A DNA stretch of 64,000 bases from Jiella marina (GTDB lineage Bacteria; Pseudomonadota; Alphaproteobacteria; Rhizobiales; Rhizobiaceae): the NCBI RefSeq assembly GCF_024359545.1, contig NZ_JAKQZG010000001.1, positions 372,001-436,000 of the forward strand, given 5' to 3'. How positions within the stretch are numbered: position 1 is the first letter of the stretch; each line of letters begins with the position of its first letter. The notes beneath the pieces are model-generated. The model searched no databases and was not told where the DNA came from. It saw nothing but the letters and a program-made list of their open reading frames with translations. The translations under genes were made by a program, and so were the position numbers. Shown here one piece after another: positions 1 through 64,000 of this stretch.

Positions 1-303
1 CTCGGCGGCGTCGGAACCCTGCTCGGGCCGGTCATCGGCGCCGCGGTGATGAAGTATCTCGAGCAGATCTTCTCCTCCTTCAACGAGGGCGTTCTGCACC
101 GGGCCTTCGACTTCCTGACGCCGGAACTGCAGGATTTGATGGTGGGGATCACGAGCCCCTTCGTTGGCGAAGGCTGGCATCTGACTCTCGGTCTCATGTT
201 CATGATCGTGGTCATCTTCCTGCCGGGCGGGATCATGGAAGGACTCCGTCGTATCGCCAGCGCCACGCGGGGTCGGCGCGCCGGCTCCGGCGACGCGAAC
301 TGA
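1..303 (+). CDS. Branched-chain amino-acid ABC transporter permease, C-terminal end (LivM-type, partial)
   Basis: This is the last 100 codons of an inner-membrane permease; the frame is open to the window edge, so the start lies outside. The first residues (GGVGTLLGPVIGAAVMKYLE) match the conserved late loop of LivM permeases, and a final hydrophobic segment (LTLGLMFMIVVIFLPGG) precedes the basic tail. The livG and livF ATPase genes follow at once on the same strand, which supports a HAAT-family uptake system. The substrate (branched-chain amino acid, amide or urea) cannot be read from this fragment. Confidence 0.85.
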   Translation, partial: LGGVGTLLGPVIGAAVMKYLEQIFSSFNEGVLHRAFDFLTPELQDLMVGITSPFVGEGWHLTLGLMFMIVVIFLPGGIMEGLRRIASATRGRRAGSGDAN

Positions 304-319
304 GGGGGACAATATCTCC

Positions 320-1081
320 ATGACCAGCCACATTCTCGCGATCAACGGGGTCTCCAAACGCTTCGGCGGCTTGCGTGCCCTGGACGATGTGAACCTCAAC
401 GTGAAGCAGGGCAGCGTCCACGCGATCATCGGTCCGAACGGCGCCGGCAAGTCGACCCTGCTGAATTGCCTCGTCGGCCGGATCATCCCCGACGAGGGTT
501 CGGTCGACTTCGACGGCTCGACCCTGCTCGGCCACAAGCCGCACCAGATCAACCAGGCCGGCATCGCCCGCGTCTTTCAGACTCCGGAGACCTTCGGGGA
601 ACTGACGGTTCTGGAAAACGTCATGATCCCCGCTTTCGCGCGCAAGGACGGGGCCTTCCGCATCAATGCCTGGGGCCGCGCTCGTGAGCGCAAGGTCGTG
701 CGCGAGGAGGCCGAGCACATCCTCGATGACCTCAATCTCTGGGATCAGCGCAGCCAGCTCGTCAATTCCATGTCGCGCGGCGACAAGCGGCGGCTGGAAT
801 TGGCCATGTGTCTCGTCCAGCATCCGAAACTCCTGCTTCTCGACGAGCCGACAGCGGGCATGTCCCGCGCTGACACCAACAACACCGTCGACCTTCTGAA
901 GAAGATCTCGGAGCGCGGGATCACCAAGGTGATCATCGAGCACGACATGCACGTGGTGTTTTCGCTGGCCGAAACCGTCAGCGTCATGGCGCAGGGAACT
1001 GTCATCGCCGAAGGCACGCCGGAAGAGATCAAGTCCAGCCCGAAAGTCCAGGAAGCCTATCTCGGGGGAGCCCATCTATGA
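320..1081 (+). CDS. livG: ABC transporter ATP-binding protein, LivG-type
   Basis: A 253-residue ATPase of the branched-chain amino-acid/amide uptake family, acting on the cytoplasmic face of the LivHM permease. Visible motifs are Walker A (GPNGAGKST, about residues 39-47), Q-loop (VFQTPETFGEL), a signature of unusual form (MSRGDKRRLELAM rather than LSYGQQRRLEIAR), Walker B (LLLLDEPTAGM) and the H-loop (IIEHDMHVVF). Length is normal. The ATG follows a purine-rich stretch (gaggggga) after the permease stop, and the stop overlaps the start of livF by four bases, so the genes are probably translationally coupled. Confidence 0.9.
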   Translation: MTSHILAINGVSKRFGGLRALDDVNLNVKQGSVHAIIGPNGAGKSTLLNCLVGRIIPDEGSVDFDGSTLLGHKPHQINQAGIARVFQTPETFGELTVLENVMIPAFARKDGAFRINAWGRARERKVVREEAEHILDDLNLWDQRSQLVNSMSRGDKRRLELAMCLVQHPKLLLLDEPTAGMSRADTNNTVDLLKKISERGITKVIIEHDMHVVFSLAETVSVMAQGTVIAEGTPEEIKSSPKVQEAYLGGAHL

Positions 1082-1836
1082 GCGAGACCCTTACCCGTCC
1101 GGCCGAAACGGGCCAGACCCGGACAGGCAGCGATGCCTTCTTTTCGGCGCGGGACATGCACGCCTATTATGGCGAGAGCTACATCGTGCAGGGCGTCTCC
1201 TTCGATATCCGCGAGGGCGAAATACTTGCCCTTCTCGGCCGCAACGGCGCCGGCAAGACCTCGACTCTCCGGACGATCGCGCGGGCCGGTTCGCCGCAAC
1301 TGACCCGTGGCGAAATCTGGCTCGCAGATACGGCACTCCACAAGATGCAGTCCTTCGAAGCCTCGCGCGCCGGCGTTCAGCTCGTTCCCGAGGATCGGCG
1401 AATCATTCCGGGCCTGACCGTGGAAGAGAATCTGAAGCTTGCCCGCATCGAACCGCCGGTGGGGTGGGATCTCGACAAGATCTATGGCCACTTTCCGCGG
1501 CTTGCCGAGCGACGCAACCAGGAAGGCACGACCATGTCCGGCGGCGAGCAGCAGATGCTGGCCGTCGCGCGGGCTCTCGCCCGCGACGTGAAGCTCCTTC
1601 TCCTCGACGAACCCTATGAGGGGCTGGCGCCGGTCATCGTGCAGGAGATCGAGAGGATCCTCGAGGAGATCAAGGAGATCGGGATCACCACCATCCTGGT
1701 CGAGCAGAACGCCATCGCGGCTCTGCATCTCGCCGATCGCGCGATCATTCTCGACATGGGTGAAGTCGTGTTCGACGGCTCGGCGCAGGAGATCATCGAC
1801 AACAAAGAGCTGAGAATGCAGTATCTCGCGGTGTAA
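1078..1836 (+). CDS. livF: ABC transporter ATP-binding protein, LivF-type
   Basis: Second ATPase of the same importer, 252 residues. Walker A is GRNGAGKTS, the signature MSGGEQQMLAVARAL is canonical, and Walker B (LLLLDEPYEGLAP) and the switch region (ILVEQNAIAAL) are intact. The first 20 residues are an extra polar extension before the family core (FFSARDMHAYYGES). It starts inside the livG stop. A SorC-type regulator gene lies just downstream on the same strand, so the operon may be controlled by the metabolite that regulator binds. Function is certain at family level; the transported solute is unknown. Confidence 0.9.
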   Translation: MSETLTRPAETGQTRTGSDAFFSARDMHAYYGESYIVQGVSFDIREGEILALLGRNGAGKTSTLRTIARAGSPQLTRGEIWLADTALHKMQSFEASRAGVQLVPEDRRIIPGLTVEENLKLARIEPPVGWDLDKIYGHFPRLAERRNQEGTTMSGGEQQMLAVARALARDVKLLLLDEPYEGLAPVIVQEIERILEEIKEIGITTILVEQNAIAALHLADRAIILDMGEVVFDGSAQEIIDNKELRMQYLAV

Positions 1837-1931
1837 ACCGCCAACGAAACTGACGGAACTGGCGGCTTGACAGCCAAGATCGCAGGGGGCCTGTGACAGG
1901 ACGAGGTCACGAGCCTCCTGAGGATCAGGGA

Positions 1932-2915
1932 ATGAAGCAGGAAGCCGCAATGCCCGAATCCGGCGAGCAGGTCCGCCGCTTCCGCGGACGGCCGGTCGAG
2001 GACAGCCTCCTCGAAGCCGCCTGGCTCTACTATGTCGATGAGTGGAACCAGAGCGAGATCGCCGAAAGACTCGCCGTCTCCCGCGCAACGGTGGTCAACT
2101 ATCTCCAGCAGGCCCGAGAACTCGGCTATGTAGAGCTGCGCGTCGACCCGGCGGTGTTCAATCGTCAGCGATTGTCTTCGGCGCTACGCGATCGCTTCGG
2201 CCTCGCCGGCGCTCTGGTCGTGCCGGGTCGCGAGTACTCCCTGTCCGCCGTTGCTCTGGCGGCCGCGCGCTATTGCCCCGACATGATCGAGCGCGGCGAC
2301 GTCGTCGGTATCTCCTGGGGCGAGACGATCTACGCCATGGCGGAGCGCATGATCCCGCGCCCGATCCCGGACCTGACGGTGGTCCAGATGGTCGGTTCGA
2401 TGCCGAGCCCCTACATCTTCACCTCGGAGAGTTGCTCGACCAATGTCGCGCTGAAACTGTCCGGCCGGGTCGTGAACCTCTACGCGCCCGCCGCCCTCTC
2501 GAGCCCCGAGGCCGCGGACGTCTTGCGGCGGGAGCCGCTGATCCGCCAGCACTTCGACCTGCTCGAAACCATGCGCAAGGCGATCTTTGCCGTCGGCTCC
2601 ATGGGGCCGGAAAGCCATGTGGTGAAGAGCGGCATCGCGACGCCGGAAGACGTCGCCTGGTATGCGGAGCGCGGCGCCGTCGGGGTTCTGTGCGGCCGCT
2701 TCATCGACGGCAGCGGCCGCCACGTCGAAGGGCCGATCGACGACCGCATGATCGGCATCACGCCGGATCGGCTCTCGCGGCTCGCAGCCGGCTTTCTCGT
2801 GGCCTCCGGGCATGACCGTGTCCGCGCCATGCGCGGCGTCATGCTGGCGGGTTATGTCAGCCACGTCGTCACCGACGAACCCACCGCTCAGGCGATTCTC
2901 AATCTCGGCGAATGA
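1932..2915 (+). CDS. SorC/DeoR-family transcriptional regulator
   Basis: About 327 residues. The N-terminal helix-turn-helix (WNQSEIAERLAVSRATVVNYLQ) is followed by the sugar-phosphate-isomerase-like effector domain typical of SorC regulators (GDVVGISWGETIYAMAERM; AVGSMGPES). Members usually sense phosphorylated sugars or polyols and control the adjacent catabolic or transport operon. I chose the ATG at 1932, preceded by aggatcaggg; a start at 1893 would add 13 non-conserved residues, and 1950 is also possible. The position after livGF suggests that it regulates that transporter, which is inference. Confidence 0.8.
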   Translation: MKQEAAMPESGEQVRRFRGRPVEDSLLEAAWLYYVDEWNQSEIAERLAVSRATVVNYLQQARELGYVELRVDPAVFNRQRLSSALRDRFGLAGALVVPGREYSLSAVALAAARYCPDMIERGDVVGISWGETIYAMAERMIPRPIPDLTVVQMVGSMPSPYIFTSESCSTNVALKLSGRVVNLYAPAALSSPEAADVLRREPLIRQHFDLLETMRKAIFAVGSMGPESHVVKSGIATPEDVAWYAERGAVGVLCGRFIDGSGRHVEGPIDDRMIGITPDRLSRLAAGFLVASGHDRVRAMRGVMLAGYVSHVVTDEPTAQAILNLGE

Positions 2916-2930
2916 GCGGCACGCGGCTGA

Positions 2931-3407
2931 TCACTCCGCGATGGCGATCTGCGGCTCGTGCTCGACGGGAAAGTTCACCGAGCGGGCGATGAAGCATTTG
3001 GCGTTCGCCTCGTGATGCAGCTTCTCGGCCAGTCCCGCATCGCTTGCCGAAGTCACCGTGACTTTCGGCCTGAGCACCACCCGAACGAACGCGCCACTAC
3101 CATCTTCCGATTCGGCCATCTCACCCTCGGCCTCGTCACGATAGGCGGTCACGACGACACCCGAGACCGCGCAAAGATGCAGATACCAGAGTTGGTGACA
3201 GGCCGAGAGCGAAGCGACAAGCAGCTCTTCCGGGTTCCAACGGTCCCTTTCGCCGCGAAAGGCCGGATCGGCGGAAGCGAGGAGGTCCGGCTTCCCTTCG
3301 GCGGTAATTCGGTGCTCCAGGCCATAGGTCTTGTAGCTCGAGGTTCCTTCGCCGTGGTTGCCGAGCCATTCGACGGCAATTTGGTAGTGATGGGATCGGC
3401 CTGCCAT
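2931..3407 (-). CDS. OsmC-family peroxidase-like protein
   Basis: A 158-residue OsmC/Ohr-fold protein. The two redox cysteines lie in the expected contexts, SLSACHQLWYL and NAKCFIARS, as in thiol peroxidases that reduce organic hydroperoxides with dihydrolipoamide or similar reductants. The conserved NPEELLVASL helix is present. The protein is cytoplasmic with no signal peptide. It is encoded convergently with the regulator upstream and stands alone. I cannot tell whether it is a true peroxidase (Ohr/OsmC) or one of the less characterised YhfA-like members, to which NPEELLVASLSACHQ looks closer. Confidence 0.85.
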   Translation of the reverse strand: MAGRSHHYQIAVEWLGNHGEGTSSYKTYGLEHRITAEGKPDLLASADPAFRGERDRWNPEELLVASLSACHQLWYLHLCAVSGVVVTAYRDEAEGEMAESEDGSGAFVRVVLRPKVTVTSASDAGLAEKLHHEANAKCFIARSVNFPVEHEPQIAIAE

Positions 3408-3724
3408 GAAGTTCCACCTTTCTGACGCAAGTCATTCTATCAAAAAGCATTTCATCCTTCCGCCCCGATGGGTCGCACTCGTGATTTTCGTGAGCCGCGC
3501 CTGAAGCGGCGCTCGCAGCACCGGCTCGCGAAACTGAAATCGCTCTTTGCTCAGCACCGTGAGGGACCCGGCCGACGAAGAGTCCTGTGGACTGTCACGC
3601 GATCACGCGGACCATCGGCTCCGCAATGAGGCGGATTCGAATTAAATCGTCCGGGTAACCCTTTCTATAGATTGATTTTCCCATTTCTTGCGATGCTAAT
3701 GTCACCAATGCTTATTGGAGTGCC
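3408..3724. other. Intergenic region between divergent genes
   Basis: About 317 bases between the divergent OsmC gene and the secreted-protein gene. Besides the plus-strand promoter at its right end I see no coding sequence, tRNA or strong terminator. The sequence becomes A+T-richer near 3640-3720, as expected for a promoter. Confidence 0.5.
3672..3700 (+). promoter_or_regulatory. Putative sigma70 promoter for the secreted-protein gene
   Basis: TTGATT, a 17-base spacer and GCTAAT (each 4 of 6 to consensus) lie 25 bases before the ATG at 3725. A GGAG ribosome-binding site follows at about 3716-3719. Confidence 0.4.
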
Positions 3725-4282
3725 ATGCTACCGCGTCGAACAATTGCCCTGCCCAATCCTGCCGTGCCCTGTTTTTCAGGCAAGGTCCGCGCTGCGTCCG
3801 TCGTCGTCCTGTTTGCGATCGGCTTGACGGGCCACCCTTCGAATGCATTCGCGCAGGCGGAGGAAAAATCTGCCGACCGGTTACCCTCGGTCGCCGCGGA
3901 CGATCGACCCGAAGACGTGGCAACGCCCGAGCGCGACGTGAGCCGGACGATCACGACGACGCTGTCGGAGCCCACCCGGATCGGGCTCAGAGTGGAGCCT
4001 GTCACGGTGGATCCCGACGAGCGGGTCCTAATGGACGTCTATATCGAGCCGACGCGCGCGATCGCGTCCGACGAAGATGACGGCGCGGGAAGCCGTCTGG
4101 CCGGGACCCTCGCCTTCACCACCGACCCCAAGGTCGGTGAGGAACAGTTCTTCATCGTCAATGTCCCGCCCGACATGCGCTTCGATGAGGGTGAAGCCAG
4201 GATCACCCTGTCGATGACCGGTCTCGAGGGTCCGATCGAGACATCTGCCGTTCGCCTGGTCGGTGCCCGGTTCCTCAAGTAG
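3725..4282 (+). CDS. Secreted hypothetical protein
   Basis: A 185-residue protein I do not recognise. A long basic n-region is followed by a hydrophobic core (VVVLFAIGLTGHPSNAFAQA) with a likely signal-peptidase site after AFA-Q, so it should be exported. The mature part is acidic and looks beta-rich, resembling small periplasmic Ig-like or assembly domains (TRIGLRVEPVTVDPDERVLMD; EEQFFIVNVPPDMRFDEGE). It has its own promoter and a GGAG site eight bases before the ATG. It stands alone between the OsmC and MaoC genes. Confidence 0.6.
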   Translation: MLPRRTIALPNPAVPCFSGKVRAASVVVLFAIGLTGHPSNAFAQAEEKSADRLPSVAADDRPEDVATPERDVSRTITTTLSEPTRIGLRVEPVTVDPDERVLMDVYIEPTRAIASDEDDGAGSRLAGTLAFTTDPKVGEEQFFIVNVPPDMRFDEGEARITLSMTGLEGPIETSAVRLVGARFLK

Positions 4283-4339
4283 CTTGCGCCGCGGTTGTCT
4301 CCTCCCTATGGCTCGTCGCGGATCGACGGGGAGAGGACC

Positions 4340-4807
4340 ATGAATCGACCGAAGCGCGCCTTCGAGGACTTTTCCGAGAATCTCGAGATTCCGCTCGGGC
4401 CTTATGCTGTCGAACGGGACGAGATGATCGCCTTCGCCACCGAGTTCGATCCCCAGCCCTTCCATCTCAACGAAGCCTCCGGGAGCGCCAACGAACTCGT
4501 CGGCAGGCTGACGGCGTCGGGGTGGCACACCTGTTCCATGCTGATGCGGATGATGGCCGACACCTTCATTCTCGATTCCACCTCGCAGGGTTCACCCGGC
4601 GTCGACTTCATCAACTGGCGGGCTCCAGTCTGTGCCGGCGATGTCCTGACTGGGACGGCCCGAGTGCTGAGCCGTCGGATCTCGGCCAAGCGCCCCACCC
4701 TCGGCATCGCCAAGATGGGTGTGACGCTTGAGAACCAGGCGGGCGTGACTGTCCTGGACGGCGAATACACGCTTCTGCTTCTGACGCGCGAAGGAGTGGC
4801 CGCATGA
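4340..4807 (+). CDS. MaoC-like hot-dog dehydratase (first of a tandem pair)
   Basis: A 155-residue single hot-dog domain of the MaoC/(R)-specific enoyl-CoA hydratase family. The hydratase motif FATEFDPQPFHLNE carries the conserved Asp and His, followed by the family's GRLTASGWHTCSMLMRM helix. ATG 4340 is preceded by ggggagagga; an upstream in-frame start at 4295 would add non-conserved residues. The stop overlaps the start of a related gene (ATGA). Such pairs act on acyl-CoAs, sometimes as a heterodimer. The substrate is not evident. Confidence 0.8.
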   Translation: MNRPKRAFEDFSENLEIPLGPYAVERDEMIAFATEFDPQPFHLNEASGSANELVGRLTASGWHTCSMLMRMMADTFILDSTSQGSPGVDFINWRAPVCAGDVLTGTARVLSRRISAKRPTLGIAKMGVTLENQAGVTVLDGEYTLLLLTREGVAA

Positions 4808-5274
4808 GCTTCTGGGACACGTTCGTCATCGGCGAAGAGATCGCCCTCGGCTCGCACACCTTCACCGCAGAAGAGATCATCCGATTCGCCGAAAAGTACG
4901 ATCCGCAGATCTTTCATCTCGATCCGGATGCCGCGGCGAAATCGGTTCTTGGGGGGCTTTGCGCCTCGGGCTGGCACACCGCTTCGGTCTGCATGCGGCT
5001 GAATGTCGAAACCCGTTATGCCCGGCTGAGGGAGTGGATCGAAGCCGGCAATCCGATGCCAAAGGTCGGCCCCTCGCCCGGCTTCCGGAACATGCGCTGG
5101 CAAAAGCCGGTCTATGCCGGCGACACGATATCCTTTTCGCAGACCGTGACCGACAAGCGCCCCTCGGCCAGACGGGCCGGCTGGGGCGTTCTGAGTTTCA
5201 GCACCTCGGGCCGCAATCAGCATGGGACAGAGGTCTTTTCTTTCGATGGAGTGGCGTTTCAAGGGCTTGATTGA
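4804..5274 (+). CDS. MaoC-like hot-dog dehydratase (second of the pair)
   Basis: A 156-residue relative of the preceding protein: FAEKYDPQIFHLDPDA matches FATEFDPQPFHLNEAS, and GLCASGWHTASVCMRL matches GRLTASGWHTCSMLMR. The two arose by tandem duplication and are translationally coupled, so a heteromeric enoyl-CoA hydratase is plausible. No acyl-CoA synthetase or dehydrogenase gene is adjacent to show the pathway. Confidence 0.8.
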   Translation: MSFWDTFVIGEEIALGSHTFTAEEIIRFAEKYDPQIFHLDPDAAAKSVLGGLCASGWHTASVCMRLNVETRYARLREWIEAGNPMPKVGPSPGFRNMRWQKPVYAGDTISFSQTVTDKRPSARRAGWGVLSFSTSGRNQHGTEVFSFDGVAFQGLD

Positions 5275-5416
5275 GGCTACAAACGCAACGCGAAAGCAAC
5301 AGACAAAGCAATCCTTGCGAACCACTGGAGCCTTATGAGCCTGCGCGCCGAACGGCTCCGCTGGCGCCTTCGCCCGGAACGATGCCGTATTCTCGGCTTT
5401 CGTGAGACCCTCGACC

Positions 5417-5818
5417 ATGCGCAACATCGACAAGGCTTATATCGCCACCGGTTTCGGATGGCTCATCCTCGCTGCCGGCTTCGGCACCTGGCTCGGCGCG
5501 AGCGCGCATTTCAACTTCTCCCAGTCGCACGCCCATATCGGCCTTTTGGGCTTCGTCGCCTCGGTTCTTTTTGGCCTCGTGCATCGCAGTTGGCCGGAAC
5601 TGAGAGACCGCTGGCTCGCGACTGCTCAGTTTGCTGTCTATGAGATCGGCGTCATCATCCTCCTTGCCGGCAAGGTGATGGTCGACGCGACGGGCGTGCC
5701 CAACCTTCTTCTGATGGTCGGCGCTCCGATCGTCATCCTCGGTGCGATCATGTTCCTCTGGCTGTTCGTCAGGGTTCCCTCGCGCTCGGTGCAGGCGAGC
5801 GTCCTGCCGGCCGAGTGA
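5417..5818 (+). CDS. Small integral membrane protein with HAHIGLLGF motif
   Basis: About 133 residues with four predicted membrane segments (ATGFGWLILAAGFGTWLG; HIGLLGFVASVLFGLV; FAVYEIGVIILLAGKVMV; LLLMVGAPIVILGAIMFLWL). The His-containing motif SHAHIGLLGF recalls the haem-ligand helices of haem-copper oxidase subunit I and NnrS-like proteins, so a haem- or metal-related role is possible but unproven. A GTG at 5402 would add five residues; ATG 5417 is preferred. It lies alone between the MaoC pair and a convergent helicase gene. Confidence 0.6.
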   Translation: MRNIDKAYIATGFGWLILAAGFGTWLGASAHFNFSQSHAHIGLLGFVASVLFGLVHRSWPELRDRWLATAQFAVYEIGVIILLAGKVMVDATGVPNLLLMVGAPIVILGAIMFLWLFVRVPSRSVQASVLPAE

Positions 5819-5848
5819 TCGAGTTCCAACAGCTCGCCGCCTGCCGCT

Positions 5849-6976
5849 CTACTTGACGATCGTCAGCCGCTCCGCGGCCCGCGTGATCGCCGTGTAGAGC
5901 CAGCGGGCGCGGGTGTCCTTGAACGCCCAGCTCTCGTCGAACAGCATGACGTCGTTCCACTGGGAGCCCTGCGCCTTGTGGACGGTCAGCGCATAACCGA
6001 AATCGAAATCGTCGAAGCGCTTCTTCGTCGACCAGGGAACTTCGGTCTCGGGCTCTTCGAAGGCTGCCTTCAACAGGCGGATCTTCGCCGCGCCCTGATC
6101 GATGTCGTCGTCATCCGGCTTGACGATCAGGTTGACGCCCGGCTTCGTCGTCTCGCGCGAGGCCGTCATCACCTGCCAGAGCGAGCCGTTCAGCAACCCC
6201 TTGGCCGGATCGTTGCGCAGGCAGACGAGCTTGTCGCCGGCCTGGGGCAACGCGCCTTCGAAGCCTTTCAATTCCCGCAGCCTGGCATTGTAGCGCCGCC
6301 GCGTGCGATTGGTGCCCACCAGAACCTGATCTGCGGCCAGAACCTTCTCCGTCTCCACGTCCCGGCGGCCGATGATCTGGGCCGTTCCGTAGTCGCCATG
6401 CATCAGCTCACGCCCCTCCCGGACGGCCAACGCCAGTTCGACGATCGGATTGTCCCGCGCCTGCCGGTGGATCTCCGACAGAAGGAAATCCGGCTCGGCC
6501 TCGGTGAAGAAGCCGCCGCCGGAGACCGGGGGCAACTGACCGGGATCGCCGAGCACCAGAACGGGTGTGCCGAAGGAAAGGAGATCGCGGCCGAGCGCTT
6601 CGTCCACCATCGAGCATTCGTCGACGATGACGAGTTTGGCCTTGGCGACGGGGCTCTGGCGGTTGAGCGAGAAGGTCGGCGAGACGCGAGAGACGCCGCT
6701 CATCTCGTCCTCGACGGTTTCTTCGCCTCGCGGCCGGTAGATCAGCGAATGCAGCGTGCGCGCGGACTTCGCCCCCTTCGATCGCAGGACCTGGGCGGCC
6801 TTGCCCGTGAAGGCGGCGAACTGGACCGCGCCGTCGATTCCTTCGGCGAAATAGCGGGCGAGCGTCGTCTTGCCGGTGCCCGCATAGCCGAAGAGCCGGA
6901 AGATCGGCTTTTCGCCACGCTCCAGCCATTCGGCCACGGCCTGCAGCGCATCATCCTGCTGCGGCGTCAGCTGCAA
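5849..6976 (-). CDS. RecD-like / Dda-like superfamily 1B DNA helicase
   Basis: 375 residues. Walker A is GYAGTGKTTLA near the N-terminus; Walker B/motif II is LVIVDECSMVDEALG, motif III is LVLGDPGQLPP, and the C-terminal UvrD_C_2 motif is ALTVHKAQGSQW with YTAITRAAERL. These define a RecD2/Dda-type 5'-3' helicase, much shorter than RecD itself, with no nuclease domain. Its likely role is in DNA repair or replication restart. It is a stand-alone gene. Confidence 0.85.
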   Translation of the reverse strand: MQLTPQQDDALQAVAEWLERGEKPIFRLFGYAGTGKTTLARYFAEGIDGAVQFAAFTGKAAQVLRSKGAKSARTLHSLIYRPRGEETVEDEMSGVSRVSPTFSLNRQSPVAKAKLVIVDECSMVDEALGRDLLSFGTPVLVLGDPGQLPPVSGGGFFTEAEPDFLLSEIHRQARDNPIVELALAVREGRELMHGDYGTAQIIGRRDVETEKVLAADQVLVGTNRTRRRYNARLRELKGFEGALPQAGDKLVCLRNDPAKGLLNGSLWQVMTASRETTKPGVNLIVKPDDDDIDQGAAKIRLLKAAFEEPETEVPWSTKKRFDDFDFGYALTVHKAQGSQWNDVMLFDESWAFKDTRARWLYTAITRAAERLTIVK

Positions 6977-7256
6977 CTCGCTGCTCCATTCGCTTGAACC
7001 GCCCGGGCCGCGATAAGCCCCTCGGCGGGTCCTTCAATCCCATCAAGCCGGCATGAACCGGGATGCGTGACACACGTCAGCTTCCCGATGCGCCGCCACA
7101 GATGGACGGACAGGAGACGCTTTTTGTTCGATTCGCAATGTCTGAAGGACAGAGATCGGACGAAGGTAGCGGCCGTTCTCGCACCGGATCGAAGGCTTGA
7201 GTCATTGATCCTTGTTCGACATCGCCTTTTCTACGGGTGCATCTATCACGGTCGAT

Positions 7257-9269
7257 CTATGCCCGGCTCCTGGCTCCGGCGTCAACGCCGGACCCCGATC
7301 TGCCGGCGGCGACCTTGCGTGCCGTTGCCTCAGCAATCGCTGTCTCGATCGTCTCGCCCAAAGCGCGAACGCCGAAAGGCTTCTGGAGGACTGCAATCGG
7401 AATGTCGTCTTCCGCCTGCGGCAAATCGGCATAGCCGGTCGCGAGGACGACCGGCATGTCGGGCCATTCCTCCATCGCGGTCCGGCCCAGTTCGATACCG
7501 GTCATCTTGGGCATGGCGTGGTCTGTCACGACGAGATCGATATCCTGTTCGTCACCGGCCCGCAGTGTGGAGAGCGCCTCTGCGCCCGAACTGGCCATCA
7601 GGGCCTCGTGTCCCAGCTCCTCAACCATCGCGACGGTGTTCATCAGCACCAGCGCATCGTCATCGACGACGAGGATCCGCAGCGAACGCTCGGCATCGGA
7701 AGCAGACTGTTCCTCGACCGGTTTTTCGGGGGCCAGGTCATCGGCAGCGCCGCCTGCCGCTGGAAGCCAGAGTTCGACCGTCGTCCCCTTGCCCGGCTTG
7801 CTCGTCAGATGCAGATGCCCGTCCACGGAAGCCATGAAATTCTGCGCCATCGACAGGCCCAAACCTGTCCCTTTGCCCCGCTCCTTTGTGGTGAAGAACG
7901 CTTCGCAGGCGTTGGCAAGCGTCTCGGCGTCCATGCCCTTGCCGTCATCCGAGACGCTGAGTTGCACATATCTGTGCGAAGGACCGGAGTCCGACACGAA
8001 TCGCCGGTTGCGAGCGGTGATACGGATCGTCCCGCCGGTCTCCGGCATCGCGTCACGCGAATTCACCACCAGGTTCAAAAGGACCAGTTCGAGCTGGTTC
8101 GGATCGACATGGATCGGGGACAAGTGCCGTGGAAAGCTCACGTCGATCGCGACCGTCGGCCCGACGGCTCGGGCCAGGAGTTCCCGCAAGCCTTCCACAA
8201 GATCCGGTACGGCGACCGACTGCGGCTCCGGGAGTTCATGGCGGGTAAACCGCATCATCCGCGCCACGAGTGTCGCGCCGCGCTGGGCGCCCAGAAGAGC
8301 GTTGTCGAGGAAGCGGACCGCCGGGGCATCTGGCGGGAGACGGCGACGCCCCAGTTCGAGATTGCCGAGAATGGCGGACAGAAGGTTATTGAAATCATGC
8401 GCGATACCGCCGGTGAGTTGGCCGATCGCTTCGGTTTTCTGTGACTGGAACAGTGCTTCCCGGGCGGCGTCCAGTGCCTTCTCGGCGGTTTTCTGCTCCG
8501 TGATGTCGCGCATGATCACGGCATATCCGACATGGTCACCATGCTCGTTGAAGACCGTGTCTATCGCCTCGTTGACAAGGAAGCGCTCGCCCTGCTTGCG
8601 CACACGCCAGCCTTCATGCTTCAGGCGCCCCTCCCGCGCGGCCGTGGCAAGGGCCGCTTCGGCAACGCCTTTGGCGCGTTCGTCCTCCGGGAAGAAACAG
8701 GCGAAAGGCACGCCCATCACGTCGTCGGAGTCGTAGCCGAGCATGCGTTCGAGGCCGGTGTTCCAACTGCTGACCCGGCCGCCGATGTCGAGCATGCAGA
8801 TCGCGTAATCGCGAACGCCGTCGACGAGAAGACGGAACTGCTCCTCATTGCGACGATGAGCGTTCTCGGCCCTGTAGCGTTTCGTCCGATCCCGGCAGAC
8901 CACGGCGAACCCCGTGATCTCACCCTCGGGGGAAGTTATCGCCTGCATCAGGACATGGGCCCAGAAGCGGGTGCCGTCCTTGCGACCGCACCAGCCCTCC
9001 GTTTCGAAACGCCCCTCCCGCCTGACGCGCGCGATGATCGAGCCAAGAGCGCCGGGTTCCCCCTGCCCGATCGAAAAGACGCGTGCGAAATTCTTGCCCA
9101 CGACTTCGTCGGCCATGTATCCTTTCAAGCGCTCTGCACCACGGTTCCAACTGAAGATCGTCCCGTCCGGGTCGACCAGCACGATGGCATAGTCCGTCAC
9201 CGCCTCGACAAGCATGCGATAGCGGTCGTCAGGAGCAGGCGTCTGGGGGCCCACCAAGTCCAGCCGCAT
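7257..9269 (-). CDS. Hybrid PAS-PAS sensor histidine kinase with receiver domain
   Basis: 670 residues with no transmembrane segment, so a soluble sensor. PAS domains cover about residues 15-130 and 140-260. The HisKA H-box (GGIAHDFNNLLSAI, phospho-acceptor His291) is followed by an HATPase domain (N-box VVNSRDAM at about 401, G1 box DDGKGM at 441-446, TTKERGKGTGLGLS). A C-terminal receiver (about 530-650) has phospho-acceptor Asp583 in VVTDHAMP and the Lys of LQKPFG. No cognate regulator is adjacent. The PAS ligand (light, redox or small molecule) cannot be judged; neither PAS shows the flavin-binding NCRFLQ motif of LOV domains. Confidence 0.9.
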   Translation of the reverse strand: MRLDLVGPQTPAPDDRYRMLVEAVTDYAIVLVDPDGTIFSWNRGAERLKGYMADEVVGKNFARVFSIGQGEPGALGSIIARVRREGRFETEGWCGRKDGTRFWAHVLMQAITSPEGEITGFAVVCRDRTKRYRAENAHRRNEEQFRLLVDGVRDYAICMLDIGGRVSSWNTGLERMLGYDSDDVMGVPFACFFPEDERAKGVAEAALATAAREGRLKHEGWRVRKQGERFLVNEAIDTVFNEHGDHVGYAVIMRDITEQKTAEKALDAAREALFQSQKTEAIGQLTGGIAHDFNNLLSAILGNLELGRRRLPPDAPAVRFLDNALLGAQRGATLVARMMRFTRHELPEPQSVAVPDLVEGLRELLARAVGPTVAIDVSFPRHLSPIHVDPNQLELVLLNLVVNSRDAMPETGGTIRITARNRRFVSDSGPSHRYVQLSVSDDGKGMDAETLANACEAFFTTKERGKGTGLGLSMAQNFMASVDGHLHLTSKPGKGTTVELWLPAAGGAADDLAPEKPVEEQSASDAERSLRILVVDDDALVLMNTVAMVEELGHEALMASSGAEALSTLRAGDEQDIDLVVTDHAMPKMTGIELGRTAMEEWPDMPVVLATGYADLPQAEDDIPIAVLQKPFGVRALGETIETAIAEATARKVAAGRSGSGVDAGARSRA

Positions 9270-9530
9270 GAAATCCTCCCTGCAATACGGGACGTTAGAC
9301 TGAACATCTGCGAAAAGGAAATAGCTCGCTAGTAAGCCCGCTCGGTCAGGATCGACTTAAAGATGCGGCAATTCGCCGCTACAGGTCCTAATTTTGGTGG
9401 GAGGCCAATTAATCATGGAAAAACTTGACGTTGGCCGGAGAAAATTCACTCCTCGAAACGCGATGCGGTCCCAATCGTATACAATCCTCGCCAAGCCCCT
9501 CTTGGCCGACGAATCACTTGAAAATAACTG

Positions 9531-10103
9531 TCACATACCTTCCTTGCCGCGTGCTAACGCTGCGACACCTGTCCGGCAAACTTCGACCAGGCCAAGTGGC
9601 GCCATGAGTCCGACGAACTTGTCGAGCTTGGAGGAGCGGCCGGTGATTTCGAAGACGAAGTGCTCGATCGAGGAATCCACCACCTTGGCTCGAAATACAT
9701 CGGCAAGCCGCAGGGCCTCGACGCGCTTCTCTCCCGTGCCGGCGACCTTGACGATCGCAAGTTCGCGCTCGATCGGACGGGCCTCCCCCGTGGCTCCTGC
9801 GGTCGCCGTCAGATCGACCACGCTGTGAACCGGCACGATCCGGTCGAGCTGGCTCATGAGCTGCTCGATGACGTGCGGCGCACCGCGGGTCACGATGGTG
9901 ATGCGCGACAGGTGCTTTTCGTGCTCGGTCTCCGAAACGGTGAGGCTCTCGATATTGTAGCCCCGGCCTGAAAACATGCCGATGACGCGAGCCAGAACGC
10001 CCGGTTCGTTGTCGCAGAGAACCGCGAGGGTGCGCGCGACGGGCGTTTCATGCTCGGGCGTGATGAAATAGGCCGATGCGGGCGGAAGAACGGGCTTGCT
10101 CAT
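9531..10103 (-). CDS. ilvH: Acetolactate synthase small (regulatory) subunit
   Basis: 190 residues. An N-terminal ACT domain (LAVLCDNEPGVLARVIGMFSGRGYNIESL) binds valine for feedback inhibition, and the C-terminal ALS_ss domain (GSIE-type IEHFVFEITG) contacts the catalytic subunit. It catalyses nothing alone but activates IlvB. I chose MSKPVLPP as the start; the open frame runs 19 non-conserved codons further. It lies 95 bases after ilvB in the same operon, separated by a perfect hairpin. A GCCAAG/CTTGGC hairpin near 9490-9508 follows the gene, without a clear T-run. Confidence 0.93.
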   Translation of the reverse strand: MSKPVLPPASAYFITPEHETPVARTLAVLCDNEPGVLARVIGMFSGRGYNIESLTVSETEHEKHLSRITIVTRGAPHVIEQLMSQLDRIVPVHSVVDLTATAGATGEARPIERELAIVKVAGTGEKRVEALRLADVFRAKVVDSSIEHFVFEITGRSSKLDKFVGLMAPLGLVEVCRTGVAALARGKEGM

Positions 10104-10168
10104 GAAAATTCTGCTCAAGGGGTGGTTGGGCGTGGTCAGCCACGCTGCGGGAAAGGGCAATGGTGAGC

Positions 10169-10191
10169 GGGAGGCGATCCTCTCGCCTCCC
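10169..10191 (-). other. Perfect intercistronic hairpin between ilvB and ilvH
   Basis: GGGAGGCG, a seven-base loop and CGCCTCCC form an 8-bp perfect stem in the 95-base ilvB-ilvH gap. There is no U-tract, so it is more likely an mRNA-processing or stability element than a terminator. Confidence 0.45.
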
Positions 10192-10198
10192 GGGCCTG

Positions 10199-11989
10199 TC
10201 AGACGAGAACGCGATCCTTTTCATCGATCGCCCGCGCAACAGCTTCGTCGGTCGCTTCCTCCGGAAGAAGGATCTCGTTATGGGCCTTGCCGGACGGGAT
10301 CATCGGGAAGCAGTTCGCCAGATTGGCAACGCGGCAGTCGAAGAGAACGGGACTGTCGACGGCCAGCATCTCCTCGATCGCATCATCCAGGTCACGCGGC
10401 TTTTCGCACCGGATACCCACCGCCCCATAGGCTTCCGCCAGCTTGACGAAATCGGGCAGCGCCTCGGTGTAGGAGTGCGACAGGCGGTTGCCGTGCAAGA
10501 GCTGCTGCCACTGACGCACCATGCCCATGTACTGATTGTTGAGAATGAAGATCTTGACGTTCGCATTGTGCTGAACCGCCGTCGACATCTCCTGCATGTT
10601 CATCAGAACCGACGCATCGCCCGCAATGCAGAGCGAGATGGCATCGGGATGGGCGATCGCCGCGCCGATCGACGCCGGCAGGCCATAGCCCATCGTGCCG
10701 AGGCCACCGGAGGTCAGCCAGCGGTTCGGTGCCTCGAACCCGTAGAACTGGGCGGCCCACATCTGGTGCTGGCCGACTTCGGTCGAGACGTAGGTCTCCT
10801 GGCCCTTCGTCGCCTCATACAGCCGCTGCACGGCGTATTGCGGCATGATGACGTCGTCATTCGGCTTGTAGGCCAGGCAGTTGCGGGCGCGCCAGACGTT
10901 GATTTCATGCCACCAGGCCGCTAGAGCCTCCCGGTCGGGTTCGGGCTGCGCCGCTTTCCATTCGTCGATCAGGTCTTTCAGGGCGTGACCCACGTCGCCG
11001 ATGATCGGCAGGTCGACCCGCACGTTCTTGTTGATCGAAGAGGGATCGATATCGATATGGATCTTCTTCGAGCCGGGCGAGAAGGCATCGAGCCGGCCGG
11101 TGATGCGGTCGTCGAACCGGGCACCGATACACAGCATGACGTCGCAGCCATGCATGGCAAGATTGGCCTCGTAGGTCCCGTGCATGCCGAGCATGCCCAT
11201 CCAGCTCTTGCCGGAAGCGGGATAGGCGCCGAGCCCCATCAGTGTCGAGGTGATCGGAAAACCGGTCATCTCGACGATTTCGCGCAACAGCCGCGTGGCC
11301 TCGGGACCGGAATTGATGACGCCGCCACCCGAATAGATGACCGGACGCTTGGCCCCCGCCAGCATCGCGACGGCCGCGGCAATCCGCTCGCGCTCCGGCG
11401 AAAGACGTGGGCGATAGCTCTCATGGGTGCGGGTCGGCGGTGGCGGGCTGTATGTCCCGGTCGCGAACTGGACATCCTTCGGAATGTCGACCACGACCGG
11501 ACCGGGCCGTCCGGTCCGGGCGACCAGAAACGCCTCATGGAGAATCCGCGGCAGATCGGCCACGTCCTTCACCAGCCAGTTGTGCTTCGTGCAGGGCCGG
11601 GTGATGCCGACCGTATCGCACTCCTGAAAGGCGTCGGAGCCGATCAGCGTCGTCGGAACCTGTCCCGAGATGCAGACGAGCGGGATCGAATCCATCAACG
11701 CGTCCTGAAGCGCCGTGACGGCATTGGTCGCTCCCGGCCCGGAGGTCACCAGCATCACGCCGGTCTTGCCGGTTGACCGAGCGTAGCCCTCGGCTGCATG
11801 ACCGGCCCCCTGCTCGTGGCGGACGAGAATGTGGCGCACGGCGGTCTGCTGGAAGATTTCGTCGTAGATCGGAAGGACCGCGCCGCCCGGATAGCCGAAG
11901 ATATCGGCAACACCATTGTCGATCAGAGCCTGGACGACCATCTGGGCGCCCGTCATTTCGCGATTTTCGGTGGGTGTGTTCATATCCAT
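10199..11989 (-). CDS. ilvB: Acetolactate synthase large (catalytic) subunit
   Basis: 596 residues, normal length. ThDP-dependent enzyme condensing two pyruvates to acetolactate (valine/leucine) or pyruvate with 2-oxobutyrate (isoleucine). The catalytic glutamate region is LVRHEQGAGHAAEGYAR; the FAD/central domain and the ThDP/Mg motif (GDASVLMNMQEMSTAVQ...ILNNQYMGMVRQWQ) are intact. The ATG follows a gagagaag ribosome-binding site. The gene is preceded by a leader peptide and rho-independent attenuator, so transcription should fall when branched-chain aminoacyl-tRNAs are plentiful. The name ilvI is often used for the same gene in related genomes. Confidence 0.95.
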   Translation of the reverse strand: MDMNTPTENREMTGAQMVVQALIDNGVADIFGYPGGAVLPIYDEIFQQTAVRHILVRHEQGAGHAAEGYARSTGKTGVMLVTSGPGATNAVTALQDALMDSIPLVCISGQVPTTLIGSDAFQECDTVGITRPCTKHNWLVKDVADLPRILHEAFLVARTGRPGPVVVDIPKDVQFATGTYSPPPPTRTHESYRPRLSPERERIAAAVAMLAGAKRPVIYSGGGVINSGPEATRLLREIVEMTGFPITSTLMGLGAYPASGKSWMGMLGMHGTYEANLAMHGCDVMLCIGARFDDRITGRLDAFSPGSKKIHIDIDPSSINKNVRVDLPIIGDVGHALKDLIDEWKAAQPEPDREALAAWWHEINVWRARNCLAYKPNDDVIMPQYAVQRLYEATKGQETYVSTEVGQHQMWAAQFYGFEAPNRWLTSGGLGTMGYGLPASIGAAIAHPDAISLCIAGDASVLMNMQEMSTAVQHNANVKIFILNNQYMGMVRQWQQLLHGNRLSHSYTEALPDFVKLAEAYGAVGIRCEKPRDLDDAIEEMLAVDSPVLFDCRVANLANCFPMIPSGKAHNEILLPEEATDEAVARAIDEKDRVLV

Positions 11990-12053
11990 GATCTACTTCT
12001 CTCGTCGGCGCCGCATTTGCCCTCACGGGCCATGTCGTCTCGGGATGTTCAGG

Positions 12054-12079
12054 CAATAAAAAAGGGCCCCTCGGGCCCT
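12054..12079 (-). terminator. Rho-independent attenuator of ilvBH
   Basis: On the minus strand AGGGCCC, a 3-base loop and GGGCCCT are followed by a run of six T's. It lies between the leader peptide and ilvB, 64 bases before the ilvB start, where an attenuator is expected rather than an end-of-gene terminator. Confidence 0.85.
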
Positions 12080-12114
12080 GTCGTCGCGCACACGTGGCAT
12101 CAGCCGGACGGTCC

Positions 12115-12168
12115 TTAGACCGCCTCGCGTGTGCGCCATCCTACGAGAATGTTCATCTTCTTCATCAT
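12115..12168 (-). CDS. ilvBH leader peptide
   Basis: A 17-codon open frame, MMKKMNILVGWRTREAV, ends 35 bases before the attenuator stem. It carries consecutive Ile-Leu-Val codons and a terminal Val, the control codons expected for branched-chain regulation. Its 3' part (GCGCACACG) is complementary to CGTGTGCGC just before the terminator stem, giving alternative pairings. Transcriptional attenuation of ilvBN is established in the alphaproteobacterium Caulobacter; here it is inferred from layout. Confidence 0.8.
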   Translation of the reverse strand: MMKKMNILVGWRTREAV

Positions 12169-12175
12169 GGCGCGC

Positions 12176-12204
12176 AAGCTATGCATTAGGGATGCCCCCG
12201 TCAA
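12176..12204 (-). promoter_or_regulatory. Putative ilv leader promoter
   Basis: TTGACG, 17 bases, TAGCTT. The expected start of transcription is 7-8 bases downstream, at the first ATG of the leader peptide, so the leader may be translated from a leaderless 5' end, as known for trpL in Sinorhizobium. Confidence 0.5.
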
Positions 12205-12249
12205 CGTGTTTTTTGACAGGGGCCAAACTGATTGAGGCGGCTGTGGCAT

Positions 12250-13074
12250 TCAGCCGACATCCGGCATGTTGATACGCCGATACCACGCCTCGGTCAGGGA
12301 GTAGATTCCGAAGGCGATCAGCCCCAGTCCCGTGGCGGAGAGCAGCAGCCAGCCATAAGACCAGCTGGCCATCGCCCTCAGGGCGGAATCAAGACCCGGC
12401 GTATCGCCCGACTGGTATCCGGCGGCCCCGGTGGCGAGCAGAAAGGCCAGCACGAGGAACGTCACGCCCCGCGCAATGAGGCCGAACTGGCAAACCGGCT
12501 TCAAGACCGAACGACGATCCTCGGGGATGGCCATGTATTTTTCGAAACCGGCCTTCACACCCTTGATGAAGTGGGCAACGGCCGCACCGGCCATCGCTGC
12601 GGCGATCGCATAGGTCAGCCACACGCCGAAGCCTGCTTCGTAGGCGTAGGAGATCGGCCCGCCGCCGCCACCGCCTTCACTGCCGCCACCGTTTCCCATA
12701 AGGAGCGTTGCCGCGAATACCGCCAGGGCACCGTAGGAAAAGGCGCTGACCAGCAGCCCGCCCCGAACGGCGATACCCTTGGCGTCCATGCCATGACCGT
12801 CGACATCCATGACGACCTGGACGAAGCGCCAAGCCGAGAACGCAGCCAGGGCAAAGATCATGGCGGCGAGCAACACCGTGCCGAAGCCCGACCCGGCGAT
12901 GACCTCGATCGCGTCCTCGGTGTCCATGGCTTCGCCGCTGGCGAAGGCGGCGCGGAACGAGAAATAGCCGACGATCAGAAAGACCACGCCTCGCGCCGCA
13001 TATCCGGTGCGTGCGGCCTTGATCAGCCAGTCGCGATTGTCGCCCTTGCCCGCAAGCGTCTGTGTCTGTGGCAT
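12250..13074 (-). CDS. DUF1206 integral membrane protein
   Basis: 274 residues made of three repeated two-helix units, each opening with a family-type motif (AARTGYAARGVVFLIVGYFSFRA; ...FGLIARGVTFLVLAFLLATG). About six membrane segments are visible. A glycine run (GNGGGSEGGGGGGP) forms the loop between the second and third units. No biochemical function is known for DUF1206. It is a single-gene unit between the ilv leader and a diguanylate cyclase gene. Confidence 0.8.
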   Translation of the reverse strand: MPQTQTLAGKGDNRDWLIKAARTGYAARGVVFLIVGYFSFRAAFASGEAMDTEDAIEVIAGSGFGTVLLAAMIFALAAFSAWRFVQVVMDVDGHGMDAKGIAVRGGLLVSAFSYGALAVFAATLLMGNGGGSEGGGGGGPISYAYEAGFGVWLTYAIAAAMAGAAVAHFIKGVKAGFEKYMAIPEDRRSVLKPVCQFGLIARGVTFLVLAFLLATGAAGYQSGDTPGLDSALRAMASWSYGWLLLSATGLGLIAFGIYSLTEAWYRRINMPDVG

Positions 13075-13160
13075 CGAAAAATCCTTTCGATGGATAGACG
13101 CATTCGACGGTGGCGGGTTCCACCCCTCAGTGCGTGCGGGCAGCGGAAAATTCCCTGTGG

Positions 13161-13946
13161 TCAGGCGCAGACCAGATTCCGGCCCGTCTGTTTGGCCCGG
13201 TACAGATTGACGTCGACCCGCTTCATGATCGCCTGCGGAGTCTCCTTGCCGAACGTCACATGAATCCCGAACGATGCGGTGATATTGATGACGTTTCCGG
13301 CAACGGCGATCTGAAGACCGGCGATCTCGGCTCTCAGACGGTCGGCAAAGCGGCGCAACTCGTCATGGCCCATATTCGGAGCGATGATCGCGAATTCCTC
13401 ACCGCCCAGGCGGGCGACCACGTCGTGGTAGCGACTGAATTCGAACAGGCAAAGGGCCACCGAACGCAGAACCTCATCCCCCACGTCGTGGCCATAATTG
13501 TCGTTGATCGACTTGAAGTGGTCGAGATCGATCAGGACCAGTCCCACCGGCTTCCCGATCCTGCCGAATTCCGCGAGATACTGGCTCAGGGCTTCGTCGA
13601 AAAACCGCCGATTGTGCATGCCCGTCAGCGCGTCGGTGAGCGCCTCCGTCTCGAGCTTTTGCGAGCGCTCCTTCAAGAGGCCGGTGAGCGATTGCAGCTT
13701 GCCCTGTTCCTTGGTGTGATGCTGCATCAGCGGCCAGATCCAGAACACCGTCAGGACCAGGCCAGCGGCCAGGCAGGCGATCGACGAGTAGGTGAGGAAG
13801 CCGTGGAGGCGCAAGACCTTGGCGTCCGCCGACTCGTCGAGGACGCCCTTGATGAGCCCATTGTCGATATAAAGTGCGCTCGCGGCCGCGATCATCATGA
13901 TGATCAGCAAGGCAACCGGCAACTCGCTCTTCATTCGTTTCATCAA
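13161..13946 (-). CDS. Membrane-bound diguanylate cyclase (GGDEF protein)
   Basis: 261 residues. Two membrane helices (about 9-26 and 50-71) frame a short periplasmic loop, then a linker helix leads to a GGDEF domain. The active site is GGEEF at 181-185, and the inhibitory I-site RxxD is present as RYHD five residues upstream, so product inhibition by c-di-GMP is expected. It should make c-di-GMP from two GTP at the membrane. There is no EAL domain and no dedicated sensory domain beyond the small periplasmic loop. Confidence 0.9.
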   Translation of the reverse strand: MMKRMKSELPVALLIIMMIAAASALYIDNGLIKGVLDESADAKVLRLHGFLTYSSIACLAAGLVLTVFWIWPLMQHHTKEQGKLQSLTGLLKERSQKLETEALTDALTGMHNRRFFDEALSQYLAEFGRIGKPVGLVLIDLDHFKSINDNYGHDVGDEVLRSVALCLFEFSRYHDVVARLGGEEFAIIAPNMGHDELRRFADRLRAEIAGLQIAVAGNVINITASFGIHVTFGKETPQAIMKRVDVNLYRAKQTGRNLVCA

Positions 13947-13993
13947 AGGGGACCGTCTCCTCCAACGCCGAGGGACATCATGCCCGCAATGGT

Positions 13994-14920
13994 CTACTGG
14001 GCTCTTAATGCCGATCCATCAAAGATGGAAAAGTTTGCCGGGTCCACACGTCTCCAGCGTGCGTCGAACTGGTGGCGAAACCAGGTTTCCTGGCGCTTGG
14101 CGTATTGGCGGCTTCGGGCGATTGCCCGCTCTCTCGCCGTTTCCAGTGTGGAGAGGCCGTGGAGAACCTCGGACAGTTCGGCGACGCCGATGGCTTTGCC
14201 TGCGGTCGATGCCGCCGTCCCGTGTCGTTTGCGGAACCGGGCGACTTCATCGATCGCCCCCCGCTCGAGCATGACGTCGAAACGCTTTGCGATCCGTTGT
14301 CGCAACGTCGCACGGTCCGGCGTGAGAACCAGCATCCGCGTGCGCGCCGGATCGACGATCGCCTCGCCGCCGCCTTTCTGAAGGCGCGAAAGGGGCTGCC
14401 CGCCGGCCTCCGCGATTTCCAGAGCGCGAACGATCCGCTGGCCGTCGCGCGGATCGAGACGTTCGGCCGTCTGCGGGTCCTGCTCGCCCAGAAGGCCGTG
14501 GAGGGCCTCTGGACCGTCCCGGGCGAGCCGCTCGCGCCACTTGGTCCTTACGTCGGCCGGAACATCGGGCATCTCGTCCAGATGCCCGAGAAGAGCCTTG
14601 AAGTAGAGACCGGTCCCGCCGCAGACGATCGGCATCAGTTCCTTCTGGCGCAAGTCAGCGATCACGGCCTCAACCTCGCGGCGATAGGTGCCGGCCGAAT
14701 AGGCGACATGCGGGTCCACATGGCCGTACAGGCGATGCGGAACGCGCTCGAGTTCGCTCTTCGAGGGCCGAGCCGTGAGGATTTCGAGTCCGTCATAGAC
14801 CTGAAGGGAATCGGCGTTGACCACCGCGCCCCGGTGTCGCTCCGCCAGTTCCATTGCCAGCTGCGACTTGCCGCTCGCGGTAGGGCCGGCTATCAGGATC
14901 GCCTCGACCTCCCCATTCAT
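13994..14920 (-). CDS. miaA: tRNA dimethylallyltransferase
   Basis: 308 residues. Transfers dimethylallyl to N6 of A37 in tRNAs reading UNN codons. The P-loop GPTASGKSQLA, the DSLQVYDGLEILTARPS motif and GGTGLYFKALL are all present. I take ATG 14920 as the start; the open frame runs well upstream, antisense to serB, but those residues are not family-like. The start faces serB with only 13 bases between the two ATGs, so each gene's promoter must lie in its neighbour. Confidence 0.93.
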   Translation of the reverse strand: MNGEVEAILIAGPTASGKSQLAMELAERHRGAVVNADSLQVYDGLEILTARPSKSELERVPHRLYGHVDPHVAYSAGTYRREVEAVIADLRQKELMPIVCGGTGLYFKALLGHLDEMPDVPADVRTKWRERLARDGPEALHGLLGEQDPQTAERLDPRDGQRIVRALEIAEAGGQPLSRLQKGGGEAIVDPARTRMLVLTPDRATLRQRIAKRFDVMLERGAIDEVARFRKRHGTAASTAGKAIGVAELSEVLHGLSTLETARERAIARSRQYAKRQETWFRHQFDARWRRVDPANFSIFDGSALRAQ

Positions 14921-14933
14921 CGGCCCGTTTCCC

Positions 14934-15821
14934 ATGTTCGTCGCAACCCTCATCGCCACTCCGAGCGGCCCCGGCTTCTCGCAGGCGCAACTCCATGACG
15001 TCGCGCAAAGCCTCGGCGCCGACTCGCGCGCCGCGATCTGGCTCGACGAGGGTTTTGCCGCCGATCTGCCGCTCGACGCAATGCCGGATCCGGACACAAT
15101 TGCACTCGCCCGAAACATGGCGGTCGAAGCCAAGCTCGATCTCGTCGTGCAGAGGATCGAGACCCGCCGCAAGCGATTCCTGATCGCCGACATGGATTCG
15201 ACCATGATCGAACAGGAGTGCATCGACGAACTCGCCGCCGAGATCGGGGTCAAGGATCGTATCGCAGCCATCACGGCGCGGGCCATGAACGGCGAAATCG
15301 CCTTCGAGCCGGCCTTGAGGGAGCGGGTCGCCCTTCTTGCCGGCCTGCCCGAGACGGTCGTTGACAAGGTGATTGCCGAGCGGATCAGCTTTGCCAAAGG
15401 CGGCAAGACGCTGATTGCCACCATGCGCGCCCATGGCGCCCACACCGCACTCGTCTCTGGCGGCTTTACCGTGTTCACCGGCCCCATCGGCAACGCGCTG
15501 GGCTTTCACGAAAACCGCGCCAACCAGCTGATCGCAAAGGACGGGTATCTGACCGGCGAGGTGGCCGAGCCGATTCTCGGTGCGGAGGCGAAGGTCGCGG
15601 CCTTAAGGGAGATTTCGACGCGTCAGGGACTGTCCGACCACGACGTGATCGCCGTCGGTGACGGCGCCAATGATCTGCCCATGCTGCAGCTTGCGGGCAC
15701 CGGCGTCGCGCTTCATGCCAAGCCGAAGGTGGCGGAAAGCGCACCGCACCGGATCGATCGGGGCGATCTGACAGCGCTTCTGTTCATGCAGGGCTATCAC
15801 CGGGACGACTTCGCAGCCTGA
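14934..15821 (+). CDS. serB: Phosphoserine phosphatase
   Basis: 295 residues, last step of serine synthesis. HAD-superfamily motifs: nucleophile DMDSTMIEQECIDELA, the serine of LVSGGFTVFT, and the metal-binding GDGANDLPML. An N-terminal ACT-like region of about 80 residues (MFVATLIATPSGPG...) precedes the catalytic part, as in alphaproteobacterial SerB. Divergent from miaA. Start chosen at ATG 14934 because upstream codons overlap miaA and are not conserved. Confidence 0.93.
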   Translation: MFVATLIATPSGPGFSQAQLHDVAQSLGADSRAAIWLDEGFAADLPLDAMPDPDTIALARNMAVEAKLDLVVQRIETRRKRFLIADMDSTMIEQECIDELAAEIGVKDRIAAITARAMNGEIAFEPALRERVALLAGLPETVVDKVIAERISFAKGGKTLIATMRAHGAHTALVSGGFTVFTGPIGNALGFHENRANQLIAKDGYLTGEVAEPILGAEAKVAALREISTRQGLSDHDVIAVGDGANDLPMLQLAGTGVALHAKPKVAESAPHRIDRGDLTALLFMQGYHRDDFAA

Positions 15822-15839
15822 AACGGAGCGGGGCGACTG

Positions 15840-17054
15840 TCAGCACCCCCTTTCCTGCAGCATCCGCTCGAAAGCCCTGAGCATCGCGGTCTGGGCGCCC
15901 GCCAGCCCCGTCTGCTCTGACGCAGAGGATGCCCGCTCGGCCAGTTGCCGGTGCCTGGCCGCGATCTGGGCACAGACTGCGTCGACTTGAGCGGTCGGGG
16001 CAGCGGCCGACGTCGCGCTGAGGTCGTCCGCGACCGGTTGGTCATCCGTTCTTGCAGGGCTGCTCGCTTGCGGGGGCTCGCCGAAGCACCAGCGATGGAC
16101 GAGCGTGGCCACATTGGCGCTGCACAGCGCCGGCATTTCGGGATGGTACATGTCGCGGACATCGGCTTTCCGCATCGCATCGACGACGAACCTGCCGTCG
16201 ACGCCCATTTCTTTTGCATAGGCGCGAATGAGATCGTAGGCCTGATGATCGTCCGGAATGGCGACGCCTCCGCTCGCCACCTTGTGAAAGCCCATCTCAG
16301 GATAGGGCCGCCAGATCTGGCGCTCGACGCCACCCAGAAAAACCAGCGAACAGGCGGATTCGCAGGCATTGTAGAGGACCGTCTCCAACCCCTTTTCGCG
16401 GATGTACCGCCCGGCCCTCACCGCCTCGCCGACATTGCCTCCGGCGCTGCCGAGAGCGATTTGCTTCACTTGAGGATTGGTATCGATCGCGGCCTTCAGC
16501 TCGTCGAAGAAGCCCTGTTCGACATCTCCCAGAACCCGGATCGTCTCGCCTTCCGCGACGACGACTGCCCGGCGCTGATCCTCGCGAATGTACTCGTCGG
16601 CAGGAATAGCGAACTGCCCGACGCAGTCGAGGTTCCAGGCACGACTCCGCTCTGAAGGCGTCCGCTCGATCTGTTCTTCGGCGATATTGGCCCAATTGTC
16701 GAGCGATTGCGCTTCGACCAGTTCGTCAAAGCCGGGTTCGGCCTCAGGATCCTTCTCTTGCGGCGCGACGAGACGCTGGGTCAGGTGTTCCTTGCCCAGC
16801 ATGATCGAAAGGACATGACAGGTGTGAATGTCGATATCGATCTCGTTCAAAGCAGTGCCGATCGCGAACGTGCCCTTGGAAAAGCCGATATCGACAAGGC
16901 GCTGGTATTCCGCCCGAGCCTTGGCAATCTCGTCCCGCCAATAGGCCGGGTCGTCATTGGCGAAAGCAGGTAGGAGGTGGAAGGCCGAACTCGCAAACAC
17001 AAGGGCCAGTATGGCCCGGCGGATGCAAGACGCGGCGGCAGATGAGAGCGGCAT
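15840..17054 (-). CDS. Periplasmic ClpP/crotonase-like protein of unknown function
   Basis: 404 residues. A signal peptide (MPLSSAAASCIRRAILALVF...FAN) is followed by a helical segment and, at about 175-320, a ClpP/SDH-like fold: LGSAGGNVGEAVRAGRYIREKG, then the nucleophile-type element ACESACSLVFLGGVERQ, then MGFHKVASGG. The Ser of ESACSLVFLGG and the His of GFHK are where a Ser-His pair would be, so it may be a periplasmic serine protease, but substrates are unknown. ATG 17054 has a ggggga site five to ten bases upstream. Several cysteines suggest disulfides. Confidence 0.65.
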   Translation of the reverse strand: MPLSSAAASCIRRAILALVFASSAFHLLPAFANDDPAYWRDEIAKARAEYQRLVDIGFSKGTFAIGTALNEIDIDIHTCHVLSIMLGKEHLTQRLVAPQEKDPEAEPGFDELVEAQSLDNWANIAEEQIERTPSERSRAWNLDCVGQFAIPADEYIREDQRRAVVVAEGETIRVLGDVEQGFFDELKAAIDTNPQVKQIALGSAGGNVGEAVRAGRYIREKGLETVLYNACESACSLVFLGGVERQIWRPYPEMGFHKVASGGVAIPDDHQAYDLIRAYAKEMGVDGRFVVDAMRKADVRDMYHPEMPALCSANVATLVHRWCFGEPPQASSPARTDDQPVADDLSATSAAAPTAQVDAVCAQIAARHRQLAERASSASEQTGLAGAQTAMLRAFERMLQERGC

Positions 17055-17193
17055 CGCAACTTCCCCCAAGCGCCGACAGAGGGTGGCGCAAACGCATTCA
17101 GACTGTCATGGACACCGGATCACCGCAATGACGTTGCGGAACCGATAACTTTGCCCTCAGACCTCCGACGAGCCGAAAGAGGGAACGTCAAAG

Positions 17194-17760
17194 ATGGACA
17201 TGAGAACGCCTATCCAGTCACGGCGCACCCGCGTTCGCCGCTGGGAGGATCGCGACCGCCCCAATTTCCACCGGCTGAACGCCGACGAAGAGATCATGCG
17301 ATTCTTCCCGATGCGACGCAGCCGGGCGGAGTCCGATGCGCTCATGGATGTCCTTAACCGCCGGCTCGATGCCGAGGGCTGCTCGTTCCTCGCGCTCGAA
17401 ATCGATGACGGTGCTCCAGCCGTCGGCATCATGGGTCTCGCGAGGCTCGATCCGGTCATGCCCTTTGCGCCCGGCATCGAAATCGGCTGGCGATTGCTCC
17501 CGGAATATTGGGGTCAGGGGCTGGCGAACGAAGCCGCGGCGGCCTGTGTCGACCGCGTCTTCGCCGATCCCGGCGCCCTGACCGAGATCGTGAGTTTCTG
17601 CGTCGCGGGCAATGATCGCTCCGAAGCGGTCATGCGGCGCCTCGGCTTCACGCGCTGTGCGGATTTCGACCATCCGAAAGTCGATCCCGGCACGCACCCC
17701 GATCTCGTGCGGCACCGTTGCTACGCTCTGGCGCGAACGGACTGGCACGCCAGAGCTTGA
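17194..17760 (+). CDS. GNAT-family acetyltransferase (RimJ/RimL-like)
   Basis: 188 residues. The first motif (RTRVRRWEDRDRPNFHRLNAD) and the acetyl-CoA site (IGWRLLPEYWGQGLANEAAAACVDRVF) are typical of the GNAT_3 subgroup that acetylates ribosomal protein N-termini or small amines; VAGNDRSEAVMRRLGF follows. Substrate unknown. It is convergent with the photosynthesis superoperon and probably not part of it. Confidence 0.85.
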   Translation: MDMRTPIQSRRTRVRRWEDRDRPNFHRLNADEEIMRFFPMRRSRAESDALMDVLNRRLDAEGCSFLALEIDDGAPAVGIMGLARLDPVMPFAPGIEIGWRLLPEYWGQGLANEAAAACVDRVFADPGALTEIVSFCVAGNDRSEAVMRRLGFTRCADFDHPKVDPGTHPDLVRHRCYALARTDWHARA

Positions 17761-17799
17761 TTTGAAGTCGAGACCTCCGTTCGGAGCCGGTCGCTGCTC

Positions 17800-19680
17800 C
17801 TACTCGGCTGGCAGGATGTTCGCCGCCGGGGTGTCGAGGGAGATCGGCGAACCGGCCGCTTCGCCATGCTCGGGCATGACCGGCTGCCCGGACAGCTCTC
17901 CGAACGCCCGATCGAGCCAGGGCCTGTCGATATCTGCGCCGATCGCCAGCGCTCGCGGCGTTTCGGCAGGTTTGGGCACATGCGCGCTCAGCGAGGCTCG
18001 GCCACCGGCAATGTCGAAACGCAGCCAGCCATTTGGGGTCCGGACGATCCCCTTCATGCGATCGACTGTCCCGGCCTCGCCTGCCGTCACCCTTGCCAGG
18101 AGTTCTCGCAGGCGATCGGCATCGAGCGTACCGGAAATGCGGCGGCTCCAGGAAGACAGTCCGAGCCCGACCGCGCCATGATCGTGGGCATGCGCATGCC
18201 CGTGGTGATCGTCATTATGATGATGAGCGGTGTGGTCGGCATGCCCCCCGCCATGACCGTGCGTGGTGTGCGAGTGGCCGTGCTCGGCGTGGACGTGCGT
18301 TTCCTCGTCGTCGCGCCAGCGGGAGACGGCAAGCGCCGGATCCAGCGTACCCTCCATGATGCCATAGCGGGCGGTGAGGATGGTCGCCGCCGGATTGAGC
18401 CCGACCAGCGTCTCACGAATGGTCTCGATCTCCCCGGCCGAGACGAGGTCGGTCTTGTTGAGGATGAAGACCGGCGCGAGCTTGGCCTGGATGCGGAAAT
18501 AGTCCGGCATCCGCGCGAAATCTCTGAGGAATGCGCCTGAGTCGATAACCGTGTAGAGGCGGAGTGCCTTGGTGAGGTTCGCGATCTCCGGCTCGTGGAG
18601 AACCCGCAGCAGGGACGCGACATCCGCAACGCCCGACGGTTCGATCAGAACCCGTTCCGGCTTGATCTTCGCCACGACCTCGCGAAGCTGGGCCGAAAGG
18701 TCCTTGCGCAGCGAACAGCAGATGCAGCCATTCGACAGTTCGACGACGTCGGCTCCCTGCCCGTCCAGCAGCGAGCCGTCGATGCCGAGGTCGCCGAAAT
18801 CGTTGACGAGGACCACTGTCTTCACATTGGGATCGGCATTGGCCAGCATCTGCTTGAGCGTCGTCGTCTTGCCGGCGCCGAGGAAGCCGACGACGATCTC
18901 CGCCTCGAAGGGCTTGCGTTCGCCGCGCGACTTCAGGGCCGGCGACCAGATCGCGCCGGACGGCATCGGCAGGACGAGCATCCAGTGTTCGAGGATCGCA
19001 AGCGCCATCAAAACGGCAAGGAAGGTGTAGCCGGCCTGTTCGAACGCCGTAGCGCCCTCGGCCATGGCCGCGACGACGAGAAGAGCGGTGATGACCGTCG
19101 AAATCGTGACAGAGAAGGGAAACAGCAGGTTCATCGACCGCTTGTTGAGGAAGCCCTTCAGGAACTCCAGGTGCTCCGGCAGGAATTCCTCATTCAGGTT
19201 GCGCACGCCGAAGAAGACGTTGAGCTTGGCGCTCTGGTGCATCCACCACAGGACCATGAAGGTCCACATGCCGATCTGATTGACCGCGCCCCAGGTCAGC
19301 CAAACCACGGCGACCGCGGCGGCGATGATCGCCAGCTCATGATAGAGGCTGGTCTGGACCGCATGGACGAAGTGCTTGAAGCCGCGGCAATCTTCCGGGC
19401 ACGGCTGTTTTCGCGGGCCGGTGACGTAGCCCATGTAGAAGCTCATCTCCTGCCAGCCCCAGGCGAGCAAACCCCAGGTGAACGCCAGATAGGCGCCCGT
19501 GATCGTCGCGTCCTGCGCCGAATGGTAGAGGCCGATGAGCGAGATCGCGAAGATCACCGTCGCGCCGATCATCGAGTATTTGAACGTCCAGCGCGGCAGA
19601 CCGTCGAGATAGATGATGAGAACGGTCGACGCCCACCAGACGAAGAGCGCAAAGAGCGCGGGATAGAGATACTCGGTCAT
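17800..19680 (-). CDS. puhE: PuhE-CobW fusion: photosynthetic complex assembly protein joined to a COG0523 metallochaperone GTPase
   Basis: 626 residues in one frame. Residues 1 to about 240 are the multi-helix membrane protein PuhE (DUF3623), with several hydrophobic helices; PuhE is linked to reaction-centre assembly. Residues about 258-600 are a CobW/COG0523 GTPase: P-loop GFLGAGKTT (265-273), metal site GCICC (318-322), NKTD (408-411), a very His-rich loop (about 462-501) and the C-terminal CobW_C domain (WSRRISGTLDADRLRELL). The membrane end is thus tied to a metal-handling domain. PuhE is usually a free protein of about 270 residues. The gene is last in the superoperon, 207 bases after acsF. 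Confidence 0.88.
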   Translation of the reverse strand: MTEYLYPALFALFVWWASTVLIIYLDGLPRWTFKYSMIGATVIFAISLIGLYHSAQDATITGAYLAFTWGLLAWGWQEMSFYMGYVTGPRKQPCPEDCRGFKHFVHAVQTSLYHELAIIAAAVAVVWLTWGAVNQIGMWTFMVLWWMHQSAKLNVFFGVRNLNEEFLPEHLEFLKGFLNKRSMNLLFPFSVTISTVITALLVVAAMAEGATAFEQAGYTFLAVLMALAILEHWMLVLPMPSGAIWSPALKSRGERKPFEAEIVVGFLGAGKTTTLKQMLANADPNVKTVVLVNDFGDLGIDGSLLDGQGADVVELSNGCICCSLRKDLSAQLREVVAKIKPERVLIEPSGVADVASLLRVLHEPEIANLTKALRLYTVIDSGAFLRDFARMPDYFRIQAKLAPVFILNKTDLVSAGEIETIRETLVGLNPAATILTARYGIMEGTLDPALAVSRWRDDEETHVHAEHGHSHTTHGHGGGHADHTAHHHNDDHHGHAHAHDHGAVGLGLSSWSRRISGTLDADRLRELLARVTAGEAGTVDRMKGIVRTPNGWLRFDIAGGRASLSAHVPKPAETPRALAIGADIDRPWLDRAFGELSGQPVMPEHGEAAGSPISLDTPAANILPAE

Positions 19681-19830
19681 GGCCGTTCTCCTTGATGGGC
19701 ATCATGCAGGTGGTCGATGGGAGCGGAGGCTTGCTGCCCCGACACGACGCCGAGACGATCACGAATTGCTGCCACCGCGCCGAAGGTCCGGCAGTCGCTT
19801 CCAGTTAGCCGAAGCCCGATGACAACTGGA

Positions 19831-19874
19831 TTCCCGGACCAAAGCCCGGGAAGGAGCAAGGCTCTCAAGCCTTG
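19831..19874 (-). other. Two hairpins in the acsF-puhE gap
   Basis: TTCCCGG/CCGGGAA (19831-19852) and a perfect CAAGGCT-CTCA-AGCCTTG (19857-19874) lie 14-57 bases beyond the acsF stop. Neither is followed by a T-run on the minus strand. They may be RNA-stability elements that lower puhE expression relative to acsF. Confidence 0.45.
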
Positions 19875-19887
19875 CGCGATCAGGCGC

Positions 19888-20979
19888 CTACCAGGCGGGA
19901 ACGAGCCGGCTTTCTTCGGGGATCTCGTTGCGGATCACCGGAAGGGTGTAGAGGCGCGAGAAAGCCAGCGCTGCCGCTGCCTTGCCCCGCCAGACCTTCA
20001 GCTTGCCGACGACGCCGCCCTGCTGCGAAGCTGCGTCGATATCGCGGCTGATCTTCAGCAGCCGGTCGAGGCCCGCCTTGAAGCGCGGATTGTCGATGTC
20101 GAGCATGACCGGGAAGACCTGCTTCGAGATCTCGTTGGTGATCCGGTAGACCTTGAAACCGTAGTCCGTCGGGTCGATGCCGAGCGCCTTGTGAAATTCC
20201 GGCCGGGCGTGATCGCGGACATACATCGTCGCGTAGACCGCAAGCAGGAAGAACCGGATCCAGAGCTTGTTGCGACCCTCCAGCGTGTGCCGCTCGGCGC
20301 GCATCAGCAGGGAAAACGCTTCGCCGTGGCGGAACTCGTCGTTGCACCACTTCTCGAACCATTTGAAGATCGGGTGGAAGCGCCGCTCGGGATGCTGTTC
20401 CAGATGGCGGAAGATGGTGATGTAGCGGGCGTAGCCGATCTTCTCGGAGAGATAGGTGGCGTAGTAGATGAATTTCGGCTGGAAGAAGGTGTACTTCTTC
20501 TCCTTGGTCAGGAAGCCGAGATTGACGCCGATGCCGAACTCCTTCAGCGCGTCGTTGATGAAGCCGGCATGGCGGGCCTCGTCGCGGCTCATATAGGAGA
20601 AGAGCTCGCAGATATCCGGGTTCGAGCCGCGCCGCTTCATCTCCTTGTAGAGAACGCAGCCGGAGAACTCGGCCGTCAGCGAGGAAACCAGAAAGTCGAC
20701 GAGTTCCTTGCGAAGCCCTTCCGGCAAATCGTCGAGGTCGATCTTGTCCCAGTTCTCATCACGCTTGAAGTGTCCTCGATTGGGATCTGATTTCATTTCG
20801 GAAATCAGCGCATCCCACTCGCGGCGAACGCCGGACACGTCGACCTTGTCGAGCTTGTCGAAATCGGTGGTGTAGAAGCGCGGCGTCAGGAGCGTATCCT
20901 GCTGGGCGGTCCGGGTGGTCTCGTTCGGCGCTTCGGCATGGATCGGCGCGGCGGTGGAGATCTTGGCGTGCGCGTTCAT
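19888..20979 (-). CDS. acsF: Mg-protoporphyrin IX monomethyl ester (oxidative) cyclase
   Basis: 363 residues. Di-iron oxygenase that closes the fifth (E) ring of chlorophylls using O2. Ferritin-like iron ligands appear in [24 protein letters not shown] and [11 protein letters not shown]. Full length, with all conserved segments through [23 protein letters not shown]. Its start overlaps the preceding small gene by four bases. Being O2-dependent, it points to pigment synthesis under oxic or micro-oxic conditions; no oxygen-independent bchE is in the window. Confidence 0.95.
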
Positions 20980-21278
20980 AGCGTTGCCCTTTCAGAAAAC
21001 GAGAATTCACACAGTTCCATGAATTCGAAATCGCCAGTCGCGCGTGTCCAGGTGCGCTCGAACCAACCGGCCCTGACGATGGTTGCGTGACGCCGGAGGT
21101 AAGCAGTCTCGCCATAGGGTACCTTGACCGGCTCCCCGTGAACGAGCACCTCGTCACCCGGCTCGACGGTTACACCCCCGTCGAAGCGGAGGTGCGCGTG
21201 CAGACTCTCGAAGGTGTTCGAGACCTCGACGGTGCAGCAGACGTCTTCCTCTCGCTTGGCCAACAATCGCTTGATCAT
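20976..21278 (-). CDS. Small conserved protein of the photosynthesis cluster, function unknown
   Basis: 100 residues, soluble, no signal peptide. It overlaps both neighbours by four bases (puhC upstream, acsF downstream), so it is translated with them. The middle is beta-rich ([44 protein letters not shown]). A small unnamed gene commonly sits between puhC and acsF in alphaproteobacterial clusters, and this appears to be that protein. A role in cyclase or assembly function is only inference from position. Confidence 0.75.
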
Positions 21279-21790
21279 TTCGCGTTTCCTCCCACTTCCA
21301 AGACCGGCTTCGGCATAAGTGCGGCGAAGGCCCTCGCCTGCTTCTCGCCGAATGCCCGAAGCTCGACCTGTTGCGATGTCTCGGGATCTTCGACCACGAG
21401 GCGACCATCGGCCTTGAGGGCAAGGACGAAGGGGGCTTCGCCCGACGTGCCCTTGCGAATGCGGTCCCGTTCCAGGTTTCGCAGCGCCTCCACCGCGAAG
21501 CCGCCCTCGCCCGGCGCCAGGCTCAACAGTTCCTGCTTGCTCTGGGCATCGATCACGGCGACGACCCCGCCCGGCATCCCTTCGGCGAGCCGTAGATCGC
21601 GATGCGCCACCGTCGCGACGACCGGCGTGTCGGCAAGGCCGACACCCGTCGCCCGACCGCCAGCGATCATCAGCACCGCGGCGGCGGCCAGGGTGCCGGC
21701 CGCGGCCAGAATGGGCCAGGGAATCGGCTGTTCCGGCGTCGGATAGACCTTGAAGGATCCGTTGCGAATGGCGGCTGCGAGCGATTTCAT
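21275..21790 (-). CDS. puhC: Photosynthetic complex assembly protein PuhC
   Basis: 171 residues: short cytoplasmic N-terminus, one membrane anchor (IPWPILAAAGTLAAAAVLMIAGG), then a periplasmic domain with the family motif RDLRLAEGMPGGVVAVIDAQSKQELL. PuhC is needed for efficient reaction-centre/LH1 assembly in Rhodobacter. Stop overlaps the next gene by four bases. Confidence 0.9.
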   Translation of the reverse strand: MKSLAAAIRNGSFKVYPTPEQPIPWPILAAAGTLAAAAVLMIAGGRATGVGLADTPVVATVAHRDLRLAEGMPGGVVAVIDAQSKQELLSLAPGEGGFAVEALRNLERDRIRKGTSGEAPFVLALKADGRLVVEDPETSQQVELRAFGEKQARAFAALMPKPVLEVGGNAK

Positions 21791-21808
21791 GACCTGACCT
21801 TTCGTCCC

Positions 21809-22486
21809 TCAGACGGCTGCCGGATGGCCGGCGCCGAGGCTCGAATGGCGTTCGCTATGATCCGGCACCGCCATCCGGCGGCCGCCCTGGGAGGCGACGA
21901 GAGCCTTGGCGATCATATCCGCCGCCTTGGCCGCATCGGGCACCGCCCGCAGCATCGGCTCGGCCTCGAAAATCTTCAAAGGCTTGGCATAGGGCCAAAG
22001 CTGGAAGTAGGAGGGCCGCCCCCTCCGCGGCAGAGTTAGGGGGATGTCACCCGAGCCATCGGCATGCAGCTTGAGCGCGGCATGATCCACATCCTTGAGC
22101 GGCACGTTGAGTTGCGCCGGCAGGGCGACGCCATAGCGCATGACGAGCCGCCGGTTGGTCAAGGTAAAGGTCGTGGCCCGGGCCGTCAGGAAGGCCAGCA
22201 GCATGATCATGACCACGCCGAAGCCGAAGGCCGGAAGCAGCGAGGTCGCATGGGCGATGCCTTCGGCCCAGGAGCCGGTCTCGTGCTGGGTGACACCGAT
22301 CCGCCAGAGCGCGAAGATCAGAAAGTAGATGCCGACCAGACGCAGCCGGAACGCCCCGAGCGCCAACCGCCACCAGTCGGGGCGGGCCTGCCAGAGGATG
22401 GTCTCGCCCAGCGGGAGTTCGTCGGCCGTGAGGACGGGTTTGATATCGTCGAACTCGTCGAGTTCTTCCTTGATGAGTTCACTCAT
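21809..22486 (-). CDS. puhB: Reaction-centre assembly protein PuhB
   Basis: 225 residues. An acidic N-terminus and the motif LPLGETILWQARPDWWRLA precede two or three membrane helices and a PH-like domain (TTFTLTNRRLVMRYGVALPAQLNVPLKDVD). PuhB helps form the reaction-centre core in Rhodobacter capsulatus. The start overlaps the puhA stop (ATGA). Confidence 0.92.
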   Translation of the reverse strand: MSELIKEELDEFDDIKPVLTADELPLGETILWQARPDWWRLALGAFRLRLVGIYFLIFALWRIGVTQHETGSWAEGIAHATSLLPAFGFGVVMIMLLAFLTARATTFTLTNRRLVMRYGVALPAQLNVPLKDVDHAALKLHADGSGDIPLTLPRRGRPSYFQLWPYAKPLKIFEAEPMLRAVPDAAKAADMIAKALVASQGGRRMAVPDHSERHSSLGAGHPAAV

Positions 22487-23277
22487 GACAGGGCGTCCTC
22501 GGTCGGTGATCCGTCATAAAAGGCGCCGCCGGCGAAATAGCCGTTGATGCGGTCCTCTTCGCGCATGGTGATCTGCGCCGGGTTCGCCAGCGACGGGATG
22601 CGCGAGAATTGCGGGCGGGTGAGCGCGGAAAAGCGTATTTCGCCAAGGCCACGCTTGATGTTGGCAAAGGCGATCGGCGCCAACACGCGGCGGCCCCCGG
22701 CCTCCACATTCGCCTCGATTTCGAGATAGCGCGGGAAATATTCGTGCGCGTTGATCCAAACGTCGACGACCTTGCCGACCGGTAGTCCGTCTCTCGCAAT
22801 CACCGTCATGCCGACGGGATGCGGATCGGTTTCCTCAAGACGATATTGATTGTCGTTGCGCATCGGCACGAGCTTCAGCGACCCGTCGACCGTTAGATCG
22901 GGCGTGTCCCGACGAAGCGCATAGGAGGCCGGGCCGATGCCGTCCACCAGCGGATCACCCGAGGGCATGATCGGTGCACCGGGGAATTCGTAGGCCGGAA
23001 ACGCATTGAGATCGCGCGGGCGCTCGGCCCGTGGGGCCGTCGTTTCGCCGCCATGCATCAGCTTGAACAGCTTCGGCTTGGGAATGGGCGGAAAACCGAC
23101 CACATCCATCCGTCCACCGGTGCCGACGGTGCGGTCGCTCTGAAGCGGGTAGCCTTCCCGCTTGTCCTCGCCGCGCAGGTAGTAGACGAGGCCGAGGAAG
23201 AACAGGAAGAAGAGGATGACGAGCAGCAACGGGATATCGAGCTGCTCGGTGAAGGAATATCCAGGCATGGCACTCAT
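22483..23277 (-). CDS. puhA: Photosynthetic reaction centre subunit H
   Basis: 264 residues. One N-terminal membrane helix (IPLLLVILFFLFFLGLVYYL) followed by the cytoplasmic PRC-barrel-containing domain: REGYPLQSDR, GFPPIPKPKLF, PVGMTVIARDGLPVGKVVDVWIN. Subunit H caps the L/M core and guides protons to QB. pufL and pufM are not in the window. The gene starts 23 bases after lhaA. Confidence 0.95.
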   Translation of the reverse strand: MSAMPGYSFTEQLDIPLLLVILFFLFFLGLVYYLRGEDKREGYPLQSDRTVGTGGRMDVVGFPPIPKPKLFKLMHGGETTAPRAERPRDLNAFPAYEFPGAPIMPSGDPLVDGIGPASYALRRDTPDLTVDGSLKLVPMRNDNQYRLEETDPHPVGMTVIARDGLPVGKVVDVWINAHEYFPRYLEIEANVEAGGRRVLAPIAFANIKRGLGEIRFSALTRPQFSRIPSLANPAQITMREEDRINGYFAGGAFYDGSPTEDALS

Positions 23278-23300
23278 TCCCTTTGCTGGTTGGCCCTTTG

Positions 23301-24788
23301 TCAGTTGGGCAGATCCGCGAGCCCAAACCGCGCCGGGGGCGCGGCCCGCGGCTCGATACGCTGCGGCTTAACGAGTGGTCCGACCGCGACCAGCGCGGCA
23401 AAGACCAGGAGCATTTCCACGAGATAGACAATCGAATAGCCGGCGGCGGGGCTGGCAAAGGCCGGGCCGAGCCAGCCGATTTCGGCGAGGGTCGCCACGC
23501 CGTCGCGCACGAAACCGCCGAACGCGACCGCGAGACCCAGCGCGATGGCCTGGACGGCGCTCCAGGCGCCCAGTGCCAGACCGCCACGCCCGGACTGAAC
23601 CATGCCCATGGCGGCGATCAGCATCGAGACGGCGAAGAGCCCGCTGCCGAGGCCGAGAAGACCCGTCCCGAAGCAGAAGATGGTCACCGACCCGAAGGGT
23701 GCCGCCATGATCAGCGCGGCGAGCCCCGGCAGACCGATGAGCAGCCCGACTGCTGCAACCACGTAAGGATTGCCACCGCGCCCCATCAGCCGGGCCGAAT
23801 AAACGTAGCCAAGCAGGCTGCCGCCGGCGAAGAGCGCAGTCAGCAATGTCGTGGCGCCGACGCTCATGCCGAGAACGGCGCCGCCATAGGGCTCGAGCAG
23901 CACGTCCTGCATGCCAAACGCGGCCGTGCCGATGGCCAGGGCTACGAGCAGGCGGTCGAGGCCGCGCTGACGGCGCATTTCCCGCAAAGCCGATAGGAAA
24001 GGCTCGCGCGGCTCCGAGGACGGCGCGATATCGCGGCGCCGAGCCTCCTGCTTCCACATGGAAATGCAGGTGAGAGCGATGGTGAGCAACGCCGAGCCCT
24101 GGAGGACCTGGATCAGGCGCAGCGTCGAGAAGTTGGAAAGGAGCTGACCGATGGTGATCGCACCCGCGACCATGCCGACGAGCAGCATGGTGTAGAGCAT
24201 GGCGACCACGCGGGGGCGCTTTTCCTCCGGCGCAATATCGGTCGCGAGCGCCAGCCCGGCCGTTTGCACCGTGTGTAGCCCGAAGCCGGTCATCAGAAAG
24301 GCCAGAGTCATGCCCGCCTGGCCCTGCCACATGGTCCCGGCCTTCGCTTCCGAGATCAGGAGAAGCGAGAATGGCATGATGGCCAGGCCGCCGAACTGAA
24401 TCAGCGCGCCGAACCAGATATAGGGCACCCTGCGCCAGCCGAGATAGGAACGATGGGTGTCCGATTGATGCCCGATCAAGGCCCGAGCGGGCGCAGCCAC
24501 CAGCGGCAGGGCCATCGCGACGGCGATGATCGAAACCGGAATTCCGAGTTCCACCGCCATAACGCGGTTGAGCGTGCCGCCGAGGAGAACCAGCGTGATA
24601 CCGACCGAGACCTGAAACAGGGAGAGCCGCAGGAGACGGCCGAGCGGCAGTTCCTTCGTCGCAGCGTCGGCAAAGGGCATGATCGCGCGCATGAAGCGGC
24701 CGAGCGGGAAGCGCACGGTCGATGCCGCGCTCTCTGGCCCGTTCGAAATCCTGGCGGTCTTCGCCGCTACCCTTCGCCCGACGATCAT
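23301..24788 (-). CDS. lhaA: LH1 assembly protein LhaA (PucC/BCH2-type MFS)
   Basis: 495 residues with twelve predicted helices, of the PucC/LhaA branch of the major facilitator superfamily. Marks include LGGTLNRVMAVELGIPVSI, PARALIGHQSDTHRSYLGWRRVPYIW and QDVLLEPYGGAVLGMSVG. It probably channels bacteriochlorophyll or assists LH1 insertion. The frame is open far upstream, but ATG 24788 overlapping the bchM stop (ATGA) is the natural start. Confidence 0.92.
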   Translation of the reverse strand: MIVGRRVAAKTARISNGPESAASTVRFPLGRFMRAIMPFADAATKELPLGRLLRLSLFQVSVGITLVLLGGTLNRVMAVELGIPVSIIAVAMALPLVAAPARALIGHQSDTHRSYLGWRRVPYIWFGALIQFGGLAIMPFSLLLISEAKAGTMWQGQAGMTLAFLMTGFGLHTVQTAGLALATDIAPEEKRPRVVAMLYTMLLVGMVAGAITIGQLLSNFSTLRLIQVLQGSALLTIALTCISMWKQEARRRDIAPSSEPREPFLSALREMRRQRGLDRLLVALAIGTAAFGMQDVLLEPYGGAVLGMSVGATTLLTALFAGGSLLGYVYSARLMGRGGNPYVVAAVGLLIGLPGLAALIMAAPFGSVTIFCFGTGLLGLGSGLFAVSMLIAAMGMVQSGRGGLALGAWSAVQAIALGLAVAFGGFVRDGVATLAEIGWLGPAFASPAAGYSIVYLVEMLLVFAALVAVGPLVKPQRIEPRAAPPARFGLADLPN

Positions 24789-25489
24789 GCGCGTACGAGC
24801 TCCATGCCATGGCTCTTGTAGAAGCCGCTCATCACCCGCTTCTGCCGTTCGACCCGCCACCCGGTGAGGCCTTGCGAGGTCGTCAACGTGCGGGAAAACC
24901 GGTCGATCGCGACCGGCACGATGGACGGCGCGCGATCCGAGCGCGGGAAGAGCCGCCCGACCCTGTGCATGGCCGCCAGCATCGGCGTCTTCGGCGCCAG
25001 CGTGAAGACGATCGAGCGCCCGGTGCGCTCGGCCAGTCCGGCCAGGGTCGCGGCCGCATCGCCCGGCTCGTAATGGATCAGCGAGTCCATCAGGACGACA
25101 TGATCGAAACGTCCGAGCGCGGGGGACAACATGTCGCCGCTCTCGAAGCGGATCGCAGCGCCCTGCCCGGCCACGACAGCGAGTTCCCGCGCATGGCTGA
25201 CGAGCGTCGGCGACAGGTCGATCGCGACGACTTCCGCGCCCCGTTCGGCAAGCGCAATGGCCATCGCGCCCGTTCCACATCCAGCGTCGAGGATGCGACG
25301 GCCGGCGAGGTCATCCGGCAGCATGGCGAGAAGGCTCGCCCGCATGGCATCGCGCCCGGCCCGGACGCTCGCCCGGATGCGGCCCAAAGGTGCGTCCGAA
25401 GTGAGCTTCTTCCAGGTATCAGCGGCCGTGCGATCGAAATAGGTTTCGATCTCACCGCGCCTGACCTCATATGTTCCGATCGCGCTCAT
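24785..25489 (-). CDS. bchM: Mg-protoporphyrin IX methyltransferase
   Basis: 234 residues. SAM-dependent O-methylation of the C13 propionate, the step before AcsF. SAM motif I is ILDAGCGTGAMAIALAERGAEVVAIDLS; the family features EIETYFDRTAADTWKKLTSDAPLGRIRASVRAGR and the C-terminal MSGFYKSHGMELVRA are complete. Starts ten bases after bchL and overlaps lhaA. Confidence 0.95.
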   Translation of the reverse strand: MSAIGTYEVRRGEIETYFDRTAADTWKKLTSDAPLGRIRASVRAGRDAMRASLLAMLPDDLAGRRILDAGCGTGAMAIALAERGAEVVAIDLSPTLVSHARELAVVAGQGAAIRFESGDMLSPALGRFDHVVLMDSLIHYEPGDAAATLAGLAERTGRSIVFTLAPKTPMLAAMHRVGRLFPRSDRAPSIVPVAIDRFSRTLTTSQGLTGWRVERQKRVMSGFYKSHGMELVRA

Positions 25490-25499
25490 CCTTCGTCGC

Positions 25500-30125
<4,626 letters not shown>

Positions 30126-30154
<29 letters not shown>

Positions 30155-31838
30155 AGAGCGTCTCCACGGTGATCTCGGCAAGACCCCGTTCGGCGGCGTA
30201 TTTCTCGGTGTTTCGGCGCGCCTTGCCGCGGACGAAGAAGGGGATCTTCCTCAACTCCGCCTCGGCATCGACGCCCCAGCCGACTCCGGCCGGAGCTTCG
30301 CAATCCGCAACCTGGATCCCCTCCGCCGGTTCGGGCGCGGTGCGGGCGCCGGAGCCCAGATGGGAGGGTACGGCCTCGTCGTTGAACTCGAAATCCTCGC
30401 GGAACATGCCGAGAAGGTGTTCCTCGAGCCCCATCACCAGAGGGTGGACCCAGCTGTCCCAGAGGACATTGGCGCCCTCGAAGCCCATTTGCGGCGAATA
30501 GCGGGCAGGATAGTCCTGGACATGCACTGGAGCGGAGATGACGGCGCAACCGATGCCCAGCCGCTTGGCGATGTGCCGCTCCATTTGCGTACCAAGCACG
30601 AGTTCCGGCTGGGCCTCCGCGATCGCCGCCTCGACCTCCAGATAGTCGTCGGAAATCAGCGGCTCGACGCCGTATTCCTTCGCTGCGGTCCGGACATCAC
30701 GCGCGAGCTCGCGGGTGTAGGTGCCGAGGCCGCAGAGCGTGAAGCCGAACTCCTCGGTCGCGACGCGTGCGGCGGCGAGCGCATGGGTAGCGTCACCGAA
30801 GACGAAGACGCGCTTGCCGGTCAGATAGTTGGAATCGACCGAGCGGGAGAACCAGGGCAGGTTCGACTGGGGCTTTTCCGGTGCGAACTCCGGCGCCGCG
30901 ATCCCGGCCAGCCGGCAGACTTCGGCAACAAACTCCCGCGTCGCGCCCACTCCGATCGGAACGACCGTCGTGAACTCCTGGCCGAATTGGCGCTTCAGCC
31001 ATTTGGCGGCGACGCCGGCGATCTCGGGATAGAGCACGACGTTGAAATCGGCCTCGCCGAGCCGTGCCAGATCGCCCGGCGTCGCGCCCAGCGGCGCAAC
31101 CACCGCCACGTCGACCCCGATCTCGCCCAGAAGCTTGCGGATCTCGGCGACGTCGTCGCGATGGCGGAAGCCCAGTGCCGTCGGCCCGAGGATGTTGCAG
31201 CGGGGCCGCCTACGCGTCTGAGACTGAGAGGCTTGCGCCAAGGCACCCCCCTCTGTCGCCTCCGGCGACATCTCCCCCGCAAGGGGGGAGAATGGAGTGC
31301 CCGGCGTTTCAAAGAGGCCATTCTCCCCCCTTGTGGGGGAGATGCCGGCAGGCAGAGGGGAGTGCGCAGCGTCAGAGTTCTGCGATTGGCTAACCTGCCC
31401 ACCCGCCATCGCCCGCACGAGCTGATAGAAGGTCTCGGCCGCGCCCCAGTTCTCCTTGCGCTGATAGGAAGGAAGCTCCAGCGGCACGACGGGCACCGGC
31501 AGATTGGCGGCCTGGGCGAGCCCGCCCGGATCGTCCTGAATCAGCTCCGCCGTGCACGACGAACCCACCAGCACCGCCTGCGGTAGGAAGCGCTCATAGG
31601 CCGCGATCAGCGTGCTCTGAAACAGCTCGGCCGTGTCTTTGCCGAGGTCGCGGGCCTCGAAGGTCGTGTAGGTCACCGGCGGGCGCTTGTCGCGCCGCTC
31701 GATCATGGTGAAAAGCAGATCCGCATAGGTGTCGCCCTGGGGCGCATGCAGAACGTAGTGCACGCCCTCCATCGCGGTGGCGATCCGCATGGCGCCGACA
31801 TGAGGCGGCCCTTCATAGGTCCAGACGGTCAGTTGCAT
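30126..31838 (-). CDS. bchB: Dark-operative protochlorophyllide reductase subunit B, with an in-frame repeat-derived insertion
   Basis: 570 residues, against about 525 in Rhodobacter. With BchN it forms the catalytic heterotetramer. The [4Fe-4S] ligand Asp36 is present ([10 protein letters not shown]), as are the SSCTAEL loop, [20 protein letters not shown], and the C-terminal PCP-reductase domain ([17 protein letters not shown]). Between VRAMAGG and RRPRCNIL lie about 60 extra residues (149-208) such as [13 protein letters not shown] and [16 protein letters not shown], encoded by two inverted palindromic repeats. The frame is kept, so the enzyme is probably functional with a long surface loop. 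ATG 31838 lies 14 bases after the bchN stop. Confidence 0.94.
31242..31365. repeat. Inverted pair of GC-rich palindromic repeats inside bchB
   Basis: Two copies of one element face each other: 31242-31295 and 31319-31365. Each has CATTCTCCCCCCTTG(T/C)GGGGGAGATG, a variable centre and CAGAGGGG(G)GTGC. Together they can fold into one very large hairpin. A 40-base core of the second copy (31321-31360) is identical to a copy in the prophage near 59995. Confidence 0.85.
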
Positions 31839-31852
31839 GGCGCGCCCTCCCC

Positions 31853-33699
<1,847 letters not shown>

Positions 33700-33707
33700 G
33701 TGCCGGA

Positions 33708-33736
33708 GTCTGCGGCGACGATGCGACCAGTGTCAA
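33708..33736 (-). promoter_or_regulatory. Putative bchF superoperon promoter
   Basis: TTGACA (33736-33731), 17 bases, then a poor -10 (GCAGAC). The -35 box is one half of the PpsR-type palindrome, so PpsR binding would block polymerase. Confidence 0.45.
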
Positions 33737-33748
33737 GTGAAATTGACG
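33731..33748. promoter_or_regulatory. PpsR/CrtJ-type operator between bchF and ppaA
   Basis: TGTCAAGTGAAATTGACG fits TGT-N12-ACA with one mismatch in the last base. It covers the -35 boxes of both divergent promoters. Confidence 0.7.
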
Positions 33749-33772
33749 TCCAACAATTTTTACATTCATAAT
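33743..33772 (+). promoter_or_regulatory. Putative ppaA-ppsR promoter
   Basis: TTGACG, 18 bases, CATAAT (5 of 6 to TATAAT). The -35 is the other half of the operator, so PpsR may repress its own operon. The leader to ATG 33909 would be about 130 bases. Confidence 0.55.
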
Positions 33773-33908
33773 TCCGATGACACGATTGCAATATCCTTCG
33801 GATTGGGGGAAGCTTCATGGATAACAAGCGCCATGCTGGGATATTTGCCCGTTTTTCTCGGGATTGTCCGCGTTTGACGGCATGTCGAGAAAACGGGAGG
33901 CGCGTTCG

Positions 33909-34766
33909 ATGGTGGTCGTACTCCAGGCGAACCGACAGGTATCCCCGAGTTTTCGCTGGACGCCGCGGGCAGGCCAGATGTCAAGCGATCTTGACGAACC
34001 GGACGACGGGCGATGGAAGGCACGCCTGTCCAAGACGATCGTTTCCCAAGTGATTCCGACGCTCTATCAGGCGCACGGGGAGGCCGTGCCGGGCCGCACC
34101 GGTTCCGATCTGGGAAACGGAATGCGCCGACGGGCCGAGGCCGAGCATTTCCTCGGACTCGTTCTTTCGGACGGTCACGAGGCCCAGTGGCAGCACCTCC
34201 TGTCGTTGCGGGCGACCGGCATGGATCTCGAGGCGATCCTGACCGAGATCATGGCGCCTGCTGTGCGCGAGCTCGGCGAATTGTGGCTGGACGACCGACT
34301 GAGCTTCGTGGAGGTCACGACCCGGTCGGCGCGGCTGCAGCAGATGATTGGTGCCCTTGGACGGCTGGAACAGGAGGAAGCGGCCTTCGGACCGAGCCTC
34401 CTCTTGGCAGCCGCGCCCGGTGAGCAGCATACGTTCGGGCTCTTCGTCCTCGCCGAAATGTTCCTGGCCGCGGGATGGCGCGTTTCCATCGAGCTTAGAG
34501 CCACGACCGACGAGCTTTGCAGCAAGGTCGAGATGAGAACCTATGATGCGATCGGACTCAGCGTCGGCAGCGAACGGTTCCTGCCCGGCGTCGAAAAACT
34601 GGTGACGACGCTTCGTAACGCATCGAAATCGTCCGACACGCGTATCTTTCTGGGAGGTTGGGCTTTCACTGTCGCGCGACAATCGCTAGATGACTACGGA
34701 GCTGACCTGATCGCGACAGATGGGCGCAGTGCAGTCGAGAGGGCAGGACTTCTCCTCCGGCCGTGA
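33909..34766 (+). CDS. ppaA: PpaA/AerR-type cobalamin-binding photosynthesis regulator
   Basis: 285 residues. A B12-binding-2-like helical domain (IMAPAVRELGELWLDDRLSFVEVTTRSARLQQMI) precedes a B12-binding Rossmann domain whose ligand motif is GEQHTFG (His174). In Rhodobacter, AerR/PpaA binds cobalamin after light exposure and antagonises CrtJ/PpsR. ATG 33909 has a good GGGAGG site; upstream in-frame ATG 33882 and TTG 33864 have none. An internal ATG at 33978 would give a form 23 residues shorter. ppsR follows 70 bases downstream. Confidence 0.9.
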   Translation: MVVVLQANRQVSPSFRWTPRAGQMSSDLDEPDDGRWKARLSKTIVSQVIPTLYQAHGEAVPGRTGSDLGNGMRRRAEAEHFLGLVLSDGHEAQWQHLLSLRATGMDLEAILTEIMAPAVRELGELWLDDRLSFVEVTTRSARLQQMIGALGRLEQEEAAFGPSLLLAAAPGEQHTFGLFVLAEMFLAAGWRVSIELRATTDELCSKVEMRTYDAIGLSVGSERFLPGVEKLVTTLRNASKSSDTRIFLGGWAFTVARQSLDDYGADLIATDGRSAVERAGLLLRP

Positions 34767-34836
34767 ACTTTTCGTCCGGCGAGGGATTGGTTCAGTCGTA
34801 TCTGGAGGGACGGGCGAACAAATAGGTGCCTTGAGG

Positions 34837-36264
34837 ATGGAACATCCGAGCGCCGGTCGGCACTTTTCCGATCCGAGCCGATCATTCGCGAATCTCGAAG
34901 CGGCCCTTGTCGCCAGCATGGTGACAGCGTCGACAGACATCGCGCTGCTTCTCGATCAATCGGGGATCGTGGAGGACGTTGCCGTTCGCGAGAGCGATCT
35001 CTTCGGTGACGTCGAAAAAGGTTGGATCGGGCAGCATTTCACCGACATCGTCACCACCGAAAGCCGGTACAAGGTCGAACGTCTCCTTGCCGAAGATCCC
35101 AAGGGTGATTCGCCGACCCGGCGCGAGATCAACCATCCGATGCCGGGCGGCCCGGATCTGCCGATCAGCTATTCCATCCTGCCTCTGACCAAGAACGGGA
35201 TGCGCCTTGCGCTCGGCCGCGACTTGCGGATCATGGCCTCCCTCCAGCAAGATCTGGTCGAGACGCAGCTCGCCCTGGAAAGCGACTATGCACGCCTGCG
35301 GACGACGGCGGCGCAATATCGCGTCCTGTTCGATACGGCTGCCGAATCCATGCTGATCCTCGACGCGGACACTTCGAATATCCTCGAGGCGAACTCGCGC
35401 GCCCGCGAACGATTCGAGCGGAACGGAACCAAGCTCGTAGGCCAGAGCGTCGGCACACTCTTCGCCGCGCAGGCACGCCAGGAACTGGACCGTCTGCTGG
35501 CCGAAGCGCGAACCTCTGGGGAGCCGAAAGGCGCCCGCTTCCCGCTGGCCGAGGGCAACGACGAAGTCGCCGTTTCCGTGCGCTTCTACCGACAGCACGG
35601 AGCGATCCGTTACGCGATTCGGTTTATCGAGGAGATGGCAGCGACGACCAATGGCCATCTCGTTGATCTCGTGGCCCGGATCGGACACGCCCTGCCCGAC
35701 GCCATCGTCGTGGTCGACCCCGATTTCACGATCACTTCGGCCAATGAGAGCTTTCTCGATCTTTCGGAGATCGCCACCAAACACCAGGCAGTCGGTCGAT
35801 CACTGACCGACCTCCTCGGTCGTCGTGGTGTCGAGCTTGGCTTCCTGAAAAAGGCGATCGACACCAACGGGCAGGTGCGGAATTTCTCGACCGTCCTTCA
35901 CACCCAGTTCGGGGGAATGATGGATGTCGAGGTGAGCGGATCCGCGATCAACCAGGACGACAAGCGTTTCTACGGCTTTTCGCTCCGCCAGGTTTCCCGT
36001 GCGCCCGCGCGGACCGGCGGGCGGGAACCTCTGCGGTCGGCGAACGACATGGCAGGCCTGGTCGGGCGTGTTCCGTTGCGCGAAATCATTCGGGAAACCG
36101 CCGACATCATCGAGCAATTGTGCATCGAAGCGGCGCTGGAGATCACGAACAACAATCGCGCCTCGGCGGCGGAAATGCTCGGCCTCAGCCGCCAGAGCCT
36201 CTACTCGAAGCTGCGACGCTACCGCATCGACGGCAACACCGCAGACGGCGACGACACGCACTAG
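34837..36264 (+). CDS. ppsR: Photosynthesis repressor PpsR/CrtJ
   Basis: 475 residues, usual length about 465. N-domain and two PAS domains (about residues 150-260 and 270-390) precede a Fis-type helix-turn-helix (NNNRASAAEMLGLSRQSLYSKLRRYRI). It represses bch, puc and related genes at TGT-N12-ACA. The only cysteine is Cys429 just before the HTH, equivalent to Cys420/424 of CrtJ/PpsR; the partner cysteine that forms a disulfide in Rhodobacter is absent. ATG 34837 is preferred; the open frame extends 39 codons further upstream, overlapping ppaA. Confidence 0.93.
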   Translation: MEHPSAGRHFSDPSRSFANLEAALVASMVTASTDIALLLDQSGIVEDVAVRESDLFGDVEKGWIGQHFTDIVTTESRYKVERLLAEDPKGDSPTRREINHPMPGGPDLPISYSILPLTKNGMRLALGRDLRIMASLQQDLVETQLALESDYARLRTTAAQYRVLFDTAAESMLILDADTSNILEANSRARERFERNGTKLVGQSVGTLFAAQARQELDRLLAEARTSGEPKGARFPLAEGNDEVAVSVRFYRQHGAIRYAIRFIEEMAATTNGHLVDLVARIGHALPDAIVVVDPDFTITSANESFLDLSEIATKHQAVGRSLTDLLGRRGVELGFLKKAIDTNGQVRNFSTVLHTQFGGMMDVEVSGSAINQDDKRFYGFSLRQVSRAPARTGGREPLRSANDMAGLVGRVPLREIIRETADIIEQLCIEAALEITNNNRASAAEMLGLSRQSLYSKLRRYRIDGNTADGDDTH

Positions 36265-36420
36265 CTCTCCGCGGCCGAATCGGACGTCTGACGCGAGACC
36301 GGACCCATTGTCTGGCGAGTGATCGACGTTCGTCGGCCCTACTGCCTGCTGACGAGCGGACTGAATTTCCTCGCCGACCGCCTGAGCCTTTCGAACAGCG
36401 CACATGCGACCCGACGCGGG

Positions 36421-36438
36421 TGTCAATTTGAGTTGACA
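36421..36438. promoter_or_regulatory. Perfect PpsR/CrtJ operator before bchG
   Basis: TGTCAATTTGAGTTGACA is an exact TGT-N12-ACA palindrome, 29 bases before the bchG ATG, and includes the promoter's TTGACA. Confidence 0.85.
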
Positions 36439-36461
36439 CATACACCGGCGTCGCCTAGCCT
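36433..36461 (+). promoter_or_regulatory. Putative bchG-bch2-bchP promoter
   Basis: TTGACA, 17 bases, TAGCCT. Expected transcription start is at or next to the A of the bchG ATG (36468), and no ribosome-binding site is visible, so the mRNA is probably leaderless. Confidence 0.6.
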
Positions 36462-36467
36462 TTTTGT

Positions 36468-37385
36468 ATGAGCCGCTTGACACTCGACGCACCGGTCTCT
36501 CCGCGTCCATCGCTGTCCGCAGGGATCGAACTTCTGAAGCCGATCACATGGTTCGCGCCCATGTGGGCCTTCGGCTGCGGGGCGATCTCGGCGCGTTCGA
36601 GCGCGGCAGAAGATGGGGCGAGCGTCTGGATCGTGCTGGCGGGCGTCGTTCTGGCGGGACCGCTTCTGTGTGGCGCGAGCCAGGTGGTGAACGACTGGTT
36701 CGATCGACATGTGGACGCGATCAACGAGCCGGGCCGCCCCATCCCTTCAGGTCGGATGCCCGGCCGGTCGGCCTTCTATCTCGCCATTTTCTGGACAGCC
36801 CTTTCGCTGGCCGTTGCCTGGATGCTGGGGCCTTGGGTCGGTCTCGCCTCCAGCCTCGGCTGCGTGCTCGCCTGGGCCTACAGCACGCCACCGCTTCGGC
36901 TGAAGCGCAATGGCTGGTGGGGCAACGCCGCCGTCGCCATCGCCTATGAGGGGCTCGCCTGGTTCACGGGTGCCGCCGTCGTGGCCGGCGGACTGCCCGA
37001 CGCGAAGATCATCTTCGTCGCTTATCTCTACAGTGTCGGCGCCCACGGCATCATGACGCTCAACGACTTCAAGGCGGTGGAAGGCGATGTGGCGCTCGGC
37101 GTCAGGACCCTTCCCGTGCAATACGGCGTCCGCGCCGCCGCCCTCATCGCCTGCTGGGTCATGGCACTGCCGCAGCTCGTCGTGATAGCGCTCCTGTTTG
37201 CCTGGGGCGCGAGCATGATCGGCATGACGGTTGCGATTCTGCTGGCAACGCAGATCGTTCTGATGCGCCGCTTCCTGGCCGACCCGCGCGGCAAGGCGCC
37301 CTGGTACAACGCCACCGGCACGAGCCTTTACGTCCTCGGGATGATGGCCACCGCCTTTGCCCTCAACGGCATTCTCGGGGGTTGA
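36468..37385 (+). CDS. bchG: Bacteriochlorophyll synthase
   Basis: 305 residues, UbiA-type prenyltransferase with several membrane helices that esterifies bacteriochlorophyllide a with geranylgeranyl (or phytyl) diphosphate. The first Asp-rich motif is NDWFDRHVDAINEPGRPIPSG; the second is LNDFKAVEGD. The N-terminal LLKPITWFAPMWAFGCG is diagnostic. There is no alternative start before the conserved region. Confidence 0.95.
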   Translation: MSRLTLDAPVSPRPSLSAGIELLKPITWFAPMWAFGCGAISARSSAAEDGASVWIVLAGVVLAGPLLCGASQVVNDWFDRHVDAINEPGRPIPSGRMPGRSAFYLAIFWTALSLAVAWMLGPWVGLASSLGCVLAWAYSTPPLRLKRNGWWGNAAVAIAYEGLAWFTGAAVVAGGLPDAKIIFVAYLYSVGAHGIMTLNDFKAVEGDVALGVRTLPVQYGVRAAALIACWVMALPQLVVIALLFAWGASMIGMTVAILLATQIVLMRRFLADPRGKAPWYNATGTSLYVLGMMATAFALNGILGG

Positions 37386-37387
37386 TC

Positions 37388-38737
37388 ATGGGCGGCGGTC
37401 TCGGCTGGATCCAGATCGTTCGGCTGGCCCTCGTCCAGACCGCACTCGGCGCCATGCTGGTTCTGACCACCTCCACGATGAACCGCGTGATGGTCGTCGA
37501 ACTCGCCCTGCCGGCAATGCTGCCGGGTGCGCTCGTTGGCCTTCATCACGCCCTGCAGATGCTTCGGCCGCGCTTCGGTCACGGCTCGGATGGCGGCAGG
37601 CGGCGGACACCCTTCATCATCGCCGGGATGGCCGTACTGGCCCTGGGCGCGATCGGCGCATCCGGCGCCACTGCCTTGATGGGGATCTCACCGCTATTGG
37701 GGTCACTCGCCGCCATTGCGGCCTTCACCGCGATCGGCGTGGGCGTCGGTTCGGCGGGCACAAATCTCCTGACCCTCGTCGCGACCCATGTTGCGGAAGA
37801 ACGCCGGGGGCCTGCCGCAACGCTGATCTGGATCATGATGATCGCCGGTTTCGTCGTGACGACCGGTGTGGCCGGCGCCGTGCTCGACCCCTACTCGCCC
37901 CAGCGGCTGATTGTCGTGACGACAATCGTGTGCGCGGTCGCCTTTCTTTTGAGCCTCTTGGCGGTCCGCGGTGTCGAAGGGCATGAGGCCCATCTCTCCG
38001 ATCGGCGCGATGCGCGTCCCAAGGCCACCTTCCGGGTGGCCCTGGCCGAGGTCTGGCGGGAAGGTCCGACCCGCCGGTTCACGGTGTTCATCTTCATCTC
38101 GATGCTCGCCTACAGCGCTCAGGATCTTGTGCTGGAGCCGTTTGCCGGCCTCACCTTCGCCATGACGCCTGGCGAGACCACACTGCTTTCGAGTGCGCAG
38201 CATGGCGGAACGGTCGTCGGCATGGTTCTGGTCGCGCTGCTTGGCTGGCTGCTCGCGAGCCGGGTCCGGGGCATCCTGTTGATCCTCTGCGTGGTGGGCT
38301 GCTTCGGATCGGCGGCGACACTGGCTGCACTTGCCGCTTCAGGCGCCTATGTGGCGGTCTTCCCTCTGCGAGCCTGCGTCTTCGCCCTCGGCTTCTTCAA
38401 CGGCGTCTTCGCGATCGCCGCCATTGCCATGATGATGAGCCTCGCCAGACAGGGCACCGCCGGTCGCGAAGGAGTCCGGATGGGCGTATGGGGCGCCTCG
38501 CAGGCCGTTGCCTTCGGCCTCGGCGGCTTCCTCGGTACCGTCGGCGTCGACGTCGCAACCCTTGGCCTCGGCGCAGGCAACGTGGCCTATCAGATCGTCT
38601 TTGCCGTCGAGGCCGCCCTCTTCATCCTTTCCGCCGCCTTGGTCCTGCGTGTCGTTGCGGCGCGCGGCGCCGAGGTCACTCCAAACAGCGACGAGCATTT
38701 GGGTCATCGCGCCGTCGAGAAGGTCATGCCGGCATGA
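37388..38737 (+). CDS. PucC/BCH2-type MFS transporter (Bch2)
   Basis: 449 residues, about twelve helices, a relative of LhaA encoded at the other end of the cluster. Motifs: TTSTMNRVMVVELALPAMLPG, RPRFGHGSDGGRRRTPFI, QDLVLEPFAGLTFAMTPGET. It usually lies between bchG and bchP and probably handles pigment delivery to antenna complexes. A TTG at 37382 overlaps the bchG stop, but ATG 37388 is likelier. Confidence 0.88.
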   Translation: MGGGLGWIQIVRLALVQTALGAMLVLTTSTMNRVMVVELALPAMLPGALVGLHHALQMLRPRFGHGSDGGRRRTPFIIAGMAVLALGAIGASGATALMGISPLLGSLAAIAAFTAIGVGVGSAGTNLLTLVATHVAEERRGPAATLIWIMMIAGFVVTTGVAGAVLDPYSPQRLIVVTTIVCAVAFLLSLLAVRGVEGHEAHLSDRRDARPKATFRVALAEVWREGPTRRFTVFIFISMLAYSAQDLVLEPFAGLTFAMTPGETTLLSSAQHGGTVVGMVLVALLGWLLASRVRGILLILCVVGCFGSAATLAALAASGAYVAVFPLRACVFALGFFNGVFAIAAIAMMMSLARQGTAGREGVRMGVWGASQAVAFGLGGFLGTVGVDVATLGLGAGNVAYQIVFAVEAALFILSAALVLRVVAARGAEVTPNSDEHLGHRAVEKVMPA

Positions 38738-39951
38738 GCGAGACGTCTCACACAACCCCGATCGAACGCTTCGATGTCGTCGTCGTCGGCGGTGGTCCGG
38801 CGGGCGCGACGGCTGCCGAGTCGCTGGCTCGTGCGGGTCACACGGTCGCCCTTCTGGACAAAGCCGGGCGCATCAAGCCCTGCGGCGGGGCCATCCCGCC
38901 GCGACTCGTCCGGGATTTCCGCATCCCCCCGGACCTGCTCGTGGCACGGATTGCCAGCGCACAGATGGTGGCCCCTTCGCAGAAACGCGTGCCCATGCCG
39001 ATCGAGAACGGCTATGTCGGCATGGTCGACCGCGCCGATTTCGACGAGTGGCTGCGGGAGCGTGCGGCGAGCGCCGGTGCGACGCGCCTCACCGGGACCT
39101 TCCTGTCCATCCGGCATGACCGCACCGGTCGGGCGCTCGTGCGCTACCGGGCCAAGGGGGACGAGAACGCCGAGAGGCTGTTGTCGGCCCGCCTCGTCGT
39201 CGGGGCCGACGGCGCACGCTCTGCGGTCGGACAGCAGACGATACCGGGAGCCGACAAGGTCCCCTGCGTCTTTGCCTATCACGAGATCGTCCGCTCGCCG
39301 GAACCCGGCAGCCAGGCCGACTACGAGCCGGCGCGTTGCGACGTCTATTACCAGGGCCATGTCTCGCCGGATTTCTACGGATGGATCTTTCCCCATGGCA
39401 AGACCGCCTCGATCGGGACCGGTAGTGCCAACAAGGGCTACGGCCTGCGTCCGGCGGTCGAGCGACTTCGCGCCGCCGCCGGTCTTTCCGGCGTTGAAAC
39501 GATCCGCCGCGAGGGCGCGCCGATTCCCCTGAAGCCTCTCAAGCGCTGGGACAATGGACGGGATGTGATTCTGGCCGGCGATGCAGCCGGCGTGGTCGCA
39601 CCCGCTTCCGGCGAGGGGATCTACTACGCCATGGTCAGCGCGGTGATGGTGGCCGAGGCCGGCCATGCCTCCCTAGCCACCGGAGAATCCAAGGCGCTCG
39701 CCGGCGCCCGCAAGGCCTTCATGAAGGAACACGGCCGGGTGTTCTGGATCCTGGGGATCATGCAGCACTTCTGGTATCGCTCGGACAAGCAGCGCGAGCG
39801 CTTCGTGTCGATCTGCCGGGACAAGGACGTGCAGCGCCTGACCTGGGAAGCCTATATGAACAAGAAACTCGTCCGCGCCCGGCCGGCGGCCCATCTGAAG
39901 ATCTTCTTCAAGGACCTCGCCCATCTGCTGCGGCTGGTTTCGCCGTCCTGA
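38734..39951 (+). CDS. bchP: Geranylgeranyl diphosphate / bacteriochlorophyll reductase
   Basis: 405 residues. FAD-dependent reductase that turns the geranylgeranyl tail into phytyl. Dinucleotide-binding motif VVVVGGGPAGATAAESLARAGH, then KPCGGAIPPRLV, ARLVVGADGARSAVG and the flavin motif VILAGDAAGVVAPASGEGIYYAM. It starts in the bch2 stop (ATGA). It is the last photosynthesis gene here; the idi gene often found next is absent. Confidence 0.95.
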   Translation: MSETSHTTPIERFDVVVVGGGPAGATAAESLARAGHTVALLDKAGRIKPCGGAIPPRLVRDFRIPPDLLVARIASAQMVAPSQKRVPMPIENGYVGMVDRADFDEWLRERAASAGATRLTGTFLSIRHDRTGRALVRYRAKGDENAERLLSARLVVGADGARSAVGQQTIPGADKVPCVFAYHEIVRSPEPGSQADYEPARCDVYYQGHVSPDFYGWIFPHGKTASIGTGSANKGYGLRPAVERLRAAAGLSGVETIRREGAPIPLKPLKRWDNGRDVILAGDAAGVVAPASGEGIYYAMVSAVMVAEAGHASLATGESKALAGARKAFMKEHGRVFWILGIMQHFWYRSDKQRERFVSICRDKDVQRLTWEAYMNKKLVRARPAAHLKIFFKDLAHLLRLVSPS

Positions 39952-40083
39952 TGCCAGCGCAAGGGGTGGTGGGCGCCATAAGTGCGTCCCTGCCTCCGGT
40001 GCCGGACCGGGAGCTCGTCAGCCTCAAGGATCATCCGCGGTTGCCATAACAGATGAAGAAAAGTCACTAACCCTCTGATTTTA

Positions 40084-40159
40084 TGGCGACCCCGGCAGGA
40101 TTCGAACCTGCGACCATCGGCTTAGAAGGCCGGTGCTCTATCCTCTGAGCTACGGGGCC
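40084..40159 (-). tRNA. tRNA-Arg (TCT anticodon)
   Basis: Cloverleaf on the minus strand: acceptor GGCCCCG/CGGGGTC, D-arm GCTC...GAGC, anticodon loop CTTCTAA, T-arm CAGGTTCGAATCCTG, and an encoded 3' CCA. The first anticodon-stem pair is mismatched (C-A). Confidence 0.95.
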
Positions 40160-40245
40160 GAAGCGGTCGGGACCGCGAGCAGCGCAAGAGCGATTCGGCG
40201 GGTCCGACTTGATTGATGCCGGGCCGGATCGTCTCGGTCAGGTCC

Positions 40246-40551
40246 TCAATGGGTCCAGGGTTGGCGGCGATCATACTTGAAGTTGTCAGCATAGGCGACA
40301 CGCGCGCGCTTCGGCGAATGAGCCTCTTCCACGCGATAGGGAATGTCGTTGCGCTCGGCGTAGTCGATCGCCTGCTCCTGGGTGTCGAAGGTCAGGCGAA
40401 CCTGGGAATGCATGTCGCGCGAGGAGGTATAGCCCATCAGCGGCTCGACCTGTTTCGGCGCTTCCGGCTCGTATTCGAGTACCCAGCGACGTGTCTTGGC
40501 CTTGCCCGACTGCATGGCGGTTCGAGATGGTCGGTAGATGCGTGCAACCAT
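40246..40551 (-). CDS. NDUFS4-like accessory subunit of NADH dehydrogenase (ETC complex I family)
   Basis: 101 residues from ATG 40551. ARIYRPSRTAMQSGKAKTRRWVLEYEP and DTQEQAIDYAERNDIPYRVEE with the C-terminal YADNFKYDRRQPWTH match the alphaproteobacterial homologue of the mitochondrial 18-kDa subunit. It sits between two tRNA genes on the same strand. The open frame upstream of ATG 40551 runs into the tRNA-Pro and is not coding. Confidence 0.88.
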   Translation of the reverse strand: MVARIYRPSRTAMQSGKAKTRRWVLEYEPEAPKQVEPLMGYTSSRDMHSQVRLTFDTQEQAIDYAERNDIPYRVEEAHSPKRARVAYADNFKYDRRQPWTH

Positions 40552-40588
40552 GCCTGCCCTCGTCGCTTCGTTCCCTGGCGGGCCATGT

Positions 40589-40665
<77 letters not shown>

Positions 40666-40854
40666 AATGCAGTGACCCGCACACAGACTGCGATCTGCCG
40701 GGCTTTGCCCGCCAAGTCAAGCCGACGAAACGGTCAAAAGTCGACAAGGCGATGCAGAACTTGTCAGAAGGAGTCCCGGAATAGTACCGGAATGAGAGTG
40801 GGGCTGTTCCGGCTCCGTTCGCCGCAGGCGATCTGCCAGAAGAAGGATCGAACC

Positions 40855-41019
40855 ATGTCCCGCACCAAAGCCATCGACAGCCTGCGCAACCTGAAGGACG
40901 CCACCCCGCGGGAGAGGAAGGCGAGTGACGCCGTCGCGATTCTGGAAGAGGTGCTGATCGCCCACGGTTTCGCAGACGTCGTCGAGGAGTTCCGCAAGCT
41001 CGAGGTGGAGTGGGCATGA
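40855..41019 (+). CDS. Small hypothetical protein at the prophage left end
   Basis: 54 residues, MSRTKAIDSLRNLKD..., charged and helical. An agaagga site lies eight bases before the ATG. Its stop overlaps the nuclease gene start. Function unknown. Confidence 0.6.
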   Translation: MSRTKAIDSLRNLKDATPRERKASDAVAILEEVLIAHGFADVVEEFRKLEVEWA

Positions 41020-41423
41020 TCCGCCCTGCCCTCGTCGCCCTCGTCCTCTTCGTCGCCTCTCACGCCAGCGCTGACCCGATCGTCGGAACGGGCCGGATCA
41101 TCGACGGCGATTCGCTCGATGTCGGTCCGGTCGAAATCCGGCTGTGCGGGATCGACGCGCCGGAATACGGTACAGCGGGCGGCGAGCGAGCCAGGCGCAC
41201 GCTGGCGTCTCTCGCCGAGGGTCGGACGGTGCGGTGCGTGCCGGTGAACGAGGGTACGCCCTGCGACGGGCGATCGCGGCGGATGAGCCATGACCGCGTC
41301 GTCGCGACCTGCCGGGTCGGCGGCCGGGATCTGGCGCGGGCGATGGTCGAGGCCGGCGCGGCCTGCGACTGGCCGCGCTATTCGGGCGGCGCCTATCGGG
41401 TCGCCGGCGGGTGCAGCCGATGA
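41016..41423 (+). CDS. Exported thermonuclease-family (SNase-like) protein
   Basis: 135 residues. Signal peptide MIRPALVALVLFVASHASA, then a staphylococcal-nuclease-like domain: IIDGDSLDVGPVEIRLCGIDAPEYG carries the Asp, Arg and Glu-containing active-site segment. Six cysteines occur in the mature part. It is coupled to the genes on each side (ATGA overlaps), so the three to four plus-strand genes form one unit. A phage-borne periplasmic nuclease could affect incoming DNA; this is inference. Confidence 0.78.
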   Translation: MIRPALVALVLFVASHASADPIVGTGRIIDGDSLDVGPVEIRLCGIDAPEYGTAGGERARRTLASLAEGRTVRCVPVNEGTPCDGRSRRMSHDRVVATCRVGGRDLARAMVEAGAACDWPRYSGGAYRVAGGCSR

Positions 41424-41566
41424 CCGACCTTCAGGCTCTGCGGCGATATGCCGAATGGCTGCGGCGCATGAGCGGCGCGCAGGATCGCAACGTCATCGAC
41501 GGTGCGGTCGATGATCTCCTGTCCCGTCGGGAGCGAGCAAGGCGGGCGCGGCGCGATCGGGAGTGA
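41420..41566 (+). CDS. Very small Arg-rich hypothetical protein
   Basis: 48 residues: a helical N-terminus (MTDLQALRRYAEWLRRMSG) and a strongly basic tail (SRRERARRARRDRE). It overlaps the nuclease stop by four bases and ends one base before the next ATG, so it is in the same operon. No family recognised. Confidence 0.55.
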   Translation: MTDLQALRRYAEWLRRMSGAQDRNVIDGAVDDLLSRRERARRARRDRE

Positions 41567-41567
41567 G

Positions 41568-41843
41568 ATGGCCTTCGTTCTGCGAACGCGGCGCGGCAGC
41601 CGGATCGACAGCGAAGCGATCGCCTCGCGCGGCGTGGCGCTGACACGCTACGAGGCGGCGTGGCACGGCCTGCGCGGCTCGGATGACTGGGCGGTCGCGC
41701 TCTACGAATGCCCCGGCATTACCGATCCGGACGCGGCTGTCGAGACGGTCTCGACCGGCGGCGGGCTGATCCTTGAACACCGGGATTCGCGGATCGACGA
41801 GGTGCAGATCCGGGAACTGCGGCGGCGGCTGGAAGGCAAGTAG
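41568..41843 (+). CDS. Small hypothetical protein
   Basis: 91 residues from ATG 41568, which follows GGGAGTGAG. Not recognised. It contains LTRYEAAWHGLRGSDDWAVALYECPG and a C-terminal charged helix. Last gene of the plus-strand unit and convergent with the next gene. Confidence 0.55.
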   Translation: MAFVLRTRRGSRIDSEAIASRGVALTRYEAAWHGLRGSDDWAVALYECPGITDPDAAVETVSTGGGLILEHRDSRIDEVQIRELRRRLEGK

Positions 41844-41849
41844 CCGGCA

Positions 41850-42161
41850 TCATCGCCGGTTGTGCGGCCAGGGCGACGGCCGGGGGTCGCCCCAGCGCTC
41901 GCGCGCCGCGTCGAACGCCTCCTCGACGATCTTCGCGGCATCCCGGGCCGTCCCGTCGATGACGCCGCTGGAGTTGGCCGGGATGCGCGTCGGCGTGTCC
42001 TGGTGGGCGTACTGCGTCCAAAACCACATGCGATCCTGCGGCCCGCCGATGATCCGGTAGATGCGGCCGACAGAGATGCCGTTCCACACGCATTCGTAAT
42101 CCTCGCCCTTTTCCGGCCAGGTCTGCCGCCATTTGTATCGGGGCTGATATTCCTCGGACAT
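41850..42161 (-). CDS. Small hypothetical protein
   Basis: 103 residues from ATG 42161. Trp/Tyr-rich N-terminal half (YKWRQTWPEKGEDYECVWNGISVGRIYRI) and a charged C-terminal helix. It resembles small soluble phage or accessory proteins, with no named family. Upstream in-frame codons are Pro/Ala-rich and not convincing. Confidence 0.6.
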   Translation of the reverse strand: MSEEYQPRYKWRQTWPEKGEDYECVWNGISVGRIYRIIGGPQDRMWFWTQYAHQDTPTRIPANSSGVIDGTARDAAKIVEEAFDAARERWGDPRPSPWPHNRR

Positions 42162-42270
42162 GGCCGCGAGGATAGTCGCACCCGGCCGATTCGAGAGCCC
42201 TGAAACGAGGAAAGCGCCCGCCACCCCGTGAAGGGCGGCGGGCGGCACGCATCGCGATATTATACCTGAC

Positions 42271-42291
42271 ACACCAACGCTGATTTGGTGT
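42271..42291. promoter_or_regulatory. Inverted repeat, possible operator
   Basis: ACACCAA, 7 bases, TTGGTGT in an A+T-richer gap (42162-42349) with no gene. Could bind a repressor; no repressor gene is seen here. Confidence 0.3.
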
Positions 42292-42349
42292 ATGCTCCCA
42301 GGCTTCAACTTTGGGAGTGAGATCGGCGCGATCTACAGCGACCATCCAA

Positions 42350-42460
42350 TCATACGCCGTATTGATACCCAACGATCGCGGTAATAGCGACAATAACCCC
42401 TGAAACGATTATAAGCACCAAGGCTGCATTCAGCAGGAATTCATCAGACGGATAGCGCAA
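42350..42460 (-). CDS. Single-helix small membrane protein (TTG start)
   Basis: 36 residues read from TTG 42460: a polar start (MRYPSDEFLLNAA), one long hydrophobic helix (LVLIIVSGVIVAITAIVG) and YQYGV. A perfect AGGAGG lies five bases before the TTG. Composition and ribosome site suggest a real gene. Its start codon overlaps, on the other strand, the start codon of the next gene. Function unknown. Confidence 0.55.
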   Translation of the reverse strand: MRYPSDEFLLNAALVLIIVSGVIVAITAIVGYQYGV

Positions 42461-43023
42461 TGATTCCTCCTAACATATTGTCTGGCGTTGACGCCGCGCT
42501 CACAGTTGTTAGTGTATTTTTCGGTCTATTAGCCGCTTGGAAAGGCTTCAAAAGCGCCACAGGCGACCCCTCCAAATCCAAACCATTAATACGCCAGGCA
42601 AGCATGTTTGCTGGCCTGGGGGCTCTCGCCGTTGGATTAGCTTATGCAGCCGACACGGGAAGCGCGATTGCTCAGAACGCCCCCAGAGCTGAATTCGTGC
42701 CAGACTCACCCCTCCCAGAGAGGCAGCGTGACAAGCTCCTGATTATTGCGTGGGGAGGGGCTGAGCCAAATTCTCTTGCGGACGCACTCTCGTCGAAGTT
42801 GTCAGAACGTTATGCGATCAGCCGCGCAAGCTACAACTTCGCCAGCAATTTTCCAAAGGGCGTAACGATTGTCCCTAATGGAACAGACCCAGCACAATTG
42901 GCTCTTGACCTCCAAGCACTCAATCAAGATGCAGCCATCAACAAAATGATAATGCCGCTACCTGGGTCCGCAGCAAGTCAATATGAAGGCTATGCAGTCC
43001 TTGTAATCGGACCAAAGCCCTGA
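42460..43023 (+). CDS. Low-GC hypothetical membrane protein (moron-like)
   Basis: 187 residues. Two N-terminal hydrophobic helices (VDAALTVVSVFFGLLAAW; MFAGLGALAVGLAYAA) and a soluble C-terminal domain of about 110 residues (RDKLLIIAWGGAEPNSLADALSSKLSERYAISR...). Codon use is far more A/T-rich at third positions than in its neighbours, indicating recent acquisition. A weak ribosome site precedes ATG 42460. No family recognised; position beside the lysis genes fits phage cargo. Confidence 0.65.
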   Translation: MIPPNILSGVDAALTVVSVFFGLLAAWKGFKSATGDPSKSKPLIRQASMFAGLGALAVGLAYAADTGSAIAQNAPRAEFVPDSPLPERQRDKLLIIAWGGAEPNSLADALSSKLSERYAISRASYNFASNFPKGVTIVPNGTDPAQLALDLQALNQDAAINKMIMPLPGSAASQYEGYAVLVIGPKP

Positions 43024-43036
43024 AACAGGGTGTACA

Positions 43037-43198
43037 CTAGCCTTGGTTAGAGTCTTCCTCTCGGCTTCCTGATTTCTCGTCTTTGGCCTTTTCAGGCTTT
43101 GCGATACGCTTCAACGTTGCGTCGAATCGCTCTTCGCTCTCGTCTGTTTCGAGTTCGCGGGCGGCTTCGCGGAATTTGCGTGATGCATCCTTATCGAT
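43037..43198 (-). pseudogene. Remnant of a small conserved alphaproteobacterial protein lacking a start
   Basis: 53 codons, IDKDASRKFREAARELETDE... to RIAKPEKAKDEK..., resembling a short charged protein I recall from rhizobial genomes and phages. Upstream a TGA closes the frame with no ATG, GTG or TTG between, so the 5' end seems lost. Rest of the 43.0-43.27 kb gap holds nothing else. Confidence 0.45.
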
Positions 43199-43266
43199 GC
43201 CGGCGCGTCATCCCGGCATGGTCAAGACGCCCCTCCTCTGGTCCGCGCTTGCGGTCGCCTTCCTGA

Positions 43267-43851
43267 TCATCGTCTAGGATCAGGGCTGTCGGCCTCCGCG
43301 CGCGGCAATGCAAACGGCCCGCTGTTCGTCACCAGCGGATAGAGGCCGTGCCACGGCTCGTGCTCGACCGTGGTGAACCAGGTCTCGTAGCGCGTGGCGC
43401 AGCCGCCGATCAGCCGCCACGGCCCCCAGTCCTGAACGCCCGGCGGTCGGCTTTTCGGAGCCCCGTCCGGCTGATCCATCGGCCGCCACCAGGCGCGCCG
43501 CGAAACCCCGTCCGGCCGCCCGTAATAGACGACCTGGCGCCCCGGCAGATACCGCGCGCGCCGGACCTTCGAGAGCGTCCCCGACACGATCGCGTCCCGG
43601 CCGTCGCAGCGCGCCTCGCTCTGGGCGAAGGCCGGATAGAGGACCACCCGCCCCGCGCAATCGCCGCTCGCCTTGTCAAGCGAGCCTTCGCAGATCGCGA
43701 CATCCGCGAGCACGGGGTAGCGCGCGACCTCCAGATCGCCGAGACGGTGGGTCAGGGCCTGAAACCCGACATAAAGCGCCAGCAGCGCGACGCCGATGCC
43801 GAGCGTCGCGGAGGCGTTTTTCGTCGCCGGGCCGAGACATTCACGCATCAT
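43267..43851 (-). CDS. Membrane-anchored hypothetical phage protein
   Basis: 194 residues, one N-terminal membrane helix (ATLGIGVALLALYVGFQAL), then a domain with four cysteines (VAICEGSLDKASGDCAGRV..., EARCDG, GGCATRYE). Overlaps the holin-like gene by 11 bases and is the last gene of the lysis cluster. Function unknown; may act in superinfection or lysis. Confidence 0.6.
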   Translation of the reverse strand: MMRECLGPATKNASATLGIGVALLALYVGFQALTHRLGDLEVARYPVLADVAICEGSLDKASGDCAGRVVLYPAFAQSEARCDGRDAIVSGTLSKVRRARYLPGRQVVYYGRPDGVSRRAWWRPMDQPDGAPKSRPPGVQDWGPWRLIGGCATRYETWFTTVEHEPWHGLYPLVTNSGPFALPRAEADSPDPRR

Positions 43852-44173
43852 CGCGGTCCTTCCCCTTCGCGCGGTCGCGGTAGCGGTGCCAGAAGTCGAG
43901 GAAGAAGCCGGAGACGGAGACGCCGCCGAGGCCGATCGCGAAGCCCGACAGGCGGGCGAGCTCTTCCGGCGTCGCGATGATTTCGCCCAGCATCGGCGTG
44001 ATCGCTGGCAGGAAGAGCGGCGAGAGATAGACCGCGCAGATCGCCCCGACGACGATCTGCGTCACGCCGTCCCACAGCGTCGCCTTGCGGGTCAGCCAGT
44101 TGACACAGCCGCCCAGCGCGCCGGCGAGCAGCAACCGCGCATCGGCCGAGAAGAGCCATTCGAACAATTTCAC
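43841..44173 (-). CDS. Putative holin
   Basis: 110 residues with three hydrophobic segments (LLLAGALGGCVNWL; GVTQIVVGAICAVYLSPLFLPAI; LSGFAIGLGGVSVSGFFLDFW) and a charged C-terminus (RYRDRAKGKDRDDA), a class-I-holin-like layout. In the same cluster as the endolysin. Assigned from topology and place, not from a known family. Confidence 0.55.
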   Translation of the reverse strand: MKLFEWLFSADARLLLAGALGGCVNWLTRKATLWDGVTQIVVGAICAVYLSPLFLPAITPMLGEIIATPEELARLSGFAIGLGGVSVSGFFLDFWHRYRDRAKGKDRDDA

Positions 44174-44188
44174 CTCGGCCTCGTGCGG

Positions 44189-44446
44189 CTATCGGGATTT
44201 CACCATCGGCCGCCAGACCCGCCAGCGAACGCACCCTTTCCGGTCGTGAGTGGTGACCTGGAGCCGGCCCCACCGATCGACGCGGATCGCCGGCACCCTG
44301 CCGGAGCGATGACACGCCATGAGATCGGACAGGCGCTGCGGCGCGTCCGGCGGAAGCGGCGCGGCACCCACCGGCCGCGAGAGCCAGGCAAGCGCGAACA
44401 GGACGAGCGCCGTGCCGAGAAGGGCGACGGCCGGGCCCCAGCGCAT
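44189..44446 (-). CDS. Small membrane/exported lysis-cluster protein
   Basis: 85 residues: N-terminal helix (GPAVALLGTALVLFALAWL), then a short basic domain with two Cys (LMACHRSGR; RKGCVRWRV). Start overlaps the preceding stop. Function unknown. Confidence 0.55.
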   Translation of the reverse strand: MRWGPAVALLGTALVLFALAWLSRPVGAAPLPPDAPQRLSDLMACHRSGRVPAIRVDRWGRLQVTTHDRKGCVRWRVWRPMVKSR

Positions 44447-44721
44447 CAGCCGTCCTTGCCGATCTTCGGGGCGTCGCTTTCCAGACGCATCTCGCGTGCC
44501 CGATAGGTTGCGATCCATGATCCCGCCGCGCCAAACAAGAGGTTGAGCAGGAACACGACAGCGACGATCGCCGAGGGACTGTCCGCCCATTCTTGCGGAA
44601 ACCATGAGGTTAGCGACCACAGCAGCGCGACAGCGCTTCCGACCGTCATCCCGCCGGCAGCGCCGCCGGCGCCCATGTTCGCCTTGTTGGTCGACTGGAC
44701 CGGCGTCAATTCGCTTGCCAT
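44446..44721 (-). CDS. Small two-helix membrane protein of the lysis cluster
   Basis: 91 residues: polar Gly/Ala-rich N-terminus, two hydrophobic segments (MTVGSAVALLWSLTSWF; SAIVAVVFLLNLLFGAAGSWIA) and a charged tail. A second holin/antiholin candidate. Starts two bases after the lipoprotein stop. Confidence 0.5.
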   Translation of the reverse strand: MASELTPVQSTNKANMGAGGAAGGMTVGSAVALLWSLTSWFPQEWADSPSAIVAVVFLLNLLFGAAGSWIATYRAREMRLESDAPKIGKDG

Positions 44722-44723
44722 GA

Positions 44724-45038
44724 TCAGTTCCCTTCCAGAACAGCCTTGAAGACGACGACCGCAGCACCGGCGGCCGAGATGGCGGTGACGACATCATCGA
44801 CAGGTGCAGCGCACGCCGCATCGACGGCGGCAAGGGCGGCTTGAGCCTTCGGCACTTGCCTGTCCGGCACGAGCCCGGCGTCGATGAATGAGACGACCGT
44901 CGGCTCTAGTCGGGCCGCCGCATCGCACAGAGCGTCGAGACGCACCGACTGCGACCGGACGGCCTCGTTGGCGCCCTGGAGCGTCGTGCAGCCGGCAAGA
45001 CCGGCTGCGAGCGTGAGAGTGATAAGCGCGCGCATCAC
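44724..45038 (-). CDS. Putative lipoprotein (possible outer-membrane spanin)
   Basis: 104 residues with a lipobox (ITLTLAAGLAGC, Cys at about 17) and an Ala-rich helical mature part. Beside an endolysin and holins, a lipoprotein may act as o-spanin, but Pro-rich Rz1 character is lacking. Confidence 0.5.
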   Translation of the reverse strand: MMRALITLTLAAGLAGCTTLQGANEAVRSQSVRLDALCDAAARLEPTVVSFIDAGLVPDRQVPKAQAALAAVDAACAAPVDDVVTAISAAGAAVVVFKAVLEGN

Positions 45039-45262
45039 TGGTCGCGTCCTTCTATTTGGAGGGGAGTGGTGCCGATGATCTTGATATCGCTACGCAATCT
45101 CATGTTGGTCGCTCGCTCCCATTTAGGCGGTTTGCCTGAATGCGACTTGACCCATGCCGACCAGATCCCAACCTTCTCCACAGAGTGCGGCTCAGGCGCC
45201 TTTTTTGATGCACCGACGGCAACCATCGCTGCGGCAGCGCACAACACGATCACGGGCCGCAT
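45035..45262 (-). CDS. Small secreted hypothetical protein
   Basis: 75 residues: signal-like helix (MRPVIVLCAAAAMVAVGASK) and a basic mature domain. Overlaps the endolysin stop and the lipoprotein start by four bases each, so it is translated with them. Confidence 0.5.
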   Translation of the reverse strand: MRPVIVLCAAAAMVAVGASKKAPEPHSVEKVGIWSAWVKSHSGKPPKWERATNMRLRSDIKIIGTTPLQIEGRDQ

Positions 45263-45984
45263 CACAGCCTCGCCGCCTGGACGTGCATCCAGTCGTAGTT
45301 CCGCGCCCGGCCGAGCGAGAGCCAGCCTTCGGCCTCGAAGGCCTGCCAGAAGGGCAGCGCGTCCTCGTGCGACAGGCGCGCCCGCGGCGACTTCCATCGC
45401 AGCTGATTGCGCTCGGGATCGAAGTCGATGGCGATGCCCCAGGAATGCATCGAATAGCGCGACCCGCCGCGCATCCGCCGCACGTTCAGCGAGCCGCCGA
45501 AGAGATGAAGGCCGAGTGCCTCGATCTCCCGGCGCGAATAGGTCTCGGCCACGACGTTGAGCACCCGCTCGGCCGAGGCCGCCACCTTCTCGTGCAGCGT
45601 CATGCGGCGGATGCGCGTCGATTTCGACCAGGCGAGCACCATGTCGAAAGGGATCTCGATCCGGGTCTGCCGCGTGCCGACCGCGCCGTAGTACGACGAG
45701 ACGCCGCTTTGCCGGGGCCATTGGTTGATCTTCAGCGAGGCGAGATCGATCGCCTGGATTTCGTCCTCGGTCAGATCGTCCGGGCGGACCGCATCGGTCT
45801 TCGGATCGAGCCGCAGCAGATCGACGACCTCCGGATCGGCCATGCCGTCGCCGGGCAGGCCGTGCGCCCGCTCGAAGGCCGCGATCGCCGCCCGCGTCAG
45901 CGGCCCGTCGTAACCGTCGATCGGACCCGGAGAGAACCCGTGCGTGGTCAGCCGCATCTGCAGGAAGTGGATGAACGGTTCCAT
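45262..45984 (-). CDS. Endolysin: peptidoglycan-binding domain plus M15 (VanY-like) peptidase
   Basis: 240 residues. N-terminal PG_binding_1-like repeat (MRLTTHGFSPGPIDGYDGPLTRAAIAAFERAHGL), then an M15 peptidase with metal ligands in SMHSWGIAIDFDP and DWMHVQ. It would cut peptide stems of the host wall. No signal peptide, so a holin must release it. A strong terminator precedes it, separating the lysis cassette from the tail operon. Confidence 0.85.
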   Translation of the reverse strand: MEPFIHFLQMRLTTHGFSPGPIDGYDGPLTRAAIAAFERAHGLPGDGMADPEVVDLLRLDPKTDAVRPDDLTEDEIQAIDLASLKINQWPRQSGVSSYYGAVGTRQTRIEIPFDMVLAWSKSTRIRRMTLHEKVAASAERVLNVVAETYSRREIEALGLHLFGGSLNVRRMRGGSRYSMHSWGIAIDFDPERNQLRWKSPRARLSHEDALPFWQAFEAEGWLSLGRARNYDWMHVQAARL

Positions 45985-45996
45985 GCCTCACCTCAC

Positions 45997-46019
45997 AAAA
46001 AAACCGCCTCGCGGGCGGT
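45997..46019 (-). terminator. Terminator after the tail-fibre genes
   Basis: CCGCC, 5 bases, GGCGG followed by seven T's on the minus strand, between the last fibre gene and the endolysin. Confidence 0.85.
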
Positions 46020-46045
46020 GTCGGATGTCGGATTGTCGGGGGGAC

Positions 46046-47830
46046 TCAGAACATCGAGACCCAGCCGGAATTGCCGCAGAAGACGGGCCGCCGATCTGTG
46101 CCCGACCCCGTCAGGGAACCGCCCGCCGTCGGCGAAGTCAGATCGTTCGCGACGCGGATCTCGTTGCGGCGGGAGGCGTCACAGGTCGGCAGCGTGGCCA
46201 CCGTGAAACCGCCCAGCTTGAGAAAGCTGTTCGCGGTCAGGGCATTCGCCGTCAGCGCGCCGGCGGGAGAAACGTCCCAGCCAGCCCCCTCCACCTGCTT
46301 CGAGGAATAGAGACCGTCGAGCTTGAGCCCGATCGGCGCGGTGGACTGCTCCCGGATGCCGTAGGACCCCTTCGTGCCGAGAACATGCAGTCCCGTCGGC
46401 GCGCTGCTGCCCAGGCGGGCATCCGCCCCGGACTTGACCCCAGTGGCATAAAAGCCCAGCGCGGATGCCGATTCGTCGCGAAACGCCGCTGTCGTGCCAT
46501 TGCCGAGATTGTGGAAGATCACCGGCGCCGTGGCGCGGTTCTTGATGACGGCCTCGTCGAAAGAAAACGTCCCCGCCGCGTTGAAGGTGTTGAAGCCGAT
46601 CGCATTGTCGGCATTGCCAACTTCGAAGTTCAGAACGTCGCGGTCCGCCAGGAGCGTGTCCGCCACGCCCGTGAACCGCATGCCCCAGTGCAGGGCCGGC
46701 TTCCCCGGAACGCTGTTCGTCGGCGAATCCTGCCAGATCTTGTTCTTGTTGCCCTTGGTCTGGATGGTGAGCGCGGCGGTCGACGTGTCGCCCTTCGGGG
46801 TGATGTAGAGCACGATGCAGTTCGACGTGCCGATCACGCAGTCTCCGGACTGGTTGTCGAAGTCGAGTTCGGTGTTGACCATGAAGATTTTCTGGACGCC
46901 GCCGGTAAACCGCATGTTGTGGACGTTCGCCCAGGCCGAGCCGCTGGCATCCGCCCCGATCACTTCGACATCGTTGTAGATGCTGGTCTTGGCCGAAAGC
47001 GCGGGCGGATTGACCCAGCGCACGACGAGATCGCCATTGGTCTCGTCCGGATCGCCCTTTTCGCTGGTCGGGGCGGTCGCGCCGGATTCGCAATCCCCGG
47101 TGCAGGAGATCACTTCATAGGTTGGGCTGTCGCCACTCGCGGCGAAATAGTCTCCGACCTCGTAGACCGTGTCGGCGGTCCAGACTTTCCGGGCGCCGGT
47201 GCTGATCCGTGTCGAAACCGAGAGCGTGTTCTCCTCGGCCACCGGCCCGAGCCGCGTCTCCGACATGATCAGCGCGGACGTCGCCATATGCGTCCAGTCC
47301 GCATCGTCCTTGATGCAGCCGAGATTCGGGCAGTAGACGATCGCGTTCCCTGCCCCGAAGGCCACCGTGTCCGGCGTTGCCTCCCCCAGCGTGCGATAGG
47401 GTGGCTGCGCCAGATCGACGAATTGCGGCAGCCCGCCCGGCACGACGACCCGGCCGAATTCCGGCTTCGGCCGCCCGCCGCCTTCCGGCACGACCGACAG
47501 GATCCCGCCATTGAACCAGAGATCGCCGACCGTCGCCGGCACGGTGCTCGTCAGCGCCTCGGCCAGCCCCTCGAACGCCGCCGCCAGCGTCGCCGGCACG
47601 TTGATGTCCTGCGCGGCAAGCTCCGCGTCGATCGCGTGGATCGCCGAACGCAGCCGCGGCACGTCGGTGCGCGCGGTGTTGTTCTTCACGTTCGGCATCG
47701 GCAGGTCGTAATTCGGCGTGCGATCGTCGACCACCGGCGCCAGCGCCGGCGTGTCGAAATCCTGCGCCGCCGCGATCTGCGAAACCGCGACGCAAGCGGC
47801 GAGCGCCGCGACGAGACGAAAACGGAACAT
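46046..47830 (-). CDS. Large tail-fibre-like protein with an apparent signal peptide
   Basis: 594 residues from ATG 47830. The first 22 residues look like a Sec signal (MFRFRLVAALAACVAVSQIAAA), odd for a virion protein. A central part of Thr/Asn-rich strands and a C-terminal module with three Cys (LPTCDASRRNEIRV...PVFCGNSGWVSM) resemble the knob of phage fibres. Starts two bases after the DUF4376 gene. Either a fibre or an exported host-surface protein. Confidence 0.65.
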   Translation of the reverse strand: MFRFRLVAALAACVAVSQIAAAQDFDTPALAPVVDDRTPNYDLPMPNVKNNTARTDVPRLRSAIHAIDAELAAQDINVPATLAAAFEGLAEALTSTVPATVGDLWFNGGILSVVPEGGGRPKPEFGRVVVPGGLPQFVDLAQPPYRTLGEATPDTVAFGAGNAIVYCPNLGCIKDDADWTHMATSALIMSETRLGPVAEENTLSVSTRISTGARKVWTADTVYEVGDYFAASGDSPTYEVISCTGDCESGATAPTSEKGDPDETNGDLVVRWVNPPALSAKTSIYNDVEVIGADASGSAWANVHNMRFTGGVQKIFMVNTELDFDNQSGDCVIGTSNCIVLYITPKGDTSTAALTIQTKGNKNKIWQDSPTNSVPGKPALHWGMRFTGVADTLLADRDVLNFEVGNADNAIGFNTFNAAGTFSFDEAVIKNRATAPVIFHNLGNGTTAAFRDESASALGFYATGVKSGADARLGSSAPTGLHVLGTKGSYGIREQSTAPIGLKLDGLYSSKQVEGAGWDVSPAGALTANALTANSFLKLGGFTVATLPTCDASRRNEIRVANDLTSPTAGGSLTGSGTDRRPVFCGNSGWVSMF

Positions 47831-47832
47831 CG

Positions 47833-48366
47833 TCACTCTCCCGGCCAGCCGTCGTCGAGGTCGATCGCGGCGAGCGCGCCCGCGTCCGCCGCCTGAAGGA
47901 CCGCGTTCTTGAGGTTTCGGGCGGCGACGACGATCGCCGACTTCCACTGCCCGAGCGCAAGGATCGCCCCCGCCCCGGTCTCGGCCGAGGTCGCAAACAC
48001 CGCGTTGCCGGCGTCGATCACCTCGACCATCGTCTCCGGGTCGAGCGCGCTCCACAGCCCGTGCAGCGCCAGCCAGTTCGCCTGGTCCTCGGTGGTGCGG
48101 CAGTCGAGCGTCCGCACCCCCGCCGAGGCGCCGAAATTGTGCTGGTAGCCGGCGGCGATCAGCCCGTTCCGCCGCGCCGTGATCCGCGCCACGGCCAGCG
48201 CCTTTGCATCAATCAGCGACAGGCCGCCGAGCGCCGAGCCCGCGAGCGCCGGAAACCCGTCCGGCACGAGAAGAATCTCGGCCGCGCCGTAGGCGCCGGC
48301 GGGCAAGACGGCATCGTCCGCATGCGTGGCCAGCACCACGCCGGAAAGAAGGGCGAGTTGCATCAC
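47833..48366 (-). CDS. DUF4376-type tail-fibre assembly protein
   Basis: 177 residues. The core QHNFGASAGVRTLDCRTTEDQANWLAL and the C-terminal KNAVLQAADAGALAAIDL match DUF4376, found next to tail fibres and thought to help fibre folding. Its start overlaps the upstream fibre gene stop. Confidence 0.75.
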   Translation of the reverse strand: MMQLALLSGVVLATHADDAVLPAGAYGAAEILLVPDGFPALAGSALGGLSLIDAKALAVARITARRNGLIAAGYQHNFGASAGVRTLDCRTTEDQANWLALHGLWSALDPETMVEVIDAGNAVFATSAETGAGAILALGQWKSAIVVAARNLKNAVLQAADAGALAAIDLDDGWPGE

Positions 48367-49604
48367 GCGCTCCGGATGAAGGAATTGTTGTTGCCGACCG
48401 TGTTGTTCGCCGGCGAGAGCGAGCCGAGATTGCTCGCGCTGTCGAGGAAGATCTGCGAGCCGTCATTGGCGAAGGCCGAGAAGGTGCCGCCCCCGGTCAT
48501 GTCGAGATCCATCACCCGCCCGTCGAAGCGCGACCACTTGTCGGCATTGATCCCGCGCGAGGTGTTGCCGCGCGCCGTGAAGGTGCCCGGCACCTCGCCG
48601 CCGACCACCGCCTGGGAGCGGATCAGATTGACCCCGTGGGCGCCGTTGCCGTCGAAATTGCCCGACTGGCCGATCTCGGCGAAGGACCCGTCGATGCAGG
48701 TCAGGCCCGAATCGGAATTGTAGGAGGAGATGATGTTGTTCGCCGTGAACAGCGACATGTTGTTGGCGACGACGCCCGAGCCGGAATTGTGCACCGCGAG
48801 GACGTTCAGCCCGGAACAGGCGCCGGCGTTCCGCGCCACGATGCCGGTCGCGAACCCCATCGTCGCGAAGTTGAGGACCGAGCCGAAGGCCGGGCCCGCG
48901 CGGCCGAACGTGTTCGGGTTCAGCGAATTGGTCGAGCCGAAATGCGCGCCGATATAGCTGCCGCTGCCGAACAGGGCGATGTTCTTGATCAGCCTGATGC
49001 CGCCCTGCCCGGCGACGATCCCGTCCTTCAGACAGTCGATCTTGACCGCGAAGCGCGCGCGCAGCATCGCCTCGTCGTCATCCGCGTCGTCGGCGAAATT
49101 GCCGATCGTCGGAAAGGCGTTCAGCATGTCGGCTCCCTCGATCGTGATCGAGAGCCCGTCCGGATGCGACAGGTCGAGGAGATCGGCGGTCTCGGTGTAG
49201 ACGCCCTCGGCGATCAGGATGCGCAGAAGGACGCCCGGCATCACCCGCCGCCCCTGCAGCCAGGCGAAGGCCGAGGACAGCTTGTCGAAGGCATCGCCGG
49301 CGATCGGATCGGCCGGGTTCGCCGAACCGCCCGGCGCGACGTTGATGATCGTCGTCGTGCGGGTGATCGGCGCCGCCGCCAGGATCGCCTGATAGAGCTG
49401 CGTCAGGTCGCCCGCATCCTGCGCCGAGCGCCAGGTGCCGTCGCCGAGGAGATTGTCGATCGCCCAGCAGATTTCCCGCTGCGGCGCCTCGATCGCGTCC
49501 GCCGGCGGCACCGAGCCCAGAATGCCGCCCGGGGAATTCTCGTCGAGATAGCCGGCGTCCGGGTCGAACGTCCCCGGCTGCAGCAAAGGTGCATTGTAGT
49601 CCAT
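48363..49604 (-). CDS. Tail spike/fibre with beta-helix
   Basis: 413 residues. The N-terminal part (DAIEAPQREICWAIDNLLGDGTWRSA) may attach to the tail. From about residue 130, repeated short strands rich in Asn/Gly (RLIKNIALFGSG, SGLNVLAVHNSGSGVVANN, NIISSYNSDSGL) form a right-handed beta-helix like carbohydrate-binding spikes. Likely host recognition. Confidence 0.75.
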   Translation of the reverse strand: MDYNAPLLQPGTFDPDAGYLDENSPGGILGSVPPADAIEAPQREICWAIDNLLGDGTWRSAQDAGDLTQLYQAILAAAPITRTTTIINVAPGGSANPADPIAGDAFDKLSSAFAWLQGRRVMPGVLLRILIAEGVYTETADLLDLSHPDGLSITIEGADMLNAFPTIGNFADDADDDEAMLRARFAVKIDCLKDGIVAGQGGIRLIKNIALFGSGSYIGAHFGSTNSLNPNTFGRAGPAFGSVLNFATMGFATGIVARNAGACSGLNVLAVHNSGSGVVANNMSLFTANNIISSYNSDSGLTCIDGSFAEIGQSGNFDGNGAHGVNLIRSQAVVGGEVPGTFTARGNTSRGINADKWSRFDGRVMDLDMTGGGTFSAFANDGSQIFLDSASNLGSLSPANNTVGNNNSFIRSA

Positions 49605-49620
49605 GCCCGCCCCTTCGAAC

Positions 49621-49647
49621 GAAAAGGGCCGGCGCGCGGCCAGCCCT
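49621..49647 (-). terminator. Possible terminator between the gp48-like gene and the spike gene
   Basis: A 9-bp stem (AGGGCTGGC/GCCGGCCCT, one G-T pair) with 5-base loop, followed by four T's on the minus strand. May be a partial terminator that lowers fibre expression. Confidence 0.45.
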
Positions 49648-49681
49648 TCGATTGGATGTCATGTGCGGCCTGAAGCCCCGA

Positions 49682-50458
49682 TCAGGCGTCGAACTGCCCC
49701 CAGGGCGCGTCCTGCCAGCTGTCCGGCCAGCTCTGATATTCCGGCAGCGCGTCCTCGGCGTAGCGGAAGACCGCCTTGAAGGCCGCCGGCTCCACCACCT
49801 CGAACAGGCAGATCAGCTCCTGGATGCCGACGATGCGGAACAGCGGATCACGCCCGACCCGGCTCGACCCGACGCGGAAATATTCCTTCCTCAGATCGTA
49901 GACATGCACGATCCAGTAGCCTTCCTGCGCCGCCGAGCCGAGAAAGTGCTCGCCGCCGCAGCGCGAGAAGCCGCAGCGAAAGCCGAACCGCTCCTCGATC
50001 TTGATGCGGAACCCCGCGAAATGCGCCAGCCGGCAGAAATCCTGCGGCGTGATCGTCCCCTTCGACCGCACCTTGTTCAAAAGCGTGTAGAACCGCGTCT
50101 GATAGCTCTGGTCGGGCCGGGCGCATTCGTTCGGCAGCCCGTATTCGCGCTCCCAGTCGGCAAGACTCGTCTCGAGCTGCAGCACGAACCATTCGTTGCT
50201 CTCGGCGAAGGCCAGTCGGTAGAACTCGGCGAAGGGCGCGAAGACCGCGCGCGTCAGCCGGGCATAGACGGAATCCCCGTCGATCGCCTGCCCGTCGGGC
50301 GAGCCCCAGGCCGCCCCCTTCGGCCAGATCGACAGCGCGGCGGGCAGCACCGCCTCGATATCGGGGTCCGACAACGGGTCGGTCCGGTCGACATAGAGTT
50401 CGCCGTCGTCCTCTTCCGGAACGAACTCCGTCCAGCGGTTCGTCGCCCGATCACGCAT
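49682..50458 (-). CDS. Baseplate protein, Mu gp48-like (DUF2313)
   Basis: 258 residues. LPAALSIWPKGAAWGSPDG and SLADWEREYGLPNECARPDQSYQTRFYTLLNKVRSKGTIT are the DUF2313/Mu gp48 signature. Forms part of the baseplate wedge where fibres attach. Overlaps the gp47 gene by eight bases. Confidence 0.85.
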   Translation of the reverse strand: MRDRATNRWTEFVPEEDDGELYVDRTDPLSDPDIEAVLPAALSIWPKGAAWGSPDGQAIDGDSVYARLTRAVFAPFAEFYRLAFAESNEWFVLQLETSLADWEREYGLPNECARPDQSYQTRFYTLLNKVRSKGTITPQDFCRLAHFAGFRIKIEERFGFRCGFSRCGGEHFLGSAAQEGYWIVHVYDLRKEYFRVGSSRVGRDPLFRIVGIQELICLFEVVEPAAFKAVFRYAEDALPEYQSWPDSWQDAPWGQFDA

Positions 50459-51530
50459 AGGTCACCGTGCCCAGGACCGGATATTCTCCGGTCGCGAAGC
50501 TGACGTCCGCCGCCGGCACGACGAGGATGTGCCGGTCCTCGCCGGTGACGCCGGAGATCGTCTCGCCGATCCAGGAGCGCGACAGGGCGAAGGGATCGTC
50601 CGGCATCGACGGCCGGGCGCGCTCGAACAGCATCGCCGTCAGCGCGGCGGCAATCGCCGCGCGGATTTCCGCCGTGTCGCGCGCAAGGCCGGAAATCGTC
50701 ACCGGCACCGGCACGGCGACCGGCGCCATCGGCGTCGCGTCGACCCGGATCAGCCGCGCCGCTTCCAGCGCCGCGTCGACCGCCGCGACGTCGGCCGCTT
50801 CCGGAATGCGGTTCGTCCGTCCCTCGAACAAAAAGAACAGGCCGATCGCCCCGATCCCGTCCGTCATCCGGAACGCCCAGGCCTTCACCACGCCGGGCAC
50901 GGAAAGCGCGATCTGCTCGTAGTCCGACAGCGATCCGCCCTGCGGCGGACGCCGCTTGCGGTCGAGCGCCCGGGCGCGCAGGGATTCGATATCCTCGCGA
51001 TCGGCCCCGCCGCCGAGCCCGCCCGCGCCGACCTGGAATTCTTCCGCCAGCGTCGGGGTGAGCGCCGCGTCGGCGAGCAGCATCTCCGCCTCGGCCTCGC
51101 GATTGGTCGCCGCCCCCGTCGCTTCGGACGTGACGGAAAAGACGATCGCGCCCGCCTCGTCTGCCGTCGCCGGCGCCGTCGTCACGTAGCTCTGGTTGGC
51201 CGAGAGAAACCGGATCCCCGCCGGATAGGTCCGGCCCGCCTGCCCGGTTCCCTCGATCGCGCCCGTCGCGGCGGTCGCCGGCTTGCGGGTGATCCGGTAT
51301 TCCGCCGCATGCGCCTCGATCGTCCGCTCGTCGCTGGCCGAATTCAGATGCTGCTGTTTCGACAGCCATTCCAGCCGCTGTTCCAGCGGCTCGAACAGCA
51401 GCGCCATCGCCTTCTGCAGAACATAGAGAACGTTGCCCCTGATCCCGGCATCGGTGCCCGGCAGATATTGCCGGACCGCCTTTCGGACGGACCGCGAGAT
51501 GCTGTCGATGTCGCGCGCGCGATAGGGCAT
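50451..51530 (-). CDS. Baseplate J-like protein (Mu gp47)
   Basis: 359 residues. YRITRKPATAATGAIEGTGQAGRTYPAGIRFLS and LGGGADREDIESLRARALDRKRRPPQGGSLSDYEQIALSVPGVVKAWAF are hallmark baseplate J segments. Wedge component. Coupled to gp46 by an ATGA overlap. Confidence 0.92.
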   Translation of the reverse strand: MPYRARDIDSISRSVRKAVRQYLPGTDAGIRGNVLYVLQKAMALLFEPLEQRLEWLSKQQHLNSASDERTIEAHAAEYRITRKPATAATGAIEGTGQAGRTYPAGIRFLSANQSYVTTAPATADEAGAIVFSVTSEATGAATNREAEAEMLLADAALTPTLAEEFQVGAGGLGGGADREDIESLRARALDRKRRPPQGGSLSDYEQIALSVPGVVKAWAFRMTDGIGAIGLFFLFEGRTNRIPEAADVAAVDAALEAARLIRVDATPMAPVAVPVPVTISGLARDTAEIRAAIAAALTAMLFERARPSMPDDPFALSRSWIGETISGVTGEDRHILVVPAADVSFATGEYPVLGTVTYA

Positions 51531-52048
51531 CAGTCAGGCGCTCCGAGCCGGTCCCAGAGGACCGCGAATTTCTCGTGATAGGTTTGCGTTCCGTCCCGCC
51601 CGTAGCCCTGGACGGTGAGATCGAGCCGGTTGCGCACCCGGTCCGCCGCGGCCGCAACGTCGAAACGGGCGAAGACCTTCTGATCGATCAGCGGCCGCAG
51701 GGCCTCCTCGGCATATTCCACCGCCTTCTGCTCGACGTCCGGCGCGAGGGCCGAGCGACGCAGAAGCCAGAGCTTCGAGCCGAGCGGATGCTCGCCGGGC
51801 TCGAGATCGAACCCGTCGCCGGGCCAGCCCTTGTTGCGGTCGCCGTCGCGAAGCTCCGTCGGATCGACGCGGATGTCGGTCATCAGCGCGATCAGCACCG
51901 CCGTCTCCAGCGGCCGCTCCGCCTGAAGCCCCGCCGGGTTGATCGGGTCGGTGAGCGCCGACAGCGCCAGATCGCCCTTTTCCCCGTCCCAGACGATGTC
52001 CGGCGACAGCTGCGGCTCGGCGGCCTGCGAAAGCGGAATGATCCTCAC
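51530..52048 (-). CDS. Phage GP46-family baseplate protein
   Basis: 172 residues. VWDGEKGDLALS, LETAVLIALMTDIRVDPTELRDGDRNKGWPGD and GSKLWLLRRSALAPDVEQKAVEYAEEALRPLI match Mu gp46. Part of the baseplate wedge, in the expected order 45-46-47-48. Confidence 0.9.
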   Translation of the reverse strand: MRIIPLSQAAEPQLSPDIVWDGEKGDLALSALTDPINPAGLQAERPLETAVLIALMTDIRVDPTELRDGDRNKGWPGDGFDLEPGEHPLGSKLWLLRRSALAPDVEQKAVEYAEEALRPLIDQKVFARFDVAAAADRVRNRLDLTVQGYGRDGTQTYHEKFAVLWDRLGAPD

Positions 52049-52302
52049 AGCGCCACCCAGCCCCTGTTCTCGATATGAAGGGTCGAGGCCTCATGCCCCC
52101 GCGCATTCGGCTTGTTGGCGATCCACGGCGTTCCGTCCGGGCCGATCGGATCGATCCATTCGCCATTGACGATCGGCGGGATCCGCCAGTCGCAGAACAA
52201 CTGCGACCGGATGACGGTCATGAACCGAAGAGGCTTCGCCAGGCGCGCGACCCGTGCGCCGCCTTCTGTCGTCACCCAGGACCCTGCGGGAACGACCGTC
52301 AC
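52045..52302 (-). CDS. Small hypothetical protein in the baseplate operon
   Basis: 85 residues from a GTG start. Overlaps both neighbours by four bases. Contains two Trp-rich strands (LFCDWRIPPIVNGEWIDPIGPDG). Not recognised; not present in the Mu order. Confidence 0.6.
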   Translation of the reverse strand: MTVVPAGSWVTTEGGARVARLAKPLRFMTVIRSQLFCDWRIPPIVNGEWIDPIGPDGTPWIANKPNARGHEASTLHIENRGWVAL

Positions 52303-52856
52303 GCCCCGCCGTCCCCGTCGCCGTCGACCACCGAACCGGTGGCGGTCATGTTGCCGTCGAGGCCGATGTCGCCCGTCATCGCCATGTTCCCGGTGACGGT
52401 AATGTCGCCCGTCATCGCCACGGCCCCGCCCACCGAAACCGGCCCGTTGACCGTCAGCGGCCCGTTGATCGTCACCCCGCTCGGCGCGTCGATCGTCCAG
52501 TCTCCGCAGGTCAGCGTCGCCGATCGGCTGGCGAAGTCGAACACGGCGCCGTCGTCGCCGATCAGCTTGATGATGTTGCCCTTGTCGTCATATTGCGCCG
52601 AGGCGCCCTGCGGCAGGTCCGGCCGCAGCGACGGCTTTTCCGCCCCGATCAGATAGGCCGAATCCCGATTGCCCCTGACGCCGGCGAGAAGCCCGATCCC
52701 GCCCTTGACCGGATGCGACGCGAAGCCGTGCGGCTCGATCCGGTGGACGCTTTCATAGCCGTCGCCGGCATAGCCCTTGCCATTGACGAATTGCTGCCCG
52801 CCGCGATGCTCGACCGTCCCGTCGAGCTCGACGCGCGTGAAACCGCTGTCGGCCAT
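52299..52856 (-). CDS. Baseplate assembly protein V / spike (Mu gp45)
   Basis: 185 residues. Gp45 features are KGYAGDGYESVHRIEPHGFASHPVKGGIGLLAG and the C-terminal strand repeats (ITVTGNMAMTGDIGLDGNMT) expected of a triple-stranded beta-helix spike that pierces the outer membrane. Confidence 0.88.
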   Translation of the reverse strand: MADSGFTRVELDGTVEHRGGQQFVNGKGYAGDGYESVHRIEPHGFASHPVKGGIGLLAGVRGNRDSAYLIGAEKPSLRPDLPQGASAQYDDKGNIIKLIGDDGAVFDFASRSATLTCGDWTIDAPSGVTINGPLTVNGPVSVGGAVAMTGDITVTGNMAMTGDIGLDGNMTATGSVVDGDGDGGA

Positions 52857-52865
52857 GAAACCCTC

Positions 52866-53918
52866 TCAGTCCGCCCGGAAGATCGGGCTCGGCACCGCCG
52901 GCACCGACCAGCTGCCGGCGCTCCGGCCCCTGGGATTGTCCCCGCCCAGCGCCCGCGGATCCTTCAGCTCCAGCTTCGCCACCGTCCCGGTTCCCTCCGC
53001 GTCCTGTTCGAACGACACGGCCGCGATCACCATCTGCTGCTCGATCCCGAAACTCGGGATCGCCACCGCGATCAGATAATTGGCCTTGAACAGCTGACCG
53101 CCCGAGCGCCAGCCCGGCACGCTCACCTGACAGGCCTTGGCCGATCCCGCCGCGCGCTTGGCTTCCCAGGCCGCCCGTTCCTTCAGCCGCTCGCTCGTCG
53201 CTTCGCCCTCGTGGACGCGGATCAGCGGCCGCTCGCGCTTCGAGCCCGCCGGCGCCTCACCGACCGGCCGAAGCGCCGTCTTGGTCGTGCCCTCCGAGGC
53301 CTGGCCGCGGAGCTCCACCTTCGAAAAGGTCCCGCGCCCGGAAATCTTCGAGGTCGCCCGCTCGATATTGACGCCTTCCGTGAGCGCCCCGCCGATCGTC
53401 CCGTCCGGTCCCTTCGAGAGCTTGATCCGGCCTTCCGGCGTGTCGTGGACGAGGACGCCCTGCGATCGCGCGTCGGTCTCGATCGTGTCGAACAGCGTCT
53501 CGCCGACCCTCAGCTTGTGCAGCTTCTTCTTCGCCGTCTGCGCGGTGCTTTCGATCCCGATTCCCAGCGTGTCGAAGGTCTCGGCCACCGTCTTCAGATC
53601 GGCGTCCTTCACCAGCCCGGTCGGATGCTCGACGCTCGCCTCGGTCGCGTCCACTGATTTCGAGACCACGGTCACCGAATAGGATCGCCGGTCGCCGTCG
53701 AGCGCGCCCAGAATGTCGCGGGTGTAGCCGGTCAGCCAGAGCTCGCCGGACACGGTGACCGTCGCGGCCTCGTCCTCGGCGCAGGGCGGCCCCGCCCCGA
53801 CATAGGCGAGATCGAAACTCGCCTCGCGCGAGACTTCCTCGGCCGATTCGCGCAATTCGCAACGCGTGTGTTGAAGCCGCGCCCCGCCGACCGACAGCAC
53901 CACCTCTTCCCACGCCAT
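52866..53918 (-). CDS. Tail hub protein, gpD/Mu gp44-like
   Basis: 350 residues. VVSKSVDATEASVEHPTGLVKDADLKTVAETFDTLGI and RTATSK-type repeats (NIERATSKISGRGTFSKVELRGQ) are typical of late-control-D/gp44 proteins, which form the hub linking tube and spike. Confidence 0.88.
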   Translation of the reverse strand: MAWEEVVLSVGGARLQHTRCELRESAEEVSREASFDLAYVGAGPPCAEDEAATVTVSGELWLTGYTRDILGALDGDRRSYSVTVVSKSVDATEASVEHPTGLVKDADLKTVAETFDTLGIGIESTAQTAKKKLHKLRVGETLFDTIETDARSQGVLVHDTPEGRIKLSKGPDGTIGGALTEGVNIERATSKISGRGTFSKVELRGQASEGTTKTALRPVGEAPAGSKRERPLIRVHEGEATSERLKERAAWEAKRAAGSAKACQVSVPGWRSGGQLFKANYLIAVAIPSFGIEQQMVIAAVSFEQDAEGTGTVAKLELKDPRALGGDNPRGRSAGSWSVPAVPSPIFRAD

Positions 53919-53931
53919 CCGGGTTTGCCTC

Positions 53932-54582
53932 CTACGAGGACAAGGCCTCGAAGGCGACCGGCATCAGCATCGCCGTCGCCACATTGTTGCGCCGCACCAG
54001 CTCCGCCCCGCGTCGCGGGTCGCCGTAGAGGTCCCAGGCGAGCACGCTGGCGGGCAGCGACAGATTCGTCTCGACCCGCACCACCGGGCTGAGATCGGCC
54101 GCCAGCGCCGAGACCTGCCGGATCGCCTCGCCGACGAGCCCGGAAATCCATTCAAGCACGTCCGCCCCGAACGCCGCCGCGATCGCCCCGTAATCCGCAT
54201 CCGCCCGGGCCCCGAGTGCCGTGCGCGCCGCGACCGCGTCCGGGCGGCTTTCAAACTCCACCCGCACCACCGCCGCCGCCCAGATCACCAGCCGCCCCAG
54301 CGCCACCACGACATCCGCCCCCGCACTGCCCCCCTCACCCTGAGACGCTTCCCCAGCCCCCTCACCCTGAGCCTGTCGAAGGGTCGAGGGCTCCAGCACG
54401 CGCAACACCGAAATCAGCCCCGCCGCATCGTCCGCCGCCTCCCCCAGCTCCCGGCACACCGTCAGATAGGCCGCAGCCCCCTCCGCCCCGCCGGCGGAGA
54501 TCGCCAGCGCCCGCTTGCGGATCGCCACCAGATCTTCCGGGTCGGTGACATGCACCCCGATGAGTTCGAACAGCCAGTCCAT
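53932..54582 (-). CDS. DNA circularisation protein, C-terminal part (separated by an amber codon)
   Basis: 216 residues from an ATG two codons after the TAG that ends the N-terminal part; both lie in the same frame. The sequence (LSLPASVLAWDLYGDPRRGAELVRRNNVA) is the C-terminal domain of Mu gp43-type tail/DNA circulation proteins. A REP-like repeat is translated inside it (STLRQAQGEG). It may be expressed from its own ATG, by read-through, or not at all. Confidence 0.75.
   Translation of the reverse strand: MDWLFELIGVHVTDPEDLVAIRKRALAISAGGAEGAAAYLTVCRELGEAADDAAGLISVLRVLEPSTLRQAQGEGAGEASQGEGGSAGADVVVALGRLVIWAAAVVRVEFESRPDAVAARTALGARADADYGAIAAAFGADVLEWISGLVGEAIRQVSALAADLSPVVRVETNLSLPASVLAWDLYGDPRRGAELVRRNNVATAMLMPVAFEALSS
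54363..54402. repeat. REP-like repeat B, copy 1 (within a coding region)
   Basis: CACCCTGAGCCTGTCGAAGG followed by a short spacer and CGAGGGCTCCAGCA. Shares both parts with the copy at 58344-58393 and the core with 60962-60980. Confidence 0.8.
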
Positions 54583-54585
54583 CGT

Positions 54586-55074
54586 CTAGAACCCGAGCGC
54601 CGCGGAAAAACGCGCCGAGGCCCCGACCGCCACCGACACCGAACCGAAATTGGCCGAGAACCCGGCCCGGATCGCCGCCCCCGCCGACAGCCCGGCGCTG
54701 GCGCTTGCACCTTCGGCGATGAAGATCAGGTCGTAGGCGATCAGCCCGTTCCGGTCCTTGTCCCGGTTGCGCCGGAACCCGTCGCAATGGGCGACGAGCG
54801 CATCCATCGGCAGCGACAGGAAGCCCGGCCCTTCGGAATTGCACGCCGCCTCCAGCGCCTTGCCCTCGCCGATCACCCCGTCCGAGGCGACATAGGCGGT
54901 CGGACGATAGACGCCGACCCGCCGCCCCATGTCCTCGGCGAGCCAGGCCCCGCCGGCGATCGGGTGGACGGCGACGCGCCGCCCGCCCTGCAATTCGTCG
55001 ATCTCGACCCAGAAGCCGGCCCCCTTGTAGGAGGCCCGCCCGCCATTGCGAAACGCCCGTGACCAGTCCGGCAT
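54586..55074 (-). CDS. DNA circularisation protein, N-terminal part
   Basis: 162 residues. FRNGGRASYKGAGFWVEIDELQGGRRVAVHPIAGG is the DNA_circ_N domain of Mu gp43-type proteins. It ends in GF then TAG, directly followed in frame by ACG ATG GAC and the rest of the usual protein. The intact family protein would be about 380 residues, the sum of the two parts. Confidence 0.8.
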   Translation of the reverse strand: MPDWSRAFRNGGRASYKGAGFWVEIDELQGGRRVAVHPIAGGAWLAEDMGRRVGVYRPTAYVASDGVIGEGKALEAACNSEGPGFLSLPMDALVAHCDGFRRNRDKDRNGLIAYDLIFIAEGASASAGLSAGAAIRAGFSANFGSVSVAVGASARFSAALGF

Positions 55075-55077
55075 GAC

Positions 55078-57126
55078 CTAGCCTCCCGGCTGCCCGGCAT
55101 CGGGCATCGTCCGCCCCGGCGCCTTGTTCGCCCGGGGGAGCGCCCCGCCACCACCGTTCGGCGTGCGGACATTGGCGTTGAAACCCGCTGCGATCTGTGC
55201 CCCGAGCGCGCCCATCTGTCCCGACAGGGCGCCCATCACGGCCCGGCCCAGCGCCGCGCCCGCCTGTTCGCCCATCGTCGGCAGATTCTTTCCCGCCTGG
55301 TCGATCGCCGCGCGCGCATCGTCGCCGCCCTGTCCGACCGAACGGCCGCCCTCTTCGAGTGCCCGCCGCAACGCGTCCGGATCGGCCGCCGGCGGCACCG
55401 CCCGCCCTTCCGCCGCCGCCGCGATCCGCGCCTGCACGCTCTCGATCCGCGAGATCGAGGCTTCCAGCCCGGCATCGCGGGCCATGATCTTGCGCCCGCC
55501 GATTTCGCCGCGACGCCGTCCGGCGCCGTAGCTCTGATATTGCTCGGCGAGCGAGATCGGTGCCGGCGCCCCGGGCCGCGAGGCCGGCACGGCCAGACCG
55601 TGACGGACGTCGAGCCCGTCGAGATTGCCGCTCCGTTCGCGACGCACCTTGTCGGCCCAGGCCGCCGAGGCCGCGCGGGCATCGGCACCGCTCGCAAACC
55701 GCCCGCCCTTGCGCGCGTCCCTTATGTGATCGAGTTCGGCATAGGGCGTCGCCAGTTCGCCCTCGCCATAGCGCGCCCAGTTCCGCAGAAACGCCTTGCC
55801 CGCGCGCATGTTGTAATTGGCCCGGTCGATCGGCGTGATCCAGGAAGGCGCCTCGTAGAGCCTTTCGTAACGCCGGTAGAACTCTTCCCTGGCCGCGTCC
55901 CGCGATCCGCCCCGCGCCTCTTCCTTCGCCGTCGCCAGTTCCCGCGCCTGCTCCGCGCCCATGGCATGATTCAGTGCATCGATCGGCGGCGACGCCACAT
56001 TCGCGATCTTGCCGCCCAAATTCGTTGCCAGCCGATCGAGACCGGTCGTCATCCGATCGATCTTCGCCTGCTTGTCCGACAACAGCACGTCCAGCGCTTT
56101 CGAAGTTGCTCCGGCGGACTGGCCGAGCTTGACGATCATCCGGTCGAGATCCTCGCCGCCCTGGATCAGCGCCCGCATGCCGGTCAGCATCTGCGCATCG
56201 CCGAAGAGCTGCGGCAGCTTCGACAGATCGCCATTCACCGCCTTTTCGGTCATCTCAACGAAGACCTCGATCAGGTCGCGCCCCTCCTTGCGGGCCGCAT
56301 CCATCTCGCGGCGAATGTCGATGCCGAACTTCCGGAACTTGTTGGCGGTCTCTTCGGTCTCCATCTTCTGCAGCACATTGGCGAAGGCCGTCGCCGCCTC
56401 GCTGGCGGAGCCCGTCCGGTCGCGCACGATCTGCAGCGCGCTGACCAGCTTCTTCAGCCCCGCCTCGCCCTCGTATCCGAGCGTCTGGAAGGCCGGCGCC
56501 AGCGACGGCAGGTAAGCGGCCATGTCCTTCAGTTCGAACTTGCCGGCCTGGCCGCCCGCCACCAGAATGTCGAAAGCGTTCTGCATCCGCTCGCCGGTGA
56601 TCTTCAGCGAGGTCGCCATGGCGTCGGCCGTCGTCGCGATCTCGACGATGTCGGCACCGGAGGCCTGGGCCGTCGCCGCCACCGAAGGCAGGAACTCCAG
56701 CGCTTCCGGCAGACCCTGCCCGGCCGCCACCAGCGCGTCGAGGCCGCGCGTCACCTCGTCCTGGGTCGTCGCGTAATCGAAAGCCGCCTTCTGGATCACC
56801 CCGAAGGCGCCCTTGGTCTGCCCGGCCGTCGCGTCCGCCGTGATGCCGATCCGGTTCACCGCGCGCTCGACCCCCGCAAACCGGTTCACCGTCCGCATCG
56901 CCCCATAGGCCAGCGCGGCGGGCGCCGCCACTCGCAAGAGCGCCGCTTCCGCCGCCGCGCCACTGCGCACGATCCCGGCCTGGGTGCGTCCGAGCAGGCT
57001 CTGCGACCGTTCGACCTGTTTGGCCTTGCGGTCGATCCGGTCCATGTTGCGGGCGACCGAATTGAACGCCTTCTGCGTCCGGTCGATCGCCAGCAGCTTC
57101 AACCGGGCTTCGATATCAGCCGCCAA
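55078..57126 (-). CDS. Tail tape measure protein
   Basis: 682 residues. N-terminal coiled coil (FNSVARNMDRIDRKAKQVERSQSLL), then the phage-TMP domain (VNRIGITADATAGQTKGAFGVIQKAAFDYATTQDEVTRGLDALVAAG...). Length sets the tail length. It uses a TTG start with a GAGGGG site seven bases upstream; no ATG is near. Confidence 0.88.
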   Translation of the reverse strand: MAADIEARLKLLAIDRTQKAFNSVARNMDRIDRKAKQVERSQSLLGRTQAGIVRSGAAAEAALLRVAAPAALAYGAMRTVNRFAGVERAVNRIGITADATAGQTKGAFGVIQKAAFDYATTQDEVTRGLDALVAAGQGLPEALEFLPSVAATAQASGADIVEIATTADAMATSLKITGERMQNAFDILVAGGQAGKFELKDMAAYLPSLAPAFQTLGYEGEAGLKKLVSALQIVRDRTGSASEAATAFANVLQKMETEETANKFRKFGIDIRREMDAARKEGRDLIEVFVEMTEKAVNGDLSKLPQLFGDAQMLTGMRALIQGGEDLDRMIVKLGQSAGATSKALDVLLSDKQAKIDRMTTGLDRLATNLGGKIANVASPPIDALNHAMGAEQARELATAKEEARGGSRDAAREEFYRRYERLYEAPSWITPIDRANYNMRAGKAFLRNWARYGEGELATPYAELDHIRDARKGGRFASGADARAASAAWADKVRRERSGNLDGLDVRHGLAVPASRPGAPAPISLAEQYQSYGAGRRRGEIGGRKIMARDAGLEASISRIESVQARIAAAAEGRAVPPAADPDALRRALEEGGRSVGQGGDDARAAIDQAGKNLPTMGEQAGAALGRAVMGALSGQMGALGAQIAAGFNANVRTPNGGGGALPRANKAPGRTMPDAGQPGG

Positions 57127-57139
57127 GGATCAGCCCCTC

Positions 57140-57475
57140 ATGACCATGCTTGCCACAGTCTTTGCCGTGTCCAACCTGATGCTTCACGGGATCGACGATC
57201 TGCCGCCACGCGCCTCGGCCGAATTTCTGGCCATGGCCTCGATCGCCACTGATCTCTGCGACGATCTCAAGGCCGATTCCCGCACGCTCGCGGTCCTGTC
57301 CGACAATCTTCCCGGCAGTTTCGGACAGCGGCGCCAGATAATCGAAGCGGCCAAGGGCACGTTCGCCACGGCCATGCTCGGAGAGCCGCCCGCCACGATC
57401 TGCGCTCTGCTGTGGGACGCTCTCGGCGAAGACGGCGAGGCGATCCCGGGCCTTCTCCTCCGCAAGGAACCATGA
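57140..57475 (+). CDS. Opposite-strand small gene within the tail operon
   Basis: 111 residues from ATG 57140 (or 57146), with aaggat about 8-13 bases upstream. It fills the gap between the tail-chaperone and tape-measure genes but on the plus strand. Composition is protein-like (ATVFAVSNLMLHGIDDLPPR...SFGQRRQIIEAAKGTFATAML) with GC-rich third positions, while the minus-strand frames here are Arg/Pro-rich noise. Not recognised. Confidence 0.55.
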   Translation: MTMLATVFAVSNLMLHGIDDLPPRASAEFLAMASIATDLCDDLKADSRTLAVLSDNLPGSFGQRRQIIEAAKGTFATAMLGEPPATICALLWDALGEDGEAIPGLLLRKEP

Positions 57476-57486
57476 GCTCGACTGCG

Positions 57487-57902
57487 TCACTTGCCGGTGC
57501 GCTTGTGATGCCACGCCACCGCCCGGCCGAACCACGCGTCGATCTCGGAGAGGCTCAGCTCCTGGACGCGTCCGGCGTCCCATCCGAGCCGGAAGACGAG
57601 TTCGTCGGCCCGCGCGAGGCATTGATCGCATCCGAAAAAAAATCGAGGAGCTTCGCCTTCACCGTCTCGGTATCGACCAGGTCGAGCTCGAGCACCGCCC
57701 CGAAATTCGCCGGCGCGATCAGCAGACGCTCGGCATATTTCCAGAGCGCCTCGTTATAGACCACGACGACGCGGTTGTTGGTGTCGACCACCTCGCCCAG
57801 CGCCATGTAGTCCTTGAGCTTCGGCTCCCGGAACCGCAGTTCCTCGAACGGCGTCGACCCGTGGTCGTAGCGCCGTGCCAGCTTGACGACGATCTCGGCC
57901 AT
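57487..57902 (-). CDS. Tail assembly chaperone with -1 frameshift product (Mu gp41/42-like)
   Basis: The zero frame gives 115 residues (stop at 57555), matching phage tail assembly protein E/Mu gp41 (FRELRF-type EELRFREPKLKDYMALG). After GA-T-TTT-TTT-T (eight T's, 57642-57635) the -1 frame continues for 49 codons to 57487: GCDQCLARADELVFRLGWDA...SLSEIDAWFGRAVAWHHKR, clearly protein-like. Fusion length about 138. Such gp41/gpG-T frameshifts produce the two chaperone forms in long-tailed phages. Confidence 0.82.
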
Positions 57903-58273
57903 CAGCCGGTGATCCGGCGATAATCGTCGGACTGGATCATCAGCCCGGTCACCGCCCCCGTCGAGCGGTCGATCTGCGCGTCACCCGTGATCCGCCCGCT
58001 GACGAAGACGTGGGAGACGTTGTTGAAATCCTCGACGATGTAGATGTCCTGGTCGCCGGCGCGCAGGATGTCGTCGAAATTCTCCCCCGCATCCTCCAGC
58101 GTCAGCTCGCAGGACGGCGCCCGCGGCGTGTAGCTGTAGGCGTTCGTGCCGTTCTGGTTCCGCACCGCCTCCGACGACGTCGTCGCCGGATTCATCGTCA
58201 CCGCCGCCCGCAGGATATGCGCCTGCCCCGACGATCCGCGCAACCGCATCTCGCCGCCAAACGTGTTGGCCAT
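57902..58273 (-). CDS. Tail tube protein (Mu gp40-like)
   Basis: 123 residues. FGGEMRLRGSSGQAHILRAAVTMNPATTSSEAVRNQNGT is the Mu-type tail tube signature. Lies between sheath and chaperone, as in Mu. Stop overlaps the chaperone ATG by one base. Confidence 0.88.
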   Translation of the reverse strand: MANTFGGEMRLRGSSGQAHILRAAVTMNPATTSSEAVRNQNGTNAYSYTPRAPSCELTLEDAGENFDDILRAGDQDIYIVEDFNNVSHVFVSGRITGDAQIDRSTGAVTGLMIQSDDYRRITG

Positions 58274-58343
58274 GTTCGTCTCCTGTCAGAAAAAGCCGCC
58301 AGAACCCGGCCTGAGTCGCCGACATCGCCCCAACCACCACCAT

Positions 58344-58393
58344 CACCCTGAGCCTGTCGAAGGGCGAAGGGCGAAGGGCGAGGGCTCCAGCAA
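58344..58393. repeat. REP-like repeat B, copy 2 (between sheath and tube genes)
   Basis: CACCCTGAGCCTGTCGAAGG followed by three tandem GGGCGAA-type units and CGAGGGCTCCAGCA. Sits in the only sizeable gap between the sheath and tube genes. Confidence 0.8.
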
Positions 58394-58397
58394 TCAA

Positions 58398-59915
58398 TCA
58401 GGCCGCGACGTCGCTCGCCCGATATTCGCTGTAGATCGTCGCGTTGCCCGCCATCACGTCATTCGGATTGAGCATGTCGAGCGGCGCATAGATGTCGACC
58501 CGGTTCGGATTGTCGGCATTGCGCCGCACGTCCAGCCGGTCCGCGAAATCGGCGATGTTGTCGAGGACGCCCGGCATTTCCGCGGCCGTCGCGATCAGCG
58601 TCGCCTTGATGTCCTTGACGGTGGTCACCGCCAAAAGATCGCCGGGATTGGCATTGGCGATCGCCTTCTGCCCGTGCTCGGCCTGCAGCCGCGCCCGGAA
58701 GCGCCTGAGCGCATACATCACCTGGCCGATCTTCTGGATATCGCGGAACGTCGTGTCGACATTCCCCGCCCCGTCCGTCCGCTGCATCGTTACGGTCTTG
58801 TCGACGACGACCGCGCCGTCGTCGCGCACCTTCCAGGTCGAGATGCCCGAGGTCAGGAAGGCGTCGCGCGTCGCATAGTCGTTGATCCAGAGCGACCGGT
58901 CGCGCGGCGCCGCAACCTCGCGAACCTCGAGGCCGGTCTGGTTGCGCGAGACATTGCCGCTCGCCCCGTCCGACAGCCAGGGCACCTGGCGCGCCGCCTC
59001 CGCCGCGACGAACTCCCAGGGCGGCGTCGCATTGCCGGCGCTCGCGATCTGCGGGATCGTCGAGACATGCCGCGTGTCCTTGGCCAGCCCGAAGGTCGTC
59101 ATCGCCGAAGTCGTCGCGAGCTTGGTCGTGAACACATGGCCATAGGCCTGCCGGTTCCACGCCCAGCGGCCCGACACGTCGTTCATCAGCGTCTCGTAGC
59201 GCGCGAAATTCGTGTCGTCCGACCAGGGCGAAACCGTCCAGTCGAAGGGATCGTCGGCATATTGCGCGAGCACACCCGAAAGGTCCGGCGTGCCGGCCCC
59301 CGCCGTCGTCGTGGCATAGGTCAGCGCCGCCCCGGCGAAGGCGTTGGAGGCGATCGTCGTCGGCGCATGGATGTCGACGGCGGCGAAGATCTCGCCCTTG
59401 TGCCGCGCCGTCAGCGTGACGACGGCGCCCGACACGGTCGAGATATAGGGCAGCGCCGCCTGGGTCAGAGGATCCTGAAACCCGTTGATCGCCGTCGACA
59501 GCGCATCGGCCACGTCGCCCACCGTATCACCGGCGGAAATCGCCACCTGCAGCACCCGCCCGGCGATCGTCAGCACGCCGACCCCGCCGGCGGCGGGCAC
59601 ACTCGCCACGGTGATCGTCCGCACCTCGGCCGTGCCCGTATCGGCCGCCGCACCCAGCCAGATTTCCTGCGCCGGCGCGTTGGCCCGCGCCACCCGGAAC
59701 ATCTCGGCCAGCATCGACCCCTTGCCGCAGAGCGAGACCGCCTCGCGCATCGTCTGCACCGGCGCCAGCGTATCGACCGAAAGCGACCCCGCCGTCGTCT
59801 TGTGCCCGATCAGCACCAGCCGCGACTGGCTTTCCGACTGCCCGCCGGAATTGACCTCGAAGGAAATGAGCGGGGCGACGATGTTCCCCGGAATGAAATT
59901 GTGGACGATCGCCAT
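58398..59915 (-). CDS. Contractile tail sheath protein (Mu gpL-like)
   Basis: 505 residues. N-terminal VPLISFEVNSGGQ-type segment (IVAPLISFEVNSGGQSESQSR), GKGSMLAEMFRVARANAPAQEIWLG and the C-terminal INDYATRDAFLTSGISTWKVRDDGAVVVDKTVT are sheath hallmarks. Shows that the phage is a myovirus. Confidence 0.92.
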   Translation of the reverse strand: MAIVHNFIPGNIVAPLISFEVNSGGQSESQSRLVLIGHKTTAGSLSVDTLAPVQTMREAVSLCGKGSMLAEMFRVARANAPAQEIWLGAAADTGTAEVRTITVASVPAAGGVGVLTIAGRVLQVAISAGDTVGDVADALSTAINGFQDPLTQAALPYISTVSGAVVTLTARHKGEIFAAVDIHAPTTIASNAFAGAALTYATTTAGAGTPDLSGVLAQYADDPFDWTVSPWSDDTNFARYETLMNDVSGRWAWNRQAYGHVFTTKLATTSAMTTFGLAKDTRHVSTIPQIASAGNATPPWEFVAAEAARQVPWLSDGASGNVSRNQTGLEVREVAAPRDRSLWINDYATRDAFLTSGISTWKVRDDGAVVVDKTVTMQRTDGAGNVDTTFRDIQKIGQVMYALRRFRARLQAEHGQKAIANANPGDLLAVTTVKDIKATLIATAAEMPGVLDNIADFADRLDVRRNADNPNRVDIYAPLDMLNPNDVMAGNATIYSEYRASDVAA

Positions 59916-60190
59916 CAGGCCGCTCCCTTGCGTTTGCCCGTGTTACTTTTGCCGCTACCGCCAGAATCTTGAGAGCCGTCTTCCCCGCTTCCTTTCTCCC
60001 CCCTTGTGGGGGAGATGCCGGCAGGCAGAGGGGGGTCTTCACCCGCCACCTCCTCGATCGACCCTTCCCTCAGCAGCCGCCGCGTGAACGCCTCGCCATC
60101 GTCCATCATCTCGCCGGACGCCTTGAACAGCCGCCCGCGAAACGGCACCCGCTCGTCAGGATCGACGAGCCTGTAGCGCTTCATCGCCAT
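59915..60190 (-). CDS. DUF2635-like protein (Mu gp38) with repeat-derived tail
   Basis: 91 residues. YRLVDPDERVPFRGRLFKASGEMMDDGEAFTRRLLREGSI resembles DUF2635. The C-terminal half ([15 protein letters not shown]...) is encoded by a palindromic repeat identical to that in bchB, in the same reading frame. Stop overlaps the sheath start. Confidence 0.7.
   Translation of the reverse strand: MAMKRYRLVDPDERVPFRGRLFKASGEMMDDGEAFTRRLLREGSIEEVAGEDPPLPAGISPTRGEKGSGEDGSQDSGGSGKSNTGKRKGAA
59993..60036. repeat. Palindromic repeat A, prophage copy
   Basis: Forty bases beginning TTCTCCCCCCTTGTGGGGGA are identical to positions 31321-31360 inside bchB. Lies within the DUF2635-like gene and is translated. 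Confidence 0.9.
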
Positions 60191-60202
60191 CGCTCTGGTT
60201 CC

Positions 60203-60931
60203 TCAAAAATCGACCCGTGCATTCGGATCGTCGTCCGGATCGCCCGTCCCGACCGGCGCGTTGATCGCGATCAGCGACAGCGGATCACCCGCCGCGATCG
60301 CCCCGAAATAGGCCGCCAGCCTGTCGATCTGCCCCCGTGCATAGGAGCCCTCCGGCAGCGCCTGACGGACCTGTTCGACCCGCGCCGGCAGCCCGCCCGA
60401 CGGCCCGAAATCGTCGTCGGCGATCGAGCAGCGGAACGTCATGATCTCGCGATGGAACCTGAGGCCCGCCTCCGGCAGGACGAAGGGCTCCGACCGGATC
60501 TCGACGAACGCCTTCCGGATCATCCGAAAGGCCGCGCCGCTTGACCCGACGCTGAGCACCTGCCGCACCTGCGCCGTCAGCGCCCCCAGCACCAGCCGCG
60601 CCTTCGGATCGGTGCCGGCAAGCGGCATGGCGATCGTCTCGCCCTGATCGGTGTCCGACACCGCCAGATCGCAGACCGCCACCAGCGACGCCGTCGCGAA
60701 GCCCGATTGCGAAGACGCCATCGGCCCGGTCCGCTCGACCGTCTTGTCCTCGGTGTAGAGGCTGACCGTCGGCGTATAGACGAGATCGTCGTCGAGCTCG
60801 TCCGCCTCGATCGCCCGCGAATCGAACACCCGATCCCCCGCGATCGTCGGAAACCCGCCCTGCGCCTCAAGCGCGGCCGTCGGCAACAACGCCTCATGAG
60901 CCGCCAGCCGCAGCACCTCCGCCGTCAGCAT
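60203..60931 (-). CDS. Tail-completion/terminator-like protein (Mu gp37 position)
   Basis: 242 residues, placed between DUF2635 and the head-joining protein as Mu gp37 is. Pieces such as ALLPTAALEAQGGFPTIAGDRVFDSRAIEADEL and a C-terminal domain (QIDRLAAYFGAIAAGDPLSLIAI) are phage-like. Identity rests mainly on order. Confidence 0.6.
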   Translation of the reverse strand: MLTAEVLRLAAHEALLPTAALEAQGGFPTIAGDRVFDSRAIEADELDDDLVYTPTVSLYTEDKTVERTGPMASSQSGFATASLVAVCDLAVSDTDQGETIAMPLAGTDPKARLVLGALTAQVRQVLSVGSSGAAFRMIRKAFVEIRSEPFVLPEAGLRFHREIMTFRCSIADDDFGPSGGLPARVEQVRQALPEGSYARGQIDRLAAYFGAIAAGDPLSLIAINAPVGTGDPDDDPNARVDF

Positions 60932-60961
60932 TTCAAGCCCCGACCAAGCCCCAGCGCCTCA

Positions 60962-60980
60962 TCCTGAGCCTGTCGAAGGA
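60962..60980. repeat. REP-like repeat B, copy 3
   Basis: TCCTGAGCCTGTCGAAGGA in the gap between two head-tail genes; core identical to the other two copies. Confidence 0.75.
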
Positions 60981-61388
60981 TCACCCGTCCACCCCCAACC
61001 GGTTCACCAAGAACGCCACCCGCCCCGTCTCGTCGTCGTCGACCGCGACGATCCCGAACATGGCCCCATCGGACACCCGCACCAGCCGGTCCCTGGCCTG
61101 CGGCCGCCAGGCCCAGCCGGTGGCGAGCGCCGTCACCAGCGCCGAGGTCACCCGCCGCGGCGCCCGGTCGTCCGGCGCCGTCCGCGAGCTCGACGCGAAG
61201 CTCGTCGTCGACGGCTCGAAATCGATCGTCCCCATGAAGGAAAGCCGATCGACATCCGGATCGGCCTCGAGCGCGGCGCTGCGCGCAGCGCCCGCCGCCC
61301 GCCGCATCTTCACCGCCTCGAACGCCGTCTCGTCCATCGCCGCGGCGCACGCGAGATCCGCCGCGGCCAGAGCCTTCGAAAAGCTCAT
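60981..61388 (-). CDS. Head-tail joining protein
   Basis: 135 residues from ATG 61388, which overlaps the capsid stop. ALVTALATGWAWRPQARDRLVRVSDGAMFGIVAVDDDETGRVAFLVNRL resembles the small ATP-binding-sugar-like/head-completion proteins downstream of capsids. Assigned chiefly from position. Confidence 0.6.
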   Translation of the reverse strand: MSFSKALAAADLACAAAMDETAFEAVKMRRAAGAARSAALEADPDVDRLSFMGTIDFEPSTTSFASSSRTAPDDRAPRRVTSALVTALATGWAWRPQARDRLVRVSDGAMFGIVAVDDDETGRVAFLVNRLGVDG

Positions 61389-62440
61389 CAATTCGTCGTC
61401 TTGACGTGGACGACGCACTCCGGCTGCTTGTTGATTGCCAGAGTGTTCGATTGCGACTTCATCTCGACGCCCTCGCCATGGTCGAGTTCCTTCGTCGAGA
61501 TGTAGATGAACTCGTCGCCACCCTCCGGCGCCATGTTCACCATGTCGATATGATGCACAGGGCCTTCGAAGGTCCGGAACATTCCCTGTGTTCCGGCAGG
61601 ATAGACCTGACCGGAATTGTCGGCGACGTTCTTCTGGATCGTCGTCCCGCCCTGTCCGTCCTTGACAGGCAGGCCGCCCTTGTACTCGCGCCAGAGGATT
61701 TCACCGAATTCGAACACCCGACCCCAGTTCCCTCCAAGGGTCTGACGGGAGACCGTCGTATGCAGGGCCGAGTTCTGCGCCTGGATCCAGAATTTCTCGA
61801 CCTTCGGATGCTTGATGAGCTTGGAAAAGAACAACGGATCGACGACCGCTTCGAACATGCCGACCGTTTCGCCCTTGATGTTCGTCATCACATGGTCGCG
61901 CACTTCTTCGCACTTTTCCATGATGTCGGTCGTTTCCGTGCCGAGCACGAAATCAACTTCCTTCTTGGTGATGTCGAAGACATCATAGAGGTCGTAAAGC
62001 GTGCGCCCCTTGCCGTCCTTGATCAGGCCGCGAAGCATGCCCAGCCGGAGATATTCCCGGGTGATCGAGTGATGGCGGCGGATCGACAGCAGCTTCCGCG
62101 TGGTTTCCCGGATCAGGGAGCGCTCGGTGATCTGACCGTTGACGACCTCCAGATTGCCTTGAAGGTCATCCACCCGGATCGCCTCGAGATGCGGAAAATG
62201 CGGGATGGTCACGATCACGCCGGTTTCGGTGTCGTCCGGCGTCAGCTGCGACGGGCCACCCGGCACCTGCGCGGCCAGCACAACGAGCTCTCCGTCACGA
62301 AAGTCGATCCGCACCATGCGTGACGCCTTGGGTTCCGAAGGTGCCAGGTTCAGAGCGTTCAGAAGGCCGAAGGTGTTCGGAATGCGATTGACCTCCTGGG
62401 TCAATTCCACATTCGTGTAAGGAAACAGGAGTTCGGGCAT
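61388..62440 (-). CDS. Major capsid protein, lambda gpE family
   Basis: 350 residues, the usual size. FGLLNALNLAPSEPKASRMVRIDFRDGELVVLAAQVPGG, PHFPHLEAIRVDDLQGN and RRHHSITREYLRLGMLRGLIKDGKGRTLYDLYDVFDI are typical of phage capsid family E. Preceded by a hairpin with T-run. Confidence 0.92.
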   Translation of the reverse strand: MPELLFPYTNVELTQEVNRIPNTFGLLNALNLAPSEPKASRMVRIDFRDGELVVLAAQVPGGPSQLTPDDTETGVIVTIPHFPHLEAIRVDDLQGNLEVVNGQITERSLIRETTRKLLSIRRHHSITREYLRLGMLRGLIKDGKGRTLYDLYDVFDITKKEVDFVLGTETTDIMEKCEEVRDHVMTNIKGETVGMFEAVVDPLFFSKLIKHPKVEKFWIQAQNSALHTTVSRQTLGGNWGRVFEFGEILWREYKGGLPVKDGQGGTTIQKNVADNSGQVYPAGTQGMFRTFEGPVHHIDMVNMAPEGGDEFIYISTKELDHGEGVEMKSQSNTLAINKQPECVVHVKTTN

Positions 62441-62474
62441 GTCGGGCGCCTTTCGCCTCGCGGACTCGCCGCTG

Positions 62475-62508
62475 AAAAAACAAGGGCGCCCGCTTCAGCC
62501 GAGCGCCC
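62475..62508 (-). terminator. Possible terminator between decoration and capsid genes
   Basis: GGGCGC, 13-base loop, GCGCCC then TTGTTTTTT on the minus strand. Its place inside the head operon suggests partial termination or processing. Confidence 0.6.
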
Positions 62509-62535
62509 GGTTTGGGGATGCCTGCGCGGCAAGCC

Positions 62536-63243
62536 TCAATCGCGCAGAAGAATGCCCTGCTGCTTGAGAGAGGCGACGGCCTGCGCTTTCTGGTCGGAAG
62601 TGACGCCATCCGGCCATTGGATAGCGCCAATGAACAAAATCGAGTCACGGCGCGAGAAGAGCAGATCCGTGGTGTTGTCGGCCCCATCCGCGGCTGTGGC
62701 CTCTACCAGGCTGACGGCGTAGACTTTCTCCGACCCGTCAGTGGCATCGGGGGCCCATGCGACCAGTTTGCCGTCATCGTCGTCGGCAGCGATCGAAACC
62801 GTCACCGAAAACGCGTCGCCCTCCACAAAGGCGGCGCTACCCCCCGCGATGGTGAACTTGATCTGCTTGGCAAAGGCAGTCCCGCCCGTCGCCGTGCCGA
62901 CCTGGACACCCTCGGGATCCTCGACCCGGAACTTCGACGTCCCGTCACCGCCGCCCGTCGTGCAGACCACGCGATAAATGCCGGCTTTCGCCGCGGTGGT
63001 CGTCGAGGGGCTGGCCATCGTCATCGTGCCGTCGCCGGTATTTCCGGCATCCGCAGCGGCGACGGCCGACATGGCTCCCCCGGCGGTGATCATGCCGAGA
63101 ATCGTGCCGATCTTCACGATCCGCGCAGCACCGTCGCCAGCGAGGAGCGTGCCGGTTTCGCGGCAGAATTCGGGGTTCGATTCCCACTTGAGCAGCCCCG
63201 AGAGGATCGGCGGACGGCTCATCTTGTAGACCGGCATTGTCAT
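62536..63243 (-). CDS. Head decoration protein (lambda gpD-like)
   Basis: 235 residues. SGLLKWESNPEFCRETGTLLAGDGAARIVKIGTILGMITAGG is the HDPD-type start. The centre (MTMASPSTTTAAKAGIYRVVCTTGG...) is an added strand-rich domain, making it about twice lambda gpD's length, as in many relatives. Stabilises the capsid. Confidence 0.85.
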   Translation of the reverse strand: MTMPVYKMSRPPILSGLLKWESNPEFCRETGTLLAGDGAARIVKIGTILGMITAGGAMSAVAAADAGNTGDGTMTMASPSTTTAAKAGIYRVVCTTGGGDGTSKFRVEDPEGVQVGTATGGTAFAKQIKFTIAGGSAAFVEGDAFSVTVSIAADDDDGKLVAWAPDATDGSEKVYAVSLVEATAADGADNTTDLLFSRRDSILFIGAIQWPDGVTSDQKAQAVASLKQQGILLRD

Positions 63244-63292
63244 GATCTTGATCTCCAGAAACAGCTTGCAGGTTGGCGTACCGTCGCGAGCT

Positions 63293-63715
63293 TCAGTCGC
63301 GCTTCATGCGCGCGACCGCGGCATCGATTGAAGCGGAGAGCCCAGAGCGTTGGGGCTTGATGCCAGCATCCGCTGCGGGCAGATCGCCGCCATGCTCAGC
63401 TGCCTGCCGCTGTGCAAGGGATGCCTTCGGCTCGCTTGGGGCCGTCTGGGTTGCACCCACCCGTTCCGTCACGAATCCGGTGACCGCCTCGGCTGCCATG
63501 CCGGGCGACTGGATCGCGAGATCGAGCGCCGCGGCCATGCGGTTGGCGTCGCCCCTGACGCCCTCGGCGCCGATGATCGCCTGGAAGCGGTCGCGCTCGG
63601 CCTGCGCCCCGGCAGCCTCGCCCTCGCGGCGCGCCGTCGCGACCGCCGCCTCGTGGTCGCTCCTCGGAATGCCCGCGCTTTCGACGGCAGCGGACGTGCC
63701 GGTGTTCTCGCTCAT
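63293..63715 (-). CDS. Nested scaffold protein (lambda Nu3-like) from an internal start
   Basis: 140 residues from an internal ATG at 63715 with a perfect GGAGG six bases upstream, in the protease frame. The product (MSENTGTSAAVESAGIPRSD... to AVARMKRD) is helical and charged, like Nu3, the scaffold translated from inside lambda C. Confidence 0.72.
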   Translation of the reverse strand: MSENTGTSAAVESAGIPRSDHEAAVATARREGEAAGAQAERDRFQAIIGAEGVRGDANRMAAALDLAIQSPGMAAEAVTGFVTERVGATQTAPSEPKASLAQRQAAEHGGDLPAADAGIKPQRSGLSASIDAAVARMKRD

Positions 63716-64000
63716 GGAAATCCTCCGTGCTGGCGAGTTGGGGCGGCCCGCTGCCGGGCCCCCGGAATGGCTTGAGAGTTCCGCGAGCACGCTTTCGAAC
63801 GTGCCCACGCGATCGGCGACGCCGGCGGCGACGGCCGCCTGGCCGATGAAGACGCGCGCTTCCGTGCCTCGGGCCGCCTCGGCCGAAAGCCTCGGGCCCC
63901 GGCCCTTCGCGACCGTGGAAAGAAAGGCTTCGTAAAGCGCGTTGACCTCGCCCTGCAGGTCCTCGCGCACCTCGGGCCCGAGCGCCTCGAACGGATTGCC
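63293..64000 (-). CDS. S49-family head maturation protease/scaffold, C-terminal part (partial)
   Basis: The frame is open to the window edge, so the N-terminus and catalytic serine lie outside. GNPFEALGPEVREDLQGEVNALYEAFLSTVAKGRG and EARVFIGQAAVAAGVADRVGTFESVL are the C-terminal end of SppA-like S49 phage proteases (lambda gpC). The remaining 140 residues are a scaffold region. Confidence 0.88.
   Translation of the reverse strand, partial: GNPFEALGPEVREDLQGEVNALYEAFLSTVAKGRGPRLSAEAARGTEARVFIGQAAVAAGVADRVGTFESVLAELSSHSGGPAAGRPNSPARRISMSENTGTSAAVESAGIPRSDHEAAVATARREGEAAGAQAERDRFQAIIGAEGVRGDANRMAAALDLAIQSPGMAAEAVTGFVTERVGATQTAPSEPKASLAQRQAAEHGGDLPAADAGIKPQRSGLSASIDAAVARMKRD

Follow-up and report, generated by a model that had tools for sequence, protein, structure and literature searches.

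The window, i.e., the whole stretch of 64,000 nucleotides that was analysed, comes from Jiella marina, a species of a free-living genus, and contains a bchB gene with a palindromic repeat doublet inside its reading frame (Table 1). The product has the nitrogenase-type domain and the C-terminal PCP_red domain that identify subunit B of DPOR (Pfam matches to PF00148 at residues 12–467 and to PF08369 at residues 521–565), and solved BchB/ChlB chains are the closest by sequence to the 570-residue protein.

Table 1. Features of bchB and of its repeat family, with positions in the window.
Feature	Position	Strand	Basis or remark
bchB (light-independent protochlorophyllide reductase subunit B)	30126..31838	-	570 aa, intact; open frame, Pfam domains, closest solved chains BchB/ChlB
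BchB expanded linker with insertion, residues 146-211	31206..31403	-	Ten-Jiella alignment; short non-Jiella linkers; model
REP-like doublet (119 bp) of inverted palindromic units	31245..31363	.	Family pattern ACCCCCCTCTG[stem]CATCTCCCCCNCAAGGGGGGAGA - spacer - inverted copy
Unit 1, arm read second in the coding direction, inner stem TGTCGCCTCCGGCGACA	31245..31290	+	Encodes 15 residues on the minus strand
Spacer, 32 nt, short-spacing class (53 nt between hairpin starts)	31291..31322	.	
Unit 2, arm read first in the coding direction, inner stem GCCTGCCGGC	31323..31363	-	Encodes 13 residues
Lone unit of the bchB repeat family	59990..60036	.	Flanked by minus-strand reading frames with coding-like codon bias

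Each arm of the element contains two stems: a looped hairpin, CTCCCCC/GGGGGAG, and an inner stem that varies. The ends of the family units are ACCCCCC or GGGGGGT, one end of the bchB copy being GGGGAGT. The inverted arms (31266–31295 and 31318–31347, 30 nt each) are 93% complementary, and the core CTCCCCCNCAAGGGGGGAG occurs three times in the 64-kb window, twice in bchB and once at 59996–60014, compared to 0.09 copies expected from shuffles. This bears out the two inverted palindromic copies described in the initial annotation, which was also right in that the frame stays open across the repeat, with the translation quoted there, and in that Asp36 is kept (D36 was invariant across 37 sequences). 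Concerning the extent of the insertion, which had been placed at 31215–31394, the repeat proper occupies the 119 bp of 31245–31363 and the remainder is ordinary variable linker. The figure of 60 inserted residues was too high, the net growth being about 47–49 residues, as estimated from a linker of 91 residues vs mostly 44 outside Jiella and 42 in J. flava. The predicted RNA fold of 180 nt reached −108 kcal/mol vs −71.3 ± 4.3 kcal/mol for shuffles (z −8.6), and the large hairpin formerly proposed for the paired repeats stands as a fold prediction only. The spacer of the bchB doublet resembles by eye those of other short-class copies in the same genome.

The BchB proteins of ten Jiella genomes were compared: G000, which is that of the window, G001 (J. 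avicenniae), G003 (J. flava), G004 (J. mangrovi), G002 and G005 to G009. The repeat is present in the bchB linker of five of them (G000, G001, G002, G004 and G007), in the same linker, the same orientation and the same arm frames, and no repeat was found there in G003, G005, G006 and G009 in the alignment of the ten. The bchB gene of G008 has an 11-nt match (CCACCCCCCTC) and no full copy; this match may be a remnant or could be due to chance. From ENWG to ILGP, the linker measures 91 residues in G000 and 42 in J. flava. Outside the genus, the distance from EN to GP was 36–51 residues, most often 44, in the 75 loci that could be measured among 77, these being the best 80 of 582 confirmed BchB loci less three of Jiella. 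Within this sample, the compared sequences show the insertion as restricted to Jiella. Thus, the alignment of relatives proposed at the outset places the loop in more species than J. marina, and a loop widely conserved with non-repeat sequence is not what the relatives display. Long BchB spans of Bradyrhizobium and Rhodoferax loci turned out on follow-up to belong to proteins of normal length. Repeats can confuse assemblies, and most of the genomes are many-contig drafts, but the insert is in frame in five separate assemblies, with different spacers and flanks, which makes an assembly error, also contemplated in the initial annotation, or an annotation artefact extremely improbable.

In an AlphaFold model of BchB (37 sequences), residues 155–206, between a helix (129–153) and a strand (213–217), had pLDDT values below 50. 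The loop is likely to be disordered, and it may extend from the surface, the point that the initial annotation wanted a model to check. The low pLDDT of the loop says little in this respect, because the model is weak overall (mean pLDDT 72, pTM 0.60, TM-score to solved BchB chains of 0.47–0.48 by query length) and other stretches also gave values below 50 (319–339, the conserved stretch 436–486, and 489–515).

The element belongs to a dispersed family. A search of G000 with the element gave 86 alignments at E values up to 0.001, corresponding to some 32 places as counted by eye. The family was then counted in the ten Jiella genomes with a 23-base pattern, allowing up to two mismatches, and the forward/reverse matches were 27/26 in G000, 53/53 in G001, 66/66 in G002, 0/0 in G003, 50/47 in G004, 15/16 in G005, 14/15 in G006, 63/66 in G007, 38/33 in G008 and 23/27 in G009, while the reversed control pattern gave 0 matches in all ten. 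The pattern was also found in 38 of 61 genomes drawn from the GTDB family, two of them Jiella, and similar DNA occurs in 133 plasmid records, mostly of Sinorhizobium and Rhizobium, with a coverage of the element of at least 80% in two of them. Inverted pairs at set spacing numbered 56 of type I and 32 of type II in the loci fetched from three genomes; the type I pairs fall mainly into two groups, with 53 and with about 110 nt between hairpin starts (48–165 overall), and for type II this distance is mostly 96–97 nt. So, the family has many dispersed copies of a short palindromic unit, often paired in inverted orientation at set spacing, as REP and BIME elements do. J. flava has neither this family nor the second palindromic family described below, as judged by pattern, yet it is not the first branch in rooted trees, and a loss of whole repeat families is possible in this species.

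A spread driven by RAYT was rejected as the general driver: PF01797 (Y1 transposase) was found in only two of the ten Jiella genomes, with two matches in G000 and one containing a stop in G004, and is absent from G001, G002 and G007, the three genomes with most copies. Rfam gave no family at gathering score over the bchB element, and the 19 matches below that score, to models of microRNA hairpins in nearly all cases, are due only to the length of the hairpin. Family consensus strings were also searched in the literature, and among the matches listed all look unrelated.

Concerning the coding properties of the element, 103 of 112 arms are open in five or six of the six frames, and for type I elements as a whole the number of open frames is 3.2 of six, compared to 1.7 after shuffling. 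The length is divisible by three in only 14 of the 56 type I elements, and the bchB copies are 2 mod 3, so that in bchB the flanking bases must make up the frame. Neither a target duplication nor an exact insertion junction could be fixed.

As in REP and BIME elements, most copies lie outside genes. A screen by frame and codon position flagged 7 of 84 clusters and, at looser thresholds, 6 of 33. Two loci (L149 and L216) were dropped because the codon pattern changes across the element, which left 11 of 117 clusters inside coding frames (6/84 plus 5/33). This is a minimum, since the filter missed loci L205 and L148, and also a biased rate, as the G001 and G002 loci were mostly picked as type I pairs and six loci came from BchB search matches; the locus sets of G000 and G001 are near a full census and that of G002 is not. 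Besides bchB, the in-frame hosts are cobN (G000, G001, and G002 with several copies at L205), ATP-dependent DNA ligase (G000 and G001), addA (G000), uvrD/pcrA (G002) and, in G001, glyS, an E2 acyltransferase and two ABC proteins. In-frame inserts are thus found in other conserved protein genes, which agrees with the parallel to the Rickettsia palindromic elements (RPE) drawn when the insert was first noticed.

The distribution of the family in these hosts differs among species. Units are found in the cobN loci of eight of the ten Jiella genomes (not in G003 and G005), and a cobN of another genus (G011) has one unit in the corresponding linker, as judged by peptide. The ligase gene, compared in the nine genomes other than G003, contains the family in G000, G001, G002, G004, G005 and G007, and has a short linker in G006, G008 and G009. 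In addA, the family is present in G000 only, of the ten genomes, and in uvrD it is present in G002, G004 and G008, while G001 and G007 retain short remnants and G006 has the start of an element followed by a broken frame. The bchB, cobN, addA and uvrD linkers of J. flava are without repeat, as read by eye. In G006, whose assembly is 84% complete in three contigs, the frames of cobN (L255), uvrD (L293) and the ligase (L278) look broken, possibly because of read errors. In G001, the linker between the lipoyl and E3-binding domains of the E2 acyltransferase (L231) contains three first-family units, and this locus has two matches to a third family. In another G001 locus (L236), a repeat doublet lies between the permease and ATPase domains of a peptide transporter within a single open frame, and this could be either a fusion or two genes that no stop codon separates.

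The same host genes can also harbor other repeats. The uvrD linker of G000, G005 and G009 contains an unrelated palindromic family with the core CCTTCGACAGGCTCAGG, and the cobN gene of G000 also contains a third inverted repeat (TCATCCCGGCCTTGAGCCGGGAT). The matches to the second family are 22/23 in G000, 5/5 in G005, 9/13 in G009 and 19/11 in G008, with 0–2 in the other six genomes. The occurrence of different repeat families in one uvrD linker argues that it is the protein site, and not the element, that decides where inserts survive. G008 has many second-family copies, yet it is the first family that is found in its uvrD, which counts against the interpretation proposed below. In the window, second-family cores occur at 54366, 58347 and 60963.

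It seems reasonable to interpret, with a probability of roughly 0.8, that the bchB insert is a REP-like doublet, comparable to RPE, placed in frame and tolerated in a permissive linker. The dispersed family, the short linkers outside Jiella, the intact protein and the in-frame copies in other enzymes all support the original claim of a foreign, repeat-derived insert. A palindromic doublet of a family widespread in relatives of Rhizobium would have entered the variable BchB linker, at a site predicted to follow a helix and to precede the next strand of the nitrogenase-like fold. The insert would be tolerated due to the permissive character of the linker, to arms with few stop codons in any frame, and to a net length that keeps the frame. 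The loop peptide most likely does nothing, and BchB is expected to be active, with the loop neutral. One observation that does not favor this interpretation is that G008, with 38/33 family copies in its genome, has no full copy in bchB. On the other hand, the carriers of the bchB insert had 27, 50, 53, 63 and 66 forward pattern matches vs 0, 14, 15, 23 and 38 in the non-carriers (exact one-sided Mann-Whitney p 0.008, the species not being independent).

The conservation of the inserted element is very uneven. Among the bchB genes of G001, G002, G004 and G007, the arms are 98–100% identical, the spacers 50–69% and the 5′ flanks 44–57%. None of the 18–19 fourfold sites of the arms differed in any pair, compared to a fraction of 0.32–0.36 in the rest of bchB. 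In the rest of the gene, 103 of 246 fourfold sites are invariant across the four species; assuming independent sites, 18 invariant sites in the arms would have a probability of about 1.6e-7. The arms, cut at 41 and 43 nt, vary among the four species solely at the hairpin-loop base, and the residues varying inside the BchB arms (T/S/A and V/E/A) follow that base. The 3′ flanks are 46–53% identical, except for the pair G001–G007 (L018 and L016), where identity is 95% and begins at the second arm, the two genomes differing at 32% of the fourfold sites elsewhere in bchB. This suggests, from the alignment, a recombination or exchange of which one end fell within the repeat arm.

That the arms are nearly identical goes beyond what would be expected from neutrality alone and could reflect selection for the hairpin, which counts against the preferred reading. 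The hairpin might be kept for a role in the bch transcript, as an mRNA stabilizer, a pause or an attenuator between bchN and bchH, the peptide being a by-product; the very stable fold (z −8.6), the unchanged fourfold sites of the arms when 32–36% differ in the rest of the gene, and the restriction of arm variation to the hairpin-loop base would agree with such a role. This seems, however, unlikely. In alignments of nine locus pairs at shared positions, the arms mostly align, the inner stem and the loop base swap, and the spacers are largely unalignable. The exceptions were pair F (a cobN locus), with partly similar spacers, pair B (a ligase locus), with one degraded G004 arm, and pairs A, D and I, with one or both arms poorly lined up or with extra copies between. 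As intergenic copies at shared positions mostly keep their arms and diverge in their spacers, the pattern of arm conservation belongs to the family and not to bchB. In addition, five of the ten Jiella genomes lack a full bchB copy, the same family occurs in unrelated genes, and in all ten the 40 kb around bchB is free of any other hairpin copy (up to three mismatches). It would rather be recombination or turnover with other copies, and not a role specific of bch, that keeps the arms alike.

Even less probable, to the point of being very hard to sustain, is that the loop works at the protein level, for instance as an interaction surface of the BchN-BchB complex. Two peptide motifs of the loop (a 12-residue motif and SPLxGEM...EGG) are common to the five Jiella species that carry it, but they follow from the DNA repeat and recur in unrelated enzymes. 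Moreover, the variable arm residues follow the hairpin-loop base, and five species do without the loop.

The identity of the hairpin-loop base was compared between units inside genes and the genome pools of G000, G001 and G002. In G002, 37 of 46 units from the fetched loci carry T at this base, as do 11 of 12 units located in four genes, compared to 7 of 43 in-gene units of other genomes (Fisher p 3e-6, with units within a gene not being independent and with G002 cobN and uvrD in both counts). The G000 bases agree loosely (5 G and 3 A in genes; 37 G, 14 A and 2 T in the pool), those of G001 do not fit (3 T, 2 A and 1 G in genes; 50 G, 28 A and 23 T in the pool), and G004 has T in uvrD vs A in its other three genes. 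It can be speculated, with considerable doubt, that the homogenizing family rewrites coding sequence, such that the arm residue (E/V/A or T/S/A) of BchB, CobN, ligase and UvrD would be set by the repeat pool of each genome and not by gene descent. The in-gene loop bases could have been converted by the pool, or could belong to fresh copies of it, or neither could apply beyond G002.

Concerning the origin of the bchB copies, the elements of G001, G002, G004 and G007 are 173, 170, 167 and 194 nt long, respectively, i.e., they differ by multiples of three. These four copies may have one origin, to judge from their shared linker, orientation and arm frames. The G000 element (119 nt) has the same arm frames as the other carriers and another spacing class, and may or may not have that same origin. 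Spacer similarity was given up as a proof of one ancestral insertion, since same-class spacers look alike across loci by eye. In a tree of 13 syntenic genes without bchB, the carriers do not form one clade, so that several losses or gains are needed. With rooting, G000 comes out as the first branch, with a margin of 29 log-likelihood units for the bch genes and of 4 to 6 for cobN. The number of events is not fixed, because the placement of G003 is weak and G008 takes different positions in the bch and cobN trees.

REPs inserted in frame have been described before in other, free-living bacteria. A survey of GTAG/CGTC elements (BMC Genomics 2013; PMC3733652) reports REPs wholly inside open reading frames in several bacteria, many of them in genes of DNA synthesis or repair, including those for UvrD/Rep helicase, RecBCD proteins and DNA ligase, and also in tRNA synthetase genes. 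Like the Jiella family, these REPs occur inside genes as singles and dimers and add residues, and the two have part of their host genes in common. The survey also describes different REPs at about the same recB site in two Xanthomonas species, which recalls the Jiella uvrD linker (PMC3733652). Its section 15 does not name bchB and cobN among the intragenic REP hosts. Unlike in the GTAG/CGTC elements, no GTAG or CGTC end tag was seen by eye in the Jiella copies, the units ending in ACCCCCC and GAGA, and no tie to a tyrosine transposase was found. The likeness to RPE, summarized together with other translated repeats in PMC10969869 and PMC2229807, lies in that these are palindromic elements of about 105–150 bp, in frame in unrelated conserved protein genes. 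The differences are that the Jiella host is a free-living rhizobial relative and that most Jiella copies lie outside genes, the two families being likened by description. As a lead only, the Jiella family may be the same as the Rhizobium-specific intergenic mosaic elements (RIME), with which the host range fits, also by description. RIME, reported in 1995 and cited in PMC2573895, are likewise palindromic repeats of rhizobial genomes.

No report of this repeat in bchB, or in frame in Rhizobiales, was found in the literature searched. The Jiella family fits the known kind of in-frame repeat, to which it adds other hosts and a comparison across the genus. Translated selfish repeats, best known from Rickettsia parasites, are thereby extended to a genus of rhizobial relatives. 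As Jiella species differ in copy number, with J. flava having none by the patterns used, occupied, partly deleted and empty linkers can be compared in the same enzymes. Some 50 residues appear to have been added to the BchB, CobN and UvrD linkers without loss of the gene, and this shows how genes can tolerate repeat DNA.

Another observation in the window concerns the minus strand at 12048–12163, where there is an Rfam match to Atu_C8 (71.5 bits). A short frame MMKKMNILVGWRTREAV can be seen by eye in this region, and after it come a GGGCCC hairpin that resembles a terminator and a T run. The region lies upstream of the frame 10202–11992, which resembles acetolactate synthase. The Atu_C8 match may thus be the leader of a branched-chain attenuator and not a trans sRNA.
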